A stretch of DNA of 64,000 nt, taken from contig JACRLC010000076.1 of the NCBI GenBank assembly GCA_016235425.1, forward strand, positions 1 to 64,000. The letters run 5' to 3'. The DNA is from Chloroflexota bacterium. Lineage in GTDB: Bacteria > Chloroflexota > Anaerolineae > Anaerolineales > Villigracilaceae. Made by a program: the position numbers and the translations under genes. Below the pieces are notes generated by a model that saw nothing but the letters and a program-made list of their open reading frames with translations, had not been told where the DNA came from and ran no database searches. Shown one piece after another: positions 1 to 64,000 of the stretch; within the stretch, counting starts at the first letter, position 1; every line of letters starts with the position of its first letter.

Positions 1-149
1 AAAGCAAAACCTCAGCCGCGGATTTCACGAATTTTCGCGAATTGGTTTTAAAAATCCGTGTGAATTAGCGAAATTCGCGGCAGAATGCTCTGGCTTTGAG
101 GCTTTGAATGTCGGATACGGACTTGTGGGTAATCACCAAAACTTTCCCC

Positions 150-178
150 TTGCCGAGCCTGCAATCAACCCTTATAAT
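150..178 (+). promoter_or_regulatory. Sigma70-type promoter of candidate small RNA
   Basis: A TTGCCG box (150-155) and a perfect TATAAT (173-178) are separated by exactly 17 bases. No open reading frame follows before a hairpin with a T-run at 262-292, so the promoter seems to drive a short non-coding transcript starting near 185. Confidence 0.55.
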
Positions 179-184
179 GAACGC

Positions 185-293
185 CATGAAATTGAACCCG
201 CTCCCGTCCCTTTGCATCACAAAAGCCTGGTCTGGATAAGGTTCAGTTCACCGTGTCAATGAACGGCTCCCGGACTTGGCGAGCCGTTTTTTG
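185..293 (+). ncRNA. Candidate small RNA of about 108 nt
   Basis: The stretch lies between a strong promoter and an intrinsic terminator and has no plausible coding sequence. TGAACC (193-198) can pair with GGTTCA (240-245). GTTCA (246-250) can pair with TGAAC (260-264), which would compete with the terminator stem, so an attenuator-like switch for the downstream mazG-like gene is an alternative reading. It lacks the SRP RNA signature loop and shows no tRNA, tmRNA or 6S features I recognise. The first 150 bases of the window hold only A/T-rich repeat-like sequence. Confidence 0.35.
262..292 (+). terminator. Intrinsic terminator of the candidate small RNA
   Basis: AACGGCTC (262-269) pairs with GAGCCGTT (281-288) around an 11-base loop and is followed directly by a run of T. 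Confidence 0.65.
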
Positions 294-358
294 TTGGATA
301 CCCTCACCCCATCCCCTCTCCCAACGAAAGAGGAACGCAGAGGTGAGGGGAGGATAAG

Positions 359-664
359 ATGGACATCAAACAACTCACCGAAAAAATGAACGCCCTGGTC
401 AAGTCCAAGGGCTGGTATGAGGCCGACAGCAAGCGCCCGCAGACGCCGCGCAACCTGGCGATTTCCCTTTCGTTGGAAGCCGCGGAAATTCTGGAGCATT
501 TTCAATTCCGCGAGCAACCCAAGGACAAGGACGAACTCGCCAGCGAACTCGCAGATGCGGCACTTTATCTTTTGCAATTGGCTTCTGTTTCAGAAATAGA
601 TTTGGAGCAGGCCGTACTCAAAAAACTGGAAATCAATGCAACACGCGAATGGGATACAGAATGA
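359..664 (+). CDS. MazG-like nucleotide pyrophosphohydrolase
   Basis: A 101-residue all-alpha NTP pyrophosphatase of the short MazG-like family, which hydrolyses (possibly damaged or non-canonical) NTPs to NMP and pyrophosphate. The metal-binding ExxE...ExxD pattern is visible as E40-A-A-E43 and E63-L-A-D66. The length is typical for the single-domain form. A good ribosome site (GGGGAGGA) precedes the ATG. Its stop overlaps the next start as ATGA (661-664), so it is translationally coupled to a LOG-type phosphoribohydrolase. Both could act in nucleotide-pool sanitation. The exact substrate cannot be told from sequence. Confidence 0.85.
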   Translation: MDIKQLTEKMNALVKSKGWYEADSKRPQTPRNLAISLSLEAAEILEHFQFREQPKDKDELASELADAALYLLQLASVSEIDLEQAVLKKLEINATREWDTE

Positions 665-1224
665 AAATAAGTGTATTTGGCGGCTCCCAACCCAGGGAAG
701 GTTCCCCCGCTTACGAGGAAGCTCGTCTGCTCGGAGAAATCCTCGCGCAACGCGGACACACCGTCCTGAACGGCGGTTATATCGGCACGATGGAAGCCGC
801 TTCACGCGGCGCGGCCGAAGCAGGCGGGCACGTCATCGGCGTGACCTGTGAAGACATCGAAGCGTGGCGCAAGGTCAAGCCGAATGCCTGGATCAAGGAA
901 GAATGGCGCAGGAAAACGCTCGTGGAACGGTTGCAGGCCCTCGTCGAAGGCTGTGACGCGGCAATTGCCCTTTCAGGCGGCCCCGGCACACTGGCCGAAA
1001 TCTCCCTGATGTGGAATCTCATGATCGTGGAGTCCCTGCCCCGGAGGCCGTTGATACTGGTCGGGGACGGCTGGCAGTCCGTCTTTGACCGGTTCTTCCA
1101 ATCGTTCATCACATACATGCCCGTCAATCAGCGTGAGTTGGTTACGATGGCAAAGGATGTGAATACCGCTGTCAAGTTTGTGGAGTCCAACGTCTCCCCT
1201 GGCCCGACCGCCAGGACGGGCTGA
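661..1224 (+). CDS. LOG/TIGR00725-like Rossmann-fold protein (putative nucleotide phosphoribohydrolase)
   Basis: A 187-residue protein starting MKISVFGG with the family motif SGGPGTLAE near residues 105-113. This matches the PGGxGTxxE loop of LOG/'lysine decarboxylase-like' proteins, whose characterised members cleave nucleoside monophosphates to base and ribose-5-phosphate. The ATG at 661 overlaps the upstream stop, so it is preferred to an in-frame ATG 12 bases earlier. The last ~13 codons (about 1187-1224) are read from one arm and the loop of a dispersed palindromic repeat (arms CCAACGTC 1187-1194 and GACGTTGG 1223-1230). The native C-terminus has therefore probably been replaced or extended. 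Confidence 0.8.
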   Translation: MKISVFGGSQPREGSPAYEEARLLGEILAQRGHTVLNGGYIGTMEAASRGAAEAGGHVIGVTCEDIEAWRKVKPNAWIKEEWRRKTLVERLQALVEGCDAAIALSGGPGTLAEISLMWNLMIVESLPRRPLILVGDGWQSVFDRFFQSFITYMPVNQRELVTMAKDVNTAVKFVESNVSPGPTARTG

Positions 1225-1247
1225 CGTTGGATGCTGAATTAAAAAAA

Positions 1248-1272
1248 CGAAAGTCGGGAGACTTTCGACTCC
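1248..1272. repeat. Short palindromic repeat (CCAAMGTC family), copy 2
   Basis: CGAAAGTC-GGGA-GACTTTCG followed by ACTCC, lying 16 bases upstream of the proS start. It is a diverged copy of the 8+4+8 palindrome with an ACTCC or AGTCC tail found at least eight times in this window. Confidence 0.6.
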
Positions 1273-1288
1273 AAAAAAAGAGGACAAA

Positions 1289-2731
1289 ATGGCTGAAGAA
1301 AAATTACCTACAAGAGCAGAAAACTTTGCCGAGTGGTACAACCAACTCGTGCTGAAAGCCGAACTCGCGGACTATGCCCCCGTGCGCGGCTGTATGGTCG
1401 TGCGTCCCTACGGCTGGACGCTTTGGGAAAACATTACCGCCGCGCTCGACAAGCGCTTCAGAGAAACGGGACACGTCAACGCGGCGTTCCCCACTTTGAT
1501 ACCCATGTCGTTTTTTGAAAAAGAGAAGGAACACGTCGAGGGCTTCTCGCCCGAACTCGCGGTGGTCACGCACGGCGGCGGCGAAAAACTGGAGGAACCC
1601 CTGGTCGTGCGCCCCACCTCCGAGACCATCATCGGTTACATGTATGCCAAGTGGATTAAATCCTGGCGCGACCTGCCCGTGCTCATCAATCAATGGGGCT
1701 CGGTTCTACGCTGGGAACTCCGCACAAAGCTCTTCCTCCGCACCGCCGAATTTTACTGGCAGGAAGGTCACACCGCCCACGCCACCAAAGAGGAAGCGAT
1801 GGAAGAAATGTATCGCATTCTCGATGTCTACGCCGACTTCGCCATCAACGAAGCCGCATTGCCTGTCATCAAAGGCCGCAAGAGTGAAAGCGAAAAATTC
1901 GCAGGCGCGCAAATCACCACCTCCATCGAAGGCATGATGCAGGACAAGCGCGCGCTTCAATCCGCCACGTCGCATTACTTCGGCCAAAACTTTGCCAAGG
2001 CTTTCGAAATCCAATTCGTTGACCAGAACAACACACTTCAATTTTGCGAGACCACTTCGTGGGGTCTCTCCACCCGCGTGATCGGCGCCATCATCATGAC
2101 GCACGGCGATGATCAGGGCCTCGTTCTGCCTCCCCGCCTAGCGCCCATCCAGGCAATCATCATTCCCATTTACAAGAATGACGCCGAAAAGAGCAAGGTC
2201 ATGGAAGTGGCTGACCGCGTCTTCAAGGAACTCAAAGCCGCGGGCATTCGCATCAAAATGGACGACCGCGAAAACGTCAGTTCCGGGTTCAAATTCAACG
2301 ACTGGGAAATGCGCGGCGTCCCTGTCCGCGTGGAGATTGGCCCCAAGGATGTTGAAAAGGGAAGCGTGGCCCTCGCCCGCCGTGACAAGCCTGGCAGGGA
2401 AGGCAAATCCTTCGTCCCACAAACGGGTCTCGCCTCGACTATCAGCCTGCTTCTGTCCGAAGTACAGTCTTCCATGCTGACAAAGGCGACTGCCAACCGC
2501 GACGCCAACATCCACGACCCCAAAGATTACGAAGAACTCAAGAAGGTCGTGCAGGATGGCTGGGCCTTCTCCTACTGGTGCGGAAGCAGGGAATGTGAAG
2601 CCAAAGTCAAAGAGGACACCAAAGCCACCACCCGCAACATGCCCCTCGAAGGTCAACCCGCTGAGGCTGGCAAGTGCATTGTCTGCGGCGAGAAGGCAGA
2701 AAAGAAGATATACTTCGCGAAAGCGTATTAA
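1289..2731 (+). CDS. proS: Proline--tRNA ligase, short archaeal/eukaryal-type
   Basis: Class II synthetase charging tRNA-Pro with proline in the cytoplasm. At 480 residues it lacks the large bacterial editing insertion. It instead resembles the Thermus/archaeal type, with a C-terminal zinc-binding segment (CGSRECE ... CIVCGEKA, four cysteines) and the conserved terminal tyrosine (ends FAKAY). Visible active-site stretches are VVRPTSETIIG and LRTKLFLRTAEFYWQEGH (motif 2). The ribosome site AAAGAGG lies upstream of the ATG. A palindromic repeat lies just in front of the gene and a long repeat follows it. Confidence 0.95.
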   Translation: MAEEKLPTRAENFAEWYNQLVLKAELADYAPVRGCMVVRPYGWTLWENITAALDKRFRETGHVNAAFPTLIPMSFFEKEKEHVEGFSPELAVVTHGGGEKLEEPLVVRPTSETIIGYMYAKWIKSWRDLPVLINQWGSVLRWELRTKLFLRTAEFYWQEGHTAHATKEEAMEEMYRILDVYADFAINEAALPVIKGRKSESEKFAGAQITTSIEGMMQDKRALQSATSHYFGQNFAKAFEIQFVDQNNTLQFCETTSWGLSTRVIGAIIMTHGDDQGLVLPPRLAPIQAIIIPIYKNDAEKSKVMEVADRVFKELKAAGIRIKMDDRENVSSGFKFNDWEMRGVPVRVEIGPKDVEKGSVALARRDKPGREGKSFVPQTGLASTISLLLSEVQSSMLTKATANRDANIHDPKDYEELKKVVQDGWAFSYWCGSRECEAKVKEDTKATTRNMPLEGQPAEAGKCIVCGEKAEKKIYFAKAY

Positions 2732-2737
2732 AATTCC

Positions 2738-2825
2738 GTCATTGCGAGGAGGGTGATCTCCCCGACGAAGCAATCTCCGCATTGTGGCAGGGATTGCTTC
2801 GGGCGAAGAACGCCCTCGCAATGAC
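2738..2825. repeat. Long interspersed hairpin repeat (CATTGCGAGG type), copy A
   Basis: Bounded by GTCATTGCGAG (2738-2748) and its inverted copy CTCGCAATGAC (2815-2825), with an inner pair GAAGCAATC/GGATTGCTTC. It fills the whole gap between proS and the next gene. A second, diverged copy is at 14532-14683. Such elements are common in Chloroflexota and other environmental genomes; they are non-coding and probably mobilised in trans. Confidence 0.7.
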
Positions 2826-2830
2826 AGCAG

Positions 2831-3784
2831 ATGTTTATGCCCGCCATTGACCTCGCCCGCCTCCGCAAACAAGCCAACCGTCTCGCAGACTTCTTCTTCC
2901 TGACTGATGAATTCATGAAGCATCTGCGCGAGATGCTGGATTTCTATGTCAATTACACCCTGCGGACAAAAGAAAACGTCGCGCCCGGCTCAAACCTCAA
3001 AACATATCGCACGCCTCCCGTTGTTCTACGCCAAATCGAAAATGAACTGCGCGCGGTCGCCGAAGCCAATCCGCATTACGCACTTGAACTCGCGGACATG
3101 CTCTGGGACGAGGGCGCGCTCGAAACACGTCTGCTCGCGGCCTTTCTGCTCGGACGTATCCCGCCGCAGGAGGAACGTCTGCTCGCCCGCCTCACCGCGT
3201 GGACTCAGCAAATCCGCGACCCAAGCGTGCGCGCCGCGTTACTGTCCACCAGCCTCACACGCATGAGAAAAGAGACGCCCGACAAATTTTTCACGCTTAT
3301 CCGCGAATACCTGCACCCCGCCCGCACGCGGACGTGGTCAAACGGCCTTCAGGCGCTCCTGCCGATGATTGCGGACTCCACCTTCGAGAACTTCCCAACC
3401 ATCCTCGACATCGTCGAGCCCATCATCACGGAAGCGCCTGCAACTCTGCAACTTGACCTTGAAGACTTAATCATCGCACTCTACCGCGCCTCACCCACCG
3501 AAACCACGTTCATGCTCAAACAAGTCATCGCCGATTCCGAAAACCCGATGACGGTCATTACCCTGCGGCGCATCTCATCATCCTTCCCGCTGGATTTGCA
3601 AAACGAACTGCGCGAGTCGTTGCGCGCCCGTCCCACTCCCCGCCCCGCGCCGCCCAAAATCGAAGAAGTGGACGATTTCCTTCCAGAGCCTGAACCCGTA
3701 ATAGCTGAAGAACCGTCAAAGCCAAAAACGACGCGGAAAAAATCAACAACCAAACTGGCAAAATCTAAAACCAAACCGAATTAA
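2831..3784 (+). CDS. HEAT-repeat-like protein of unknown function with basic tail
   Basis: A 317-residue, soluble, helix-rich protein. Segments such as ETRLLAAFLLGRIPP and VITLRRISSSFP look like HEAT-type helical hairpins, loosely recalling the DNA-alkylation-repair (AlkD) fold, but no catalytic signature is visible. The last ~45 residues are low-complexity, first Pro/Glu-rich and then Lys/Thr/Ser-rich, suggesting contact with nucleic acid or ribosomes. The start is either ATG 2831 or ATG 2837; neither has a clear ribosome site and the hairpin repeat ends six bases upstream. Function is not assigned. Confidence 0.7.
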   Translation: MFMPAIDLARLRKQANRLADFFFLTDEFMKHLREMLDFYVNYTLRTKENVAPGSNLKTYRTPPVVLRQIENELRAVAEANPHYALELADMLWDEGALETRLLAAFLLGRIPPQEERLLARLTAWTQQIRDPSVRAALLSTSLTRMRKETPDKFFTLIREYLHPARTRTWSNGLQALLPMIADSTFENFPTILDIVEPIITEAPATLQLDLEDLIIALYRASPTETTFMLKQVIADSENPMTVITLRRISSSFPLDLQNELRESLRARPTPRPAPPKIEEVDDFLPEPEPVIAEEPSKPKTTRKKSTTKLAKSKTKPN

Positions 3785-3785
3785 C

Positions 3786-3856
3786 GGAGTCAAAAGTCTC
3801 CAGACTTTTGGCATAATATTCGTAAACAAACCCAACGTCTGGAGACGTTGGACTCC
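3786..3856. repeat. Two short palindromic repeats (CCAAMGTC family) in tandem
   Basis: Copy 3 (3786-3811) reads GGAGT-CAAAAGTC-TCCA-GACTTTTG. Copy 4 (3832-3856) reads CCAACGTC-TGGA-GACGTTGG-ACTCC, in opposite orientation. Together they occupy nearly all of the intergenic region before the membrane protein gene. Confidence 0.65.
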
Positions 3857-3869
3857 CCAGGAGGCTGAT

Positions 3870-4379
3870 ATGTTATCCATCATCAACATCATCCTCGGCG
3901 CTGGCTTACTGGTGTCGGGCCGCAAGTTGTTCTGGCTGTTTGTCGCCGCTGGCGGATTTTTAGCGGGCGTTCAATTCGCGTCAAGTTTCCCAAATGGCCC
4001 CGAATGGCTGACACTTGTTGTGGGTCTCGTGGTTGGCATCGCGTTTGCCATTCTTGCGATGTTCCTAAAAACATTCGCGATTGGCCTGGCAGGATTCTTC
4101 CTCGGCGGCGCAATCATCAGTGGATTTGCCAGCGCGGTTGGCATGGACAGCAATTGGATCATCTACATCATCGGCGGCGTGATTGGGATTATCCTCGTCG
4201 GTGTGTTGTTTGATTGGGCACTGATTAGCCTGTCTGCGTTTGCAGGCGCATCCCTCCTTACTCAGGCATTCAACATCACAGACGCACAAAGCGGACTTGT
4301 GTTTTTTATCCTGCTTATCACCGGCGTTGCCATTCAAGGAACAGCCTATCGAAAAGAAAGAAAAGGCCATGACGATTGA
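3870..4379 (+). CDS. Multi-pass membrane protein, DUF4203-like
   Basis: A 169-residue, very hydrophobic protein with about six transmembrane segments separated by short loops. Gly/Ala-rich helices such as LVVGLVVGIAFAILAM and IIYIIGGVIGIILVGVLF recall the DUF4203/TMEM198-like family. It ends in a short charged tail (YRKERKGHDD). Its coding end overlaps the following hydrolase start by 11 bases. The ribosome site CAGGAGG precedes the ATG. No transport function can be named. Confidence 0.7.
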   Translation: MLSIINIILGAGLLVSGRKLFWLFVAAGGFLAGVQFASSFPNGPEWLTLVVGLVVGIAFAILAMFLKTFAIGLAGFFLGGAIISGFASAVGMDSNWIIYIIGGVIGIILVGVLFDWALISLSAFAGASLLTQAFNITDAQSGLVFFILLITGVAIQGTAYRKERKGHDD

Positions 4380-4860
4380 CAACGCCAAAATCATCTACCT
4401 GCACGGGCTTGAAAGCACGAGTCAAAGCGGCAAAGCGCGCCAGTTCGCCGCGAAATTCCCAGGCATGGTCACGCCCGATTTCACTGGCTCATTCGATGAA
4501 CGGATGAGTCAACTCATCCCCATTCTCTCCGACAAAACAGACTGGACAATCATCGGCTCTTCTTTTGGCGGACTCATGGGCGGAGTCTTCACGCTCGAAC
4601 ATCCGACTCAAGTCCGCAAATTGATTCTGCTCGCACCGGCCCTCATACTCCCGCCCTTCGCTTCACACCCCGCCCTTCATCCTGTCTCCGTTCCGACAAT
4701 CATCGTCCACGGGACAGAGGATGACGTGGTACCGCTTGAACCTGTCCGCGTGTTGGCGGAGAAGGTGTTCACGAATTTGACGTATTACGTCGTGCAGGAT
4801 GGGCATCGTCTGCACAAGGCGTTTGAAGAATTGGATTGGATTAGCATCATTTCGTCCTGA
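4369..4860 (+). CDS. Small alpha/beta hydrolase, YqiA-like
   Basis: A 163-residue minimal alpha/beta hydrolase (esterase-type). It shows the oxyanion-loop start YLHGLES, a nucleophile elbow GSSFGG (Ser65), the acid in HGTEDDVVP and the catalytic His in DGHRLHK. The ATG at 4369 has an AAAGG site five bases upstream. Starting further upstream would read the preceding membrane-protein gene in another frame. The last codons and the stop lie inside the start of a dispersed repeat (TTTCGTCCTGAG...), so the extreme C-terminus may be repeat-derived. Confidence 0.8.
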   Translation: MTIDNAKIIYLHGLESTSQSGKARQFAAKFPGMVTPDFTGSFDERMSQLIPILSDKTDWTIIGSSFGGLMGGVFTLEHPTQVRKLILLAPALILPPFASHPALHPVSVPTIIVHGTEDDVVPLEPVRVLAEKVFTNLTYYVVQDGHRLHKAFEELDWISIISS

Positions 4861-5010
4861 GCGGAGTGTAGCGCAGTCGAAGGACGGTTTTCAAGTAAAC
4901 AGTACGCTTTCAAGTTGCTGCGCTTCGACCCTTCGACAGGCTCAGGGCAACGCTGTGGGACGACAAGCACGTCCCTCCGCTCACATCGTCCCGATGGCCT
5001 TTCGGGAGCG
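4851..5010. repeat. Interspersed hairpin repeat block (TCGTCCTGAG / CCTTCGACAGGCTC type)
   Basis: Mosaic of short inverted-repeat modules. GCTCACATCGTCCCGATG...CCTTTCGGGAG (4979-5008) recurs at 9041-9069, and CCTTCGACAGGCTCAGG recurs in variant form near 24000 and 62150. A translatable in-frame extension of the downstream oxidase runs through this block and is judged spurious. Confidence 0.6.
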
Positions 5011-5025
5011 CGAATAAGGAAAAAC

Positions 5026-6306
5026 ATGAAACAACAAATCTACTGGCACACAACTGCGGACATGCCGTCCGACAAAAATCTCACACCGATACCTGATAGA
5101 GTGGACATCGCTGTCATTGGCGGCGGGTACACAGGCTTGAGCGCGGCGCGGACATTGGCAAAGCAAGGCATGAAGGTGGCCGTGCTCGAAGCGGAGACGA
5201 TGGGCTGGGGGGCGAGTTCACGCAATGGCGGCATGGTGTTATCTGGTTTAAAACTGCCCATGCAGACCATCGTCAAACGCTACGGGCGGGATTTGGCAAA
5301 GCGGTTGTTTCAGGCTTCGCTCGATTCGATTGATACGGTCGAGCAAATCGTCAAAGAGGAAAAAATTGATTGCGGCTTTGCGCGCACAGGTCATTTGCTG
5401 GCGGCGGACAAGCCAAAACATTTCGACGCGCTCAAGGATGAGGTTGAATTCATGGAAAAGGAATTCAACCATAAAGTCCACCTCGTTTCGCGCGAACAGC
5501 AACGCGAGGAAATCGGCACAGACTTGTATCATGGCGCGCTCGTGGACGAGGTCAGCGCAGGGATAAATCCTGCCCAGTTCGTGGCGGGTCTTGCGGGGGC
5601 GGCGGAAAGGGCCGGGGCGTTGACTTGTGCGCGGGCACGCGTCAACAAGCTGAGGCGGGGAGAGAAGCGTTTTGTCGTCGAAACGGAAAGAGGCACGGTT
5701 GTCGCTCAATCCGTTTTAATGGCGACGTCTGGTTATACAGGAAATGTCGCAAAGAAATTGCAAAGAAAAATCATTCCGATTGGGTCGTTCGTCATTGCAA
5801 CGGAAAAACTTTCGGATGTACTGGCGCACGAACTAAGCCCGAAGAACAGGATGATTTTCGATTACAAGCATTACCTGAATTATTTTCGATTGTGGGACAA
5901 TCGCATGATTTTCGGCGGGCGGGCGGCATTTTTCCCCGAGAATGAAAATACCATTCGCCAAAGCGCGGAGATTTTGCAACGCGAGATGGTGACGGTGTAT
6001 CCACAGTTGAAGGATGTGGCGGTGGAATACGCCTGGGGCGGCACGCTCGATTTTGCGTTCGACATGATGACGCACGTGGGCGAGATGGATGGGATTTTTT
6101 ATTCGCTCGGCTACGCGGGGCACGGCGTGGCGATGGGCACGCATTTGGGAAAGACAGTGGCGGAGGCGATGATGAAGGGAAATATCAAAGAACATCCATT
6201 TGCGAGTTTTGATTTTCCCGGCGCGCCGCTGGGGCTGTACGATGGCCGCCCGTGGTTCCTGCCATTTGCGGGGATGTGGCACAAGATTTTGGATTGGGTG
6301 GAGTAA
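5026..6306 (+). CDS. FAD-dependent oxidoreductase, DadA/PuuB-like amine or amino-acid oxidase
   Basis: A 426-residue flavoprotein of the DAO family. The FAD dinucleotide fold begins IAVIGGGYTGLSAARTL (Gly32-Gly37 region) and is followed by WGASSRNGGM, typical of gamma-glutamylputrescine oxidase-like (PuuB/OrdL) enzymes. The C-terminal FAD-contact segment is GYAGHGVAMGTHLG. Likely reaction: oxidative deamination of an amine or D-amino acid to aldehyde/ketoacid, ammonia and reduced electron carrier. The ATG at 5026 has an AAGGA site. Earlier in-frame codons are repeat-derived and excluded. Substrate unknown; not in an operon. Confidence 0.85.
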   Translation: MKQQIYWHTTADMPSDKNLTPIPDRVDIAVIGGGYTGLSAARTLAKQGMKVAVLEAETMGWGASSRNGGMVLSGLKLPMQTIVKRYGRDLAKRLFQASLDSIDTVEQIVKEEKIDCGFARTGHLLAADKPKHFDALKDEVEFMEKEFNHKVHLVSREQQREEIGTDLYHGALVDEVSAGINPAQFVAGLAGAAERAGALTCARARVNKLRRGEKRFVVETERGTVVAQSVLMATSGYTGNVAKKLQRKIIPIGSFVIATEKLSDVLAHELSPKNRMIFDYKHYLNYFRLWDNRMIFGGRAAFFPENENTIRQSAEILQREMVTVYPQLKDVAVEYAWGGTLDFAFDMMTHVGEMDGIFYSLGYAGHGVAMGTHLGKTVAEAMMKGNIKEHPFASFDFPGAPLGLYDGRPWFLPFAGMWHKILDWVE

Positions 6307-6378
6307 TTTCAGAGCGATATAATTACTTTATCTGAAAGCGAAGAACGTTCCGCAAATTGAAATTACGGAGGCGCTCCC

Positions 6379-6822
6379 ATGCACAAGAGAATTCTTGTCC
6401 CGTTGGATGGCTCGGCTTTTTCCGAGGCCGTGTTGCCGCACGCGTTATCCCTTGCAAAAGAACTGGATGCAGAGATCATTCTTCTGCATGTGAACGTGGA
6501 ACCTTCAACAGAATTTGACCCTCACACGTCTCCCCTTTCACCGCCAATCGAGGTAAAAAAAGGACAAGATGAAATCAAGGGGTACATGAAGGAAGTTTGC
6601 TCAAGGTTGGAGAATGAGGGCGCGCGCGCTGCATACTTAATTCGCGAGGGCGCGGTAGCCGAAACGATTTTGGAAGCGGCGGAAATCATGCAGGCGGATA
6701 TGATCGCCATGTCCACGCACGGGCGGACGGGTTTGCTGCACCTATTGTTGGGCAGCATAGCCGAGCAGGTTGTGCATCGGTCGCCGATACTGGTTGCGTT
6801 GATCCGGCCACAAGCAAAGTAG
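6379..6822 (+). CDS. Universal stress protein (UspA family)
   Basis: A 147-residue single UspA domain, the usual length. The N-terminus RILVPLDGSAFSEAVLPHA and the C-terminal nucleotide-binding loop HGRTG(x6)GSIAEQVVHRSP-ILV mark the ATP-binding subgroup. Such proteins act as cytoplasmic stress or energy sensors. A clear ribosome site (ACGGAGG) precedes the ATG. It stands alone between the oxidase and acs, and may be co-expressed with acs. Confidence 0.92.
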   Translation: MHKRILVPLDGSAFSEAVLPHALSLAKELDAEIILLHVNVEPSTEFDPHTSPLSPPIEVKKGQDEIKGYMKEVCSRLENEGARAAYLIREGAVAETILEAAEIMQADMIAMSTHGRTGLLHLLLGSIAEQVVHRSPILVALIRPQAK

Positions 6823-6912
6823 TTTCCTTTTTCCCGATTTGGTGTTCTCATAGCAAAATATAGCAAAGCGGATTAGAATTGCCGCTAATATTTCTCCAAC
6901 CAGGAGGCACTC

Positions 6913-8817
6913 ATGGCAAAGGTAAAAGAGCAAAAAATGGAAGGCGAAGTCTATTACCCGTCCGAGGAAATCGTGGCGCAGGCGCGTTTGAAGGATTGGG
7001 ATGCGCTCGCCGAAAGGGCCCACAAGGATTTGCAGGGGTTCTGGGCGGATGAAGCAAATGAATTGGAATGGTTCAAGAAGTGGGACAAGGTTTTGGATGA
7101 TTCCAAGAAACCCTTCTTCAAGTGGTTTGTGGGGGCGAAAACAAACATCGTTCACAATGCCATTGACCGGCATCTCAAGACACATCGCAAAAATCAACTC
7201 GCCCTCATCTGGGAAAGCGAAGACGGCAAGCTCGAGCGCACTTTCTCGTATTACGCCATGAACCGCGAAGTCTCGCGCATGGCGAATTTGATCAAGGCCA
7301 TGGGCGTGGTCAAAGGCGACCGCGTAACCATTTACATGGGGCGCGTGCCCGAAATCGTTTTTGCGATGCTGGCGTGCGCGAAGATCGGCGCGATCCATTC
7401 GGTGGTGTTCGGCGGCTTCTCGGTGGATTCACTGCAGGGCCGCATTGAGGACAGCCAGTCGAAACTGATCATCACCTGTGATGGCTCGTACCAAAACGGA
7501 AAAATCGTCGAGTTGAAAAACATTGTAGACGAGGCTGTCAAGCGTTGCCCATCGGTGGAGAACATGATCGTCGTCAAGCGGACAGGCCAGCCCGTCAATA
7601 CGGAAGCGGGACGCGACCACTGGTATCACGATCTGTGTTCGTTACCTATCGCCAACGGCAAATGCGCGACCGAGGTCATGGATGCGGAAGACCCGCTCTT
7701 CATCCTGTATACGTCCGGTTCAACCGGCAAGCCGAAAGCCATCCTGCACACGCACGGCGGCTACATGGTCGGCACATATTCCACACTCAAATACGTCTTT
7801 GATGTCAAGGACGAAGACCGCTGGTGGTGTACCGCCGACCCGGGCTGGATTACGGGACATTCCTACATCGTCTACGGCCCGATGATCAACGGCGTGACAT
7901 CCATGCTATTCGAGGGCGGCCCCACGTTCCCCTATCCGAATCGCTGGTGGCAGGTGGTCGAACGTTACGGGATCACGATCTTCTACACCGCGCCGACCGC
8001 CATCCGCGGGCTGATGCGTTTCGGCGAAGCGTGGCCGAACAAGCACGATCTTTCGTCTCTCCGAATACTGGGAACCGTCGGCGAGCCGATCAACCCCGAA
8101 GCGTGGAGGTGGTATTACCGCGTGATCGGCAAGGAAAAATGCCCGATCATAGATACCTGGTGGCAGACTGAGACCGGCACCTTTATGATTACTCCCACGC
8201 CCGTGGTACCCCTCAAACCCGGGTCGGGCACGCGTCCTTTCTTCGGACAGGAGGCTGAGATCGTGGACGAACAGGGGAATCCGGCCCCCGACGATACCGA
8301 GGGCTATCTCGTCTTGAAGCATCCATGGCCTGCCATGCTCCGCACCATCTACGGTGACGACGAACGCTATGTCAACCAATACTGGTCAAGGTATCCGGGA
8401 CGCTACACCACCGGCGACTCAGCCAAGCGCGACTCGGACGGCTACTTCTGGATCATCGGCCGCGTGGACGATGTGATCAAAGTCTCAGGCCATCGCCTGG
8501 GAACGGCGGAAGTTGAATCGGCGCTGGTAAGCCACCCTGCGGTTGCGGAAGCCGCCGCCATTGGTTTGCCTCATGAGATCAAAGGACAGAGCATTCACAC
8601 CTTCGTGCTGTTGCGCGCCGGGTTTGCCCCATCGCCTGAATTGGCTGAAGAGTTGCGCCAGCACGTCGCGACCCACATGGGGCCAATCGCCCGCCCTGAG
8701 GATGTCCGGTTCGTGGATAAGCTCCCCAAGACGCGTTCAGGCAAGATCATGCGGCGTGTGTTGAAGGCACGCGCGCAGGGACTGCCCGAGGGAGATATCA
8801 GCACGTTGGAAGAGTAG
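6913..8817 (+). CDS. acs: Acetyl-coenzyme A synthetase
   Basis: A 634-residue AMP-forming acyl-adenylate enzyme converting acetate, ATP and CoA to acetyl-CoA. The P-loop motif YTSGSTGKPKA lies near residue 265 and DTWWQTETG further on. The C-terminal PKTRSGKIMRR contains the catalytic/acetylatable lysine near residue 610. Full length for the Acs family with the N-terminal ACAS_N segment (WFKKWDKVLDDSKKPFFKWF). The ribosome site CAGGAGG is strong. A terminator follows at 8849. The gene suggests acetate assimilation or salvage. Confidence 0.96.
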   Translation: MAKVKEQKMEGEVYYPSEEIVAQARLKDWDALAERAHKDLQGFWADEANELEWFKKWDKVLDDSKKPFFKWFVGAKTNIVHNAIDRHLKTHRKNQLALIWESEDGKLERTFSYYAMNREVSRMANLIKAMGVVKGDRVTIYMGRVPEIVFAMLACAKIGAIHSVVFGGFSVDSLQGRIEDSQSKLIITCDGSYQNGKIVELKNIVDEAVKRCPSVENMIVVKRTGQPVNTEAGRDHWYHDLCSLPIANGKCATEVMDAEDPLFILYTSGSTGKPKAILHTHGGYMVGTYSTLKYVFDVKDEDRWWCTADPGWITGHSYIVYGPMINGVTSMLFEGGPTFPYPNRWWQVVERYGITIFYTAPTAIRGLMRFGEAWPNKHDLSSLRILGTVGEPINPEAWRWYYRVIGKEKCPIIDTWWQTETGTFMITPTPVVPLKPGSGTRPFFGQEAEIVDEQGNPAPDDTEGYLVLKHPWPAMLRTIYGDDERYVNQYWSRYPGRYTTGDSAKRDSDGYFWIIGRVDDVIKVSGHRLGTAEVESALVSHPAVAEAAAIGLPHEIKGQSIHTFVLLRAGFAPSPELAEELRQHVATHMGPIARPEDVRFVDKLPKTRSGKIMRRVLKARAQGLPEGDISTLEE

Positions 8818-8848
8818 AAAAAGAGTTACGAGAACAAGTAACAGATGG

Positions 8849-8887
8849 AAACAGGCTGAGGAGAAATCCCTGGCCTGTTTTATTTTG
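8849..8887 (+). terminator. Intrinsic terminator after acs
   Basis: AAACAGGC (8849-8856) pairs with GCCTGTTT (8873-8880), followed by TTATTTT. Confidence 0.7.
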
Positions 8888-8914
8888 GAACTCTCTTACT
8901 CATCTTACGCAGTG

Positions 8915-9069
8915 TCATGCTGAGCCCTTCGACTTCGCTCACCTGTGCCTGCCTGTCCTGGCGGCCAGGCCAGGGCCAGGTGCAGGCAGGATAAACTCCG
9001 CGAAGCATCTCATATTTCAGCAGTAGAGACCCTTCGCTTCGCTCATATCGTCCCGATGTCCTTCGGGAG
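8915..9069. repeat. Interspersed hairpin repeat block
   Basis: Gene-free stretch made of inverted-repeat modules: CCTTCGACTTCGCTC, a G/C-rich hairpin with TCCTGGC/GCCAGG arms near 8960-8990, and GCTCATATCGTCCCGATG...CTTCGGGAG (9041-9069), which matches the copy at 4979-5008. With 9169-9218 it accounts for most of the 456-base gap between acs and the GNAT gene. Confidence 0.55.
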
Positions 9070-9168
9070 GAAATCACGATTGGGTGCGTAAGGTGAAGTC
9101 CATGAATCAGGCGAATCCGCATCTCAAGATCAAAATGTATCGTAGAGAAGTTTATAATAGAGAACATC

Positions 9169-9218
9169 GTAACGCGGAATTCATTCCGCAACCAAAGGCG
9201 ATATAAATATCGCGCTAC
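9169..9218. repeat. Double-hairpin palindromic element (GTAACGCG...CGCGCTAC)
   Basis: Two short palindromes, GCGGAATTCATTCCGC and GCGATATAAATATCGC, sit side by side between ends GTAAC and CTAC, separated by a short A-rich spacer. The same layout with different palindrome cores is seen at 24848-24900, 26571-26625 and 46112-46162. Confidence 0.6.
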
Positions 9219-9231
9219 AAAATCTTCGCGG

Positions 9232-9260
9232 TTGACGTAGTTTCCACAGGGTAATACTAT
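9232..9260 (+). promoter_or_regulatory. Sigma70-type promoter of the GNAT gene
   Basis: TTGACG (9232-9237), 17 bases, TACTAT (9255-9260). Transcription would start about seven bases before the ATG at 9274, leaving only a very short leader that overlaps the AGGAAG ribosome site. Confidence 0.6.
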
Positions 9261-9273
9261 TAGGAAGATTTCA

Positions 9274-9744
9274 ATGATCAAACTCATTCCCATGACAGAG
9301 AATGAATTCAAGGCGTATCTTGATGAAGACATCGCAAGATATGCGGAAACAAATGTACAAGCCGGATATTGGGACGAATCAGATGCGCTGGAGAAGTCCA
9401 GGCAAGTCCACGAGCAATTGTTGCCGGAGGGACTTGCAACCAAAAACCAGCATCTTTTTTCGATCATCGACGATTCAAGCGGGCAGTATCTGGGAATGAT
9501 CTGGCTGGAGATCAAACCCGAAGGTCGAAACCCGTCTGCATTCATTTACGATTTCGTTATCAACAAGGAATTCCGCGGCCAGGGAATTGGAAAACAAGCC
9601 CTGCTGGCCGCGGAAAACGTGCTGAGATCACTGGGCGTCAAAACCATCTCGCTACACGTATTCAACGACAACACTGCCGCGAAAAAACTTTATGAAAAGG
9701 TTGGGTTTGAAATCACCAGCTATAACATGAGGAAGAAACTGTAA
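9274..9744 (+). CDS. GNAT family N-acetyltransferase
   Basis: A 156-residue acetyl-CoA-dependent acetyltransferase. The diagnostic motif A is FVINKEFRGQGIGKQAL (R/Q-x-x-G-x-G/A pyrophosphate loop), followed by motif B LHVFNDNTAAKKLYEKVGF. The first ~60 residues are the usual variable acceptor-binding part. Preceded by a near-consensus promoter and AGGAAG ribosome site. The acceptor (protein, peptide, amine or antibiotic) cannot be inferred. Confidence 0.9.
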   Translation: MIKLIPMTENEFKAYLDEDIARYAETNVQAGYWDESDALEKSRQVHEQLLPEGLATKNQHLFSIIDDSSGQYLGMIWLEIKPEGRNPSAFIYDFVINKEFRGQGIGKQALLAAENVLRSLGVKTISLHVFNDNTAAKKLYEKVGFEITSYNMRKKL

Positions 9745-9756
9745 TTTTTTATACGG

Positions 9757-9762
9757 TAAAAT
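9757..9762 (+). promoter_or_regulatory. -10 box of a probable leaderless promoter
   Basis: TAAAAT ends seven bases before the ATG at 9770 with no ribosome site between. The same TANAAT-N6/7-ATG spacing recurs at 36370, 36339 (minus strand), 49775, 56173 and 59970. Confidence 0.45.
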
Positions 9763-9769
9763 CATCCCC

Positions 9770-11386
9770 ATGCCATCAAAACAGACCCGCGCTTTCACGC
9801 GTCCCCGAAATTACCCCCTGCCAGTTGCATTCCTGCTCGCCGCGCTCTTTCTCGCCTCCTGCGCGCCCGCCACTCGCGCACCAGCTGTTTTCCCCAGTTA
9901 CGATCCTTTCATGCCGCTGGATGGAAACTCCCCCGTAAGCATTCCCGCGGCTTCGAACGTTCCCGATTCCCCCACCCCCACGCGCGGACCAACACCCGCG
10001 CGCTCTTCTTTCGCCATCACGCTTGTGCCCACGCCCGGCCCTGACCAACCCCTCGTCACACCCACGCCGGATTCCGGGCGCCAGCTTCCCACCCCGCGGC
10101 AGGACGTTGACCAATACGTTGTGCAAGCCGGTGATACATTGGGAAGCATCGCACAGCGATACGGCATCAGCATGGACGCGTTGATGCAGATGAACGGCAT
10201 CTCCGACCCAAACCTGTTGGAAGTCGGTGTAACGCTCGACATCCCCGCGCCAGAGCCAGGCTCAGTAGGACCGTCGTTCAAGATCATTCCCAATTCAGAA
10301 TTGGTCTATGGCCCGGCGAGTGCGTTCTTCGATATCAATCAATTCATTCAAAGCCGCGAAGGGTATCTCGCAAGTTATGCCGAGGAAGTCAACGGCGAAT
10401 TCCTGCCCGCAGATGAAATCGTTGCGCGCGTCGCGCAGAATTATTCGGTCAACCCGCGTCTACTCCTGGCAATGCTTGAATACCAAAGCGGCTGGGTGAC
10501 AAATCCGACTCCATTCAATGTCGAATATCCCATCGGTCTTGCGGACACGTATCACACCGGCTTGTACCTGCAACTCACCTGGGCCGCAGACACACTCAAT
10601 CGCGGATACTATCTCTGGCACGCCAACGCCATATCCAATTGGGTGTTGACCGATGGCGCGGTCGTCCCTGCGAACCCAACCATCAACGCCGGCACCGCCG
10701 GGGTCCAGCATTTCTATTCCAAATTGGATGACCGCACAACCTGGGAAAAAGATTTGAATCCTGAAGGATTCTTCCTCACCTATTACGTTCTCTTTGGAAA
10801 CCCGTTCCACCTGTCCGTCGAACCGCTCGTTCCCCCGTCGCTCGCACAGCCGCGCCTGACCCTGCCTTTCACAAAAGGCGAAACCTGGGCATTCACCGGC
10901 GGCCCTCACGGCGGCTGGGACTCAGGCTCCGGCTGGGCCGCGCTTGATTTTGCCCCGCCCGGTGAAGTACTGGGATGCGTACTCAGCGGCTCGTGGGTCA
11001 CTGCGGTTGCCGATGGATTGATCGTCCGCGCAAAGGATGGCGCGGTCATCCAGGATTTGGATAACGACGGCTACGAACAAACCGGATGGGTGATCCTCTA
11101 CATGCACGTGGATGCCAGTGAAAGGGTCCAGCCGGAAACGTATTTATTCGCTGGCGAGCGCGTCGGCCACCCGTCCTGCGAAGGCGGCGTATCCAACGGC
11201 ACACATCTCCATATTGCCCGAAAATACAACGGTGAATGGATTCCCGCCGATGGCCCCCTCCCATTCAATCTCGACGGCTGGATTTCCAGCGGGGACGGCG
11301 TCGAATACGATGGCTTCCTCACACGCGGAAATCAGGTTCTCGAAGCATGGGACGGCGTGAACGAACTCAACCAAATCACGCGCTGA
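9770..11386 (+). CDS. LysM / M23-like lipoprotein, first of three tandem paralogues
   Basis: A 538-residue exported lipoprotein (lipobox LASC, Cys31) with a long Pro/Thr-rich spacer and a LysM peptidoglycan-binding domain at about 113-158 (YVVQAGDTLGSIAQRYGIS). A middle domain contains YSVNPRLLLAMLEYQSGW, which recalls the catalytic-Glu helix of lysozyme-like transglycosylases. The C-terminal region (about 365-500) is M23/LytM-like with GPHGGWD, ALDFA, a late MH and NGTHLHIARKYNG (HxH). Inferred role: cell-wall remodelling on the outer face. Catalytic activity of either domain is unproven. Likely leaderless start. Confidence 0.75.
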   Translation: MPSKQTRAFTRPRNYPLPVAFLLAALFLASCAPATRAPAVFPSYDPFMPLDGNSPVSIPAASNVPDSPTPTRGPTPARSSFAITLVPTPGPDQPLVTPTPDSGRQLPTPRQDVDQYVVQAGDTLGSIAQRYGISMDALMQMNGISDPNLLEVGVTLDIPAPEPGSVGPSFKIIPNSELVYGPASAFFDINQFIQSREGYLASYAEEVNGEFLPADEIVARVAQNYSVNPRLLLAMLEYQSGWVTNPTPFNVEYPIGLADTYHTGLYLQLTWAADTLNRGYYLWHANAISNWVLTDGAVVPANPTINAGTAGVQHFYSKLDDRTTWEKDLNPEGFFLTYYVLFGNPFHLSVEPLVPPSLAQPRLTLPFTKGETWAFTGGPHGGWDSGSGWAALDFAPPGEVLGCVLSGSWVTAVADGLIVRAKDGAVIQDLDNDGYEQTGWVILYMHVDASERVQPETYLFAGERVGHPSCEGGVSNGTHLHIARKYNGEWIPADGPLPFNLDGWISSGDGVEYDGFLTRGNQVLEAWDGVNELNQITR

Positions 11387-11420
11387 TTCATGCGGGCTTA
11401 ATCAAGGCAGATATAATTCA

Positions 11421-13037
11421 ATGCGAACGTTACAAGTGAATCGCATCCTCGCCATCCTCATCATTCCATCGCTGACCCTGACGGCCTGCGCCTCTTCGCC
11501 TTCCATCTGGGGGGCGGCGCTGACTCCCACGCCTCATTCATTCGATTCGCTTCCGCTTCATACTGACCCTCCGCCTGCCCCCGTTTTCCCTGAGTTAAAT
11601 CCCGCCTCAACAGTCACCCCGCCCCGCCCAGCGGAAGACCTGCCTTTCCAGACCCCCACGCCTTTGGTCGAATCACCGTTCGAAGCCACATACACACCAA
11701 CATTCGACACCGCGCCTGTTTTGTACTACGCCCAAAGCGGCGACAGTCTCGCCACGCTTGCAAAAAGATTTAACGTCGTGGAAGAAGAGATCACTTCCGA
11801 TATAACCCTGCCAACCACCGGCCTGCTCGATCCCGGAACCCTGCTGGTCATCCCGGACCGCATCAACGAACCGACCACGCCGAATATCCAGATCATGCCC
11901 GATAACGAGATCATCTTTTCCGCCACCGCAGTGGATTTCGACACCAAAGGCTTCGTCAAAGAAGCTGGCGGACATTTAAGCGGCTTTAAAGAATATCTCG
12001 GTTCCACCGGTTGGGCATACGGCGACGATGCGATTGCCCGTCTCGCCTACGAAAACTCGATCAACCCGCGCCTCCTGCTTGGCCTCCTCGAATATGAAAG
12101 CCGCTGGGTGCGCGGCGAACCCGTTGATCCGCTTCATACCGATTACCCGATGGGCTACGAAGATTTTCGTTACAAAGGCATGTACATTCAAATGGTCTGG
12201 GCGATCAACCAGCTTTCCATCGGATACTATGGCTGGCGCGCAGGCACGATCACCCAGCTTACTTTTACCGACGGCACGCACCTGCGCCTTGACCCGCGCT
12301 TGAACGCCGGGACAGTCGCATTGCAATATCTTTTCTCCCGCCTGCACAGCCAGTCGCAATGGGCGCAAATTATCAACCCCGATACCGGCTTCCCGGTCAT
12401 GTACACCGAGATGTTCGGCGATCCCTGGTCGCGCGCCGACATCGTAAACCCAATCCTGCCGCCGGGACTAACACAACCTGAAATGAACTTACCGTTTGAA
12501 CCAAACCGCCAATGGAACCTGGTTCAGGGGCCGCACGGTGCATGGCAACATATTGGCGCGCTAGCCGCAATTGACCTCGCTCCCTCCACCGACCACGGCG
12601 GCTGTGATCCCACACCCACCTGGGTGCTGGCCGTAACACCGGGGCTGGTGGTCCGCTCAGACAACGGCGTCGTCATGGTGGATATGGACGGTGACGGCCA
12701 CGAACAAACCGGCTGGAACATCCTGTATCTTCACATTGGAGCTGAGGACCGCGTCAAAGTTGGCACGTGGCTGGAGGTGGATGACCGCATCGGTCACGCC
12801 TCCTGCGAAGGCGGAGAATCCAACGGGACCCACCTGCATTTTGCCCGCAAATACAACGGCGAATGGATCGCGGCAAACGGTCCCATTCCACTGGTTTTGG
12901 GCGGCTGGGTGGTCCGCGGAGAAGACACACCACACGAAGGTTTCATGAAAGGCACGATGACCAAAGGGGACCTGACCGTCATCGCCGATGAGGTCGGGCA
13001 GAAATGGTCGAATATCACACGTGAGGCGAATGAATAG
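11421..13037 (+). CDS. LysM / M23-like lipoprotein, second paralogue
   Basis: A 538-residue paralogue of the preceding gene with the same order of parts: lipobox LTAC (Cys23), Pro/Thr spacer, LysM at about 100-147 (YYAQSGDSLATLAKRFNV, a weaker version), middle motif NSINPRLLLGLLEYESRW, and an M23-like end with GPHGAWQ, AIDLAPS, LHIGAEDRV and NGTHLHFARKYNG. TATAAT lies only three bases before the ATG. The first codons may therefore be wrong and GTG 11436 (giving MNRILAIL...) is an alternative. Eight bases of its end overlap the third paralogue. Confidence 0.75.
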   Translation: MRTLQVNRILAILIIPSLTLTACASSPSIWGAALTPTPHSFDSLPLHTDPPPAPVFPELNPASTVTPPRPAEDLPFQTPTPLVESPFEATYTPTFDTAPVLYYAQSGDSLATLAKRFNVVEEEITSDITLPTTGLLDPGTLLVIPDRINEPTTPNIQIMPDNEIIFSATAVDFDTKGFVKEAGGHLSGFKEYLGSTGWAYGDDAIARLAYENSINPRLLLGLLEYESRWVRGEPVDPLHTDYPMGYEDFRYKGMYIQMVWAINQLSIGYYGWRAGTITQLTFTDGTHLRLDPRLNAGTVALQYLFSRLHSQSQWAQIINPDTGFPVMYTEMFGDPWSRADIVNPILPPGLTQPEMNLPFEPNRQWNLVQGPHGAWQHIGALAAIDLAPSTDHGGCDPTPTWVLAVTPGLVVRSDNGVVMVDMDGDGHEQTGWNILYLHIGAEDRVKVGTWLEVDDRIGHASCEGGESNGTHLHFARKYNGEWIAANGPIPLVLGGWVVRGEDTPHEGFMKGTMTKGDLTVIADEVGQKWSNITREANE

Positions 13038-14517
13038 TTCTGCAATATCAAAAACCAGGCGCGGGCTAAAGATCATCTTTATCGCCGCATTGTTCCTTTC
13101 GGGGTGCAACCTTCGAGCAGTAACCCCGCCATCCACTCCCGCTACAACACACCCAAACAGCACGACCCCAACACCGGTCCCACTGCCCGCCCTGCCAACG
13201 CGCCCGGTTTACAAACCCGGCGAATTGGTGGATTACACCGCCCAAAACGGCGATACGCTTTCAGCCCTGGCGGCGCGCTTCAACACCAGCGTGGCCGAAA
13301 TCCTCGAAGCCAATCCGATCGTCCCACGCGAAGCCACCACCATGCCGCCCGGGCTACCGATGAAAATTCCCATTTATTATCGGGCGCTGTGGGCCAGCCC
13401 TTTCCAAATTTTACCGGACGATGCGTTCGTCAACAGCCCATCGTTGATCGGTTTTAATACCCCGGCATTCGTAGCTTCACAACCGGGCTGGCTGAAAGAT
13501 TATCAAGTGTATGCGGCGGGCCGCTGGCGTTCCGGCGCGCAGATGGTGGATTTCATTGCCACCAATTACAGCCTCAGCCCGCGGCTCCTGCTTGCCGTTC
13601 TTGAATACCAGGGCGGCGCGTTGTCACAGCCTGAACCGCCGGTTAAAAAGAACCTGCTTGGCTTGAAGCGCCTCTATTACGAAAGCCCGTATCTTCAACT
13701 GATCCTCGCGGCGAGCACACTTAACAATGGATACTACGGCTGGCGCGGCGGCACGCTTCTCGAATTCGACCTGCCCGACGGCACATTGATCCGGCCTGAC
13801 CCCTGGCAGAATGCCGGCTCCGCGGCGCTTCAATATTATTATTCGAAAATGTTTTCCGGCGATCAATATGCGCTCGCCATCGGACCTCAGGGACTGCATC
13901 AAACCTACGTGAATTTATTCGGCGACCCGTGGGCTGATCTGTTTACTCTCATCCCCGGCAGTTTGCAACAACCCGAACTGCAACTCCCCTTCCCGGTCGG
14001 CCACATCTGGACATACACCGGCGGGCCGCACACCGCCTGGGGTTCCGGTGAACCCTTCGCCGCAATTGACCTGGCCCCTCCGTCCGATAAATCAGGCTGT
14101 TTCATCGCAGACGCGCAGCAATTCGCCACGGCGATGGCAGATGGCCTGGTGGTGCGTTCGGATATTGACGGCCTGATCCTCGACCTCGACATGGACGGCG
14201 ACGAGCGCACAGGCTGGGTTTTGTTTTACCTGCACCTTGCCGCAAAAGACCGCGCCCACCTCGGCGCGGAACTGAAGGCTGGGGATATGATCGGCTATCC
14301 CTCGTGCGAAGGCGGCCGCGTGACCGGCACACACATCCACATTGCCCGCAAATATAACGGCGAGTGGATCCTCGCCGACGGCGTCCTTCCCTTCAACATG
14401 GGTGGCTGGGTGACTCACAACGGCACACGCGCCTATCTTGGCACACTCACCAAGGGCGGTTCAACCGTCACCGCGTGCGAATGTTCGGATAAATATAGTG
14501 AGGTGCTGAATAGGTAA
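13030..14517 (+). CDS. LysM / M23-like lipoprotein, third paralogue
   Basis: A 495-residue third copy: lipobox LSGC (Cys26), short Pro/Thr spacer, LysM at about 67-113 (YTAQNGDTLSALAARFNTS), middle motif YSLSPRLLLAVLEYQGG, and M23-like end with GPHTAWG, AIDLAPP, LHLAAKDR and TGTHIHIARKYNG. The ATG overlaps the previous stop by eight bases, so the two genes are co-translated. The putative catalytic Glu is kept in all three copies, while the residues after it differ (QS, ES, QG), hinting at divergence in substrate or loss of activity. Confidence 0.75.
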   Translation: MNSSAISKTRRGLKIIFIAALFLSGCNLRAVTPPSTPATTHPNSTTPTPVPLPALPTRPVYKPGELVDYTAQNGDTLSALAARFNTSVAEILEANPIVPREATTMPPGLPMKIPIYYRALWASPFQILPDDAFVNSPSLIGFNTPAFVASQPGWLKDYQVYAAGRWRSGAQMVDFIATNYSLSPRLLLAVLEYQGGALSQPEPPVKKNLLGLKRLYYESPYLQLILAASTLNNGYYGWRGGTLLEFDLPDGTLIRPDPWQNAGSAALQYYYSKMFSGDQYALAIGPQGLHQTYVNLFGDPWADLFTLIPGSLQQPELQLPFPVGHIWTYTGGPHTAWGSGEPFAAIDLAPPSDKSGCFIADAQQFATAMADGLVVRSDIDGLILDLDMDGDERTGWVLFYLHLAAKDRAHLGAELKAGDMIGYPSCEGGRVTGTHIHIARKYNGEWILADGVLPFNMGGWVTHNGTRAYLGTLTKGGSTVTACECSDKYSEVLNR

Positions 14518-14531
14518 CTCACCTTACGCAT

Positions 14532-14756
14532 GTCGTTGCGAGGAGGGTGTACTTCCCGATGAAGCAATTTCTCTTACGAAGCATAGGATTGCTTCGCCAC
14601 ACCGTCCTGCGTCCCCGCACCTTCGTTGGATCGGAGATGAAAGGTGCGGGGCGTTCGGCGCAGGGAAGAACGTCCCGCAATGAAAATAGCGTTTGTGGAG
14701 TCCAACGTCTCCTGACGTTGGCGTGCGCCATCCAAAGTCTGGAGACTTTGGACTCC
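14532..14756. repeat. Repeat-filled intergenic region: long hairpin repeat copy B plus two short palindromes
   Basis: GTCGTTGCGAGGAGGG...GAAGCAATT...GGATTGCTTC...CGCAATGA (14532-14683) is a diverged copy of the 2738-2825 element with an internal insertion. It is followed by short palindromes CCAACGTC/GACGTTGG (14702-14721) and CCAAAGTC-TGGA-GACTTTGG-ACTCC (14732-14756). No gene is seen between 14518 and 14808. Confidence 0.65.
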
Positions 14757-14808
14757 ATTTTCATCCTTTGGGGTGAAACCCTTTCATGAATACTCTGTGG
14801 CTGAATCT

Positions 14809-15282
14809 TTATGCTTGGGGTGATACACTTTTTACTTCATACGTTCCCTGTTCGAGCAGTTTGTTCCCCTCATCAAAAATCTTGTATTGAAGTTCAATGG
14901 GGAATGCCTTGCTCAACATGGCGTGTGCCGGACAGTATTTTTCGGTGGAAAGTTCAATCGCCCGCAGAAGTGCGGCTTTGTTTACATCGCGTCCCGTGAC
15001 GAGATATTCGATCACCGCTTTCGTAAAAACCTTGGGATGCGTCTCGGCGCGGTCGGCAAATACTTTCACCTGGAAATCCGTCACGTCCTGTTGTTTCTTT
15101 CGCAGGATCGAGATCACATCCATGGCGGTGCAACCCGCAAGCCCAAGCGCGATGAATTCGATGGGACGCGCGGCGCTGTTATCACCGCCCGCTGATTCTT
15201 CCGAGTCCACTCTTTGCACGAATCCAGAATCAGCCGAGCCTTCAAACGCCATGCGGCCTTTCCAGTTGAGGGTTACTTCCAC
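14809..15282 (-). CDS. OsmC family peroxiredoxin-like protein
   Basis: A 157-residue OsmC/Ohr-fold protein that reduces (organic) hydroperoxides with two cysteines. These are visible in GLAGCTAMDVISIL and EKYCPAHAML, at family-typical spacing. It starts with GTG at 15282, with an AGGAG site seven bases upstream that lies inside the end of the TlpA-like gene; only three bases separate the two, so they form an operon. Its neighbours are thiol-disulfide proteins, so it belongs to the redox island under the nearby ECF sigma factor or its own promoter. Confidence 0.9.
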   Translation of the reverse strand: MEVTLNWKGRMAFEGSADSGFVQRVDSEESAGGDNSAARPIEFIALGLAGCTAMDVISILRKKQQDVTDFQVKVFADRAETHPKVFTKAVIEYLVTGRDVNKAALLRAIELSTEKYCPAHAMLSKAFPIELQYKIFDEGNKLLEQGTYEVKSVSPQA

Positions 15283-15285
15283 GGA

Positions 15286-15867
15286 TCACTCCTTGATGAC
15301 GGGGGGTACGTATTTTTCAAGATTTTTTTGGCTGATCCCACCAATCCACATTAAACGGACAGTGCCGGAACGGTCAATCACGTATGAACTCGGAAGGTTC
15401 ATAGTGTTGAAAGCCTTTTCGGATTGATATTCCTCATCCAGCCAGATGGGGAACGTCAGGCCGTAATCCTTCACAAACAGTGCGACCAGATCCGGCGTTT
15501 CGCCGTCGTTGATGCCGATGATGACAAAGCCATCCCCTTTGTATTTTTCGTAAAAGGCCTGCAGGGTGGGCATTTCCGCTTTGCACGGCGGACACCACGT
15601 AGCCCACATGTTGACCAAAACCACCCTGCCAAGATAATCGGTTAGTGAAACCGAATTGCCGTTCAAATCAGTGAGCGTCAATTCGGGCACAGGGTAGTCC
15701 ACTTTTACAGGAATGGTCGAATACTCGTCCGGCTGTTCCTGCGCATTCGCTTGCGACGAATTCAATATAAAAAACAACATCACACCAAGCGCGATAAACC
15801 CTGCGCCGATCAGGGTCATGCCGTAGATAAAACCGGGAGAGTGGCGGGGTTCCTTTTTCCGTTTCAT
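15286..15867 (-). CDS. TlpA/ResA-like membrane-anchored thioredoxin
   Basis: A 193-residue protein with a single N-terminal membrane anchor (FIYGMTLIGAGFIALGVMLFFIL) and an extracytoplasmic AhpC-TSA/Redoxin-type thioredoxin fold. The active site is WATWCPPCKAEMP and the cis-Pro segment LPSSYVIDRSG. It likely reduces or exchanges disulfides, e.g. in cytochrome c maturation or envelope proteins. An upstream in-frame ATG at 15891 sits inside a TATAAT box on this strand, so the ATG at 15867 is preferred. Translationally close to the OsmC gene downstream. Confidence 0.88.
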   Translation of the reverse strand: MKRKKEPRHSPGFIYGMTLIGAGFIALGVMLFFILNSSQANAQEQPDEYSTIPVKVDYPVPELTLTDLNGNSVSLTDYLGRVVLVNMWATWCPPCKAEMPTLQAFYEKYKGDGFVIIGINDGETPDLVALFVKDYGLTFPIWLDEEYQSEKAFNTMNLPSSYVIDRSGTVRLMWIGGISQKNLEKYVPPVIKE

Positions 15868-15889
15868 TTTGGATGCGGGTGTCACCTGC

Positions 15890-15930
15890 ATTATACAATG
15901 TTCAGGGAGCAGTGCGACTGCTCCCTGAAC
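15890..15930 (-). terminator. Hairpin terminator overlapping the promoter of the TlpA-like gene
   Basis: A 14-bp perfect inverted repeat GTTCAGGGAGCAGT/ACTGCTCCCTGAAC (15900-15930, loop of three) follows the glutaredoxin-like gene on the minus strand. It runs straight into TATAAT (15895-15890) for the next gene. A weak -35 (GTCGCA, 15918-15913) falls in the loop and arm, with a 17-base spacer. Confidence 0.5.
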
Positions 15931-15934
15931 GATT

Positions 15935-16606
15935 TTAGTTTACAGAGGCCACACGCTGGATTGCGGCAACCAAATTCATTTCCGGTACTGCGCCGATGAC
16001 GTGTTCGCGTCCATTGTTGATGGAGGTGTGCGGCACGCCATGAACGCCGTGCTTACCTGCCAGTTCAGGAAACTCCATCGCTTCCACGGCTTCGGCGGTG
16101 ACCATCTTCGGGTTTTCCATTGCCATCGCATGAGCGAGCACCACGGCCCGCGGACAATGCGGTCAGGTAGGGGTGACAAATACTTGCAGGTGGATGGGTT
16201 CTGTCAGGGCTTTGAGAAATTCCCGGGCAGCGGCAGACAGGCCCGAGTCCCGCGCGGAAGCGGAAAGAATGTCCTGAATGAAGGAACTGAACTCGTGGCC
16301 GGACGGAATCCCAGCGTAGCGAATGCCCAGGTCTGTGATCGTTCCGCCATCTTTGGCGGCGATGATGATGCCGGGGGCCTTGTCCATTTGATACTGGCGG
16401 GCAATCTCCGTATCGGCATCGAGGTCGTACGCTGAAAAACTGAGTTGATCGGACAGGGCGGAAACTTCCTCTGTCAGTTGGCGGGTTTCGCCGCAATAAT
16501 CGCAGTTCTGACTGCGGCCAAAGAACATCAGGTGAACCGGTTGCTTCAGGCCCGCGAAGACTTCGCGAATCTGCGCGGTGACACTTTCGTTGAGCAGGTT
16601 TGTCAT
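15935..16606 (-). CDS. Probable selenoprotein: two-domain glutaredoxin-like protein disulfide oxidoreductase (in-frame TGA at 16163-16165)
   Basis: Read through one TGA, this is a 223-residue protein with two thioredoxin folds like the PDO/TIGR02187 family (about 220 residues). Domain 1 has C35-D-Y-C38; domain 2 has VFVTPT-[TGA148]-PHCPRAV, i.e. U-x-x-C where the family has CxxC, and a correct cis-Pro loop GVPHTSIN. Reading frame, length and homology continue unbroken after the TGA. A bacterial-type SECIS hairpin follows immediately. Known alternative: a nonsense mutation of the first active-site Cys, but the hairpin argues against it. A gene caller would split it at 16163. A GGAGAATA ribosome site precedes the ATG. 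It likely reduces disulfides in the cytoplasm. Confidence 0.82.
16127..16161 (-). promoter_or_regulatory. Bacterial SECIS element in the coding sequence just after the TGA
   Basis: Counting from the first base after the TGA: lower stem CGCAT (2-6) with ATGCG (32-36), and upper stem GCGGGC (12-17) with GCTCGC (24-29, one G-U pair). These enclose a six-base apical loop CGUGGU that contains GGU. The E. coli fdhF SECIS has the same plan, with an 11-base distance to the upper stem and GGU in a short loop. The selB/selA/selC/selD genes needed to use it are not in this window. Confidence 0.72.
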
Positions 16607-16668
16607 TTATTCTCCATGTTCCCGCAACTTTTCAGGCGGGACGACCCACACGGGGTCAAAAAGGGTTA

Positions 16669-16875
16669 TCAGGTGCAACCGCCGCCCTCGCTGTTGACGA
16701 AGCCGCATTTTGGACATTCCAATTGCAGAAGGCCGTTGTAGTCCAACTGCCCCTGCCCGCATTGAGGACAGGTCTCGCCTTTCCGCAAAGGTTTTGTTGT
16801 AACGAATGTTTCGGGCCGGTCAATGTTGAGAAGGAGCAATTCCAGCGATGAAAGATTTCTGGGTTCGGCGGTCAC
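16669..16875 (-). CDS. Small zinc-ribbon protein
   Basis: A 68-residue protein with a two-knuckle zinc ribbon: GETCPQCGQGQL and LQLECPKCGFVNSEGGGC. The N-terminal half (LSSLELLLLNIDRPETFVTTKP) is unassigned. The GTG start (16875) lacks a good ribosome site, so the true start is uncertain. Located between the anti-sigma factor and the glutaredoxin-like gene, and ending in TGA TAA. It may bind metal or act as a redox-sensitive partner; no function is assigned. Confidence 0.6.
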   Translation of the reverse strand: MTAEPRNLSSLELLLLNIDRPETFVTTKPLRKGETCPQCGQGQLDYNGLLQLECPKCGFVNSEGGGCT

Positions 16876-16956
16876 GATGTTTTGATGCGGGGATTTGTGA
16901 AAAGTTGCAGGATGGAGTCCGGAGTCTCTGACTTCGGTTTTGTCACAGCGCCAGCT

Positions 16957-16981
16957 CCAACGTCGGGAGACGTTGGAGTCC
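16957..16981. repeat. Short palindromic repeat (CCAAMGTC family)
   Basis: CCAACGTC-GGGA-GACGTTGG followed by AGTCC, in the gap between the anti-sigma factor and zinc-ribbon genes. Confidence 0.65.
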
Positions 16982-16991
16982 AGTCCTCGAT

Positions 16992-17252
16992 TTATGCCTT
17001 CTTCGCGAACTCATCCAGATCGAGACGTTTGAATAAACGCTCGCGCACACCAACGGGCAGGTCTGCTTCCGCGCTGGAGGATTGGTACAAATAAATCGTC
17101 TTCTTGAATGTATCCACAACGATGCGGCAGTTTTCACACTCCGATAAATGGCGTTCAAGTTCGCGGCACAGATCGTCCTGCAATGAGCCATCCACATATT
17201 CGGAGATCGAGCCCAGCAGGTCGCGGCACCTGGGTGTATGTGTATGTGTCAT
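16992..17252 (-). CDS. Zinc-type anti-sigma factor (zf-HC2 / RsrA-like)
   Basis: An 86-residue putative anti-sigma factor with the ZAS signature H-x3-C-x2-C (HLSECENC) preceded by an upstream Cys (PRCRDLL). Such proteins hold the sigma factor in the cytoplasm and in RsrA-like members release it on thiol oxidation. There is no membrane segment, so it is soluble. Its ATG overlaps the sigma-factor stop as ATGA, a typical coupled pair. The presence of thiol-redox genes downstream suggests disulfide stress as signal (inference). Confidence 0.85.
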   Translation of the reverse strand: MTHTHTPRCRDLLGSISEYVDGSLQDDLCRELERHLSECENCRIVVDTFKKTIYLYQSSSAEADLPVGVRERLFKRLDLDEFAKKA

Positions 17253-17857
17253 TTGTTTATCTCCTCTTTGAGTCGTCCACCAAAATATACCGATAATTGT
17301 TCGCGCAGATGCAGGCGCGCCCGCAGTAAACGGGACTTGACGGCGGTATCCGATAATCCGAGCGCCTCCATTGTTTCCTGAATGGAGAGGCCTTCGATGT
17401 CGCGCAGAATAAAAACGGCGCGTAATTTCTCCGGCAGGGTTTGGATGGCGGCATCCAGGGCCTTCTTTGATTCCGCCGTGAGGAACTCGGATTCGGGCAG
17501 GCAACACCAGTCGGTCAACTGCACGGGGGCGATGATGTCATCCGATTCGCCGACGGGTTCATCGGCAATCTCCACTTGTGGTTTGCGCCGCCGGATGAGC
17601 ATCAGCGCTTCGTTGACTGCAATCCGATAGAGCCACGTCATCGGGCTGGAACGCCCTTCAAAATCATCCAGTGATTGCAGGGCTTTTAGAAATGTGTTTT
17701 GCAGAACGTCTTCGGCATCCTGCGAATTACCGAGCATTTTCAAACCAAGCCGGTAGATGGCCGGGGTTGCCAGATCCACGAGCCGGGCAAATTCAGCGCG
17801 GTCACCGGATTTCAAGGCCTGGAATGAAATTTCAGATTGCGAAGATATAACCATCAT
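17249..17857 (-). CDS. RNA polymerase sigma factor, ECF (SigE/SigR-like)
   Basis: A 202-residue ECF sigma factor with two regions: sigma2 (GNSQDAEDVLQNTFLKALQ ... PMTWLYRIAVNEALMLIRRR) and sigma4 (LPEKLRAVFILRDIEGLSIQE ... SDTAVKSRLLRARLHLREQL). There is an acidic/Cys-Cys-containing linker (TDWCCLPESEF). It directs transcription of a stress regulon, presumably including the downstream redox genes. An AAGGA site lies upstream of two adjacent ATG codons. A TATACT box at 17895-17900 on this strand and a CRP-type palindrome lie in its promoter region. Confidence 0.93.
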   Translation of the reverse strand: MMVISSQSEISFQALKSGDRAEFARLVDLATPAIYRLGLKMLGNSQDAEDVLQNTFLKALQSLDDFEGRSSPMTWLYRIAVNEALMLIRRRKPQVEIADEPVGESDDIIAPVQLTDWCCLPESEFLTAESKKALDAAIQTLPEKLRAVFILRDIEGLSIQETMEALGLSDTAVKSRLLRARLHLREQLSVYFGGRLKEEINK

Positions 17858-17888
17858 TTTGATGCGATCCTTTTGGAAAAGTTGCGTC

Positions 17889-17921
17889 TGTCACAGTATA
17901 CCCGATGTGACAACCTTCACA
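17889..17921. promoter_or_regulatory. CRP/FNR-type operator between divergent genes
   Basis: TGTGA-N6-TCACA (17906-17921) is an exact match to the E. coli CRP consensus. It is nested with a second inverted repeat, TGTCACA-N10-TGTGACA (17889-17912), so three half-sites lie in 33 bases. The site is between the ECF sigma gene (minus) and the cyclic-nucleotide-binding/NifU gene (plus). The regulator that binds it is not in the window. Confidence 0.6.
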
Positions 17922-17933
17922 GGTGATGAAGCT

Positions 17934-17996
17934 ATGAAGAAAAAAACATGTAAGGAAAAGACACTGCAAGAGATTATTGCCTTACCCGTCACATAA
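17934..17996 (+). CDS. Possible 20-residue leader peptide
   Basis: A short frame MKKKTCKEKTLQEIIALPVT with an AGGTGATG ribosome-site-like sequence seven bases upstream, ending 13 bases before the next start. It lies directly downstream of the CRP-type site. It could be a leader peptide or chance. Confidence 0.25.
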   Translation: MKKKTCKEKTLQEIIALPVT

Positions 17997-18009
17997 AAAA
18001 AGGGGAAAT

Positions 18010-18822
18010 ATGTCTATGCTTTTAGGATGTTTATTACTAGAAACCATTCCCCTGCCTGGGTTACTATGCGTTCAAATGTTGGAGTCACTGACGCACATCC
18101 CGCTCTTCCAGGAACTCGATCCTGCCCAACTCGCCCTGCTGGAACCGCTGTTTGAATATTTTGCATGCCTGTCGGACACGGTGATTTTTGAGCAGGGCGA
18201 CCCTGCCACGCACCTTTATTTGATCCTGGATGGAACGATCTCCATTCGCTACAAACCTTATGACGGTCCGCCGATCACCATCACTCATTTACACACAGGC
18301 GACGTCTTTGGCTGGTCGGCGGTGGTGGGAAGCGCGCATTACACATCCAGCATCGTCAGCGACACGAAGCTTGAAGCTGTACGCATTCGCGGCGAAGCCT
18401 TGTGGGCGCTCTGCCTGCGCCACCCGGAAATGGGACGAACCGTGCTGGACCGCCTCGCGCTGATCGTCTCTTCGCGCTGGAAAAACGCGCATGCCCAGGT
18501 GCAGTCCATTTTGGATCAGGGTTTGGCAAGGATAAATTTGGCACAGAAGAAAAAGAAAGGCGAGAAAAACATGGCTACCGCTACCGCTCCCGCTCACAGC
18601 CTGGAACAGCAGTTGAAAAGCCTGCTCGAACGCCTCAGCGCGTACGTTGAACAATTCCACGGCGGCTCGGTTGATTATGTTTCCTTCGACGGCAGGACAC
18701 TCAAGGTAAAACTTGGCGGGGCCTGCCTGGGCTGTCCGCTCCAGCCAGCGACCCTGCATGGCTGGGTGGCCGGGACAGTCCATCAATTTTTCCCGGATAT
18801 CGAAGTGATTGAAGAAAAATAA
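18010..18822 (+). CDS. Cyclic-nucleotide-binding domain fused to NifU-like Fe-S scaffold domain
   Basis: A 270-residue fusion. Residues about 24-150 form a CRP-type cNMP-binding beta-roll (IFEQGDPATHLYLILDGTISI ... GDVFGWSAVVG), but no helix-turn-helix follows. After a Lys-rich linker, residues about 196-270 are a NifU C-terminal domain with the cluster-binding GGACLGCPL (Cys239, Cys242). This suggests nucleotide- or redox-controlled Fe-S cluster delivery. ATG 18010 has a GGGGA site; MLESLTHIP at ATG 18076 is an alternative. An internal ATG (18571, Met188) with AAAGG upstream could make a free NifU domain. A terminator follows. Confidence 0.8.
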   Translation: MSMLLGCLLLETIPLPGLLCVQMLESLTHIPLFQELDPAQLALLEPLFEYFACLSDTVIFEQGDPATHLYLILDGTISIRYKPYDGPPITITHLHTGDVFGWSAVVGSAHYTSSIVSDTKLEAVRIRGEALWALCLRHPEMGRTVLDRLALIVSSRWKNAHAQVQSILDQGLARINLAQKKKKGEKNMATATAPAHSLEQQLKSLLERLSAYVEQFHGGSVDYVSFDGRTLKVKLGGACLGCPLQPATLHGWVAGTVHQFFPDIEVIEEK

Positions 18823-18852
18823 CATCTGCTGAGGGCAGGTTCGCACTGAAGC

Positions 18853-18885
18853 AACATCCCCGCAATGCGCGGGGATGTTGAATTT
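18853..18885 (+). terminator. Hairpin terminator
   Basis: AACATCCCCGC (18853-18863) pairs with GCGGGGATGTT (18869-18879) around AATGC, followed by AATTTTA. It stops the cNBD-NifU transcript before the convergent membrane operon. Confidence 0.6.
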
Positions 18886-18950
18886 TAAGTGCTGATGTTA
18901 CACCGTCTCGCAGGTTTGGGTTTGCAAGAGAGTATGTGAAGACCTTACCA

Positions 18951-19562
18951 CTAACGATTTGCAAAATACCTGAACAACAAATAAGCGCCCACCGCCATCA
19001 ATGCCACAGCCCAGACGTAATTGGCAATATCGAACAGAGAAACAATGCCGAGCAGGCCCATGATGCCAAGCACCCCGGCAGGCCAGTACGCCCAGCTCAT
19101 TCCAGCCAGCAACGCCACGAGCAGGAATGTGACGGCGATCCCCAAAAAGAACACACCGCCCATTTCAAACGCGCCCACGCGTTCAGGCAGTATCGTCACA
19201 AATGCCAGCGTGGTCAACACACCGGCAGGGATGATCGCCCACCATCTTTCGGCGCGATTCATCAAATACACAACCCAAAATGAAAGGCCGATGAATCCCA
19301 GAAAAACCATGCCGCCGAGATCTTCAACGGAAGCGGGCAAAAGGATCAGCACACCGATCCCAAGTAGTGCGGCTCCGGGAAACACGGCCCACCAGTTCCC
19401 GCCCAAAAGCAGGGAGAGAAAAGCCAGCCCTGCCAAGGCGAAGATGCCGCCAAAGAACAGGTCGGTTGCATTTTCAAGCAATCCCATGGTTTGAAGCAAT
19501 GCAAGCCCGCCGCCAAGAATGAGCAGTATGCCGAAAACAATACGCGGGTCAAAACGTTTCAT
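18951..19562 (-). CDS. Multi-pass membrane protein, third gene of LiaF-like operon
   Basis: A 203-residue protein with seven or eight predicted membrane helices arranged in repeating pairs (e.g. IVFGILLILGGGLALLQTMGLL, VFLGFIGLSFWVVYLM). The N-terminal segment resembles the first two helices of LiaF/DUF5668-type proteins, but the extracellular LiaF domain is absent. It lies 11 bases downstream of the LiaF-like gene in the same direction. No catalytic residues stand out. Probably a membrane partner in an envelope-stress response (inference). Confidence 0.7.
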   Translation of the reverse strand: MKRFDPRIVFGILLILGGGLALLQTMGLLENATDLFFGGIFALAGLAFLSLLLGGNWWAVFPGAALLGIGVLILLPASVEDLGGMVFLGFIGLSFWVVYLMNRAERWWAIIPAGVLTTLAFVTILPERVGAFEMGGVFFLGIAVTFLLVALLAGMSWAYWPAGVLGIMGLLGIVSLFDIANYVWAVALMAVGAYLLFRYFANR

Positions 19563-19573
19563 ATCATTCTCCT

Positions 19574-20371
19574 TTATCGAACCTTGATCGACGCCGCGCC
19601 CGCGTCAATGGAGATGTCAACTGCGTTAAGTGCCGAATCAAAATCGGGCGACTGATATACATTGCCCGAATATGGGAAACGCGTCGTGTCAATCTTCAAC
19701 TCCGCCGCGCCAACCGAAGCGCGGATTCGAGCAGAAACGCCCTCAGGCACGATCACTTCCAATGAGGCCGCGCCCAGGTCAAAGTCCGCGCGGAGGCGGC
19801 CGCGTGAAGGCAGGGTCACTTTCGTTTCGCTCGCGCCCGTCTCCACTTTTAAATCGGTGACGTTTAAGTCGCGCAAGTCCACATCGGATTTATTCGCGCC
19901 CGCGGAAAGAGTCAGCGCAAGCGGGACATCTGCATTCAACGCGACATCCCAATCAAGCTGGACGCGCGGCCCGAAGAAGGGGAAATCCATAAAATCGCGG
20001 GCGGGTCTCATTCGCACCTCGAGCCTGTCTCCGTTCAAACTGGCTTTTTGATCCAGCCCTCCCGCGAACGAACCGCGGGCCAATTCCCCCATCCCTGCGC
20101 CACTGTGTATCTTCAACTCGCCCGCGCCGTGATTGATCTTTAAATTCGCTTCGCGCGCGCCTTGCAAATTGACCGCTGCATTTTCAACTTCAACCTGGCC
20201 GCGCATCATCACGCCGAACAAAACCCAGACGCCAGCGAGAATCAGAATCACAGGCCAGAAAAGATCCATCGGCGACATGCCGCCGGGCAATCGGACGCCC
20301 ATCGCGTTGAGGAGCATCAACCCGCCGACGAGGAGCAAAATCACACCCCAGAGCAATTGATTGCGGCGCAT
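19574..20371 (-). CDS. LiaF-like cell-envelope stress protein
   Basis: A 265-residue protein with two N-terminal membrane helices (LLWGVILLLVGGLMLLNAMGV; LFWPVILILAGVWVLFGVMM) and a soluble beta-rich domain built of repeating strands. Phrases such as GAGELKIHSGAG, DLKVETGASETKV, LGAASLEVIVPEG and VGAAELKIDTTRF are typical of LiaF/DUF4097-like adhesin folds. LiaF proteins act with LiaRS to sense cell-wall damage, but no two-component genes are present here. The ATG at 20371 is two bases from the upstream stop, so the genes are coupled. A longer upstream frame overlapping the previous gene is rejected. Confidence 0.78.
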   Translation of the reverse strand: MRRNQLLWGVILLLVGGLMLLNAMGVRLPGGMSPMDLFWPVILILAGVWVLFGVMMRGQVEVENAAVNLQGAREANLKINHGAGELKIHSGAGMGELARGSFAGGLDQKASLNGDRLEVRMRPARDFMDFPFFGPRVQLDWDVALNADVPLALTLSAGANKSDVDLRDLNVTDLKVETGASETKVTLPSRGRLRADFDLGAASLEVIVPEGVSARIRASVGAAELKIDTTRFPYSGNVYQSPDFDSALNAVDISIDAGAASIKVR

Positions 20372-20372
20372 G

Positions 20373-20903
20373 TTATTCGTCCTTCCTGCGATAGGAGCGA
20401 TAGATGCCGCTTCCCAACACCCACAAGCCAAGCAGGATGAGCAGAATCGCGGGGCCGAAATTGCCGAGCAAATTCCAGCCGCCAAAGAAGGAAGAAAATA
20501 CCAGGAACAACACCGCACTGACGACCATCAAATTCAAACCGCGTTTCACGTTGTGAGCGATATTATCGCCAAGCAATCCGGCAAGGATGGAGCCAATACC
20601 AACGAAGCCCGGGATCGGCGTCCACATGTATGACCAGGACTCGTAATCGTTGAAGGCCTCCTGATAATAAAAAATGCCGCCAATGCCCGCCACAATCGCG
20701 GCAGGGACAGCCATGCCGGGCTGGCCAAGCACGAGACCGATGAGCAAAATAACGCCGCCTATCAAAAACATGTTAGACGGCCATTCGGTGTACCTGCTAA
20801 AGAAATCATGAAAAGCGGGAACGGTTCGATCCGCCAGGAACCACGCGCCGAGCAAAATGAGGATCACGCCAAGGGCAAGCTGGGAACGACCTTGTCTGTT
20901 CAT
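20373..20903 (-). CDS. Membrane protein, first gene of LiaF-like operon
   Basis: A 176-residue protein with about five membrane helices. The first two (LALGVILILLGAWFLAD, MFLIGGVILLIGLVLG) repeat the GVILxLxG pattern of the other two genes in the operon. The last helix (GPAILLILLGLWVLGSGIY) precedes a charged tail. The ribosome site AAGGAG lies seven bases upstream. Together the three genes form a compact operon of related LiaF/DUF5668-like membrane modules. Confidence 0.72.
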   Translation of the reverse strand: MNRQGRSQLALGVILILLGAWFLADRTVPAFHDFFSRYTEWPSNMFLIGGVILLIGLVLGQPGMAVPAAIVAGIGGIFYYQEAFNDYESWSYMWTPIPGFVGIGSILAGLLGDNIAHNVKRGLNLMVVSAVLFLVFSSFFGGWNLLGNFGPAILLILLGLWVLGSGIYRSYRRKDE

Positions 20904-21089
20904 TTGAACATTCTCCTTAAGTAAGGTATGAAATCAGTGTATAACTTTTTCAGGGATTTGAAAAGTCCAAGTGGATATACGAGGAGAGGGTGGGAGAGGT
21001 TGCGGGAGAAAACCTCTAAACACAAAGGGAAAAACTTGATTGCGCGTTTTTCCTTCGTGCCCTTTGTGTCCTTCGTATTTAAAAATGGC

Positions 21090-21989
21090 TCACCGTGTGC
21101 CCACCCAAAGACCAAACTCCGCAGGTTCGCGTTGTCCCCTCAACCGTGCAATCCACGGACGCATTGTCCAGCGGAGGCCATAAAATGGGCGGACATGCCT
21201 CCATTTGATTTTGAGCTTCCCGCCAAGTTCGTTCATTCTTTGATAGGTAATGTAATTTTCGCTTTGCAAGGAGTCGGATGCAATGCCGTAACACGAGAGG
21301 AAATTTGACCTTCTCTCAGAGACCATCTGCTCACCAGACTCGGCGTGGTGATAGACCGGTGAATCCATGACTACAATTTTCCCAGTTGGATTCAGCACGC
21401 GCAGAGACTCGGCAAGCGCCTCTTCGTAGTTTTCAGAATAATGGAGGGAAGCGTTGAAAATGACAAGGGAAACCGTCGAGTCTAACATCGGCAGGCGCGT
21501 GAATTCGGCTTGAATGGGCGCGAATCTGTTTTCGTAATGCTTCCACGCGCCGAGTCCGTCTTCGGGATTGACCAGCAAATCCACCGCGATGACTTGATGT
21601 CCGCGCGTGGAGAGTCTATTCGAGAGCCAGCCGTTGCCTGCGCCCATGTCCACAATAGGCTGGGGCTGTGGCAACTGTGAAAGTATCACACGCTCCAGCA
21701 AAAGAAAACTTCTTGCGCGAATCGCCCAATCAGCGGAAAAGCGTCCGCTCAAGTCTTTGAACGGGAGCGCGCAGTAATAGGCTTCATTAGCGGAGCCGCG
21801 GCCCTCGAAACGGCGAACAGTTTCATAGTCCGTGATGAAGCGGGCGTAATGAGATTCGCGTTCGGGCAGGAGAAATCTCCAGATGCCATCCACTCGTCGA
21901 AATGTCAAACCATCCTGCGGACAACGCACTTCATCAGATGCAACTTCCTCGAGCGCGGCTTTGCAACGCGGGCAGGCAAACGGAATCAT
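21090..21989 (-). CDS. SAM-dependent class I methyltransferase with N-terminal zinc ribbon
   Basis: A 299-residue protein. The N-terminus has a Trm112-like ribbon (FACPRCKAALEEV ... VRCPQDGLTFRR), followed by a methyltransferase domain with motif I VDMGAGNGWLS, acidic motif II IAVDLL and LVIFNASLHYSENYEEAL. The start MIPFACPRC (21989) overlaps the nucleoside-phosphorylase stop as ATGA. It is the last gene of the long minus-strand polysaccharide locus and probably methylates a sugar, lipid carrier or small metabolite; the substrate is unknown. Confidence 0.82.
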   Translation of the reverse strand: MIPFACPRCKAALEEVASDEVRCPQDGLTFRRVDGIWRFLLPERESHYARFITDYETVRRFEGRGSANEAYYCALPFKDLSGRFSADWAIRARSFLLLERVILSQLPQPQPIVDMGAGNGWLSNRLSTRGHQVIAVDLLVNPEDGLGAWKHYENRFAPIQAEFTRLPMLDSTVSLVIFNASLHYSENYEEALAESLRVLNPTGKIVVMDSPVYHHAESGEQMVSERRSNFLSCYGIASDSLQSENYITYQRMNELGGKLKIKWRHVRPFYGLRWTMRPWIARLRGQREPAEFGLWVGTR

Positions 21990-22759
21990 CGCGGCTGGCC
22001 CAACACGTCGATGCACGCGGCGTACACGGTTTCGAGCGAACGCATGATGTCATCCAGCCGCTCAGGAACGCGCCATTTGTATTCGGCGAGGCTGTCCATT
22101 CCGATGACAACCGAAGCAGTCGCGATGCCGCGCACCCGACCCACAGTGAAAAGTCCCGCCGATTCCATTTCGACAGTTTTAACTCCTTCGGCTTGATACG
22201 CTTTGATTTCCTCCAGCGTTTCGCGATACGGTGCATCGGTCGTCCACGTTGCGCCAATCGTGCAAGGCGCGCCGCGAGCGAGAATCGCACCTGCAAGCTG
22301 TTCGGCAAGCTGGGCATCAGCCTCGATGTATTTTGCATGTGGCAAATAATGATGCGAAGTTCCATCGTCGCGGATGGCTCGGTTGCACACCACGATATCG
22401 CCCGCCTTGATTTCAGGTTGAAGGATTCCACCCCAAGTCATCGTCACCATGCGGTGTGCGCCCATGACGGCAAGTTCCTCCGCGAGTTCAACCACAATTG
22501 GGCAACCGCCGCCGAAGTTAGTCAACACCGTCACACCGTTTTTCTTCACTTCGTCAACGTCTGCATTCATGCCGCCCACGCGCCGCACAGGGATTCGCCA
22601 GCGCATTCGACGCGGCAGTCCACGCTCGAGGCAAAACAAAACGCCATCGAGCTTTTGGAATTTCGGCAGGCGTCCCAAATGCTTTCGATATTCAACAATA
22701 TCTTCGGCCTTGAGCAAAGATTCAGATGTGTGCTTCTCGTGATAATTTGGAAAACTCAT
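21986..22759 (-). CDS. Nucleoside phosphorylase (uridine/purine phosphorylase family)
   Basis: A 257-residue PNP/UDP-fold enzyme that cleaves nucleosides with phosphate to base and ribose-1-phosphate. Supporting segments are VLTNFGGGCPIVVELAEEL, MTWGGILQPEIKAGDIVV and the signature VKTVEMESAGLFTVG, with the base/ribose-binding Met-Glu pair. Its start lies 38 bases inside the end of the flippase gene, with a GAGG site there. Its presence among polysaccharide genes is unusual; it may salvage nucleoside by-products or act on a nucleoside-like intermediate. Confidence 0.82.
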   Translation of the reverse strand: MSFPNYHEKHTSESLLKAEDIVEYRKHLGRLPKFQKLDGVLFCLERGLPRRMRWRIPVRRVGGMNADVDEVKKNGVTVLTNFGGGCPIVVELAEELAVMGAHRMVTMTWGGILQPEIKAGDIVVCNRAIRDDGTSHHYLPHAKYIEADAQLAEQLAGAILARGAPCTIGATWTTDAPYRETLEEIKAYQAEGVKTVEMESAGLFTVGRVRGIATASVVIGMDSLAEYKWRVPERLDDIMRSLETVYAACIDVLGQPR

Positions 22760-23942
22760 ATTGCCTCGACTGCAAAAATAACAATGCGGCTTGCGCCGAC
22801 TCAGCCGCCAGCACAGCGCCGCTCGCGCCAGATAGCCCTGTGCGCGGGATCCACCACAGACTCAACGAAGCCAAAACCGCAAGGCTTACCAACGACGCGC
22901 GCAAGACGGGCCCTTCCCGATTGGATGCGACAAATTTCAACGTAAGAAACGTGCTCACCGAATAAGGGATGAGCATCCACACCAGGATTTGTAAAGCGGA
23001 CACAGACGCTTCATACCCAACCCCGAACAGGATCAGCGTCAACGGCCTTGCCAACGCTGACAGCGTGACTGCTCCGAGTCCCGCGCCAAGCAGAAGCAGA
23101 ATCCACGATGAACGAAATGACTCGGTTTTGCGTTCTGCCATCGCTGGATATAACGCGGTAAAAACTGCCACGTGTCCCGTCTTCGCCGCTTCGACGATTC
23201 GCTGCGCAACAGAAAACAATCCTGTCATCGTTGGGCCACTGATCCCAGAAATCATGAGTATGCTGAGCCTTTGATAGAGCATAGCAAGGACGGTCAACAA
23301 CGCGAACGGAGAACTCATCTTCAGAAGATCGGAAATGTCTTTTGAGTTGAATCGCCACTCACTCCAGAAACCTGGAATTCGAACATGGCAAATCATTACC
23401 CCGACCAGTGAAATAACGACTTGGCTGACGAGAAGCAGGATAGCCAGCCTGACGACATTCGCATTCGCGAAAAACCAGATCAGGGCAAGCTGAATGAATG
23501 AGCCTGCCAAATTCAGCAACGTGTACGCATCCATCAATTGTTTGCCGCGCAGAGCGCTTGTGAATACGGTAAAGAACGCCAGCGGGATCAACGCAAAACT
23601 ATAAATTCGCAAAGCGAGGATTCCATCCGTGCTTTGATTCGGCAGGAGCGGCGCGCCCACCCAAAGAAACAAAATCAATAAAAGCGAGAGGATGAGTTGC
23701 GCAAATAGCGCGGCAGGCAGGAATGATAAATTATCGCGTGCGGCAATCTCGCGAATCAGGGACATATCCGTACCAAACGTGGTGAACATGTTGCCTACAA
23801 ATATGATGGCCGCGATGACGGCATACTCACCAAATCCCGCGCTTCCCAACCGCCGCGCGAGGATGATGGTGAACAGAGCCGCCATCCCCTGCGTACCGAT
23901 GCGCGCCAGCAACAACCAGAGACTATTCTTCGCGAGTCGCAT
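22722..23942 (-). CDS. Polysaccharide flippase (Wzx/MATE-like oligosaccharide translocase)
   Basis: A 406-residue integral membrane protein with about 12 helices. The N-terminus WLLLARIGTQGMAALFTIILARRLGSAGFGEY is diagnostic of the polysaccharide biosynthesis/RfbX family. It would flip lipid-linked glycans across the cytoplasmic membrane. The ATG at 23942 follows a dispersed repeat block (about 23947-24030); the 43 codons upstream in the same frame are repeat-encoded and excluded. Lies four bases after the preceding methyltransferase stop. Confidence 0.85.
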   Translation of the reverse strand: MRLAKNSLWLLLARIGTQGMAALFTIILARRLGSAGFGEYAVIAAIIFVGNMFTTFGTDMSLIREIAARDNLSFLPAALFAQLILSLLLILFLWVGAPLLPNQSTDGILALRIYSFALIPLAFFTVFTSALRGKQLMDAYTLLNLAGSFIQLALIWFFANANVVRLAILLLVSQVVISLVGVMICHVRIPGFWSEWRFNSKDISDLLKMSSPFALLTVLAMLYQRLSILMISGISGPTMTGLFSVAQRIVEAAKTGHVAVFTALYPAMAERKTESFRSSWILLLLGAGLGAVTLSALARPLTLILFGVGYEASVSALQILVWMLIPYSVSTFLTLKFVASNREGPVLRASLVSLAVLASLSLWWIPRTGLSGASGAVLAAESAQAALLFLQSRQYEFSKLSREAHI

Positions 23943-23946
23943 GGGC

Positions 23947-24831
23947 CTACTTGGACTCCGAAGCGCTGCCTTGAGCTTGTCGAAGGGTCTCCCGACTTCG
24001 GCGCAAAATCGGAAGATTTTGCACTCCCGGCTGATAGCGAAGTGACAAAATATAAAAGTCCCCCCACTCACACCAGGGATGCCGCGTGGACAATCGGTCG
24101 TCGAACCAGGCTAAAGTCCGGTAGAGACGCGGGAACTGCTTGGCAAGATTTTTGCTTTCGGCTGTCGGCGTAATAACGGAGAGGCCCTCCAGCGCAACGG
24201 GTGAATAGTCATCTCCAAACCAGCGAATCACTTGGCGCGATGAAAAATAATAGACGTCGAAATAAAGCCCTTCGAGATGCGAACGCGCACCCTTGAGTGA
24301 GAGGCGGCGAAAAGCCAGCCTAAAATTTCCGCGAAAGACCTCGGCCATCTCCCACAGGCAGACGCGCGGCATGAGAACCCAGGTGACGAGTCCGCCCGGC
24401 TTGAGGAGGCGCGGCAAATCCTTGATAACCGGCGAAAGGTCAGGGATACAGTTTAGGCCGCCCAAATCCGAAAAGACCGCGTCGAAGGGGCCGCCTTGCA
24501 CTTCGCTCAAATTTGTAAACGAACATGTTTGAAATGTGATTTGCTCCTCGAGACCGAGCTTCTCAACTTTTTCACGCATTCGTTCCAACATGCCCTCCGC
24601 AATATCTGTAGCATGGACGTGGTATCCGCGTTGCGCCAGCGCGACTGCATCCGTGCCTGTGCCTGCGTTGAGTTCGAGAATGCGCGAGCCGCGCGGCAGA
24701 AATCGGGCAACGTGGTCGTAGACCTTGTTTCGCATGCGCGTGAGATGGGGATGATCTTCCGCGAACGAATCATATTTCTCCGCGGTGCGCGAGAAGGCTT
24801 CGGCGATGACAGGGAATTGGGAATCAGTCAT
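23947..24831 (-). CDS. SAM-dependent class I methyltransferase with repeat-encoded C-terminus
   Basis: A 294-residue methyltransferase. Motif I is ILELNAGTGTDAVALAQRG, the acidic residue follows in HATDIAEGML, and DAVFSDLGGLNCI and LLKPGGLVTWVLM complete the fold. The start is taken as MTDSQFP (24831), since upstream codons fall in another palindromic element. The last ~23 residues (after YILSLRYQPG) are read through a dispersed repeat of TTGAGCTTGTCGAAGG type and look foreign, with QAQGSASESK as the end. Substrate unknown; part of the glycan locus. Confidence 0.8.
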   Translation of the reverse strand: MTDSQFPVIAEAFSRTAEKYDSFAEDHPHLTRMRNKVYDHVARFLPRGSRILELNAGTGTDAVALAQRGYHVHATDIAEGMLERMREKVEKLGLEEQITFQTCSFTNLSEVQGGPFDAVFSDLGGLNCIPDLSPVIKDLPRLLKPGGLVTWVLMPRVCLWEMAEVFRGNFRLAFRRLSLKGARSHLEGLYFDVYYFSSRQVIRWFGDDYSPVALEGLSVITPTAESKNLAKQFPRLYRTLAWFDDRLSTRHPWCEWGDFYILSLRYQPGVQNLPILRRSRETLRQAQGSASESK

Positions 24832-24847
24832 GGATGCGAAAAATGTG

Positions 24848-24900
24848 GTGCTGCATTCATGTCGCTGACTGGCTGAAGTGCGACATGAATGTCGCATTAC
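24848..24900. repeat. Double-hairpin palindromic element at the end of the radical SAM gene
   Basis: Two inverted copies of a GCATTCATGTCGC-type palindrome around a GGCTGAAG core, ending in GCATTAC. Aligned with 26571-26625, most positions are identical. Read on the minus strand it supplies the last 14 codons of the radical SAM protein and its stop. Confidence 0.7.
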
Positions 24901-26296
24901 GGAAACGGCGCAATTTGAATTCTGTCCGCGCCATGCCGAACAAGTAATATGGTGTGCGGATAATGCCGCGCAACTCTCGATTGCGCCAGGCGCGTCTCAT
25001 GCGGAATTCGTGGTGGACGCGTCCGTGCAGGATGCGATAAAACTCCTGCGGATATGGGCCGCGATACAACATGGCAAGGTCGTCCGAATCAACCCAGTTT
25101 TGTTTTTCGCCAAATTCCATTTTCACGCGCTCGAAGAACTTCGTGCCAGGCAAAGGATAGGAAACGGAAATGCCGATGTCGTCAGGCGCGCATTTGCGTA
25201 CCATTTGCAGAGTCTTTTGGATGTCATCCCAAGTTTCACCGGGATAACCAAATTGCAGGAAAAAGCCGACTTCGATTCCGTGTTTGTGGAGGAGTTGCGC
25301 GGCGCGATAAATGTCTCCCACTTTGTCGCCCTTTTCCATCGCATCCAGAATTTTTTGTGAGCCGGATTCTGCGCCAACCCAAACAGTTTTGCATCCCGCC
25401 TTCGCGAGCGCGGAGGCGGTTTTCTCGTTGACCAAGTCCGCGCGCTGGAGGCATTTGAACGGAATCACCGCATCATTCTCGGCCAACAGTTCAGCGAATT
25501 TCTCAATCCAATTGGGCTTGAGTCCAAGAATGTCGTCGGCGAACCAGATGTGATCGGGCGCAAAGTTTTCTTTGAGCCATTTCATCTCCGCGGCCACGTT
25601 TTCGGGCGAGCGGGAGTTGTAACGTTGTCCCCAAATTGGTTTGGCGCACCAATTGCAGTGATAGGGACAGCCGCGCGTGGTGACCATGTTCATCGAGTAA
25701 TAGCCATGACGATCGAGCCAGGTTTTTTTATATTTTGGAATATCAACCAAATCCCAGGCTGGGAATGGGAGGGCATCGAGGTCTTTGATGTCTGGGCGAC
25801 GTGTTACGTGTTTCGTGTTTCGTGAAACAAGACCGATGACATTCTCCGCCTCTTTCCCCGCCGATAATTGATCCAGCAATTCTCCGAGAGTTTCTTCCCC
25901 TTCGCCGAGAAGGACATAGTCCGCGCCTTTCTCGAAATATTCCGCGTAATGATCGGTCGCGTCCGCGCCGCAGAGGATGACTGTGCAACCGCGCTTCTTT
26001 GCCATGTCAATCATCGTGAACGCGGCCTGGCGCATTCGGAGCAGACACATCTTGGAGAGGTAGTTGAAGTTGTCTTCGTAGATGACCGCGTATTGCGGCT
26101 TGTGTTCATCGAGAGCAATCGCCCACTCGTCCTCCGACTCGGCCAGCATAGCATCAAAGAGCGCGACATCATATCCACGCGCGCGGATGCAGCTTGCCGC
26201 GTAGAGAGTTCCCAATGGAGGGTATGGCTGCATGGCGTTCCAGAGCTTGGGGTCGAAGCGGAGGTAGTAGGATTGGCCGAACAAAACTTGAGTCAT
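24857..26296 (-). CDS. B12-binding-domain radical SAM protein
   Basis: A 479-residue enzyme with an N-terminal cobalamin-binding-like domain (YPPLGTLYAASCIRARGYDV ... GADYVLLGEGEETLGEL) and a radical SAM core with TRGCPYHCNWCAKP (Cx3Cx2C 4Fe-4S motif). BchE/HpnJ-like relatives perform methylation, oxidation or rearrangement of lipids and natural products. Two foreign insertions are visible: a short segment SRNTKHVTRRP encoded by a GTTTCGTGTTTCGTG-type repeat near 25800-25825, and a C-terminus NATFMSHFSQSAT from a palindromic element. Role in the polysaccharide locus is not known. Confidence 0.85.
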   Translation of the reverse strand: MTQVLFGQSYYLRFDPKLWNAMQPYPPLGTLYAASCIRARGYDVALFDAMLAESEDEWAIALDEHKPQYAVIYEDNFNYLSKMCLLRMRQAAFTMIDMAKKRGCTVILCGADATDHYAEYFEKGADYVLLGEGEETLGELLDQLSAGKEAENVIGLVSRNTKHVTRRPDIKDLDALPFPAWDLVDIPKYKKTWLDRHGYYSMNMVTTRGCPYHCNWCAKPIWGQRYNSRSPENVAAEMKWLKENFAPDHIWFADDILGLKPNWIEKFAELLAENDAVIPFKCLQRADLVNEKTASALAKAGCKTVWVGAESGSQKILDAMEKGDKVGDIYRAAQLLHKHGIEVGFFLQFGYPGETWDDIQKTLQMVRKCAPDDIGISVSYPLPGTKFFERVKMEFGEKQNWVDSDDLAMLYRGPYPQEFYRILHGRVHHEFRMRRAWRNRELRGIIRTPYYLFGMARTEFKLRRFRNATFMSHFSQSAT

Positions 26297-26308
26297 GTGG
26301 CCCTCACA

Positions 26309-27268
26309 CTAGCCCGCTTCCCGCTTCGACTTCGGGTCTCGATACGCTTCGCTACTCGACCCTCCGCTCAGCGCGAATAGACGTTCATGATATTTTTGCA
26401 TTGTCCATGAGCCGTGATGGTCGAAGTTGCCCTGGCAGATGTCGGCGGTGAAGGTGGTTTCGAGGCCGAAGCCTTCCTGATTTGTAAAGCGGGCGATTTT
26501 GCGATTCATTTCCCAGGATTCGAGAAGGTCACCAACGCGACCGCCGAGAGGAAATTCGAGGAGAATTTGTGTAGGGCGACATTTATGTCGCTCTGCGGCT
26601 GAAGGCGACATAAATGTCGCGTTACCCGTGTTGGGCAGAAACTCATTGACCCATAAATTGACTGCGCGCAGACGATGGTAGACATCCTCCCCGTTGATGG
26701 GAATCATCTGGGAAATCTCGCGGGCGGAGTAGAGATTGCGGGCTGTCCATTCGAGGGCGCGCTCGGAGACGATGAGGTTTGGGCAGAGAGTCTCGCCGGA
26801 GAGACGCGCGATACGATTCAGCACCAACGCAAATGCGCGCGCCAGCCAAACGCGGCCTGTCTTGGCGACGAGCATGTAGTCGTAGTCACCTGTTTCGTCG
26901 CAGTTGCGGAGGGCCAAGGAGCCAGTCAACGCGACCATGCGGATGAATGGGAGTCTGCCGAGGATGCGGCCATAGCGGAGGGCGCGAGTGAAGGATCTGT
27001 TTGAGATGCGTTCGCGGTGAAGACGGAGGGAGACAATGTCCGCGCGGCCCTGGAGGAAATAGAAACCATCTTTTGATTCGACACTTTTGCATTGAGGAAG
27101 ATAGGAAATTAGTTCTTCAAGCGATGCAGGAACAGTGAGGTAACGATAGAGTTCGTCAAGTTTCAACGGGTAATCGAAGACATCCGAGTATGCGAGCGTT
27201 TCGAGGATGGCGCGTTCGAGGGAGAGAATGTCTGTTCGCGGAGGTTGCAGGTCTAAAGCTAAAGCCAT
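26309..27268 (-). CDS. Nucleotidyltransferase-like protein carrying an in-frame palindromic repeat
   Basis: A 319-residue protein. An N-terminal winged-helix-like part (ILETLAYSDVFDYPLKLDELYRYL) is followed by an apparent nucleotidyltransferase-fold core (VALTGSLALRNCDETGDYDYMLV: GS plus D-x-D). Residues about 215-233 (GNATFMSPSAAERHKCRPT) are encoded by a 55-bp double-hairpin element inserted in frame. The C-terminal tail (EAYRDPKSKREAG) is encoded by another repeat (CTTCGGGTCTCGATACGC). Despite both insertions the frame is intact. Substrate unknown; it lies 12 bases upstream of the radical SAM gene and may work with it. Confidence 0.65.
   Translation of the reverse strand: MALALDLQPPRTDILSLERAILETLAYSDVFDYPLKLDELYRYLTVPASLEELISYLPQCKSVESKDGFYFLQGRADIVSLRLHRERISNRSFTRALRYGRILGRLPFIRMVALTGSLALRNCDETGDYDYMLVAKTGRVWLARAFALVLNRIARLSGETLCPNLIVSERALEWTARNLYSAREISQMIPINGEDVYHRLRAVNLWVNEFLPNTGNATFMSPSAAERHKCRPTQILLEFPLGGRVGDLLESWEMNRKIARFTNQEGFGLETTFTADICQGNFDHHGSWTMQKYHERLFALSGGSSSEAYRDPKSKREAG
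26571..26625. repeat. Double-hairpin palindromic element inserted inside a coding sequence
   Basis: Palindromes GCGACATTTATGTCGC and GCGACATAAATGTCGC are exact inverted copies of each other around a 13-base loop, with ends GTAGG and GTTAC. The element can fold as two hairpins or one long one. It is translated without a stop in the minus-strand gene. Confidence 0.75.
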
Positions 27269-27337
27269 GAGAATTTCCTTTTGGCGGAGGCCCGCAATTT
27301 CTGTCAGAGGGGAAAATGAAAATTGCGGGGAGGCAGG

Positions 27338-28825
27338 CTAAAGGTCGGGTGCGAAGCGTGTGGAAAATGATTGCAGGAGGGTGAAGCCGGAGGTGAAGAG
27401 TAATCCAACAGCGAAGAGAAATGCATAGATCATAATTAGATAATGATCCGTCTGCCAGCTCATCCAGGCTGTCCAACTGTTGAGGCAGGCGAGGGCAATC
27501 TCAAAAATGACGAGCGAATCAATTTTGACATGATATCGCGATTTGTCCCAGGCCTGGCGGCGGCGGGTGATGCCGTATTTGGGCGTGCGCTCGAAGGGAA
27601 TGTCGTGGCGCCGCAAAATTTGAAGCGCGGCGCGCAAGGTGTTGAGGATCATGCCCGAAGAAAAGACTGACATCAAAAAGATAAGGGGAAGATTCAAAAG
27701 CCAGCGGCGGCGAAGCAGTTTTTGGCCGACGATGAAATAAATGGTGGGCGCAAAAACAAGCACGTTCATGAAGAGACCGATGCCGACGGGTTCGAGTAAA
27801 GTTGGGTATTCCTGCGCGAGCACGAGGAGAAGCGGATACAAACAGATCAATGCCAGCGTGAGAAAATGCAGGCCATAACCAGTGAGATGCAGTGTGGCTT
27901 GAAGTTTGTACGTAAGCGGAAGTTTTACGCGCCAGATCATGGGGATGTAACGGATGGCGCACTCGAGGCCGCCGCGCGCCCAGCGGTGCTGCTGGCGGCG
28001 ATAGGCGGTGAAGCTGACGGGCAGTTCCGCAGGCACTTCCACTTCGCCCGCGTAGCGCGCAGACCAGCCGCGCAGGAAGACGCGATAGGAAAGGTCGAGG
28101 TCTTCGGTGAGGGTATCGGCCTGCCAGCCGCCGGCGTCTTGAATGGCAGACTTGCGCCACACGCCCGCGGTTCCATTGAAATTGAAGAAATAGCCTGAGG
28201 CCGCGCGGGCGGGTTGGTCAATGGCAAAATGCGCGTCGAGGGATAGCGCTTGAAGATAGGTGAGCAGGGAATAATCGCGGTTGAGATGCCCCCAGCGCGC
28301 CTGAACGAACGCGACGCGGTCATCATCAAAATATGGAATCGTGCGGCGAAGAAAATCAGGCTGGGGAATAAAATCCGCATCGAAGATGGCAAGATATTCT
28401 CCGCTGGATCGAGCAAGTCCATCTGCGAGCGCGCCCGCCTTGAAGCCCCTTCTGTCTGCGCGGTGAAGATGAACTATATTGATACCCTGCGAGCGAAGTT
28501 GTTCGACTTTCCGGCGAATAAGTGAAACCGTCTCATCGGTGGAATCGTCCAATACTTGAATCTCAAGCAAGTCACGCGGGTAATCGAGCGCGGCGGCGGA
28601 TTCGATCAGCCTCTCGGTAACATACCACTCGTTATAAATCGGCAATTGCACTGTTGCGCGCGGCCACGCGTCCATTTCCTTTGGCGCGGCGCTTACCAAT
28701 GATCGTCGTTCCCTCCAGCCAAGCCAGGCGAGATAAAAATAATTGAAGACATAAACGAACAACACGGTCATCACCAGCGCGTAAGTCACCACGACCGGAA
28801 CGAGAATGATATTGAGCAGATCCAT
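27338..28825 (-). CDS. Processive GT2 glycosyltransferase (cellulose-synthase-like)
   Basis: A 495-residue membrane glycosyltransferase. There is one N-terminal helix, then a cytoplasmic GT-A domain with VLDDSTDET, DADFIPQPDF, TEDLDLSYR and QQHRWARG (D, DxD, TED, QxxRW of processive enzymes), and about four C-terminal helices. It likely polymerises or extends a beta-glycan while exporting it. The start MDLLNIILV (28825) shares a base with the upstream stop (TAATG), so it is coupled to the O-antigen-ligase gene. Codons upstream of that start are excluded. Confidence 0.9.
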   Translation of the reverse strand: MDLLNIILVPVVVTYALVMTVLFVYVFNYFYLAWLGWRERRSLVSAAPKEMDAWPRATVQLPIYNEWYVTERLIESAAALDYPRDLLEIQVLDDSTDETVSLIRRKVEQLRSQGINIVHLHRADRRGFKAGALADGLARSSGEYLAIFDADFIPQPDFLRRTIPYFDDDRVAFVQARWGHLNRDYSLLTYLQALSLDAHFAIDQPARAASGYFFNFNGTAGVWRKSAIQDAGGWQADTLTEDLDLSYRVFLRGWSARYAGEVEVPAELPVSFTAYRRQQHRWARGGLECAIRYIPMIWRVKLPLTYKLQATLHLTGYGLHFLTLALICLYPLLLVLAQEYPTLLEPVGIGLFMNVLVFAPTIYFIVGQKLLRRRWLLNLPLIFLMSVFSSGMILNTLRAALQILRRHDIPFERTPKYGITRRRQAWDKSRYHVKIDSLVIFEIALACLNSWTAWMSWQTDHYLIMIYAFLFAVGLLFTSGFTLLQSFSTRFAPDL

Positions 28826-30207
28826 TATGCCTCCCTCACATATGCCGCGGTTTGTAACGGATTTGGAAACGGATAAGCGGACGAATTGACGCTCAACGCA
28901 GACCAGAGTCCCCACGCAAGCCATTGCCATATCCGCCCCGCCGCGTTCAGCCACGGGTAGTAATCAAAGAAATCAATGGTCATCAATGCGAGCAACAATG
29001 CAAATGCGCCAATCATCAGCGGCTGTTCGGCAAATGTTCTCCAACGCGAAACAAAGATAATCACAGGCACAGCCATCAACAAAAAATAGAATGCAGCGCC
29101 CAGGACCCCGGTCTCCATTGCGGCCACAAGCAGGGTGTAATGCGGCGGTTGGAAGTTGGTTGGAAAATCGGCAAAACGGCTTTTCATCGCCAGCGGCGAC
29201 GCGCCCAGCCCAATCCCGATCGTGGAATGCTCCACAAAAATCGTATTGCCCGCGCGGATCAAAAACATGCGCTCCCTCATCGGGTCGTCGCTTGAGATAT
29301 TTCCCGAATTCACACGGGAGCCGAAAACAGGAATGTTTTTGATGACGAACGGCGCGGCGAGGAGCAGACTCAGACTCCCAAGCACGATCACCCGTTTGAC
29401 AGAATCCCATCTGTGAGCAAACGCCTCCAACCCGACCATGAAACTGGCTCCGATTAAAAAGCCGATCCACGCCGACCGGGAGAACGTCATCACCAGAGCC
29501 AACAAGCCGGGCAGGAACGCGGTCAACGCGAGCCAGCGTGATCTATTCCTGCCATAAATCAGCACAGCCAGCAAAAGGACAAGCCCAAACGCGAGACAGC
29601 CGCCAAGGATATTCGGATGATCCGCCAATCCATAGGCCCGCAGAAAACGAAGCTCGCCCACAGGGACGACACTTATCCCTGCTTTAGCAGGATCAAGGCG
29701 GAGTTCGCCGAGAGAAAACAATCCAACTGAATGTTGAAGAAGCGATTGCCTGATCGCAACGACAGATTGCAGGATAACCTGCAATCCAACCGGAACAATC
29801 ACCCATTCAGGCAATGTGATTTCATTGACAATATATAAATAAAATAAAAAAAGGAACACAAGACGAATGGAATGGTATCTCGAAAGCACATAGTCCTCAC
29901 CCCCAAAAGTGGAAATAAATCCTGCCAGCGTAAGCCCTGCAAGAAAAATCCAAATGGACGCCGAGCCGAATGTAATCCTACGCGGTGCGAGCAGTAATGA
30001 ACTTCCCCAGAATATCAAAGTGCAAACCAGCGTTACATCTGTTGCAAAGAGCAGGAAATCTGTGTAATCGCCATAGACAGGAAAAACAGGACGCTGCCAT
30101 AGAACTATTCGCCAGCGCAGGGGCGCAAAAATGATCGTGAGCGCAAAAGAGATTCGCGCAAGCAGATCGAACCAGTAAAAGAGAGGATTATGGGAGGATG
30201 GCCGCAT
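28825..30207 (-). CDS. O-antigen ligase / Wzy-like membrane polymerase
   Basis: A 460-residue protein with about 12 membrane helices and a large extracytoplasmic loop (GSRVNSGNISSDDPMRERMFLIRAG ... TIGIGLGASPLAM) typical of the Wzy_C/O-antigen ligase superfamily. It joins or polymerises glycan units from undecaprenyl carriers. First gene of the minus-strand run down to 21090. A TATAAA box about 15 bases upstream of the ATG on this strand suggests a very short leader. Confidence 0.85.
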   Translation of the reverse strand: MRPSSHNPLFYWFDLLARISFALTIIFAPLRWRIVLWQRPVFPVYGDYTDFLLFATDVTLVCTLIFWGSSLLLAPRRITFGSASIWIFLAGLTLAGFISTFGGEDYVLSRYHSIRLVFLFLFYLYIVNEITLPEWVIVPVGLQVILQSVVAIRQSLLQHSVGLFSLGELRLDPAKAGISVVPVGELRFLRAYGLADHPNILGGCLAFGLVLLLAVLIYGRNRSRWLALTAFLPGLLALVMTFSRSAWIGFLIGASFMVGLEAFAHRWDSVKRVIVLGSLSLLLAAPFVIKNIPVFGSRVNSGNISSDDPMRERMFLIRAGNTIFVEHSTIGIGLGASPLAMKSRFADFPTNFQPPHYTLLVAAMETGVLGAAFYFLLMAVPVIIFVSRWRTFAEQPLMIGAFALLLALMTIDFFDYYPWLNAAGRIWQWLAWGLWSALSVNSSAYPFPNPLQTAAYVREA

Positions 30208-30393
30208 TAAATTCAGACTGTATTTATAAGAATTGTTTATTATAATCTGTACGATATATTCTGAGCGGAGCCATACGTTCTCTGTACCGCATAGTCAAAG
30301 GACACCACATCAGTCCGTCTTCAGCGCTTCTCCTTCGCTCACACGTATATGCGTACGGTGCAGGGCAGGACGGAAGATTTGTGAGATTCTTAC
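30208..30393. promoter_or_regulatory. A/T-rich divergent promoter region of the glycan locus
   Basis: Contains TATAAT on the plus strand (30241-30246) and TATAAA on the minus strand (30228-30223) in a compact A/T-rich segment. The -35 boxes are poor on both sides. The remainder up to 30393 holds no gene. Confidence 0.4.
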
Positions 30394-31428
30394 ATGCCAA
30401 AGCATATTGCCGTCAACGCACGCTATTCTCATAGACGCGCCACAGGAGTGGAACGTTACGCCAGGGAAATCAGCCAAAGGTTGTTTCCTCCCATGCGCGA
30501 GATCAAACCATCCAAAGCGTTGTCCCCGCTCGCGGGCCATTTGTGGGAGCAATTCATCCTGCCCGCGCACTTGCACTCGAATGAGGTGCTTTGGTCCCCC
30601 GCCAACACCAGCCCGTGGATCCTCCGCAGGCAGGCAGTGACCCTCCACGATGCCAGCGTGTTCGATCACCCCGAGTGGTTCAAGTCAACTTTTGGGGCAT
30701 GGACACGGCTTTCGTGGAAAGTCCTTGCGAAGGGGGTGAAGGCGATTCTGACTGTCTCAAATTTTTCGCGTGAGAGACTGCAGCATCATTTACGAATTCC
30801 AGATGAAAGAATCCATGTGATCCCAAATGGGGTCGGCAGGCCATTTGAACCGAAGTCCGCGAAGGTGGTTGAAGGAGTGCGGACAAAATACAAGCTGACA
30901 AAACCTTATTTTCTTTTTGTCGGCACACATGAGCCGCGCAAAAATTTAGATGCGTTGCTCCGTGCGTGGGAAAGTTTTGGAGCATCAGGAGATTACACGC
31001 TTGCCATTGCGGGAACGGAAGGAATTGTGTTTGCGCCTGCAGGTCAAATTGCGAAGTCCCCGGAGGGGGACAATTCGATCCACAAACTCGGATACGTTCC
31101 CGATTCGGATTTGCCCGCTTTATATTCGGGGACAAGCGCGGTCGTCGTGCCGTCTTTGTATGAGGGGTTTGGGCTTTCTGCGCTGGAAGCCATGGCGTGC
31201 GGCGCACCTGTGATCGCTTCGAATACAAGCGCATTTACAGAAACAGTTGGAGATGCGGGGATTCTAGTCCAACCGGACAACACCGAAGAAATCGCTGACG
31301 CAATGCACCGAATAACCAAAGACCGCGCGCTGGCAAATACATTGCGCGAACGCGGATTGAAACGCGCGAAACAATTTAGCTGGGACGAGTCCGCGCACAG
31401 GATTCAATCGCTGGTTGAAAGCCTTTAG
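30394..31428 (+). CDS. Glycosyltransferase family 4, mannosyltransferase-like
   Basis: A 344-residue GT-B enzyme. The N-terminal acceptor domain begins IAVNARYSHRRATGVERYARE and the C-terminal nucleotide-sugar domain has FLFVGTHEPRKNLDALLRAW and SLYEGFGLSALEAMACG (EX7E motif). This pattern is typical of retaining GT4 enzymes that transfer mannose, glucose or related sugars from nucleotide donors. It overlaps the next GT4 gene by one base (TAGTG), so the two are co-translated. Acts at the cytoplasmic membrane face. Confidence 0.9.
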   Translation: MPKHIAVNARYSHRRATGVERYAREISQRLFPPMREIKPSKALSPLAGHLWEQFILPAHLHSNEVLWSPANTSPWILRRQAVTLHDASVFDHPEWFKSTFGAWTRLSWKVLAKGVKAILTVSNFSRERLQHHLRIPDERIHVIPNGVGRPFEPKSAKVVEGVRTKYKLTKPYFLFVGTHEPRKNLDALLRAWESFGASGDYTLAIAGTEGIVFAPAGQIAKSPEGDNSIHKLGYVPDSDLPALYSGTSAVVVPSLYEGFGLSALEAMACGAPVIASNTSAFTETVGDAGILVQPDNTEEIADAMHRITKDRALANTLRERGLKRAKQFSWDESAHRIQSLVESL

Positions 31429-32525
31429 TGAAACTGGCGCTTGTCCATGAATGGCTGAACGTTTACGGCGGGTCAGAAAGATTGCTTGCTGAGATTTTGG
31501 GCCTACATCCTCAAGCCCAATTGCACGCGCTAATCCACAATAAGGAAAATTTGTGCGGCACACTGCTTGAAGGAGTAGATGTCAAAACTTCCTTCTTGCA
31601 AAAGATTCCGCGCGTCGAGCATCTTTATCGCGGACTTCTTCCTCTCATGCCGTTCGCCATCGAAAGCATGAATGTGCGCGATTACGATGTGGTATTGTCC
31701 GTTTCACATGCGGTTGCACATGGGGTGAAGACGACGAAAGAACAAGTTCACATTTCGTATGTCTGCACACCGATGCGATACGCGTGGCATTTGCAGGATG
31801 ACTATCTGCACCTGCACCATTTGAACAAACCGATCATCGGGGCCGCCGCACGCGTGACTTTGGGCCTGCTCCGCCGCTGGGACAGAGCCGCGGCCGCCCG
31901 CGCAGATCATCTGCTCGCAATTTCGCAGTGGACAGCAGAGCGAATCAAGCAGGCATGGGAATGTGAGGCTAAAGTCATTTATCCGCCTGTGGATGTGGAT
32001 CGATTCAATCCTGCAAAAGAACGCGATAATTTTTATTTGCTGGTCTCGCGGCTGGTTCCGTACAAAATGACCGCGGAGATCATCCGCGCGTTCAATCAAT
32101 TGAAATTGCCACTCATCATCGTTGGCGATGGGCCTGAGATGCCGCGACTGCAGAAGTTGGCAAATGAGAATATCAAATTGCTCGGCCATCAACCTGATTC
32201 AGCAGTCGCGGATTTGATGAAACGGGCGAAGGCATTCGTCTACATGGCTGTGGAGGATTTCGGAATTGCGATGGTCGAGGCGCAGGCGGCAGGGTGCCCG
32301 GTCATCGCGTATGCGCGGGGCGGCGCGGTGGAAATTGTTCAGGAGGGAGAAACGGGTCTCTTATATCGGGAGCAGACCGCGGGGTCCATGATGGAGGCGG
32401 TGAGTCAGTTTGAGAGGCGCCCGCGGGCAATGAGTCCACAAGCCGCGAGGGAGAACACGATGCGGTTTTCAAGTCAGCGATTCCAAACTGAATTTACAGA
32501 TTTTGTGGAGTCCAGCAAAAGGTGA
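31428..32525 (+). CDS. Glycosyltransferase family 4 (WbaZ-like)
   Basis: A 365-residue GT4 enzyme starting with GTG. The N-terminus LALVHEWLNVYGGSERLL and YVCTPMRYAWHLQDDYL are characteristic of WbaZ-like mannosyltransferases; the donor-site motif is EDFGIAMVEAQAAGCPVIA. It follows the previous glycosyltransferase with a TAGTG overlap. Likely adds the next sugar in the same repeat unit. The region after its stop to 32597 is a short convergent gap with no clear terminator. Confidence 0.9.
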   Translation: MKLALVHEWLNVYGGSERLLAEILGLHPQAQLHALIHNKENLCGTLLEGVDVKTSFLQKIPRVEHLYRGLLPLMPFAIESMNVRDYDVVLSVSHAVAHGVKTTKEQVHISYVCTPMRYAWHLQDDYLHLHHLNKPIIGAAARVTLGLLRRWDRAAAARADHLLAISQWTAERIKQAWECEAKVIYPPVDVDRFNPAKERDNFYLLVSRLVPYKMTAEIIRAFNQLKLPLIIVGDGPEMPRLQKLANENIKLLGHQPDSAVADLMKRAKAFVYMAVEDFGIAMVEAQAAGCPVIAYARGGAVEIVQEGETGLLYREQTAGSMMEAVSQFERRPRAMSPQAARENTMRFSSQRFQTEFTDFVESSKR

Positions 32526-32597
32526 CTGTCATCTATGCCGGTAAAGAGTAAACGAGAATGGGCAGAACACAAAACAGCCTGTACAAACGTTGCTTGT

Positions 32598-34220
32598 TCA
32601 TTTCACGCCTCCACCTGCGTGCTTCTTCAACAAAGGCAGAGCAACCAACAGGAACGGAAGGAAGATCGCGCCGCCGCATGGCAACAATGGCTGGCGGGAT
32701 TGTTCGGGTTCTTTCGGCGCACTTGGTTGTTCCGCCGAAGAAGTCTCTGCCTCCCCTGAAAGGGACAGTTCATCCACCCAGACCGTGCCGGTGTTTGGTG
32801 TATCGGAATAAGTGCTGAAACCAAACGCCATGCCAGCGATCTGATTCGGTTTGGCGAAGGCCTCACCGGCGTTTTCCTCCCAGTCTGCGCGGTGAAATTC
32901 TTCCCACCTTAATATGAATTGAACCCAAACTTCGGAAGTTGTGTTGGAAGTCTCAATCGTGCGGAGATAAGTCTCGCTCGCAGTCATTGACCCGGCATAA
33001 ATATTTACATCGAAGACCAGACCCGCATCCGCGGAGCGCAGGTAAAAAGCCAGACCATCGGCGGCGCTCCAATCCTGCACCTGCTCGAACATTAGGGCAC
33101 AGGTGGCCCAACTGTTGGCCGCCACGTCGAAATCCAATTGCAAGGAATGAACGCCTTCATGAGCGGTTTGTGCCGATGGCGCACAGGAGAGGGATGTGTT
33201 GGCGGCTTCATCTTGGAAAGCCTCCCATCCCGCAGTTCCGGCTGGAATCCCACCCTCGAAATCATCGAGCAGGCCCAGCGTCACAGGAGGAAGCGGGGCA
33301 ATGGGAGCCTGTGTCTCAGCCGATGGAACGCTCGCTTCGGCTGGTTGTCCCTCTTTCCAGCGATGATAGAAAACATTCAACACCGGCACGAATTCTTCGG
33401 TCGCTTTGCGGCTCCCCTGTTCGGAAGGATGGTCGTCGCCGGATGGATAATAAAGCGTGTTACGTGTTCCGATGATGTGCCCAATTTGTCCATTGTTGAC
33501 GCGGTGGTGCGCGTTGGGATCGGTCAACACATTATAGAAATCGAAGACAGCTACGTTGTTGCCCGCATAATTGTTCTCGCGCAGCCAGTCATTGACCAGC
33601 CACTCGTTGAAAGCGCGGGCATTATCGGCATAAGTCGGATCGCTCAGCGGAGGCGCAGTGACGACTACGAAAAGTTTATCGGGACGCGCACCAAAGTATT
33701 GCAGGATTTCGTTATAAACATACTTTGCATGTCCAACAGATAACCATCCTTCAGTGTCCGGCGAGTCGTTTGGATTGCCTTCCAGCGCGGAATTCGGAAA
33801 ACAGGATTTGAACACAATGATTTGGTTTTCGCCGCCGGGATCGGAAAGCGAGCGCGTGTAAGAGGCATGTTGCTCGTTTTCGTTGAAGAGCGCGTCCATG
33901 TAAGTTGGAGTATTATCGCTGGCAAACCATTCCGTCCAGTTTGGGATGTCGGTGCGGTCACCGATGGCATCGGGCCCCCACCCATAATTTGTGTCGCTGA
34001 CGAAGTAGTTGTTCTGGTCGAGTGTTTTCCCCAAATCGCCGTAATCATCCATCAGCCAGTTCTCGCCCGTGGAATGATGGATGAAAACAAGTTTAACCGC
34101 TTCATCCGGAGGGCCTGGATTATCAGCCTGAAAATTCGACGATGGCTTGGGCGATGCAGAAATGAGGAGCAACACTGGAAGAATCGAAAAAACAACCCAC
34201 CCGCTATTCAAGGTTTTCAT
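32598..34220 (-). CDS. Secreted SGNH-like protein with carbohydrate-binding-like domain and C-terminal anchor
   Basis: A 540-residue exported protein with an N-terminal signal (WVVFSILPVLLLISAS). A domain at about 40-290 starts VKLVFIHHSTGENWL and ends SGDDHPSEQGS, reminiscent of SGNH/GDSL-type hydrolases (terminal D-x-x-H). A second beta-sandwich domain (about 315-500, LLDDFEGG ... VWVDELSLSG) is like CIA30/galactose-binding modules. The end PCGGAIFLPFLLVALPLLKKH is a Cys-Gly-Gly-hydrophobic-basic sorting-like tail. It could deacylate or bind the surface glycan made by the neighbours (inference). Confidence 0.72.
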   Translation of the reverse strand: MKTLNSGWVVFSILPVLLLISASPKPSSNFQADNPGPPDEAVKLVFIHHSTGENWLMDDYGDLGKTLDQNNYFVSDTNYGWGPDAIGDRTDIPNWTEWFASDNTPTYMDALFNENEQHASYTRSLSDPGGENQIIVFKSCFPNSALEGNPNDSPDTEGWLSVGHAKYVYNEILQYFGARPDKLFVVVTAPPLSDPTYADNARAFNEWLVNDWLRENNYAGNNVAVFDFYNVLTDPNAHHRVNNGQIGHIIGTRNTLYYPSGDDHPSEQGSRKATEEFVPVLNVFYHRWKEGQPAEASVPSAETQAPIAPLPPVTLGLLDDFEGGIPAGTAGWEAFQDEAANTSLSCAPSAQTAHEGVHSLQLDFDVAANSWATCALMFEQVQDWSAADGLAFYLRSADAGLVFDVNIYAGSMTASETYLRTIETSNTTSEVWVQFILRWEEFHRADWEENAGEAFAKPNQIAGMAFGFSTYSDTPNTGTVWVDELSLSGEAETSSAEQPSAPKEPEQSRQPLLPCGGAIFLPFLLVALPLLKKHAGGGVK

Positions 34221-34261
34221 AAGCCCTCCCGCGCTAACTTGTGAGACACAACACTATCTAC

Positions 34262-34289
34262 ATTATAGAAAACCTTCGATAAAAGGCAA
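34262..34289 (-). promoter_or_regulatory. Promoter of the secreted SGNH-like gene
   Basis: On the minus strand TTGCCT (34289-34284), 16 bases, then a perfect TATAAT (34267-34262). The gene has a GGGAGG ribosome site four bases before its ATG. Confidence 0.5.
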
Positions 34290-34344
34290 TAGGCTTCCGG
34301 TAGGGCATAGTACAATTGCTCATCTCTTCAGCGAGGAACCGACC

Positions 34345-35409
34345 ATGACCACTTCAAATTTCGACGGCTGGACCTGTCCGATCCCGCTCCAAAACTATCC
34401 CACCATTGTGATGGGACACGGCGCGGGCGGAAAGATGATGAACGATCTCATTCGTCATCTTTTCGCGCAGGAATTTCAAAATGATTTGCTCGGCCAATTG
34501 GGCGATTCCACTGTGATCGAGCAGTTAGCTTTTAGCGGTCAGCGGTTAGCTCTTACTACCGATTCGTTTGTGGTGAGCCCGCTGTTCTTTCCAGGCGGCA
34601 ATATTGGCGAACTTGCCGTGAATGGCACGGTCAACGACCTTGCGATGAGCGGCGCAAAACCGCTTTATCTTTCGGCGGGCTTTATCCTCGAAGAAGGTCT
34701 GCCAATGGAGACACTTGGCCGCGTGGCTGCTTCGATGTCACGCGCCTGCAAATTTGCGGACGTGAAAATCGCGGCGGGCGATACGAAGGTTGTGAACAAG
34801 GGTCATGGCGACGGGATTTACATCAACACGACCGGCATCGGACTCATTCGCGAAAATGTGGATATCAAACCGACCAACGCGAAACCCGGCGATGCAATCA
34901 TCATCAGCGGCACGATGGGTGATCATGGCATTGCCATCATGTCGGTTCGGGAGGGACTTCAATTTGATTCCGCCATCGAAAGCGACACCGCCCCGTTACA
35001 CGATCTCGTCAACGCGATGCTGGCGGCGAGTCCCGATATCCATTGCCTGCGCGACGCCACCCGCGGCGGACTCTCCGCCGTGCTGAATGAATTAGCCGAA
35101 GCATCCAAAGTCGGGATCGAATTTGAGGAGACGAAAGTCCCCGTGCGCGTCGAAGTCAATTCCGCCTGCGAGATGCTTGGGCTTGATCCGTTTTACATTG
35201 CGAATGAAGGAAAATTAGTGGCTTTTGTACCAGAGGCACACGCCGAAAAAGTTTTAGCCGCGATGCAAAAACATGAATACGGAAAAAACGCCGCCATCAT
35301 CGGCCGCGTCGTAGACGAGCACAAAGGCATGGTCGTGGCAAAGACCGCCATCGGCGGTTCGCGCGTGGTGGATTTGCCCGCTGGAGAGTTGCTGCCGAGG
35401 ATTTGCTAG
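34345..35409 (+). CDS. hypE: Hydrogenase maturation protein HypE
   Basis: A 354-residue AIR-synthase-related ATPase. With HypF it converts a carbamoyl group to thiocyanate on its own C-terminal cysteine, delivering the cyanide ligand of [NiFe]-hydrogenase. The N-terminal GHGAGGKMMNDLI, the LALTTDSFVVSPLFFPGG stretch, CLRDATRGGL and the terminal PRIC with the essential Cys identify it. The start MTTSNFDGW (34345) has a GAGG site. No other hyp or hydrogenase gene is in the window, so it is an orphan copy here. It is not SelD, since the SelD Cys/Sec-Lys loop is absent. Confidence 0.92.
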   Translation: MTTSNFDGWTCPIPLQNYPTIVMGHGAGGKMMNDLIRHLFAQEFQNDLLGQLGDSTVIEQLAFSGQRLALTTDSFVVSPLFFPGGNIGELAVNGTVNDLAMSGAKPLYLSAGFILEEGLPMETLGRVAASMSRACKFADVKIAAGDTKVVNKGHGDGIYINTTGIGLIRENVDIKPTNAKPGDAIIISGTMGDHGIAIMSVREGLQFDSAIESDTAPLHDLVNAMLAASPDIHCLRDATRGGLSAVLNELAEASKVGIEFEETKVPVRVEVNSACEMLGLDPFYIANEGKLVAFVPEAHAEKVLAAMQKHEYGKNAAIIGRVVDEHKGMVVAKTAIGGSRVVDLPAGELLPRIC

Positions 35410-35411
35410 CT

Positions 35412-35442
35412 GTTCAGGATGCGGTTGAACTGCATCCTGAAC
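35412..35442. terminator. Hairpin between convergent hypE and AlkZ-like gene
   Basis: GTTCAGGATGC (35412-35422) pairs with GCATCCTGAAC (35432-35442). There is no strong T-run, but the position between convergent genes fits a bidirectional terminator. Confidence 0.4.
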
Positions 35443-35468
35443 GCAGTATAACTATTCACGAACAAAAC

Positions 35469-36332
35469 CTATTTCCGAGAATTTGTTAATTCCGCCAGTG
35501 CCAGCCACTCCCCCTGTTGCTTGGGATGCTCTGCCCGTTTCAGTTTTCCCTTTTCCACCAGCCGCGCAATCGTCCGCGCGGTTAATTCATTTCCCCAGCC
35601 AAACAATTTGTTCACATCCCGCGCCTGCGCCGCGCCCACGGACTGGAAATACAATTCGAGTAATTTCACCCGCGCCTGCGTCTCGCTGATTTTGCGCGCC
35701 TGCTCAGGCAATTCTGGATAGTGACGCGGGACGATTTCATAGATATGCGAGTAGCGCCAGGCCCCTGCCTCCGCCACACCCACAGGCAGTATTTTAAAAT
35801 CGGATTGTAACAACTCCAACGCTTTGTTGAATTCGGATTCCTTCGCATTGGCAAGTTTCGCCAGGCGGCGCAAATCCAACGTGTTCAGCGCGCCATTATC
35901 GAGCAAGGTTTCATACACCTGCTTCGCAGCCTGGGACAAGCGCCCCTCCTGGTAAGCGATCAAGTAATCCTCGTCGGGCGAACCATAGTTTTCAGAAAGC
36001 GCATAAAAATATGGCGCGATGTCCAGCGAAATCATGGTTGCTTTGCGGCGTAAGATTTTCGCGTAATACCATTTCTTTTTATCCAGCGCTTCATCCTTCC
36101 AGCGCCACGTGACGTGACCGGGGTCATCGTGCTTATCGGCAACGACCCGGTCACCGGCAACGGACACCCACAAACTTGGCAGGTCAATACCTTTGATTGG
36201 CCAAAAGTAAATGAAGCCGCGCGCGTTGACAAAGGTCAATGCCTGGGATGGGGATGAAATTCGTTTTGACGGAGGCAGGTTGAAGGTCCGCGTGCGATGC
36301 GATTTGAGTCGGGTGAGATCAATGGTTGGCAT
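35469..36332 (-). CDS. AlkZ/YcaQ-related winged-helix protein
   Basis: A 287-residue protein resembling the winged-helix (HTH_42) family that includes the DNA glycosylase AlkZ. It begins with a segment LKSHRTRTFNLPPSKRISS and ends with helical HTH-like stretches (DVNKLFGWGNELTARTIARLVEKGKLKRAEH). The catalytic QxQ/QxD motif of true AlkZ is not evident, so glycosylase activity is doubtful. Possibly a DNA-binding repair accessory factor. TAAAAT (36344-36339 on this strand) ends six bases before the ATG, suggesting a leaderless transcript. Confidence 0.6.
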   Translation of the reverse strand: MPTIDLTRLKSHRTRTFNLPPSKRISSPSQALTFVNARGFIYFWPIKGIDLPSLWVSVAGDRVVADKHDDPGHVTWRWKDEALDKKKWYYAKILRRKATMISLDIAPYFYALSENYGSPDEDYLIAYQEGRLSQAAKQVYETLLDNGALNTLDLRRLAKLANAKESEFNKALELLQSDFKILPVGVAEAGAWRYSHIYEIVPRHYPELPEQARKISETQARVKLLELYFQSVGAAQARDVNKLFGWGNELTARTIARLVEKGKLKRAEHPKQQGEWLALAELTNSRK

Positions 36333-36338
36333 GAGTCA

Positions 36339-36375
36339 ATTTTACTGTAAGTAAACGTAAGTTATGTCTTATAAT
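36339..36375. promoter_or_regulatory. Divergent leaderless-type promoters
   Basis: Minus strand TAAAAT (36344-36339), six bases, then the ATG of the AlkZ-related gene. Plus strand TATAAT (36370-36375), seven bases, then the ATG of pgl. Neither gene has a ribosome site. Confidence 0.5.
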
Positions 36376-36382
36376 CTTTTTA

Positions 36383-37132
36383 ATGAATATTCAGATTCAC
36401 AAAAACCTTGAAGCCTTGAGCCGCGCCGCGGTGGAATTCTTCGCGGCCTCCGCAGCGCAGGCGATTTCCGAACGCGGACGTTTTCTGGTTGCCCTCAGCG
36501 GCGGCAAGACTCCGCAAAGCATGTTTCAAATGCTTCCAGACGCGCCGGTTGGCTGGCCGCGCGTCCATGTCTTCTGGGCGGATGAACGATGCGTGCCATC
36601 GGACGACCCCGGAAGTAATTACGGCCAGGCGCGCCGGGCATTTTTGGATAAAGTAAAAATTCCTGAGGAGAACGTGCACCGCGTCCAATCGGACCTCGAG
36701 CCTGCGGAGGCCTCGAAAAGCTACGCCCTCACTTTGAGCGGATTCGCCGAACCGCCGCTCGAATTTCCGCGCTTCGATTTGGTTCTGCTCGGCATGGGCG
36801 ATGACGGTCACACCGCGTCCCTCTTCCCCGGCTCCGAAGTGGACGCGTCAACTCCCACGTTGGCCGTGACCGCGCAATATCAAGACCGCCCCGCCAACCG
36901 CGTGACGTTGACGCCGAAGGTGTTCAATGCCGCAAGACAAATCATATTTTTGGTCAGCGGTGAGAGCAAGGCAGAGACATTGGCGCGCGTGCTGGACGAT
37001 GAAAACTATCAGCCGGAAACTTTGCCCGCCCAGAGGATTCATCCATTGGGCGGCGCGGTCACATGGATGGTGGATGAAGACGCGGCAAGTAAATTGCCGC
37101 GAAGGATGAAACAAAAATTTTGTGAAGGATAA
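36383..37132 (+). CDS. pgl: 6-phosphogluconolactonase
   Basis: A 249-residue DevB-type enzyme that hydrolyses 6-phosphogluconolactone, step two of the oxidative pentose phosphate pathway. The motifs VALSGGKTPQSMFQML, FWADERCVPSDDPGSNYG and LGMGDDGHTASLFPGS are diagnostic. First gene of pgl-gnd-zwf, a complete oxidative branch producing NADPH and ribulose-5-phosphate. The leaderless start is fixed by TATAAT seven bases upstream. Confidence 0.94.
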   Translation: MNIQIHKNLEALSRAAVEFFAASAAQAISERGRFLVALSGGKTPQSMFQMLPDAPVGWPRVHVFWADERCVPSDDPGSNYGQARRAFLDKVKIPEENVHRVQSDLEPAEASKSYALTLSGFAEPPLEFPRFDLVLLGMGDDGHTASLFPGSEVDASTPTLAVTAQYQDRPANRVTLTPKVFNAARQIIFLVSGESKAETLARVLDDENYQPETLPAQRIHPLGGAVTWMVDEDAASKLPRRMKQKFCEG

Positions 37133-37215
37133 TCACTATCTTCCGTCCTTCGACTGCGCCGTCCAACGAACGGACGGCTCCGCTCTGGACGAAGAGAATG
37201 TAATAAGGAGAATTT

Positions 37216-38130
37216 ATGGAACTCGCAATGATTGGTTTGGGAAAGATGGGTTTGAACATGGCTACGCGGCTTGTGCGTGGCGGACATCGCGTGGTTGGTT
37301 TCGACCAAAACGCATCGTCGGTTGAATCAGCCATCAAGAACGGTGCGGAAGGCGCGGCATCTTTGGAAGAAGTGATGTCGAAGTTGAAATCGCCGCGCGT
37401 GATTTGGATCATGGTTCCCTCCGGCAAGCCGACGGATGAGACGATTGAAAAATTATCCGGCCTGCTGGAAAAAGGCGACGCGGTGATTGACGGCGGAAAT
37501 TCCAATTACAAGGATTCCATCCGTCACGCGGAATACCTTTCAACAAAAGGCGTTGACTTTTTGGACTGCGGCACAAGCGGCGGAGTCTGGGGCCTCAGCG
37601 AAGGATACAGCCTGATGATCGGAGGCAGGCCCGAGGTCACAGAAAAGATGCGTCCCATTTTCGAGACGCTGGCCCCTGCGGCAGATAGAGGCTGGGGACG
37701 CGTCGGGCCTTCCGGCGCGGGGCATTACGTCAAAATGATTCACAACGGGATCGAGTACGGAATGATGCAGGCCTACGCGGAAGGATTCGGCATCTTGAAA
37801 TCGAAGGAAGAATTTGGTTTGGATTTGGCGCAAGTCTCGGAAATTTGGCGGCATGGCAGTGTGGTGCGGTCGTGGCTGTTGGATTTGGCGGCGAACGCGT
37901 TGAAGGAGGACGGTGACCTCTCGGAGATCAAGCCGTGGGTGTCTGATTCAGGTGAAGGACGCTGGACGGTATTCGAGTCAATTGATCTCGATGTGCCAGC
38001 GCCGGTGATCACACTCGCGTTGCAAATGCGCTTCGCCAGCCGCGACGAGGAAAACTTCCCGGCTCGCATGCTTGCGGCGCTGCGAAATCAATTCGGCGGA
38101 CATGCTGTCAAAAAGACCGTTGAGAGTTAG
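37216..38130 (+). CDS. gnd: 6-phosphogluconate dehydrogenase, decarboxylating (short, GndA/YqeC type)
   Basis: A 304-residue dehydrogenase oxidising 6-phosphogluconate to ribulose-5-phosphate and CO2. The Rossmann start is MIGLGKMGLNMATRLVRGG; substrate and catalytic segments are VIDGGNSNYKDS, LDCGTSGGVWG and VKMIHNGIEYGMMQ. The short length marks the YqeC-like subgroup, often NAD-preferring. An AAGGAG site precedes the ATG. The 83-base gap after pgl contains a CGTCCTTCGACTGCGC-type repeat remnant. Confidence 0.94.
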   Translation: MELAMIGLGKMGLNMATRLVRGGHRVVGFDQNASSVESAIKNGAEGAASLEEVMSKLKSPRVIWIMVPSGKPTDETIEKLSGLLEKGDAVIDGGNSNYKDSIRHAEYLSTKGVDFLDCGTSGGVWGLSEGYSLMIGGRPEVTEKMRPIFETLAPAADRGWGRVGPSGAGHYVKMIHNGIEYGMMQAYAEGFGILKSKEEFGLDLAQVSEIWRHGSVVRSWLLDLAANALKEDGDLSEIKPWVSDSGEGRWTVFESIDLDVPAPVITLALQMRFASRDEENFPARMLAALRNQFGGHAVKKTVES

Positions 38131-38160
38131 CCGCAGAGATTTTTAACCGATGTTACACAC

Positions 38161-38217
38161 CGTCCCGAAGGGTTAGGCGAAAAAAAACAAACCGGAATCA
38201 CAGAACCCTTCGGGACG
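38161..38217. repeat. Inverted repeat between gnd and zwf
   Basis: A perfect 14-bp arm CGTCCCGAAGGGTT (38161-38174) with its inverse at 38204-38217 around a 29-base A-rich loop. It uses the TCCCGAAGGG motif found in other dispersed repeats of this window. It could attenuate readthrough into zwf. Confidence 0.5.
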
Positions 38218-38247
38218 TTCTACGAAAGGTGAGTTTTACAGGTCTCC

Positions 38248-39714
38248 ATGAATCAAGAACTATCCACTTCCATTATTATTTTCGGTGCTTCGGGCGATCT
38301 AACCCAGCGTAAATTGATCCCGTCCCTGCTCAATTTGTTCATCAAAGGACGAATGCCCCAGGCATTTCAAATCATCGGGTTTGCCGGTTCGGAATTTACG
38401 GATGAACATTTCCGCGAGCATTTACTGGAAGGCGCGAAAAAATTCGCCGCTTTCGAGTTCAGCGACGATGAATGGGATTCGTTCGCCCCGCGCCTGCGTT
38501 ATCAGCAAGGCAAATATGCGGATGCCGCGGATTATAAAAAATTAAATGACATGCTTGCGGGCGTCGAAGGCGGCGCCGCCAACCGCATATACTACATGGC
38601 CCTTCCGCCCACCCTCTTCCCGGCCATCATTGACAATCTAGACAGCACCGGCCAACTGCACGAGAACGGCGGATGGAGGCGCGTCATTCTGGAAAAACCA
38701 TTCGGCACGAACCTGGCATCCGCGGTCAAACTCAACCAGCAGGTACACAAGGCGCTCAACGAGAATCAAATCTATCGCATCGATCACTATCTCGGCAAGG
38801 AAACTGTCCAGAATATTTTGTTCACGCGCTTTGCAAACACAATCTTCGAGCCAATCTGGAATCGCAACTACATTGACCACGTCCAAATCACCGTGGCGGA
38901 AAAGGTGGGACTCGAGCATCGCGCCGGGTTTTATGACGGCGTGGGCATCCTGCGCGACATGTTCCAAAATCACCTCCTGCAACTGCTTACCCTGGTGGCA
39001 ATGGAACCGCCCGCGTCGTTCAACGCGAGCCACCTGCGCAACGAAAAGGTCAAAGTGTTAAGCGCCATCAAACCGATGACACCCGAACAGGTCACGGTGA
39101 ACTCCGTCCGCGCACAGTATCGCGGTTATCGCGAAGAGCCGGAGGTCAAGCGCAATTCAACCACCGCCACGTATGCCGCGCTTCGTCTCTTCATCAATAA
39201 TTGGCGCTGGCACGGCGTCCCATTTTATTTGCGTTCGGGGAAAAAGCTTGCCGAAAAACAAAGCCAGATCATCATCAATTTCAAGGAACCCCCGCTCGCC
39301 ATGTTCCCCATGCAGACCATGAAATCCAACATGCTCGTGCTTTACCTGCAACCTGACGAGGGTGTGCATCTGCGCTTCGAAGCCAAAGCGCCCGATACCG
39401 TCGCTGAAACGCGCTCCGTGGACATGGAATTCCACTACGCCGAAGCCTTCGGCCAGACCGCCATCCCCGAGGCCTACGAAAGACTCCTACTCGATGCCCT
39501 GCAAGGTGACGCATCCCTCTTCACCCGCGCGGACGAAGTGGAGACGGCCTGGTCCCTGATCGATCCCATTTTGCAGACGTGGGAAACGCATCAGACTCCG
39601 CCCTTAGCTGTTTACCGACCGAATAGCTGGGGCCCAACCGAGGCAGATTCCCTCCTAGCCCGCGACGGACGGTGGTGGATGCAAAACGAAGCGACCACGA
39701 TGCTTAATGATTGA
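38248..39714 (+). CDS. zwf: Glucose-6-phosphate 1-dehydrogenase
   Basis: A 488-residue enzyme oxidising glucose-6-phosphate to 6-phosphogluconolactone with NADP. The coenzyme-binding loop IFGASGDLTQRKLIPSL and the active-site RIDHYLGKETVQN (catalytic His, substrate Lys) are intact; the length is typical. It completes the pgl-gnd-zwf operon. Only 13 bases separate it from the next small gene. Confidence 0.96.
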   Translation: MNQELSTSIIIFGASGDLTQRKLIPSLLNLFIKGRMPQAFQIIGFAGSEFTDEHFREHLLEGAKKFAAFEFSDDEWDSFAPRLRYQQGKYADAADYKKLNDMLAGVEGGAANRIYYMALPPTLFPAIIDNLDSTGQLHENGGWRRVILEKPFGTNLASAVKLNQQVHKALNENQIYRIDHYLGKETVQNILFTRFANTIFEPIWNRNYIDHVQITVAEKVGLEHRAGFYDGVGILRDMFQNHLLQLLTLVAMEPPASFNASHLRNEKVKVLSAIKPMTPEQVTVNSVRAQYRGYREEPEVKRNSTTATYAALRLFINNWRWHGVPFYLRSGKKLAEKQSQIIINFKEPPLAMFPMQTMKSNMLVLYLQPDEGVHLRFEAKAPDTVAETRSVDMEFHYAEAFGQTAIPEAYERLLLDALQGDASLFTRADEVETAWSLIDPILQTWETHQTPPLAVYRPNSWGPTEADSLLARDGRWWMQNEATTMLND

Positions 39715-39727
39715 CCGGAGAAAAAAG

Positions 39728-40075
39728 ATGAGTACGTTACAAGCTCTTTACGTCATGGCATTTTCACCGGAAAAACTGGAGAACAAGCAATTGATAAGCC
39801 TGACACGCGCCGCCGCGGATGAGCTTGCAGAGAATGACAAGGTTTTCGCCAAACTCATGGGCATGCTGAGCGCCAAGACAGCCATCAACTTTTCGAACCA
39901 GCAGCACGTTTCAACCATGCAGACAATGCAAGTGATGCACACCACCTTCAGCGGCTGGATGGAAAACGAAAATGTGCCGTTCGAGCCGCGGCTAAACGAG
40001 ACGTTCTTCGCAAAGCATTTCACGGATATTCAGGGGATTGAACATTACATCTTGTATTTCTTTTATTTCAAATGA
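39728..40075 (+). CDS. Conserved-looking hypothetical protein
   Basis: A 115-residue protein, mostly helical by appearance, with no motif I recognise (begins MSTLQALYVMAFSPEKLENKQLISL and is Met- and Phe-rich). The ribosome site GGAG lies nine bases upstream of the ATG. It follows zwf by 13 bases and is probably in the same transcript. It has no signal peptide or membrane helix. Confidence 0.6.
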   Translation: MSTLQALYVMAFSPEKLENKQLISLTRAAADELAENDKVFAKLMGMLSAKTAINFSNQQHVSTMQTMQVMHTTFSGWMENENVPFEPRLNETFFAKHFTDIQGIEHYILYFFYFK

Positions 40076-40134
40076 CCTGTAAAATGATACATTTAGAGTA
40101 GCGAACAAGTGTTCTGATATACTATAAGTACAGT

Positions 40135-40596
40135 ATGTGGACTGGTACTCAAAGCATCCAGGGCTATCACGAACGCATCAACGATGTCAGGCAGTACATC
40201 AGCGAGCACGTTGACGAACCGCTCAATCGGGAAATTTTGGCGGCGGTCGCTGGTTTCTCTGTATCCCACTTTCATCGCGTCTTCACCGCCTATATGGGTG
40301 AAAACATTTCCAGCTATGTTCGTCGCGTGCGCATGGAACGCGCGGGGCGAAAATTGCGGATGGGTGCGGTGGATATTACAGAGGTCGCGTTAGCCGCCGG
40401 TTACGATACCCATGCGGCCTTTGGCAGGGCATTCAAACAACAGTTCGGTCTCAGCCCCAGTGAGTTTCGCCAACTCAGTTGCAATGCGGCCACCCAAATT
40501 CTGATCATGACACGGACGCCGGGTCCGATGCCGATGGAGGTAGACATTACAAAAGCACCGCGCGAGATACAGTACAGAAAGATGAACAAGAAGTGA
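40135..40596 (+). CDS. AraC-family regulator, apparently missing its GyrI-like domain
   Basis: A 153-residue protein. The first ~105 residues are an AraC DNA-binding domain with two helix-turn-helix motifs (LNREILAAVAGFSVSHFHRVFTAYMG; ITEVALAAGYDTHAAFGRAFKQQFGLSPSEFR). The tail PMEVDITKAPREIQYRK looks like the first strand of a GyrI-like effector domain, then stops, so the family's C-terminal domain is truncated. TATAAG ends six bases before the ATG, suggesting a leaderless start. Targets may include the VOC gene 41 bases downstream. Confidence 0.8.
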   Translation: MWTGTQSIQGYHERINDVRQYISEHVDEPLNREILAAVAGFSVSHFHRVFTAYMGENISSYVRRVRMERAGRKLRMGAVDITEVALAAGYDTHAAFGRAFKQQFGLSPSEFRQLSCNAATQILIMTRTPGPMPMEVDITKAPREIQYRKMNKK

Positions 40597-40636
40597 AATA
40601 ACCATGTCCAGTTAACGAAAGAAAGGATAAATCACC

Positions 40637-41020
40637 GTGAAGATTCAACTTAGCAGTGTAATGGTAGATGACCAGGACAAGGCCCTTAAGTTTTATACTG
40701 AGGTTTTGGGCTTTGTCAAAAAAAGAGACATTCCACTGGGGGAAGCCAGGTGGTTAACTGTTGTCTCCCCCGAAGGGCCGGAAGATATTGAGCTGCTTCT
40801 TGAGCCAAACAGCAACCCAGCCGCCAGGACATACCAAAAAGCTATTTTCGAGCAAGGGATCCCGCTAACAGCATTTGCTGTCAAGGATATTCACAAGGAG
40901 TATCAAAGGCTGAAAAAGCTGGGAGTGAAATTTAGTATGGAGCCGACAAAAACCGGACCGGCAACTGTCGCCGTCTTTGATGATACCTGCGGTAACCTCA
41001 TCCAGATTTATGAGGTGTAA
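40637..41020 (+). CDS. VOC family protein (glyoxalase/bleomycin-resistance-like)
   Basis: A 127-residue vicinal-oxygen-chelate protein with two beta-alpha-beta-beta-beta modules. Segments QLSSVMVDDQDKALKFYTEVLGF and VAVFDDTCGNLIQIYEV hold the usual metal-site Glu/Asp positions. GTG start with an AGGA site nine bases away. It may detoxify or bind small molecules; the family is too broad for a specific call. Paired with the AraC-type regulator. Confidence 0.85.
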   Translation: MKIQLSSVMVDDQDKALKFYTEVLGFVKKRDIPLGEARWLTVVSPEGPEDIELLLEPNSNPAARTYQKAIFEQGIPLTAFAVKDIHKEYQRLKKLGVKFSMEPTKTGPATVAVFDDTCGNLIQIYEV

Positions 41021-41374
41021 TTACTGTCAATCGTCACCCAGACTTATTTTGCAGACAGCCTGACAACTTACTGGAGCCAAGACCCGACCGGCTGGGTCTT
41101 GGCTCCAGTGCAATACCCTACAAAACCTGGTTTCATCCTTGCATTCCGATTCCCACCAAGTCTCCTGCACAAGCCGTTCTCAAGATTTATCCGCTTCCCC
41201 TGCCAAGGGATGGGGAGCTACGCTACCAGCGGAGTACTTGAATCTGTTACATTTGGCAGATGCTTTTATAAATGTGAGGAATATAATTTAAACACGCAAC
41301 TTTCCCGGTTGCGGTGCGTAAATTCATTGTCAAAATTAAAACCAATGAAAAAGGGAAGACAGAGGAACTGAACC
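41021..41374. other. Gene-free region between VOC gene and adaptor gene
   Basis: Contains a 15-bp perfect hairpin (41071-41108) and, further down, TATAAT at 41282-41287 without a good -35. No coding sequence or RNA gene is recognised. A small plus-strand frame (41099-41371) has no ribosome site or recognisable motif. Confidence 0.6.
41071..41108. terminator. Strong hairpin after the VOC gene
   Basis: CTGGAGCCAAGACCC (41071-41085) pairs perfectly with GGGTCTTGGCTCCAG (41094-41108) around eight bases. There is no T-run, so it is terminator-like or a repeat. Confidence 0.45.
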
Positions 41375-42427
41375 ATGAAAACAAAAGCCGTATTTCTTTT
41401 CGCAGTCACCGCCTTAATGCTGGCGGCTTGTGGAACTGCCACTCCCACCGCAGTCGCAACCGACATTCCCATCGTTGTTGCCGACAGCGCCATTATCACA
41501 GAAGGCCGTCTTGAACCGATCCGTTACGTGGAAGTGGCATTGAACGCCAACGGACTGGTCAGTGAAGTGCTGGTGGCAGAGGGTGAACAGGTCGAGGCAG
41601 GCCAGGTCATCGCCCGTTTGGAAAGCGCCGAAGCCAAAACCCTCGAAGCCGCACAAGCCAGCGCCGCCGAAGAACTGACTGTCGCTTACCAGGAAGTCCG
41701 CGACGCGCAGTATAAGCTGGACAATTTCGATGTTCCGTCCGACTTTTCGGGGTTGACTCCCACCCAAGCCGTGGAGCAAATGCTGGAGAAATTGAACACA
41801 GCCCGCGACAACTTCGAGCCATACAAGGATCTCGCAGACAGCAGACTGCAACCGACCAACGCCGAAAAAGAATCCGGTGTTTACCGGGATACTGCCAAGC
41901 TGTACAAAAAACAACTGGACGACGCCTGGGCCAGGTACCGCAAGGCTATTCTATGGATGGAATTGGAAACCACGCTTGAAACCGCCTCGGCGCGTTTGGC
42001 ACAGGCCCAGAAAGATTCCAACGCCCTGCAAGACCCGTCCTTTGCCGAAGATACCGCCGGAACGCGCGCCGCATTGGCAAACGCCGAAGTCCGCGCGCCA
42101 TTTGCGGGTGTGATCACCAGCCTGGGACTCAAAGTGGGCGAATTCGCCTCCGCCGGAACGCCGGTTGTGACAATCGCAGACACGTCGAAATGGATCGTTA
42201 AAACCACCGACCTGACTGAGATTGACGTGGTGGAACTGGAAGAAGGCCAGCCCGTCACGGTCACGCTGGATGCGATTAGCGGTGTCACACTCGAAGGCAA
42301 TGTATTTTTGATCGGGCAGAGTTACTCCGAGAACCAGGGCGATGTCGTGTACGAAGTGACGGTCTTGTTGACAGAGTCTCATCCCGCCATGCGCTGGGGT
42401 ATGACCGCAGAAGTCAAATTTGAATAA
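41375..42427 (+). CDS. HlyD/MacA-like membrane fusion (adaptor) lipoprotein
   Basis: A 350-residue periplasmic-type adaptor. It has a lipoprotein signal with lipobox LAAC (Cys20), a biotinyl-lipoyl-like half (GLVSEVLVAEGEQVEAGQVIARLE), a long alpha-hairpin, the second half (VRAPFAGVITSLGLKVGEFASAGTPVV) and a beta-barrel end. It likely couples or stabilises the following FtsX-type ABC exporters. It precedes them in the same direction, 125 bases before the first ATPase. The AGGAACTG ribosome site is weak. Confidence 0.85.
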   Translation: MKTKAVFLFAVTALMLAACGTATPTAVATDIPIVVADSAIITEGRLEPIRYVEVALNANGLVSEVLVAEGEQVEAGQVIARLESAEAKTLEAAQASAAEELTVAYQEVRDAQYKLDNFDVPSDFSGLTPTQAVEQMLEKLNTARDNFEPYKDLADSRLQPTNAEKESGVYRDTAKLYKKQLDDAWARYRKAILWMELETTLETASARLAQAQKDSNALQDPSFAEDTAGTRAALANAEVRAPFAGVITSLGLKVGEFASAGTPVVTIADTSKWIVKTTDLTEIDVVELEEGQPVTVTLDAISGVTLEGNVFLIGQSYSENQGDVVYEVTVLLTESHPAMRWGMTAEVKFE

Positions 42428-42552
42428 TTGCTCATCACGCTGATTGGAGAAGTGGTGTTCATTCGGTCCGTCTTTGTTGAAAACAACTGCATCCGGGCCA
42501 GACACTGAATGCATCCTTCTCCAACTGGCGAGTGATTACGAAGGGCCAAGCC

Positions 42553-43689
42553 ATGTCACTCCCCTTTATGAAAACACAGCCTGAAACTACCGCAAACCAT
42601 CACATAATCGAATTGCGCGATGTGCAGAAATCCTATAAGTCTGCCGCGGGTGAATTTCCTGCGCTCAAAGGGATAGGTTTACAGATCAAAGCCGGTGAAT
42701 TTGTCAGTATCATTGGCAAATCAGGAAGCGGCAAGTCCACCCTATTAAACATGATCACCGGCATTGACCGCCCTACTTCCGGTGAGGTTCTGGTTAATGG
42801 CACTGCGGTCCATGAATTGAATGAGAATCAACTGGCGGCATGGAGAGGCGGCAATCTTGGCATCATCTTCCAGTTTTTCCAATTACTGCCGGCACTTAGC
42901 CTTAAGCAGAATGTGATTTTGCCCATGGATCTGGCTGGCAAGTACAAGCCGCGTGAGAGACGGGAACGCGCAGAGCATTTATTGGAAATCGTTGGTTTGG
43001 CTGACCAAATGCAAAAACTTCCGAGCATGGTATCGGGCGGACAGCAACAACGCGCCGCGATGGCGCGCGCGCTCGCAAATGACCCGCCGATTGTCATCGC
43101 CGACGAGCCGACAGGGAACCTGGATTCCAAGACTGCTGAAACGGTCTTCGGTTTGTTCAACGATCTTGTCGCACAGGGCAAGACCGTCATCATCGTCACA
43201 CACGACAGCAGTCTTGCAAAACGAACACATCGAACGGCGTTGATCGCCGATGGCGAGATTGCCAACGAATACGTGGCAAAGGCCATGCCCACGCTAACGC
43301 ACGAACAACTTCTGTCCGCGACTCACAAAATCAAGCCGCGCCAGTACGAAGCGGGCGCGATGATCCTTGTGGAAGGCAAAAACAGCGACACGTTCTACAT
43401 CGTTTCCAAAGGAACGGTGGACGTTGTATTGCCGCGCCCGAATCAATCGGATGTGATCGCGGTGGAACTTGGTCCCGGTAAATTCTTCGGCGAGATGGAA
43501 TTCTTCCACGATCGTCGAAACAAGGCGTCCATTCGCGCCTGCGAAAGCTGCGACGTGGAATTGCTCGCCATAAGCTATGATCAACTCAACGAATTACTGA
43601 ATCAATCTGAGGCCACGCGTGAGGCGCTTCATCGGGCCGCCGATCTGCACGAACGGGAAAATATCCAACAGCGAGAGGCGAGGGTTTGA
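42553..43689 (+). CDS. ABC transporter ATPase (LolD/MacB type) fused to a cyclic-nucleotide-binding domain, copy 1
   Basis: A 378-residue fusion. The first ~235 residues are a LolD/MacB-type ATPase: Walker [13 protein letters not shown]-loop FQFFQLLP, signature [15 protein letters not shown], Walker [13 protein letters not shown] and H-loop VTHD. Residues about 255-350 are a CRP-like cNMP-binding roll ([25 protein letters not shown] ... [16 protein letters not shown]). ATG 42553 has AAGGG eight bases upstream; GTG 42532 is an alternative. One base separates its stop from the permease (TGAGATG). The cNBD suggests ligand-gated export. Confidence 0.88.
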
Positions 43690-43690
43690 G

Positions 43691-46096
43691 ATGGGCGTCC
43701 TCTGGCATAAGATCTGGTTCGACCTATGGCACAATAAGACGCGCACCCTGCTGGCGGTTTTGAGCATCGCGTCCGGGGTGTTCGCGGTGGGCGCGATCTT
43801 CGGCATGAGCGACCTGCTCCTGACGAACATGGATGAGTCGCACCGCGCGGTGCTTCCAACCCACATCAACGTGTATCTGGGAAATCCCATTGACCGCGGC
43901 ATTTTGCTCAACCTTAAGAGCGTGCCAGGCGTCGAGGATATCGAGCCTTTTAATTCGGTCAGCGTTCTTTACAAACTCCATCCTGAGGATGAGTGGCGGC
44001 AGGGTGTGATTCAAATGCGCGATGACTTCGAAAATCAGAAGTACGAATTGCTTCAATTGCGAGCGGGCAGCTGGCCCGGCGCGAAGGACGAAGTCGCGGT
44101 GGAACGAATGGCGGCGCAATTCCTCAAAATCGGTATTGGCGACTCGGTCATCTTCAAGATGGACGATAAGGAACGCCTCCTGCCCATCACGGGGTTGATC
44201 CGCCACCCGTTTGTGCCTCCGCCGCAATTTCAGGATCTGGCTTTCTTCTTCATGGACAGCGAAGGCATGGAGCGGCTGGATATTCCCGTCGGTAAGTTCA
44301 GTTCATTTTACGTGCGCGTGACTCCGTACAGCGCCGATTATGCCAAAGAGGTTGCAACTGCGATCAAATCCAAACTGGCGAAACAGGATATTCGCGTCGC
44401 GGCGTTTGTTTACGAAGACCCGAACAAACACTGGGGGCGCACATTTTTCGACGGCATCACGCTGGTGCAAAAGCTGCTCGCTTTGATCTGCGTGACGATC
44501 AGCGCGGTGCTGGTTTACAACACGCTCTCCAATCTCATCACACAGCAAATCAACCAGATCGGAATCCTGAAAGCGATTGGCGGAAGGACGGGAACGATCA
44601 TTGGAATGTATCTGTTCAGCGCGCTGGTGTACGGAATCCTTGCTTTGATCATCGCCCTGCCTCTGGGCGCGATCACTGCCGCGCAATTGACAGCGATCTT
44701 TCTGGGGCTGTTCAACATTGACATGACTCAATTTCAGGTTTCGAGAGAGGCAATCATCTTTCAAGTCATGTCTGCGTTGATCGCGCCTTTGCTGGCGGGA
44801 TTGCCTCCTGTTTTGCAGGGCGCGAAGATCACCGTGCGTCAGGCCATCGCAAGCTATGGGCTTGGCGGAGACTTTCACTCTGGCTGGCTCGACCGCATCG
44901 TCGAGGGAATCGGGCGCCGCTGGCTTCCGTCGCATTATGCGACTGCGCTCGGAAATATGTTCCGCCACAAGGGACGCCTGCTTCTCACGCAGTTTGTGTT
45001 GATCGCGGCGGGAAGCGCGTTTTTGATGGTGAGGAGTCTGGATTCATCGCTGGCATTGACGCTTGATAATTACTTCGGGAGACAGCATTACGATACGATG
45101 ATCCAGTTCGAGCAGGATGAGAGGGCCAGCCGCGTTCTGTCCATAGCCGAATCTGTGGAGGGGGTCGAGAAAGCCGACATCCGCTTCATCCAATCTGCCA
45201 GCACGTTCGTCGCGGGCCAATTGGTCAAGGATGCGGGCATCGGCTCGACGATCAGGGGCATTCCCGCAGACAGCGACTTTTACTCGCCGTTGATGGTGGC
45301 AGGCCGCTGGTTCGATCCAGAAGACGGCCGCGCGGTCGTGTTGTCCCGCGATACGGCCAAGAAAAACAACATCCGAGTCGGCGATACGGTGACGCTTGAC
45401 CTGGGCGAATTGGGCAGGGACGACTGGCTGGTCATCGGATTCTATGAGCCGGTATTTGTCGGCGGCTTTACCTCCGATACGATCTATGCGCCGCTTGACA
45501 CGCTGTATCGGGCGACCAAAAAATATAATCAGGGAAGCATGGTTCTTGTCCGCACAACCTCTCACGATCCAGAATTTACAGCGGCCATTACCAAACAGCT
45601 CAAGGATTTATACGAAAGCAATAACATGAAAGTCGTTGACAGCCAAACGCAGGCCGCGTTACGCACGACCAATGAATGGCAATTCAGTACCGTGACGTGG
45701 ATGCTGCTGGCCCTGTCCGTCATCGTTGCGGTTGTGGGCGCGATTGCGCTGATGGGCGCGCTCTCCATCGGCGTCATCGAACGAACAAAGGAGATCGGTG
45801 TGTTACGCGCGGTGGGCGCACGATCCCATACCATCCTCGGTATCTTCGTCATGGAAGGCGTTTTACAGGGATTATTGAGCTGGCTGATCTCGATTCCCAT
45901 TTCCCTGATCGCCAGTCCCATGGTCGCCAGCTCGCTGGGTCATGCCATGTTCGGCGCGACGCTCGATTATGAATACAGCTGGCCCGCCGTCGGCATGTGG
46001 CTTGGCCTTGTCATTATCATTTCCATACTGGCTTCCATTCTTCCCGCACGCGGCGCGACGCGCATCAGCGTGCGCGACAGCCTGGCTTACGCTTAA
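43691..46096 (+). CDS. FtsX/MacB-like ABC permease, copy 1
   Basis: An 801-residue permease made of two FtsX-like halves. Each has one N-terminal helix (KTRTLLAVLSIASGVFAVGAIFG; KGRLLLTQFVLIAAGSAFLMV), a large extracytoplasmic domain and three C-terminal helices. The final cytoplasmic end is LPARGATRISVRDSLAYA, the canonical FtsX tail. It would partner the ATPase one base upstream to move lipoproteins, lipids or peptides, or act mechanically on the cell wall. Substrate unknown. Confidence 0.88.
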   Translation: MGVLWHKIWFDLWHNKTRTLLAVLSIASGVFAVGAIFGMSDLLLTNMDESHRAVLPTHINVYLGNPIDRGILLNLKSVPGVEDIEPFNSVSVLYKLHPEDEWRQGVIQMRDDFENQKYELLQLRAGSWPGAKDEVAVERMAAQFLKIGIGDSVIFKMDDKERLLPITGLIRHPFVPPPQFQDLAFFFMDSEGMERLDIPVGKFSSFYVRVTPYSADYAKEVATAIKSKLAKQDIRVAAFVYEDPNKHWGRTFFDGITLVQKLLALICVTISAVLVYNTLSNLITQQINQIGILKAIGGRTGTIIGMYLFSALVYGILALIIALPLGAITAAQLTAIFLGLFNIDMTQFQVSREAIIFQVMSALIAPLLAGLPPVLQGAKITVRQAIASYGLGGDFHSGWLDRIVEGIGRRWLPSHYATALGNMFRHKGRLLLTQFVLIAAGSAFLMVRSLDSSLALTLDNYFGRQHYDTMIQFEQDERASRVLSIAESVEGVEKADIRFIQSASTFVAGQLVKDAGIGSTIRGIPADSDFYSPLMVAGRWFDPEDGRAVVLSRDTAKKNNIRVGDTVTLDLGELGRDDWLVIGFYEPVFVGGFTSDTIYAPLDTLYRATKKYNQGSMVLVRTTSHDPEFTAAITKQLKDLYESNNMKVVDSQTQAALRTTNEWQFSTVTWMLLALSVIVAVVGAIALMGALSIGVIERTKEIGVLRAVGARSHTILGIFVMEGVLQGLLSWLISIPISLIASPMVASSLGHAMFGATLDYEYSWPAVGMWLGLVIIISILASILPARGATRISVRDSLAYA

Positions 46097-46111
46097 AACC
46101 TGCCCGAATAA

Positions 46112-46162
46112 CGGAGTGCAGACTTCAGTCTGCTTTGCTTGCGGACTAAAGTCCGCGCTCCG
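46112..46162. repeat. Double-hairpin palindromic element (CGGAGTGC...GCGCTCCG)
   Basis: Outer arms CGGAG and CTCCG enclose two palindromes, GCAGACTTCAGTCTGC and GCGGACTAAAGTCCGC, split by TTTGCTT. Same plan as the GTAACGCG elements but with different sequence. Placed between the two ABC-exporter units. Confidence 0.65.
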
Positions 46163-46206
46163 ATGGATTATCGGATAGGTTCTTAATCAATCAAAAAGGA
46201 TACATT

Positions 46207-47349
46207 ATGTTTACTCTCCCGTTTTTTACAAATAATGAACCGAAAAGCAATGGAAACTCGCGCATGATTGACCTGCGCGATGTCCACAAGTATTACAAGA
46301 CTGCCATCGGTGATTATCACGCGCTGAACAGCGTTGACCTGCAAATTGAGGCAGGCGAATTCGTGAGCATCATCGGGAAATCAGGAAGCGGCAAGTCCAC
46401 GCTGTTGAATATGATTACCGGCATCGACCGGCCCACAAGCGGCGAAGTGTTTGTCAATGGCACAGCGGTGCACGAGCTGAACGAAAACCGCATGGCGCGC
46501 TGGCGCGGCAAGAATTTGGGCATCGTGTTCCAGTTCTTCCAACTCCTGCCGACCATCTCGGTCATCGAGAACATCATGTTACCGATGGATTTCTGCCGAA
46601 CGTATCCGATGCGCGAACGCGAGAAGCGCGCCCTGGAATTGCTCGAAATGGTGGAACTGGCAGACCATGCCTACAAACTCCCCACCGCGCTCTCCGGCGG
46701 ACAGCAGCAACGCGTGGCCATCGCGCGCGCGCTCGCCAACGACCCGCCCATCGTCATCGCGGACGAGCCGACAGGCAACCTTGATTCCAAGACCGCCGAG
46801 TCTGTGTTCGCGTTGTTCAATGAGCTGGTCGCAAAAGGCAAGACCATCATCATCGTCACCCACGACAGCGGACTGGCAAAACAGACTCATCGTACCGCGC
46901 TCATCGCGGACGGCGAGATCGTCAACGAATACGTGGCGAAAGCCATGCCCACCCTCTCACGCGACCAGTTGTTACAGGCCACGCGCATTGCAAATGCACA
47001 GGCTTACGAGGCCGGCGCGATGATTCTCTCCGAAGGCACAAACGCGGATACGTTCTACATCGTGACCAAAGGGACTGTGGAGGTTGTCCTGCCGCGGGAA
47101 AATCAATCGGACGTGATAGCGGTTCAACTCGGACCTGGAAAAGTCTTCGGCGAAATTGAATTTTTCCACGAGAAAAAACATAGCGCCTCCATCCGCGCCT
47201 CGGAGCGTGGAACTGTCGAAGTGCTGGCTATCAGCTATGATCAACTCAACGAATTGCTGGGCCAGTCCGAGGTCACGCGTGAGGCGCTGCACCAGATGGC
47301 GGATAAGCATCAAGAGGAAAATGTCACGCGGCGAGGGAGGATGTCATGA
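46207..47349 (+). CDS. ABC transporter ATPase fused to a cyclic-nucleotide-binding domain, copy 2
   Basis: A 380-residue paralogue of the 42553 gene with the same fusion. It has Walker [12 protein letters not shown], signature [15 protein letters not shown], Walker [13 protein letters not shown], then a cNMP-binding roll ([25 protein letters not shown] ... [25 protein letters not shown]). The linker [20 protein letters not shown] is also conserved, so the fusion predates duplication. The stop overlaps the permease start as ATGA. An AAAGGA site lies upstream of the ATG. Confidence 0.88.
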
Positions 47350-49733
47350 GCAGCCGCTGGAAGAAAATCTGGGCCGATTTCTGGGGCAACAAGTCGCGCA
47401 CGTTTCTGACCATTTTGATGATCGCGGTCGGTGTATTCGCGGTGGGGCTGAACAGCAACACCGGCCTGTACATGAACGAAAGCATGGACAGCGATTATCT
47501 TTCGGCCAGCCCCTCGGAAGCGGAAATTTACGCCTCGCCGCTGAACGACGATATGGTGAAGATCGCGCGCTCCATGCCGGGCGTGGATGCGGTGGAAGGA
47601 CGCAGTACCGCGAGCGCGGACGTGGTTCGCGAGGGGAAGCCGGTCACGATCCAACTCACGGCAGTGGACGATCCGAACAATCTGACGGTGGGCAAACTCA
47701 AGCCCGCGCTCGGTGAGACCAGCCTGCCCCCGCTTGGCGAGAGACAAGTCCTGGTGGATGAGTCTGCCAAATCGCTTGGATACAAACCCGGCGACACGAT
47801 TATCGTCGAACTCAACAATGGCAAACGCCGCGAACTAATCCTGGCTGGTTACATGCACGATGTGACGGGGTTCCCGTTCCCATTTACAAATGCCATGAAT
47901 GCCTACGTGACTCCCAACACACTGGTGTGGCTGGGCGGGTCATTGGATTACAACGTTTTGAAAGTAAGCGTTGCAAAAAACCAAACCGACCAGGATCACG
48001 TCACAGAAGTGGCGCAGGCCGTGGCCGACCGAATTGATCGCGCCGGTGCGACGGTTTATTTTGTAAGCATCTACCAACCGGGCCATCACTTTGCATGGAG
48101 CATCTCGCAGGGTGTCTTCTTTGTGCTTGGTGTGCTGGGCTACATGACCGTGCTGTTGAGCGGGTTCCTCATCGTCAACACCATCACCGCGTTGATGACA
48201 CAGCAAACCCGCCAGATCGGTATCATGAAAGCCACAGGCGGTGGAAATGCTCAAATCTTCAGCATGTATCTCGTTTTGATCCTGGGTTTCGGGTTGGTCG
48301 CGCTGATTATCGCAATCCCACTTGCAAACATCGCGGCAAAGGCCAACGGCGGAGGGATGGCGGCATGGCTGAACTTCCACACAGTTCCCTACAGAAGCTA
48401 TCCCATCACCCTTGTCCAGCAGGTGATCGTGGCGCTGGTCGTGCCGGTGATCGCGGCCATCTGGCCGGTCTACAACAGCGTGCGGATCACGGTGTGCGAG
48501 GCTCTCAGCGACTATGGCATTGGCGGCAACGCCAAGCCAAAGGATAAATCAGTGAGCAAGGGCGCGTTGTTCATCCCGCGCCCGATGCGGCTTTCGTTAC
48601 GCAATGCTTTCCGCCGCAAGGCACGCCTGGCTTTGACCTTGTTCACCCTCGTTCTCGGCGGCGCCATTTTCATCGGCGTTTATAACCTGTGGGCTTCGTT
48701 CGATAAGACAATGCAGGACATCCAGGGCTATTTCATGGCCGACATCAACGTTTCGTTTGGGCGCTACTATCGCTTCGAGGAGGTTGCCTCCATCGCGGAG
48801 GCCGTACCCGGCGTATCGAGCGTGGAAGGCTGGACGGAAGTCCCCGGCACGCTGATCTCGGACAACAAAGATGAGGCCGGCACGCAGATCCTGTTTGTCG
48901 CTCCGCCCTCGACCTCGACCCTGATTCAGCCCATCATCACGTCCGGCCGCTGGCTGACGACCGGCGATGAGAATGCCATCGTGATCGGCAACCACCTGCT
49001 CAATGTCTTCCCCGATTTGAAAGTCGGCGATTGGCTGACCATCAAGATTGACGGCAAAGAGACAAAATGGCACATCATAGGCACTTACAGCATCACAGGC
49101 AACGTCAGCCCGCCGCTGCTTTACGTCAATTACGAATATCTCAGCCGCATTGTGGGCCAGCCGGGACAGGTCTATTCCCTGCGCGTGCTCACGAGCCAGC
49201 ACGACTCGCTCACGCAGAAGCGTATCAACGATCAATTGCAGGCGGCCTTCAAAGCGCGCGGCATCCAGGTGACTTCCACGCAACTGGGCGCAGATTTCAT
49301 CCAGGATCAAAAAGCGCAGACCGACATCCTGGTTTATTTCATGCTGTTCATGGCGGCCCTGATCGCAATCGTCGGCGGGCTGGGCCTGATGGGAACAATG
49401 AGCATCAATGTTCTTGAACGCACGCGCGAGATCGGCGTGATGCGCGCCATCGGCGCATCCAACGGCGACATCCAAAGCATCGTGATCGTCGAAGGCATGG
49501 TCATTGGCCTGATCAGTTGGGCCATCAGCATTCTCATCTCCATCCCCATCACAAACGTGCTGACCTATGGTGTAGGCGTGGCCATCATGACCTCCCCCAT
49601 GCCTGCCGTGTACGGCGTGAGCGGCATCGTCGCATGGCTGATCTTTACCCTCATCCTTGCCACGATTGCGAGCGCACTGCCTGCACGCCGGGCATCGAGG
49701 CTCACTGTCCGCGATACGCTGGCATATGAGTAA
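47346..49733 (+). CDS. FtsX/MacB-like ABC permease, copy 2
   Basis: A 795-residue paralogue of the 43691 permease with the same double FtsX layout: N-terminal helix [20 protein letters not shown], three mid helices ([22 protein letters not shown] onward), a second half beginning [21 protein letters not shown] and tail [18 protein letters not shown]. It starts with ATGA overlap with its ATPase. The two copies are clearly diverged, so they may form a heteromeric complex or handle different substrates. Confidence 0.88.
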
Positions 49734-49736
49734 ACC

Positions 49737-49774
49737 AAAGGTGACAGTCACTTCGCAAAGTGACTGTCACCTTT
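49737..49774 (+). terminator. 17-bp hairpin ending the ABC exporter operon
   Basis: AAAGGTGACAGTCACTT (49737-49753) pairs perfectly with 49758-49774 around CGCA, followed by TTATACT. It doubles as the promoter spacer for the next gene. Confidence 0.65.
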
Positions 49775-49780
49775 TATACT
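49752..49780 (+). promoter_or_regulatory. Leaderless promoter built on the terminator arm
   Basis: TTCGCA (49752-49757, hairpin loop), exactly 17 bases (the right arm), TATACT (49775-49780), then six bases to the ATG at 49787. Confidence 0.45.
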
Positions 49781-49786
49781 TGGGTG

Positions 49787-50437
49787 ATGGATATTATCGC
49801 CAAATTCCAATCCCATCTTCCCGCCGATCTGCAACAGGCCCTCAAGCAGATCAAAACACCGTTCGACGTGCAGGAATATTTGCTGGGCATGCCTTACAAC
49901 GCCGAAGCGCGCGACAGGTCACCGCTGAATGTGATGCTGGACGGGCAATGCCACTGTTTAGACGGAGGATTCCTGGCGGCGCTTTTGCTTTGGAAATTGG
50001 GATTCCCGCCTCTTGTTCTGGACCTTAGGCCTGATCCCGGCATGGACGATGATCATGTCCTTGCGCTGTACCAGCTTGAGGGGCGGTGGGGTGCGGCGGC
50101 GAAGTCAAACTACGTCAATTTGGGATTCCGCGAAGCCATCTACAAGAATCCGCGCGAGCTGGCGATGTCGTATTTCGAGCATTACATCAACACAAAGAGG
50201 GAAAAGACCCTGCGCGGTTACACACGCCCAATGGATCTATCAAAATATCCTGACCCCAACTGGCCGTGGGATGAACAGTCCGCGAACAGGTTATACAAGC
50301 ATTTCTACAAACGCAAACCCATCCCGCTGATCTCGAAATCAACCGCGAAAAGGCTGAACCCGGTCACCGAGAGATTATTCGAAGCAGAGACACTTCACAC
50401 GAATATGAATTGGGTGTTTGGGATTCGGGAAGAATGA
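49787..50437 (+). CDS. Transglutaminase-like cysteine protein (putative)
   Basis: A 216-residue soluble protein. GQCHCLDGGFLAALLLWKLG followed by DDDHVLALYQLEGRWGAAAKSNY resembles the Cys...His...Asp core of bacterial transglutaminase-like proteases. The Cys would be in GQC or CHC, the His in DDDH, and the Asp is less clear. The remainder (YFEHYINTKREKTLRGYTRPMDLSKY) is unassigned. Leaderless start at ATG 49787; an earlier in-frame ATG lies in the hairpin. Not obviously linked to the exporter upstream. Confidence 0.5.
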   Translation: MDIIAKFQSHLPADLQQALKQIKTPFDVQEYLLGMPYNAEARDRSPLNVMLDGQCHCLDGGFLAALLLWKLGFPPLVLDLRPDPGMDDDHVLALYQLEGRWGAAAKSNYVNLGFREAIYKNPRELAMSYFEHYINTKREKTLRGYTRPMDLSKYPDPNWPWDEQSANRLYKHFYKRKPIPLISKSTAKRLNPVTERLFEAETLHTNMNWVFGIREE

Positions 50438-50482
50438 ATTCCCGCCCTCACCCCGCCCCTCTCCCAGAGGGGGAGGGAGAAA
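50438..50482. repeat. CCCTCACCCC-type dispersed repeat remnant
   Basis: A C-rich string CCCTCACCCCGCCCCTCTCCC similar to the stretch at 301-325 (CCCTCACCCCATCCCCTCTCCC). It lies in the convergent gap and has no gene. Confidence 0.4.
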
Positions 50483-51199
50483 CTATGGGCATTTTCTTTT
50501 ATCCCCATTGCCATCCAGGCTGATGTCAATTTCAACGCCTTCCCTGAGTTGAACGATTGCGACTTCGGGATATTGATCCATGTCGAGATCATAAACGGTA
50601 TAAGTGCCCGGATAGATCCACACTTCATTTTCGGGATATTGAAGCAGGGACGGAATGATGATATCGCCGGGCTTGACGATCATTTGATGGTGGGTGCAAT
50701 TCCGCAGGTAGGACGCAACCGGCCAATCCGTAACCTGGATACCAGGCAGGCCTGCAACATCGCCATCCATTGAAGAATAACCTGTCATTATGGAGACCCA
50801 GCCCGTTTGCCCTGGTTGAGATGGGATGGAAATCTGTACCCAATCCGAGAGTATATCCCGCGCCAACACCGAGGCTGATTCTCCCTTCGCAAGCACGCCA
50901 ATTGGGTTATACGCCAGTCCCGGCCCGCGGCGAATGTACAGGTTGCCGTTGACCGCGGTGATCGTATCTTTGACTTGTATCTCTTCAACTATAGGCGTAA
51001 CCGTAACTGTGGGAAGCGGCAGGGTTGAAGTTGGTTCGGGAGGCCGGGTTGCGGTTTCTTCGCTCACGGGCACTTCAGTGATTTGCGCTGGCGCAGTATC
51101 ACTGGGGACAAATCGGGCCGCGCGGCGACATCCGGTTACGGAAACGAATAAAATCCCGGCAAGAGACCAGAGCAATAATTTGGAAAATCTCGAAGACAT
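50483..51199 (-). CDS. SH3b-domain lipoprotein
   Basis: A 238-residue exported protein with lipobox VTGC (Cys24), a Pro/Thr-rich linker and one bacterial SH3 domain at about 85-145 (NLYIRRGPGLAYNPIGVLAKGESASVLARD ... WVQIS). Such domains bind peptidoglycan peptides. The C-terminal ~90 residues (CTHHQMIVKPGDIIIPSLL ... VEIDISLDG) are unassigned and beta-rich. The next gene upstream lies across a short palindromic repeat. Confidence 0.75.
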   Translation of the reverse strand: MSSRFSKLLLWSLAGILFVSVTGCRRAARFVPSDTAPAQITEVPVSEETATRPPEPTSTLPLPTVTVTPIVEEIQVKDTITAVNGNLYIRRGPGLAYNPIGVLAKGESASVLARDILSDWVQISIPSQPGQTGWVSIMTGYSSMDGDVAGLPGIQVTDWPVASYLRNCTHHQMIVKPGDIIIPSLLQYPENEVWIYPGTYTVYDLDMDQYPEVAIVQLREGVEIDISLDGNGDKRKCP

Positions 51200-51222
51200 T
51201 TACAGGCCATTCCTATCAGACT

Positions 51223-51247
51223 CCAAAGTCTGGAGACTTTGGAGTCC
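51223..51247. repeat. Short palindromic repeat (CCAAMGTC family)
   Basis: CCAAAGTC-TGGA-GACTTTGG-AGTCC, preceded by GACT, between the SH3b gene and the MacB-like permease. Confidence 0.65.
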
Positions 51248-51257
51248 GCGGCAAATT

Positions 51258-52508
51258 TTATTCGTAGCGTAACGCTTCCACAGGTTCAAGAGCAGCGGCG
51301 CGATTGGCCGGATAGATACCGAAGAACAGGCCCACCGCCGCGGAGAAAAGCGTGGCCAGCATCACCGCATCAATCCCAACGATCGGAGTAAAAGCTGTGC
51401 CTGAAGCTGTCGCGATCCATCCGACCAGGAATGAGATCAGCCAGCCAAACAGTATCCCGATAATCCCACCGACTAAACTTAGCACGGACGATTCGGTCAG
51501 GAATTGGATCAGGATGTCACGTCTGCGCGCACCCAACGCTTTACGCAGGCCGATCTCGCGCGTCCGTTCAGTGACCGAGACCAGCATGATATTCATAATG
51601 CCGATCCCGCCAACAAGCAGGGAAATGCCGGCAATCCCACCCAGGAAAATGGTCAGAATGCCGGTGATTGTGGAAAAAGTACTCAGAAACTGTTCTTGCG
51701 TGAAGATCGTGAAGTCATCTTCTCCAATCGGCGTACGATGGCGCTGACGCAGGATCTGACTGATCTCTTCGGAAGCTGTTGGCACCGCTTCTGCACTGAT
51801 GGCCTGCACAGTGATGATGTCCACTTCATTATGAGCCTTGCGGCCTGTCAAACGCGCTTGTGCCGTGCTGAAAGGGACAAATGCCTGGTTATCCTGGCTT
51901 CCAAACATACTACCGCCCCTGGACTCCAATACGCCGATCACGCGAAAAGGCTGACCTTCGATCCGCACTGTGTCACCTACCACGCCATCATGGTGGCCAA
52001 ACAAATTGTCTGCGGTTTCCGGGCCCAGCACAACTACCGAAGCGTATCCAAGGACGTGTTCTTCATTGATGAACTCGCCTTCTGTCAATATTAAGTTGCT
52101 GATCTCAGATTCTTCGGGTACAACACCCATAATTGTCGTGGAAGTGCTCTCGCCGCCAAAAGTAATCGTGCCACTCGTCTGCAGGGCTGGCGCTACCATC
52201 AGCACTGACGGTGCAGCCAGCGGATCGGCGAGTGCATCGGCATCTGCCAGTGTAAGCGGGCGCTCAAAGGCGACGGTCCTTGGGCCGCCAGGACCTCCCT
52301 CCTGCATATTTCCCCTGAAGACGAACAATAAGTTTGTGCCAATACTGGTAATTGAACCGGTGATAGACTGCTCCGCGCCGTTCCCAATGGCTAGCATGGC
52401 GATTACCGCCGCGACGCCGATCACAATCCCCAGCACCGTCAGGCCGGAGCGCATTTTATTACCAGCCAGGCTTTCAAGAGCTTCAAGGAATGCTTGTGCT
52501 AATGTCAT
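51258..52508 (-). CDS. MacB-type ABC permease
   Basis: A 416-residue permease with the classic MacB layout: N-terminal helix ([25 protein letters not shown]), a large extracytoplasmic MacB_PCD domain and three C-terminal helices starting [32 protein letters not shown]. The family motif [16 protein letters not shown] follows them and the tail is [17 protein letters not shown]. The ATG at 52508 has GGAG eight bases upstream; ATG 52514 is too close. It overlaps the ATPase gene by 26 bases. Exports peptides, antibiotics or lipids. Confidence 0.92.
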
Positions 52509-53181
52509 TTCCATTCTCCAGTAGCCCATCGCGCAAACGGATCACGTGATGGGTCTGCTCGGCGATGGCGGAATCGTGCGTCACAATGATCAAAGTTGTT
52601 CCCCACTCGCGGTTCAAGTTGAGCAGGAGATTCATGATCTCCCTGCCCACTTTGGAATCCAGGTTGCCGGTCGGTTCATCCGCCATGATGATCGCAGGGT
52701 TGTTGACCAGGGCACGCGCAATCGCCACGCGTTGCTGCTGTCCGCCGGAAAGCTCGAACGGACGATGCGTCATGCGGTCTTCCAAACCCACCGCTTTCAG
52801 CGCTTCCATGGCTCGATCGCGTCGGCCTTCGGTAATTCCTGCGTACCGCAAGGGAAGTTCAACGTTGCCAATAGCAGTCAAACGCGCGAGCAGGTTGAAA
52901 CTCTGAAAAACAAACCCGACCTTGCGATTGCGGATGCTGGCAAGCTGATCGTCGTTCAACGCGGCCACAGGCTCGCCATCCAAAATATATTCGCCTGAGC
53001 TTGGCCGGTCGAGGCAGCCCATGGTATTCATCAGAGTGGACTTTCCCGACCCTGAGGGTCCCATGATTGCAACTATGTCCCCGCGCTTAACCTTGAACGA
53101 AACCCCACGCAAGGCCTCAACTTCGATTTCGCCCATCTTATACACTTTTTTCAAGTCGTGGGCTTCGATCACCCAATCCAT
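52483..53181 (-). CDS. MacB/LolD-type ABC transporter ATPase
   Basis: A 232-residue stand-alone ATPase: Walker [13 protein letters not shown]-loop FVFQSFNLL, signature [15 protein letters not shown], Walker [14 protein letters not shown]-loop VTHD. In contrast to the two ATPases at 42.5 and 46.2 kb it has no cyclic-nucleotide-binding domain. The ATG at 53181 follows the adaptor stop by one base (TGAGATG). The GGAGG in the adaptor's last codons serves as ribosome site. Confidence 0.93.
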
Positions 53182-53182
53182 C

Positions 53183-54439
53183 TCAACCTCCAAACGGCCC
53201 GAAGCTTTGCGACGGCGGATTCAAAATCACCTGATCACCCTCTTTCAAGTCTCCGTCTACTACAACACTCATCGAATCGGACGACTGGCCGAGTCTGATT
53301 TTGACCATGACCGGCTGGCCGTCTTTCAGCACATACACCACCCGGGTATTATCCACCAAACGGACAGCGCGGTTGGGCACGAGCAAGGCGTTCTTGACCT
53401 CTTTCACAACGATATTGACCGCCGCGGTCATGCCCGGTTTGACCAATTCGTCTGCATCCGTGATTTCAACGGTCACGGTGAAATTGACAATCCCCTGCAC
53501 CGTATCACCGGCCTGTCCCACTTCCACGACTTCGCCGTGGTATTCCTTGCCGAGAATTGCATCGAAACTCAAAGTCACAGGCATTCCGAGTCCCACGTTG
53601 TTGATATCCACCTCTGAGACTTGAACATCCACCAGCAAGTGGGAAAGATCGTCCAGCCGAAAAGCAGTTGCGCCTGTATTCACCTGATCGCCCACGACCG
53701 GCCCGGCCTGCGTGATCGTCCCATCAAATGGGGCAATGATGCTTCCCATGTTCAAGGTCACTTTCGCCGCGGCCACGCGGGCTTCAGCGGCGGCAACATC
53801 TTCGGGGCTGGGACCGTCCTTCACCCGTTCGTAAGCGCGTTGCGCATCTTCCAATTGCGCCAGGGCCAGCGCCAGTTTTTCGTCGGCATCGGCAATGGTC
53901 TCTTTATCTGCATAGCCTTTGTATTCGCGGATCTTTGGAACGCCGCCTACGATATAAACATCGGTAATCGTAATTTTCCCATTAAGCGACTGGCGATAAT
54001 CGTAAGCCTTCTTGTAATCCTGCTCGGCTTTATCGAGCGTAATCGCGGCCTGGGCCTTGGCGGTGTTCGAGTTCATCAGGTCGTCCAGCGCCCTTTGCGC
54101 GCTGACCAGGTCTGCTTCTGCCAGGATAATGTTTTGGGAAACTGAAGCCTTATCGAGGCTGGCCAGCACATCGTCCCGTTTGACGCGGTCGCCGACTTCC
54201 ACATTCACAGCGTCCACAGTTCCATTCGTCTGCCAGACCAGGGTTGCGCTTCGCTGTGCGCGCACACTTCCAGTCGCGCCCACGCTCGCTGTCAGATTAC
54301 CGCGCTCGATCACCTCTGTCTGAAATTGCAGGTTCGCCGAATCGCTTCCTCCGCGGAATACAAAAAACAGTATCAACAGGATGAGGGCTATTCCCACTCC
54401 AATGGATACCTTCTTATGTCTCTTGACGAATCCAATCAT
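53183..54439 (-). CDS. MacA/HlyD-type membrane fusion protein
   Basis: A 418-residue adaptor with one N-terminal membrane anchor ([18 protein letters not shown]), a lipoyl-like half ([24 protein letters not shown]), an alpha-hairpin, the second half ([23 protein letters not shown]) and a beta-barrel/MP domain. First gene of the adaptor-ATPase-permease operon. A GGAGG site is eight bases from the ATG. Upstream on this strand lies TTGTGC (54503-54498), 16 bases, TAGAAT (54481-54476), a fair promoter. Confidence 0.9.
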
Positions 54440-54560
54440 GTAAATGCCTCCGTGCGGGTTCTTCCCGCCGTCCCAATTCTACACCTTTGATATGTACGCA
54501 CAAGCAGATAGATGGGTTGTTTTATACCCTTTTTACGTTAATGGGTCATGACGAAAATTG

Positions 54561-54575
54561 TGACGATTGTCGTCA
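54561..54575. promoter_or_regulatory. Possible operator between divergent genes
   Basis: TGACGA-TTG-TCGTCA is a perfect 15-base dyad, preceded 12 bases away by another TGACGA half-site (54549-54554). It lies between the MacAB-type operon and the GltD-like gene. Confidence 0.4.
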
Positions 54576-54670
54576 GCTTTGGTGACATTAAAGCCTGTGT
54601 CTGCCAATGCGGATTGGGTATCATCACACTGACCTTCGTTATTTATCATTAGGTTTTGGAGGCATCCCGC

Positions 54671-56110
54671 ATGCAGGCAGTACCCAGTGAATTCCTGGCC
54701 ATTGACCGAAAAGAACGAGCCAATCGGCCATTTTTTGATTTAGATTTGCGCCCGCCCGAAGTCCGCACGTGCGACTTCGATGACGTGGTCATCTCTTTTG
54801 ATCCCGAACGTGCCATGGTGGAAGCCGCACGCTGCATCCATTGTCCCGACCCGGCCCCGTGCATGTTGGCCTGCCCCGCGCATAATGACATCCCCTCCGC
54901 CATGTGGCTCATCGAACAGGGATGCTTCGCGGATGCCGCCAACATCTATCACAAGACCAGTTCTCTCCCGGAAATCTGTGGACGCGTTTGCCCGCACGAA
55001 GCATTGTGCCAGGGATCGTGTGTACTCAACAAACATCACCAGCCCGTACAGACCGGCGAACTCGAAACCTTCGCCGTGGATTACCAGCGCCGCACCGATG
55101 GCTACATTATTCCCGTGGGAACTCCGTCGGGCAGGAAAGTTGCCATAATCGGAGCCGGACCCGCAGGTCTCGCGTGCGCCGAGCAATTGGTCCGCAAAGG
55201 CCACGAGGTGACCGTCTTCGAATCCAAGCCTGCACCCGGCGGCCTGCTCGTCTATGGCATTCCCAACTTCAAACTCCCCAAGGATGTCTGGGGAGAAAAA
55301 TGGGGGGAATTCGAGCGCGCGGGCGTCAAGTTCCAACCAAATACCTACATCGGCAAGGATAAGACGATTGATGGTTTATTTGCTGAAGGCTTCGAAGCCG
55401 TCTTCATCGGCGTCGGCTCTGAAATTGACGCGAAAATGGAAGACACTCCCGGCACGGATCTCTGCGGCGTTTACGAAGCCACCGACTTCCTCATCCGCGG
55501 CAATGTTGATCCCGCCCTGCTCCCGGACGACATGCGAAGGCCGCTCGAACTTGGCAGGCGCGTGGTCGTCATCGGCGGCGGCGACACGGCCTCTGACTGC
55601 CTCCGTACCGCCCTGCGACTCGGTGCGGAAGAAGTGACCTGTCTCTACCGCCGCACGGAAAAGGAAATGCCCGGCGGCAAGAAAGACCGCAAGATGGCAA
55701 GAGACGAGGGCGCGAAATACCGCTTCCTCACCCAGCCTGTCAAATTCATCGCAGGCGCGGACGGAAAACTCGCGGCCGTCGAATGTATCGAAATGAAACT
55801 CGGCGAACCGGATGCCAAAGGCCGCCGCAGGCCCGTTCCCGTCGAAGGTTCCAACTTCAGCGTCGCGGCAGATACGGCCATTCTCGCGCTCGGCTACTGG
55901 CCCGATCCCATTCTCGGCAAAACCACACCCGACCTCGAAGTCCATGATTGGGGACTCATCATCGTCAAAGACAAGGCCACCGGCGCAACCACGCGGCCCG
56001 GCGTATTCTCCGGCGGAGATTGTGTCACCGGCCCCGATCTCGTCGTCACTGCCATGGTCGGTGGGCGCAAAGCCGCCGCCGCCATTGACGAATATTTACG
56101 AAACAAATAA
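54671..56110 (+). CDS. GltD-like NAD(P)H oxidoreductase (glutamate synthase small subunit family)
   Basis: A 479-residue flavoprotein. An N-terminal double Fe-S region is rich in cysteine (CIHCPDPAPCMLACPAHNDIP; GRVCPHEALCQGSC), followed by FAD-binding VAIIGAGPAGLACAEQLV and NAD(P)-binding VVVIGGGDTASDCLRTAL. The end motif GVFSGGDCVTGPDLVVTAM is typical. Relatives are GltD, NfnB and dihydropyrimidine dehydrogenase subunit A, passing electrons from NAD(P)H to a partner. No GltB or partner gene is adjacent, so the substrate is open. ATG 54671 has TTGGAGG eight bases upstream. Confidence 0.9.
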   Translation: MQAVPSEFLAIDRKERANRPFFDLDLRPPEVRTCDFDDVVISFDPERAMVEAARCIHCPDPAPCMLACPAHNDIPSAMWLIEQGCFADAANIYHKTSSLPEICGRVCPHEALCQGSCVLNKHHQPVQTGELETFAVDYQRRTDGYIIPVGTPSGRKVAIIGAGPAGLACAEQLVRKGHEVTVFESKPAPGGLLVYGIPNFKLPKDVWGEKWGEFERAGVKFQPNTYIGKDKTIDGLFAEGFEAVFIGVGSEIDAKMEDTPGTDLCGVYEATDFLIRGNVDPALLPDDMRRPLELGRRVVVIGGGDTASDCLRTALRLGAEEVTCLYRRTEKEMPGGKKDRKMARDEGAKYRFLTQPVKFIAGADGKLAAVECIEMKLGEPDAKGRRRPVPVEGSNFSVAADTAILALGYWPDPILGKTTPDLEVHDWGLIIVKDKATGATTRPGVFSGGDCVTGPDLVVTAMVGGRKAAAAIDEYLRNK

Positions 56111-56139
56111 CTCCCTGCTGAGGGCAGGCTGATATTGTA

Positions 56140-56157
56140 GGGCGACATTAGTCGCCC
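56140..56157. repeat. Small hairpin repeat upstream of the HExxH gene
   Basis: GGGCGAC-ATTA-GTCGCCC, flanked by TGTA and TGC; core related to the GCGACATTTATGTCGC elements. It may terminate the GltD-like transcript. Confidence 0.5.
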
Positions 56158-56172
56158 TGCATCTTTTAAAGT

Positions 56173-56178
56173 TATAAT
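56173..56178 (+). promoter_or_regulatory. -10 box of leaderless promoter
   Basis: Perfect TATAAT followed by seven bases and the ATG at 56186, without ribosome site. Confidence 0.5.
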
Positions 56179-56185
56179 CTCCCGC

Positions 56186-57457
56186 ATGTTACAGCGAATA
56201 TATCAAGCCTTAGAGTACACAACCTACATCCTCGTCTGCGCCTCCCTGCTCGGCTACAGCACACCGCCCACCACAGACAAAATCGAAAACATTCGCGCCT
56301 TCACGCGCGACATCGAATTCGACTACATCAGTTGGATGGTTGACGCTTCCCTGCTCAAGCTCGAGTCCGCCACCGTCAACCTGCCGCACAGCCTCGACCC
56401 GGCCGCGCAAAAAGAAATCGTCACCCAATATTTGCGTGTTACACAACTTTCATTCGAACAGGAACACCAGCTCGAGGGACTCTACGCCGACGCATCCATC
56501 CTCGACAAGGAAACCGCCTCCGCCACACTGCGCGCCGAACTCGCCGCCACATATGACCGTATCGCAAAAATCGGCCCCCTTGCAGAAGCCATCCTCCAAA
56601 ACCAGGTCAGTGAAATACTCGCCGAAGCAGACCTCACCATGGGCGGGCAACCCACCCCAAATGTGCTGTATCATTCCACGCCGTTACCCATGGCGCTCAT
56701 CGTTTCCCCGCGCGAACGCATCGAACAAACTGCCAACATCTCCGTTGCAATGGACCTCACCGTGGATGAACAAGCCGCGCTCGAAAAAAACGTGGATACC
56801 CATCTAAACGTCTCCTCGCTCGTCGTTCCCATCGGCGGTATCGGCGTGTATCCCACCATGGTCATGGAAACCACCGACATCCGCTGGCTTCTCGAAGTCG
56901 TCTCCCACGAATGGACTCACAACTACCTCACCCTCCGCCCGCTCGGCATCCTCTACAGCGAAACGCCCGAACTGCGGACAATGAACGAAACGACCGCCTC
57001 AATAGTCGGCAACGAGATCGGGACTCGCGTCCTCGAACGCTTTTATCCTGAACTCATGCCCGCCTCCACCTCGCCCCGCAGCCTGCTCTCGTTACCCACA
57101 AATCCCCTCCCCGACGATTCAAACCCGCCCCCCTTCGACTTCCGCGCCGCCATGCACGAAACGCGCGTCACCGTGGACGCGCTCCTCACCGAAGGAAAAG
57201 TCAAAGAAGCCGAAGCCTACATGGAGTCGCGCCGACTCGTCTTCCTGGAAAACGGATATCTGCTCCGCAAGATCAACCAGGCCTACTTCGCGTTCCACGG
57301 CGCTTACGCAGATGTCCCCGGCGGCGCGGCAGGCGAAGACCCGGTCGGCCCGGCAGTTCGCGCATTGCGCGCCCAAAGCACATCCCTCGCGGATTTTGTA
57401 AACACAATCTCCTGGATGACCAGCTTCGAGCAATTGCAGGAAGCGGCAGCAAAGTAA
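56186..57457 (+). CDS. Putative membrane-anchored HExxH metalloprotease
   Basis: A 423-residue protein with an N-terminal hydrophobic anchor (YTTYILVCASLLGYS) and a mainly helical body. The zinc-protease signature is VVSHEWTHNYLTLRPLG (HEWTH), with a possible third ligand in MNETTASIVGNEIG about 40 residues later, as in gluzincins. No closer family is recognised. It is the first gene of a compact run with the DsbA-cyclophilin fusion, PrsW-like protease and TrmI. Spacing to the next gene is two bases, so a shared envelope role is plausible. Confidence 0.68.
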   Translation: MLQRIYQALEYTTYILVCASLLGYSTPPTTDKIENIRAFTRDIEFDYISWMVDASLLKLESATVNLPHSLDPAAQKEIVTQYLRVTQLSFEQEHQLEGLYADASILDKETASATLRAELAATYDRIAKIGPLAEAILQNQVSEILAEADLTMGGQPTPNVLYHSTPLPMALIVSPRERIEQTANISVAMDLTVDEQAALEKNVDTHLNVSSLVVPIGGIGVYPTMVMETTDIRWLLEVVSHEWTHNYLTLRPLGILYSETPELRTMNETTASIVGNEIGTRVLERFYPELMPASTSPRSLLSLPTNPLPDDSNPPPFDFRAAMHETRVTVDALLTEGKVKEAEAYMESRRLVFLENGYLLRKINQAYFAFHGAYADVPGGAAGEDPVGPAVRALRAQSTSLADFVNTISWMTSFEQLQEAAAK

Positions 57458-57459
57458 AC

Positions 57460-58710
57460 ATGCGTATTCAAAAAACAATTTCGCTTGCCATCCTTATCCT
57501 CGCCAATGGATTCCTCCTCTCAGCCTGCGGATCGTCCACTCCAACCGAGACTCCCATCACCGCGACGCCCACCCCCATCCCGCCGACAGCGACACCCGAG
57601 GTCAGTTGTTCCTCCATCAAAATGGAACCAACCCCCGCGGTCACATCTGGCCCGTTTTCCGTTGCCGCGGATGACTTTATTCTCGGCGATGTGTCAGCTC
57701 CTGTAACCGTGGTTGAGTACTGCGACCTGCAATCCCTGGACTGTCACGGCCTGGCGGACATCCTGAACAAACTGCTCGAAAATCATTCCAGGGATATGCG
57801 CCTCGTTATCCGCCCCATCCCACTGCTCGAACTCAAAGGATTTGAAAATTCGATGATCGCCATGCAGGCGGTCATCGCCGCGGACAAACAGGGCAAATTC
57901 ATCGAAGTCCATAACCTGCTCTATGAAAAATATGCAGAGTGGGCCGGAATGACTTCCACCTCTGCGTTCGAAGGCTGGCTCGCAAGGGAAGTCCCTCCGC
58001 TCGGAGTCGACAAGGCCCAATTCCAAAGCGACCTCAAAAGCCAGGAAACGGTCGCCCAGATGACAGGGTGGTATGAATCGGCAAAGGAAAAAGGTGTCGT
58101 GCCGCCATATCCTCTCGTCCTGATCAATGGCAATCCCGTCAACGTCGGCCTGCTTTACTACGACTATCTCGATCAAGCCATCAGCCTGATCGCGCTGGGC
58201 GCAAAACAGTTCACCGAATGCCCGCCTTTCGCCATTGACCCGGCCAAACAATACATCGCGACCATCCACACCGAAAAAGGTGACATCACCATCCAATTGT
58301 TTGCAGACAAAGCTCCGCTGGCGGTCAACTCTTTCCTCTTCCTTGCGCAGCAGGGATGGTTCGAAGGTGTGACCTTTCACCGCGTCATCCCCGGGTTCGT
58401 TGCGCAAGCCGGCGACCCAAGCGGCACAGGCCAGGGCGGCCCCGGCTATCTCTTCAACAATGAAACAAGTGACCTGAAATTCGACAAACCCGGCATGGTG
58501 GGCATGGCGAACTCCGGGCCAAACACGAACGGAAGCCAATTCTTCATCACCTATGCGCCCGCGCCCCACCTCGACGGAAGCTACACCATCTTCGGTCAGG
58601 TTATCAGCGGCATGGACGTGGTCGAACAACTCACCCCGCGCGATCCAGGACAAGGATTCAGCCTGCCGCCGGGAGATAAAATCATCGGTGTTGACATCGA
58701 AGAAAAATAG
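57460..58710 (+). CDS. Lipoprotein fusion of DsbA-like thioredoxin fold and cyclophilin peptidyl-prolyl isomerase
   Basis: A 416-residue exported protein with lipobox LSAC (Cys22) and Thr/Pro spacer. Residues about 60-240 are DsbA/DsbG-like (VSAPVTVVEYCDLQSLDCHGLADIL). Residues about 265-416 are a cyclophilin (VTFHRVIPGFVAQAGDP; NTNGSQFFITYAPAPHLDG; YTIFGQVISGMDVVEQL). The usual CPxC is replaced by SLDC with an extra Cys seven residues earlier, so the oxidoreductase may be altered or inactive. A combined disulfide/proline folding factor at the membrane is the likely role. Confidence 0.85.
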   Translation: MRIQKTISLAILILANGFLLSACGSSTPTETPITATPTPIPPTATPEVSCSSIKMEPTPAVTSGPFSVAADDFILGDVSAPVTVVEYCDLQSLDCHGLADILNKLLENHSRDMRLVIRPIPLLELKGFENSMIAMQAVIAADKQGKFIEVHNLLYEKYAEWAGMTSTSAFEGWLAREVPPLGVDKAQFQSDLKSQETVAQMTGWYESAKEKGVVPPYPLVLINGNPVNVGLLYYDYLDQAISLIALGAKQFTECPPFAIDPAKQYIATIHTEKGDITIQLFADKAPLAVNSFLFLAQQGWFEGVTFHRVIPGFVAQAGDPSGTGQGGPGYLFNNETSDLKFDKPGMVGMANSGPNTNGSQFFITYAPAPHLDGSYTIFGQVISGMDVVEQLTPRDPGQGFSLPPGDKIIGVDIEEK

Positions 58711-58716
58711 CCGCCC

Positions 58717-59985
58717 ATGCAAAACTCAAAAACACACTGGCCTTCCATAATAATCCTGCTTGCCATGATTCCCGGCGCGGGGCTGTTCCTGGTCACAGCC
58801 CTGGGACTCGGAGTCAGTTCCATTTTCGCGCTCGCAACCAATGGAGATGACCCTGCCGCTTCCATGATCGCCGCTGTCTCTGCCGCGCTGGAAGGATTGA
58901 TCCTCGCGGTGGGCGCGTGGTTCGTCCTGCAAAAAACGATCGGCCGCGAACAGGCCGATGTGTCCCCCGCTTTTCCATTTGCAAACTGGCACGTCTTCAC
59001 CGCCCTCGGTTTGGGAGGAATTGCCCTGCTCATCGGCGGGTTGGCGGCCTTTTCAGAAATCAAGTGGCTTGCCCTGCTTCTCCTTCCCATCCTGACCATC
59101 CTCATCATTGCACCGCCGATCTGGATCATGCTTGGGCTGGGAACAAAGGGACTCGATCTGGGGCCGCGCTGGCGGGTCTGGGGCATCATCGGCGTCGGCA
59201 TGACGGTTGGCCCGCTGATCATGATCGTGCTGGAAATCGTCATCGCAATCGTTCTGGTTTTGGGTGCCAGCATTTACCTTGCCGTGCAGCCCGGCATGGC
59301 CGAGGAAATCATCCGCCTCGGTAATTTTCTTGAAAACGAGACCAATCCTGAGGTCATGTTAAGAACGCTTGGCCCGTACGTCATGAACCCAGCCGTGATC
59401 ACTGCCGCGTTAACTTACATCGCTCTGATAGTTCCCTTGATCGAAGAATTGCTCAAACCGCTTGGCGTTTGGCTGTTTGCCCGCAAGATCGAATCACCTG
59501 CGCAGGGATTCGCGCTGGGCCTGCTCAGCGGCGCGGCCTATGCCCTCGTGGAAAGCCTCGGCGCAAGCGGACGCGGCGGCCCGGATTGGACGGTGGTCGT
59601 TGCAATTCGCGCCGGCACAAGTTTCCTGCACATCACAACCACAGGGCTCATGGGCTGGGCGATCATCGCCGCCTGGCGTGAGCGGCGCATCCTTCGATTG
59701 CTGGCAACTTATGCGGCAGTCGTCGTCCTGCACGGCCTTTGGAACGGCTCCACAATTGGAACGAGCCTTGCCGTTATTGCAAGCACCATCGGTGAATCAA
59801 ACTGGATATTCACGATCGTGCCCGCCGCCATCTGTGGAATGCTGGTGCTTGCCATTGGCATGGTGGCGGTCCTGCTCGCATCCAACCGCAGGGCAAGAAA
59901 ACTATCCCGGGCTGAAGCCGCGCCATCAAATCCCATATTGACGAAAAACACCACCCCCGATACAGAGAGTAAAATAACTTCATGA
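58717..59985 (+). CDS. PrsW-like intramembrane metalloprotease
   Basis: A 422-residue protein with about nine membrane helices. The motif VPLIEELLKPLGVWLFARK (EExxK) and the later AAYALVESLG and FLHITTTGLMGW match PrsW/CAAX-like proteases that use two Glu and two His in the membrane. PrsW cleaves anti-sigma factors in some bacteria. Six bases after the DsbA-cyclophilin gene; its stop overlaps the trmI start (ATGA). Confidence 0.8.
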   Translation: MQNSKTHWPSIIILLAMIPGAGLFLVTALGLGVSSIFALATNGDDPAASMIAAVSAALEGLILAVGAWFVLQKTIGREQADVSPAFPFANWHVFTALGLGGIALLIGGLAAFSEIKWLALLLLPILTILIIAPPIWIMLGLGTKGLDLGPRWRVWGIIGVGMTVGPLIMIVLEIVIAIVLVLGASIYLAVQPGMAEEIIRLGNFLENETNPEVMLRTLGPYVMNPAVITAALTYIALIVPLIEELLKPLGVWLFARKIESPAQGFALGLLSGAAYALVESLGASGRGGPDWTVVVAIRAGTSFLHITTTGLMGWAIIAAWRERRILRLLATYAAVVVLHGLWNGSTIGTSLAVIASTIGESNWIFTIVPAAICGMLVLAIGMVAVLLASNRRARKLSRAEAAPSNPILTKNTTPDTESKITS

Positions 59986-60824
59986 CTTCATCCATTGCCC
60001 GCGCAGGCGACCTCGCGCAGCTCGTCGGCCTGCGCCACAAACATTTCATCCTCACCCTCCAGGAAGGCGCGGACTTGCAAACCCATCGCGGCGTGCTCAA
60101 GCACGATGACCTGATCGGCAAACCGTGGGGTTCACAGGTCTTCAGTCACATGGGCGCGCCGTTCTTCCTGCTCGAGCCCTCGCTCGGCGACCTGCTCATC
60201 AACCTGCCGCGCACCACGCAAATCCTCTACCCCAAAGACATCGGCTTCATCCTCATCACGATGGGCATCAAGCCCGGACAGCACGTGATGGAAGCAGGCA
60301 CAGGGTCGGGGTCAATGACGATTGCGCTCGCGTCAACTGTCGGGGCGGAGGGACGCGTTACGTCATACGAACAACGCGTGGACATGCAGAATCTCGCCCG
60401 CAAGAATGTCGAACGGGTGGGCCTCGCTTCGCGCGTGACCTTCAAACTGCGCGACATTCAAGAGGGCTTCGACGAAGCCGATGCAGACGCGTTCTTCCTC
60501 GACGTGCCAAATCCATATGACTACATCGCGCAAGTGCGCGCCGCCATCAAGCCCGGCGGATTCTTCTGCACGCTCATCCCCACTTTCAACCAGGTGGAAA
60601 AAACTCTGGTTGCCTTGCGAAAGCATAAATTCGCCTTCATCGAAGTGTGCGAAATCCTCCTGCGCTATTACAAGCCTGAACCCTCCCGCATCCGCCCCAC
60701 GGACAGGATGGTGGCGCACACAGGTTTCCTGATCTTTGCCCGCAGGATCGAACCAGGCGCAGACGAGCGCGCGAAGGAACTTAACGAAGAAGTAGGGGTA
60801 AGCATCCAGGAAGGAGAGCAATAA
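59982..60824 (+). CDS. trmI: tRNA (adenine-N1-)-methyltransferase TrmI
   Basis: A 280-residue class I methyltransferase making m1A58 in the T-loop of tRNAs. An N-terminal beta domain is followed by the SAM site VMEAGTGSGSMTIALAS and catalytic DVPNPYDYIAQVRAAIKPGG. This architecture is shared by archaea, actinobacteria and Thermus, where it supports tRNA stability. Start ATGA overlaps the previous gene. A TAAAAT box six bases before the ATG (59970-59975) suggests an internal leaderless promoter as well. Confidence 0.92.
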   Translation: MTSSIARAGDLAQLVGLRHKHFILTLQEGADLQTHRGVLKHDDLIGKPWGSQVFSHMGAPFFLLEPSLGDLLINLPRTTQILYPKDIGFILITMGIKPGQHVMEAGTGSGSMTIALASTVGAEGRVTSYEQRVDMQNLARKNVERVGLASRVTFKLRDIQEGFDEADADAFFLDVPNPYDYIAQVRAAIKPGGFFCTLIPTFNQVEKTLVALRKHKFAFIEVCEILLRYYKPEPSRIRPTDRMVAHTGFLIFARRIEPGADERAKELNEEVGVSIQEGEQ

Positions 60825-60825
60825 T

Positions 60826-61368
60826 ATGTTTCGCCGCCGTGGTGGATTCCGTCCCGGACGCCGGGGATTTGCTCCTGCCATACCGCCCAGATTACAGCGC
60901 GCCAACCAACTGCTGGCAAACGGAAATTACGCCGAGGCCGCGCTGGCTTTTCTGGAATTGGCGCGCGGCGCGGAGGATCGCTTCCCCGAACGCGCACCGT
61001 TCCTCTACCTGCAAGCCGGTCGTGCCGCCATTTTGGATGGACAGACCCAAATGGGTATCGCCCATCTACGCCGCGGCTTGACCATGCTCGGCACACAAGG
61101 CCGTTTCGTGCGGATGCAAAACGCAGGCCAGCACGCCGTTGAGGAATTGAATGCACGCGGCCTATCCGCTGAAGCCGCGGAGATTGCCGAACTCATCAAC
61201 GGCAACATTCCTCAACGAAGCGAGCACGAAACGTCTCCCGCCAGAAAGCCGACCCTGCCCACACACTGTCCAAATTGCGGCGGCTCACTCCGCCCTGATG
61301 AAGTCGAATGGCTGGACGATCTCACCGCCGAATGCACCTACTGTGGAAGCCCCGTGCGCGGAGATTGA
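60826..61368 (+). CDS. TPR-like protein with C-terminal zinc ribbon
   Basis: A 180-residue protein. A basic N-terminus (MFRRRGGFRPGRRGF), then helical pairs resembling tetratricopeptide repeats (QRANQLLANGNYAEAALAFLELA; LQAGRAAILDGQTQMGIAHL), then a zinc ribbon (HCPNCGGSLRP ... AECTYCGSPV). Function unknown; it looks like a small adaptor. One base separates it from trmI, so it is co-expressed with that gene. Confidence 0.75.
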   Translation: MFRRRGGFRPGRRGFAPAIPPRLQRANQLLANGNYAEAALAFLELARGAEDRFPERAPFLYLQAGRAAILDGQTQMGIAHLRRGLTMLGTQGRFVRMQNAGQHAVEELNARGLSAEAAEIAELINGNIPQRSEHETSPARKPTLPTHCPNCGGSLRPDEVEWLDDLTAECTYCGSPVRGD

Positions 61369-61384
61369 TTGGCCTCACTTTGTT

Positions 61385-61455
61385 GGTGATCGAGCAGCCC
61401 CGAATGCTTGTAGAGGGGCGTATCGCCCTGCCCTGGCGGGCTGGGCCAGGGAGAC
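61385..61455. repeat. Dispersed G/C-rich hairpin repeat
   Basis: GGGGCG-TAT-CGCCC (61415-61428) next to CCCTGGC-GGGCT-GGGCCAGGG arms (61430-61451). The second hairpin resembles the one near 8960-8990. It fills the gap before the Nudix gene. Confidence 0.5.
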
Positions 61456-61492
61456 CACCTGTTACAGGAATACACTTCCGCCCACCTACACC

Positions 61493-62089
61493 ATGTACCC
61501 AACCGAAGAATATATCACCGCCAAACTGCGCGAGGCTGAGGATGTCACTGACACCGACGGCTATGCCGAAGTTGACCTTTCGCCCAATTCCCGCATAAAA
61601 TGCGCGGCAGTTCTGATCCCGCTTGTGTGTTTCGACGATCAATGGCACCTGCTCTTCACGCGCAGAACGGACAGGGTCGAGTCACACAAAGGGCAGGTCT
61701 CTTTTCCAGGCGGCGCGTGCGATGACGGCGAGACCACTCCCGAACAGACCGCGCTCCGTGAAGCGGATGAAGAAATCGGGGTGGCCCCGAAGGATGTAAA
61801 AGTCCTGGGGCGGCTAAGCCGTCTGATAACGGTCACCAGTTTTCGGGTCAGCCCGATCGTGGGCGTCATCCCGTGGCCGTATGCTTTTCGGGTGGCAAAT
61901 ATCGAAGTGGCGCGCGTCTTCACCATGCCGTTATCCTGGCTCGCAAACCGGAATAATTACTGGGAACTGTTCCGCCGCGATTCGGACAGGTCGGTTATCT
62001 TTTATCATCCGTATGACGGGGAATTGTTGTGGGGCGCAACCGCAAGAATGACGGTCAATTTTTTGAAGACGATTGATGTTTTAACATAA
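61493..62089 (+). CDS. Nudix hydrolase, CoA pyrophosphatase (NudL)-like
   Basis: A 198-residue Nudix protein. The Nudix box GGACDDGETTPEQTALREADEEIG fits GX5EX7REUXEEXG. Upstream, RRTDRVESHKGQVSFPGG matches the UPF0035/CoA-pyrophosphatase signature (LLTxRxxxLxxHxGQVSFPGG). It likely cleaves CoA or oxidised CoA to 4'-phosphopantetheine and 3',5'-ADP. The ATG at 61493 is preferred; the frame further upstream reads through a repeat and overlaps the zinc-ribbon gene. Confidence 0.88.
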   Translation: MYPTEEYITAKLREAEDVTDTDGYAEVDLSPNSRIKCAAVLIPLVCFDDQWHLLFTRRTDRVESHKGQVSFPGGACDDGETTPEQTALREADEEIGVAPKDVKVLGRLSRLITVTSFRVSPIVGVIPWPYAFRVANIEVARVFTMPLSWLANRNNYWELFRRDSDRSVIFYHPYDGELLWGATARMTVNFLKTIDVLT

Positions 62090-62175
62090 CAGGACCTTCG
62101 CTTGGACTGCAAAATCTCCTGATTTTGCGGCGAAGTCGGGAGATCCTTCGACAAGCTCAGGACGACGCTTCGGAT
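62090..62175. repeat. CCTTCGACAAGCTCAGGA-type dispersed repeat
   Basis: Contains GCAAAATCTCCTGATTTTGC, CGAAGTCGGGAGA and CCTTCGACAAGCTCAGGACG. The same modules occur at about 23950-24030 (end of a methyltransferase gene) and, in part, at 4930. Confidence 0.6.
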
Positions 62176-62205
62176 TCCGTTGAGCAAAAGTCACACAAGT
62201 AACAT

Positions 62206-62238
62206 AAAAGCCCGCCATCCAAAAGATGACGGGCTTTT
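62206..62238. terminator. Bidirectional terminator after rplY
   Basis: AAAAGCCCGCCATC (62206-62219) pairs with GATGACGGGCTTTT (62225-62238), one mismatch-wobble, giving T-runs in both directions. It serves rplY on the minus strand and perhaps the Nudix gene. Confidence 0.75.
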
Positions 62239-62255
62239 GAAGACTGTCGAAGTTA

Positions 62256-62924
62256 TTACTTCTTCTCTTCTGTGCCTTCTTCTTCCTTCTTACCGCGTTC
62301 CACAGAGAGTTCAGGTTCAGCGGTTGTTGTAACAGCAGCGACCTCACCAACGGGTGCGGCAACCTCTTCCACCTTGGGAGCCGCGGCAATCGCAACCATA
62401 ATGTCGGCGTCATCCAAAATGCGGATATTATCCGATAATGCGATGTCGCTGACGTGAATGCCGTCGCCCACCTGCTTGAGCAGGGAAAGATCCACCGTAA
62501 CGCGTTCGGGCAGGTCGGTGGGCAAACATTCCACTTCGAGTGCCTCGAGGCCATGCACAAACACGGCGTTGAAATCCTTCACCGCGGGGGAAAAGCCGGT
62601 GAATTCGATTCGCACGCTGGCGCGGATCTTCTCGGTGAGCGAAACCGCCAGGAAATCCACGTGCGTGAGACTGCCCTTGATGTAATTGCGCTGTTTCTCG
62701 CGCACAAGAGTCGGATATTCCTGCCCATCCAGTTCAATCGTCACCAGGCTGGACGAGGTGAGCTTGCCCAACGCAAGCCCCGCGCTGTGCGCTTCCAGTG
62801 AGATCGCGATCGGCTCCACGTGCCGTCCGTAGATCACCGCGGGCAGTTGACCCGCGCGGCGCATGGCTTTCACCTGCTTGCCGGTCACATCGCGTTTCAC
62901 AGCTTTTAGTACGACTTTCTCCAT
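62256..62924 (-). CDS. rplY: 50S ribosomal protein L25 (general stress protein Ctc type)
   Basis: A 222-residue long-form L25/TL5 protein that binds 5S rRNA. The N-terminal domain starts MEKVVLKAVKRDVTGKQVKAMRRAGQLPAVIYG; the C-terminal beta domain (VRIEFTGFSPAVKDF ... VECLPTDLPERVTVDLS) is standard. The last ~30 residues are an Ala/Val/Glu-rich tail ending in a Glu/Lys run. A GGAG site is six bases from ATG 62924. A 32-bp perfect palindrome lies just upstream, and a strong terminator follows. Confidence 0.93.
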   Translation of the reverse strand: MEKVVLKAVKRDVTGKQVKAMRRAGQLPAVIYGRHVEPIAISLEAHSAGLALGKLTSSSLVTIELDGQEYPTLVREKQRNYIKGSLTHVDFLAVSLTEKIRASVRIEFTGFSPAVKDFNAVFVHGLEALEVECLPTDLPERVTVDLSLLKQVGDGIHVSDIALSDNIRILDDADIMVAIAAAPKVEEVAAPVGEVAAVTTTAEPELSVERGKKEEEGTEEKK

Positions 62925-62948
62925 CTTAACTCCTCGGGCGCCTCTCAC

Positions 62949-62980
62949 TTCGTAGTAACGACTTAAGTCGTTACTACGAA
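62949..62980. repeat. 32-bp perfect palindrome upstream of rplY
   Basis: The whole segment reads identically on both strands, centred on ACTTAAGT, with arms CGTAGTAACG. It contains GTAACG like the ends of the double-hairpin elements. It lies in the rplY leader and may be a repeat or a regulatory site. Confidence 0.6.
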
Positions 62981-63030
62981 ATTACCTTCGCCCTTTGAAT
63001 GATTTTCTCCCGGCCTCTCAGCCGGGGGAT

Positions 63031-63555
63031 TTACGATTTTCGGCCAAATAACATCCGGCCCAGCAACAGCATCAGCCCGGCGAACAAACCGCCAACCAAC
63101 CCGGCGATCAACGCGCCGCGCGTATCCATTACGGTGGTGACGCTGCCTTCCACTTTCGGGGATAACAGGACGATTGACTCGATCCGTTCCCCGCGGACTT
63201 TTGCGCCCGCCACGACTCCCGCGTAGGTGTTGCCCATCTCCACGCTTCCCGCGACGACCGCGCCTGCGTACCCATTAATAGACACGTTCTCCGCCCGGAC
63301 CGCTCCCGCCCCGCTGTTCTGCATGTTCACTTCCCCGGCATGAACGAGTCCCAAACCGGATTCGTGCGTATTCACCCTGCCAGACTTCACGTCAAGCGCG
63401 ACGCTGATGTGAAGCTCAACTTCCTCCGCCTCGATCTCCTGCGCCGAACTCTGGTGCATTCGCACCAACTCAGCCTTGACCGAGTCAACATCCACCTGCG
63501 TCAGGTTGGTCACTTGCGGCTGGTCTGATTCGGGGAGGGAAGTTTGTTCGGTCAT
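63031..63555 (-). CDS. Membrane protein with bactofilin-like/repeat beta region and C-terminal anchor
   Basis: A 174-residue protein with no homology I can name. Residues ~10-55 are acidic and helical. Residues ~60-130 form repeating short strands with V/A-G-x-V patterns (ALDVKSGRVNTHESG, LVHAGEVNMQNSGAG, AVVAGSVEMGNTYAG), like a small beta-solenoid. A C-terminal Gly-rich membrane helix (ALIAGLVGGLFAGLMLLLGRML) ends in basic residues. A start at 63612 would add 19 residues read through a CGCCTCC/GGAGGCG hairpin; ATG 63555 is preferred though its ribosome site is weak. Confidence 0.6.
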   Translation of the reverse strand: MTEQTSLPESDQPQVTNLTQVDVDSVKAELVRMHQSSAQEIEAEEVELHISVALDVKSGRVNTHESGLGLVHAGEVNMQNSGAGAVRAENVSINGYAGAVVAGSVEMGNTYAGVVAGAKVRGERIESIVLLSPKVEGSVTTVMDTRGALIAGLVGGLFAGLMLLLGRMLFGRKS

Positions 63556-63717
63556 CTTTTCTGGCACAAATTGCGCCTCCGCTCTTGGAGGCGCAGGATC
63601 AACGGACTGCATTTTAGTCCGTGAGGAGGGAATTCGTCAAGGTGCCGCGTTCTTGTTTGCGGTGAGAGAGTGAGTAACGGGCAATGACGGATGATGTGCC
63701 GGGAAAATTATTGGTCA

Positions 63718-63746
63718 TTGTTTTACCCAAAGCACAGACGTATAAT
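63718..63746 (+). promoter_or_regulatory. Sigma70-type promoter
   Basis: TTGTTT (63718-63723), 17 bases, perfect TATAAT (63741-63746). It leaves a leader of about 120 bases before the ATG at 63873. Confidence 0.55.
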
Positions 63747-63872
63747 TTGATAGCAAAATACGGTGCGCTCGAAGAAAATCTGATTCCGAGGGAAAAAACC
63801 AAGTTCCAGCGCGGCAATAGTTAAATCTTGTGGATGACATTCCATCAGGCACTCCAAAAATAGAAGGGCAAA

Positions 63873-64000
63873 ATGAATTCATCTGTTCTTATCGCGATAA
63901 TCACCGCAATTGCAGCACTCGTGGGTGCGGTAAGTCCGATTATTGTAGCTTTGATTCAATCCAATAAAGACAAACAACCACAAACCGGCGGCATAATTTT
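63873..64000 (+). CDS. Start of a small membrane protein, cut by the window edge
   Basis: The first 42 codons are visible: a signal-anchor-like N-terminus (SVLIAIITAIAALVGAVSPII) followed by a polar segment (LIQSNKDKQPQTGG). An AAGGG site lies just before the ATG and a good promoter lies upstream. Family not recognisable from the visible part. Confidence 0.55.
   Translation, partial: MNSSVLIAIITAIAALVGAVSPIIVALIQSNKDKQPQTGGII

Follow-up and report, generated by a model that had tools for sequence, protein, structure and literature searches.

A redox gene in a Chloroflexota bacterium of the family Villigracilaceae is interrupted by an in-frame stop codon, which raises the question of whether the stop marks a broken gene, the end of a shorter protein or a site at which selenocysteine (Sec) is inserted. 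The gene lies on the minus strand of the 64,000-nucleotide stretch of DNA analysed here (the window), where the frame from 16606 to 15935 comprises 223 codons, contains a single internal stop (the TGA at 16165-16163, codon 148) and ends in TAA at 15935. Standard ORF calling divides the locus into pieces of 147 aa and 69 aa, the second being a GTG-started ORF after the TGA, as the initial annotation, made from the sequence alone, had anticipated. On the comparative evidence given below we predict, with great confidence, that the locus encodes a full-length selenoprotein, a protein disulfide oxidoreductase (PDO) in which the stop is read as Sec. Its features are as follows.

15935..16606, minus strand: PDO gene with predicted Sec at codon 148; 223 aa, stop TAA
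16163..16165, minus strand: UGA predicted to be read as selenocysteine (U148), position 1 of the C-terminal UxxC; opposite Cys in all 71 non-TGA homologues and in the CPYC of 1a8l
16154..16156, minus strand: Cys151, putative resolving Cys of the UxxC; invariant in 153/153
16031..16033, minus strand: cis-Pro192; invariant in 153/153
16493..16504, minus strand: N-terminal CDYC motif (C35-C38); missing from some relatives

Translated with Cys or Sec at position 148, the protein matches the NCBIfam model TIGR02187 (PDO_seleno_TRX, protein disulfide oxidoreductase) over residues 7-218 with 261.8 bits, against a cut-off of 185, and the solved PDOs 1a8l and 1j08 over residues 14-211 with 150 and 147 bits respectively. 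We take 1a8l to be the PDO of Pyrococcus furiosus and 1j08 to be an archaeal glutaredoxin-like protein, both from hyperthermophilic archaea. Like these, the window protein appears to consist of two thioredoxin folds with a redox site in each (C35DYC38 and U148PHC151, with a cis-proline at P192); residue 148 falls opposite the leading Cys of the C-terminal CPYC in 1a8l and 1j08, which differ from it in having Cys where it is predicted to have Sec. By family, two fused thioredoxin folds of this kind would act as a disulfide oxidoreductase. The initial claim that the protein family continues past the TGA and includes the cis-proline is borne out by the extent of the frame, by the span of the TIGR02187 match and by the invariance of P192.

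Homologues were sought in 152 genomes of the same family, in a draw of 251 genomes from the phylum and at two loci from other phyla, and 153 were extracted (151 from Chloroflexota and the two from elsewhere). Codon 148 is TGA in 82 of these and Cys (TGC or TGT) in 71, and never anything else, which agrees with the original proposal that the TGA stands at the first Cys of the second CxxC; the TGA is also found in the Acidobacteriota locus L008 (Luteitalea). These data bear directly on the view that the TGA is a nonsense mutation in a pseudogene or an artefact of sequencing or assembly. In-frame stops are often a sign of decay and the genome is a draft in 109 contigs, but the same TGA recurs at the same codon across many genomes and families, the protein has no further internal stops, and both the TGA and the hairpin recur in a relative of the same genus that is 78% identical, so that a sequencing error is excluded. 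Between the window PDO and this relative, dN/dS is 0.21 before the UGA and 0.08 after it; the sequence following the TGA is under strong purifying selection, and the downstream half shows none of the decay that the initial annotation had named as grounds for abandoning its interpretation. The comparative data refute the pseudogene or error, and we regard its probability as negligible.

Another view holds that termination is programmed, the 147-aa N-terminal domain being functional by itself and accompanied by minor readthrough or by a separate 69-aa C-terminal piece. UGA recoding in bacteria is typically partial, being put at 30-40% in vivo in one account of E. coli (PMC4513850), so that a truncated product probably coexists with the full-length protein, and the GTG-started ORF after the TGA would provide for a second piece. 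That piece, however, would lack both the active site and strand 1 of its fold, conservation is stronger after the UGA than before it, and the Cys homologues yield a single protein. Moreover, some relatives have lost the N-terminal CxxC (6 Sec and 11 Cys forms have another residue in place of C35), but none has lost C151 or P192. Programmed termination as the purpose of the UGA is therefore very unlikely. The Sec forms L105, L106, L107 and L109 lack the first of the two N-terminal Cys residues and retain the C-terminal UxxC. As decay is seen at the N-terminal motif of some relatives and at the C-terminal site of none, catalysis probably takes place mainly at the C-terminal UxxC.

Insertion of Sec would depend on a hairpin following the UGA, for which the window offers two elements.

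16134..16151, minus strand: predicted SECIS upper hairpin GCGGGC-CGUGGU-GCUCGC, 11 nt downstream of the UGA; all six pairs present in 46/49 Sec and 2/35 Cys genes; stem with a compensatory change
16127..16161, minus strand: putative lower stem CGCAT (16161-16157) / ATGCG (16131-16127); in the window's fold, not conserved

The upper stem GCGGGC/GCTCGC lies at 16151-16146 and 16139-16134 around the six-base loop CGTGGT, and the minimum free energy fold contains both this stem and CGCAT/ATGCG. Both parts of the two-part hairpin first described are therefore present, as is the GGU of the loop, but it is the upper stem alone whose conservation follows Sec; the lower stem is not conserved, and the loop of relatives is CGUGNN, so that the functional weight placed on the lower stem and on GGU was too great. 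The spacing of 11 bases between TGA and upper stem was confirmed and matches that of E. coli fdhF. As in the fdhF SECIS, the hairpin directly follows the UGA and has a G within the first two loop positions; unlike fdhF, the window's family conserves a 6-bp upper hairpin alone and not a long two-part stem. The distance from UGA to apical loop is 17 nt, inside the bacterial range of 16-37 nt (PMC10778597).

Folded singly, the window's hairpin is no better than chance (z -0.31, with 63 of 200 shuffles equally good), and a hairpin as good arises in about 10% of synonymous recodings (p about 0.10). An Rfam scan of the whole window gave no gathering-level match, an absence that weighs little because bacterial SECIS elements are too diverse for a single consensus (PMC12013277). 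We rejected single-sequence folding as proof of a SECIS, a point on which the initial annotation had overrated the hairpin; its significance comes from relatives, the window's sequence alone being insufficient.

Within the family and order, the consensus of the hairpin is GCRAGC-CGUGNN-GCUYGC at a spacing of 11 nt, the window having GCGGGC with a G-U pair. Homologues with TGA keep it and those with Cys lose it, in the proportions listed above; that count used a fixed 6-6-6 geometry, which the 5-nt-loop hairpin of L008 escapes. The outermost pair is missing in three family Sec genes (L066, L077 and L090). Among 12 independent, well-supported pairs from the family, the hairpin tracks Sec in 11.9 and the opposite is found in none (p 0.0005). 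At codons 153-157 synonymous codons vary hardly or not at all among Sec forms and vary strongly among Cys forms; with z from -3.2 to -6.5, the contrast lies at the extreme for the gene as a whole. Four Sec genes with an Arg-to-Gln change at 153 have replaced a G-C pair of the stem with A-U through changes on both strands, and it is mainly on this one compensatory pair that covariation in the family hairpin rests.

Elsewhere in the phylum the geometry differs. A hairpin of the form NGCCA-GNN-UGGCN at +17 is found in 24 of the 33 Sec genes of the phylum draw (L122, L138-L172 and others), with an outer pair that covaries, being G-C, G-U, C-G, A-U or U-G, and its pattern is matched by one of 37 Cys genes (L174). 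Tested one by one, these hairpins are mostly not significant, for which reason we call this geometry a likely and not a proven SECIS. A third set (L166, L167, L175, L177 and L178) has a 5-nt loop, CGUGA, at about +11.

Constraint in the family Sec forms extends to the codons just upstream of the UGA.

16169..16174, minus strand: codons 145-146 (ACC CCU), synonymously constrained in family Sec forms

Codon 145 is ACC in 44 and codon 146 is CCU in 39 of 48 family Sec genes (z -4.5 and -4.2), while both are free in Cys genes. After correction for descent, 6.4 of 12 pairs link ACC CCY to Sec and 0.2 show the opposite (median p 0.03), which is moderate support, and the constraint is absent from Sec genes in the rest of the phylum. 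Conceivably, nucleotides -9 to -4 form a second cis-signal that favours Sec insertion over termination and decays with the hairpin once Cys replaces Sec, although we hold this to be rather doubtful.

The host is equipped for selenoprotein synthesis. Its genome (5.0 Mb, 99.6% complete) contains selA (546.8 bits), selB (332.8) and selD (353), each above the curated cut-off, and a tRNA-Sec (selC) of 70 bits against a cut-off of 47; the search for sel genes that had been proposed at the outset thus found the full set. Across the phylum draw, selB is present in 34 of 36 genomes with a Sec-PDO and in 160 of 215 others (p 0.005), a modest association, and the two Sec-PDO genomes without it are 76-88% complete. 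Within the family it occurs in 141 of 152 genomes and, being near-universal, discriminates little. The selD of the window's genome (L027 1501-2433) has one in-frame TGA near its start (SACAG-U-ASK) and probably encodes a selenoprotein too, so that the PDO is probably not the only Sec gene of this genome.

This machinery, together with a SECIS-type hairpin coupled to the TGA, argues against recoding of the UGA as an amino acid other than Sec, such as Trp or Cys. In principle UGA is open to near-cognate readthrough; against this, other genes in the window end in TGA (for example 16669-16875), and Cys is the sole alternative to TGA at this site among the homologues. We consider such recoding highly improbable. 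The selenoprotein interpretation of the initial annotation has withstood comparison on the three points that it had itself named as able to refute it, namely the sel genes of the host, conservation downstream of the TGA and retention of the hairpin with it. If it holds, SelB and Sec-tRNA-Sec would bind the hairpin 11 nt after the UGA, Sec would enter the C-terminal UPHC site as its attacking residue, and Cys151 would resolve the selenenyl-sulfide. We infer that catalysis runs in the reducing direction, the PDO probably reducing disulfides of partner proteins.

Changes between Sec and Cys have been frequent, numbering at least 27 on the tree of all 153 proteins and at least 20 in the family set. 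The hairpin is nearly identical throughout the family, and a single base change turns Sec into Cys, whereas a gain of Sec requires that a hairpin already be in place; both points suggest that Sec is ancestral and has been lost to Cys many times, horizontal transfer being a further possibility. By comparison, a 2006 survey gives Sec-to-Cys changes in just four families (PMC1794560). The same survey describes TIGR02187 as a selenoprotein family in Carboxydothermus and Symbiobacterium, with two members in its table, and in reviews TIGR02187 proteins with a UxxC figure as predicted selenoproteins (PMC9312934, PMC13188914). As the type is already catalogued, the window gene belongs to a known class of selenoprotein, and the suggestion that it was of an unannotated type went too far. 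By family model and motif it resembles the selenoproteins catalogued as 'homolog of AhpF N-terminal domain (Grx-like)', such as ABB15282.1, which share TIGR02187 and the UxxC and were likewise predicted from an in-frame TGA; it differs from them in phylum, belonging to the class Anaerolineae of the Chloroflexota. Chloroflexota are not named in the passages on TIGR02187 selenoproteins in PMC1794560, PMC9312934 and PMC13188914, and our literature search found no paper on selenoproteins of Anaerolineae or Chloroflexota that covers this gene. Sec-PDO is apparently undescribed in this bacterial lineage.

What merits pursuit is how often Sec and Cys have switched, together with the alternative hairpins and the constraint on the upstream codons. 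Because gene callers that ignore Sec split the gene, Chloroflexota common in the environment probably have a thiol-redox enzyme that is misread as fragments or as a pseudogene. Repeated exchange of Sec and Cys between close relatives, within the same operon, is a natural experiment on why selenocysteine is kept and on what sequence its insertion needs, in which paired Sec and Cys genes allow the hairpin and upstream codons to be separated from constraint on the protein.

The PDO gene lies in a cluster of genes in one direction (14809-17857), whose other members are listed from the first gene onwards.

17249..17857, minus strand: ECF-type sigma factor, first gene of the cluster (Pfam; conserved PDO neighbour)
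16992..17252, minus strand: zf-HC2 anti-sigma factor with HxxxCxxC (Pfam; conserved neighbour)
16669..16875, minus strand: 68-aa zinc-ribbon-like protein (weak Pfam matches; conserved neighbour)
15286..15891, minus strand: TlpA/AhpC-TSA-like thiol-disulfide protein with CPPC (conserved neighbour)
14809..15282, minus strand: OsmC-family protein (conserved neighbour)

Much of this order, from ECF sigma factor to OsmC, is retained in relatives with Sec and with Cys alike, and points to a thiol- or peroxide-stress operon. In thiol-stress regulons of the SigR/RsrA type an ECF sigma factor is paired with a zinc-binding anti-sigma factor, and the window cluster likewise places an ECF sigma factor and an HxxxCxxC anti-sigma factor beside thiol oxidoreductase genes; the likeness is one of gene content, and the stress role of the operon is proposed by analogy. 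The PDO would thus probably be expressed within a thiol-stress operon under the ECF sigma factor and its zinc-binding anti-sigma factor. Next to the cluster, on the plus strand, a single ORF at 17977-18822 combines cNMP-binding and NifU domains with a possible internal ATG before NifU, and may be a fusion or two genes. On its other side, three similar ORFs in succession (538, 538 and 509 aa; 9770-14517, plus strand) look like a tandem duplication; by eye, they have a lipoprotein-like start, a LysM-like repeat and a peptidase-like C-terminus.
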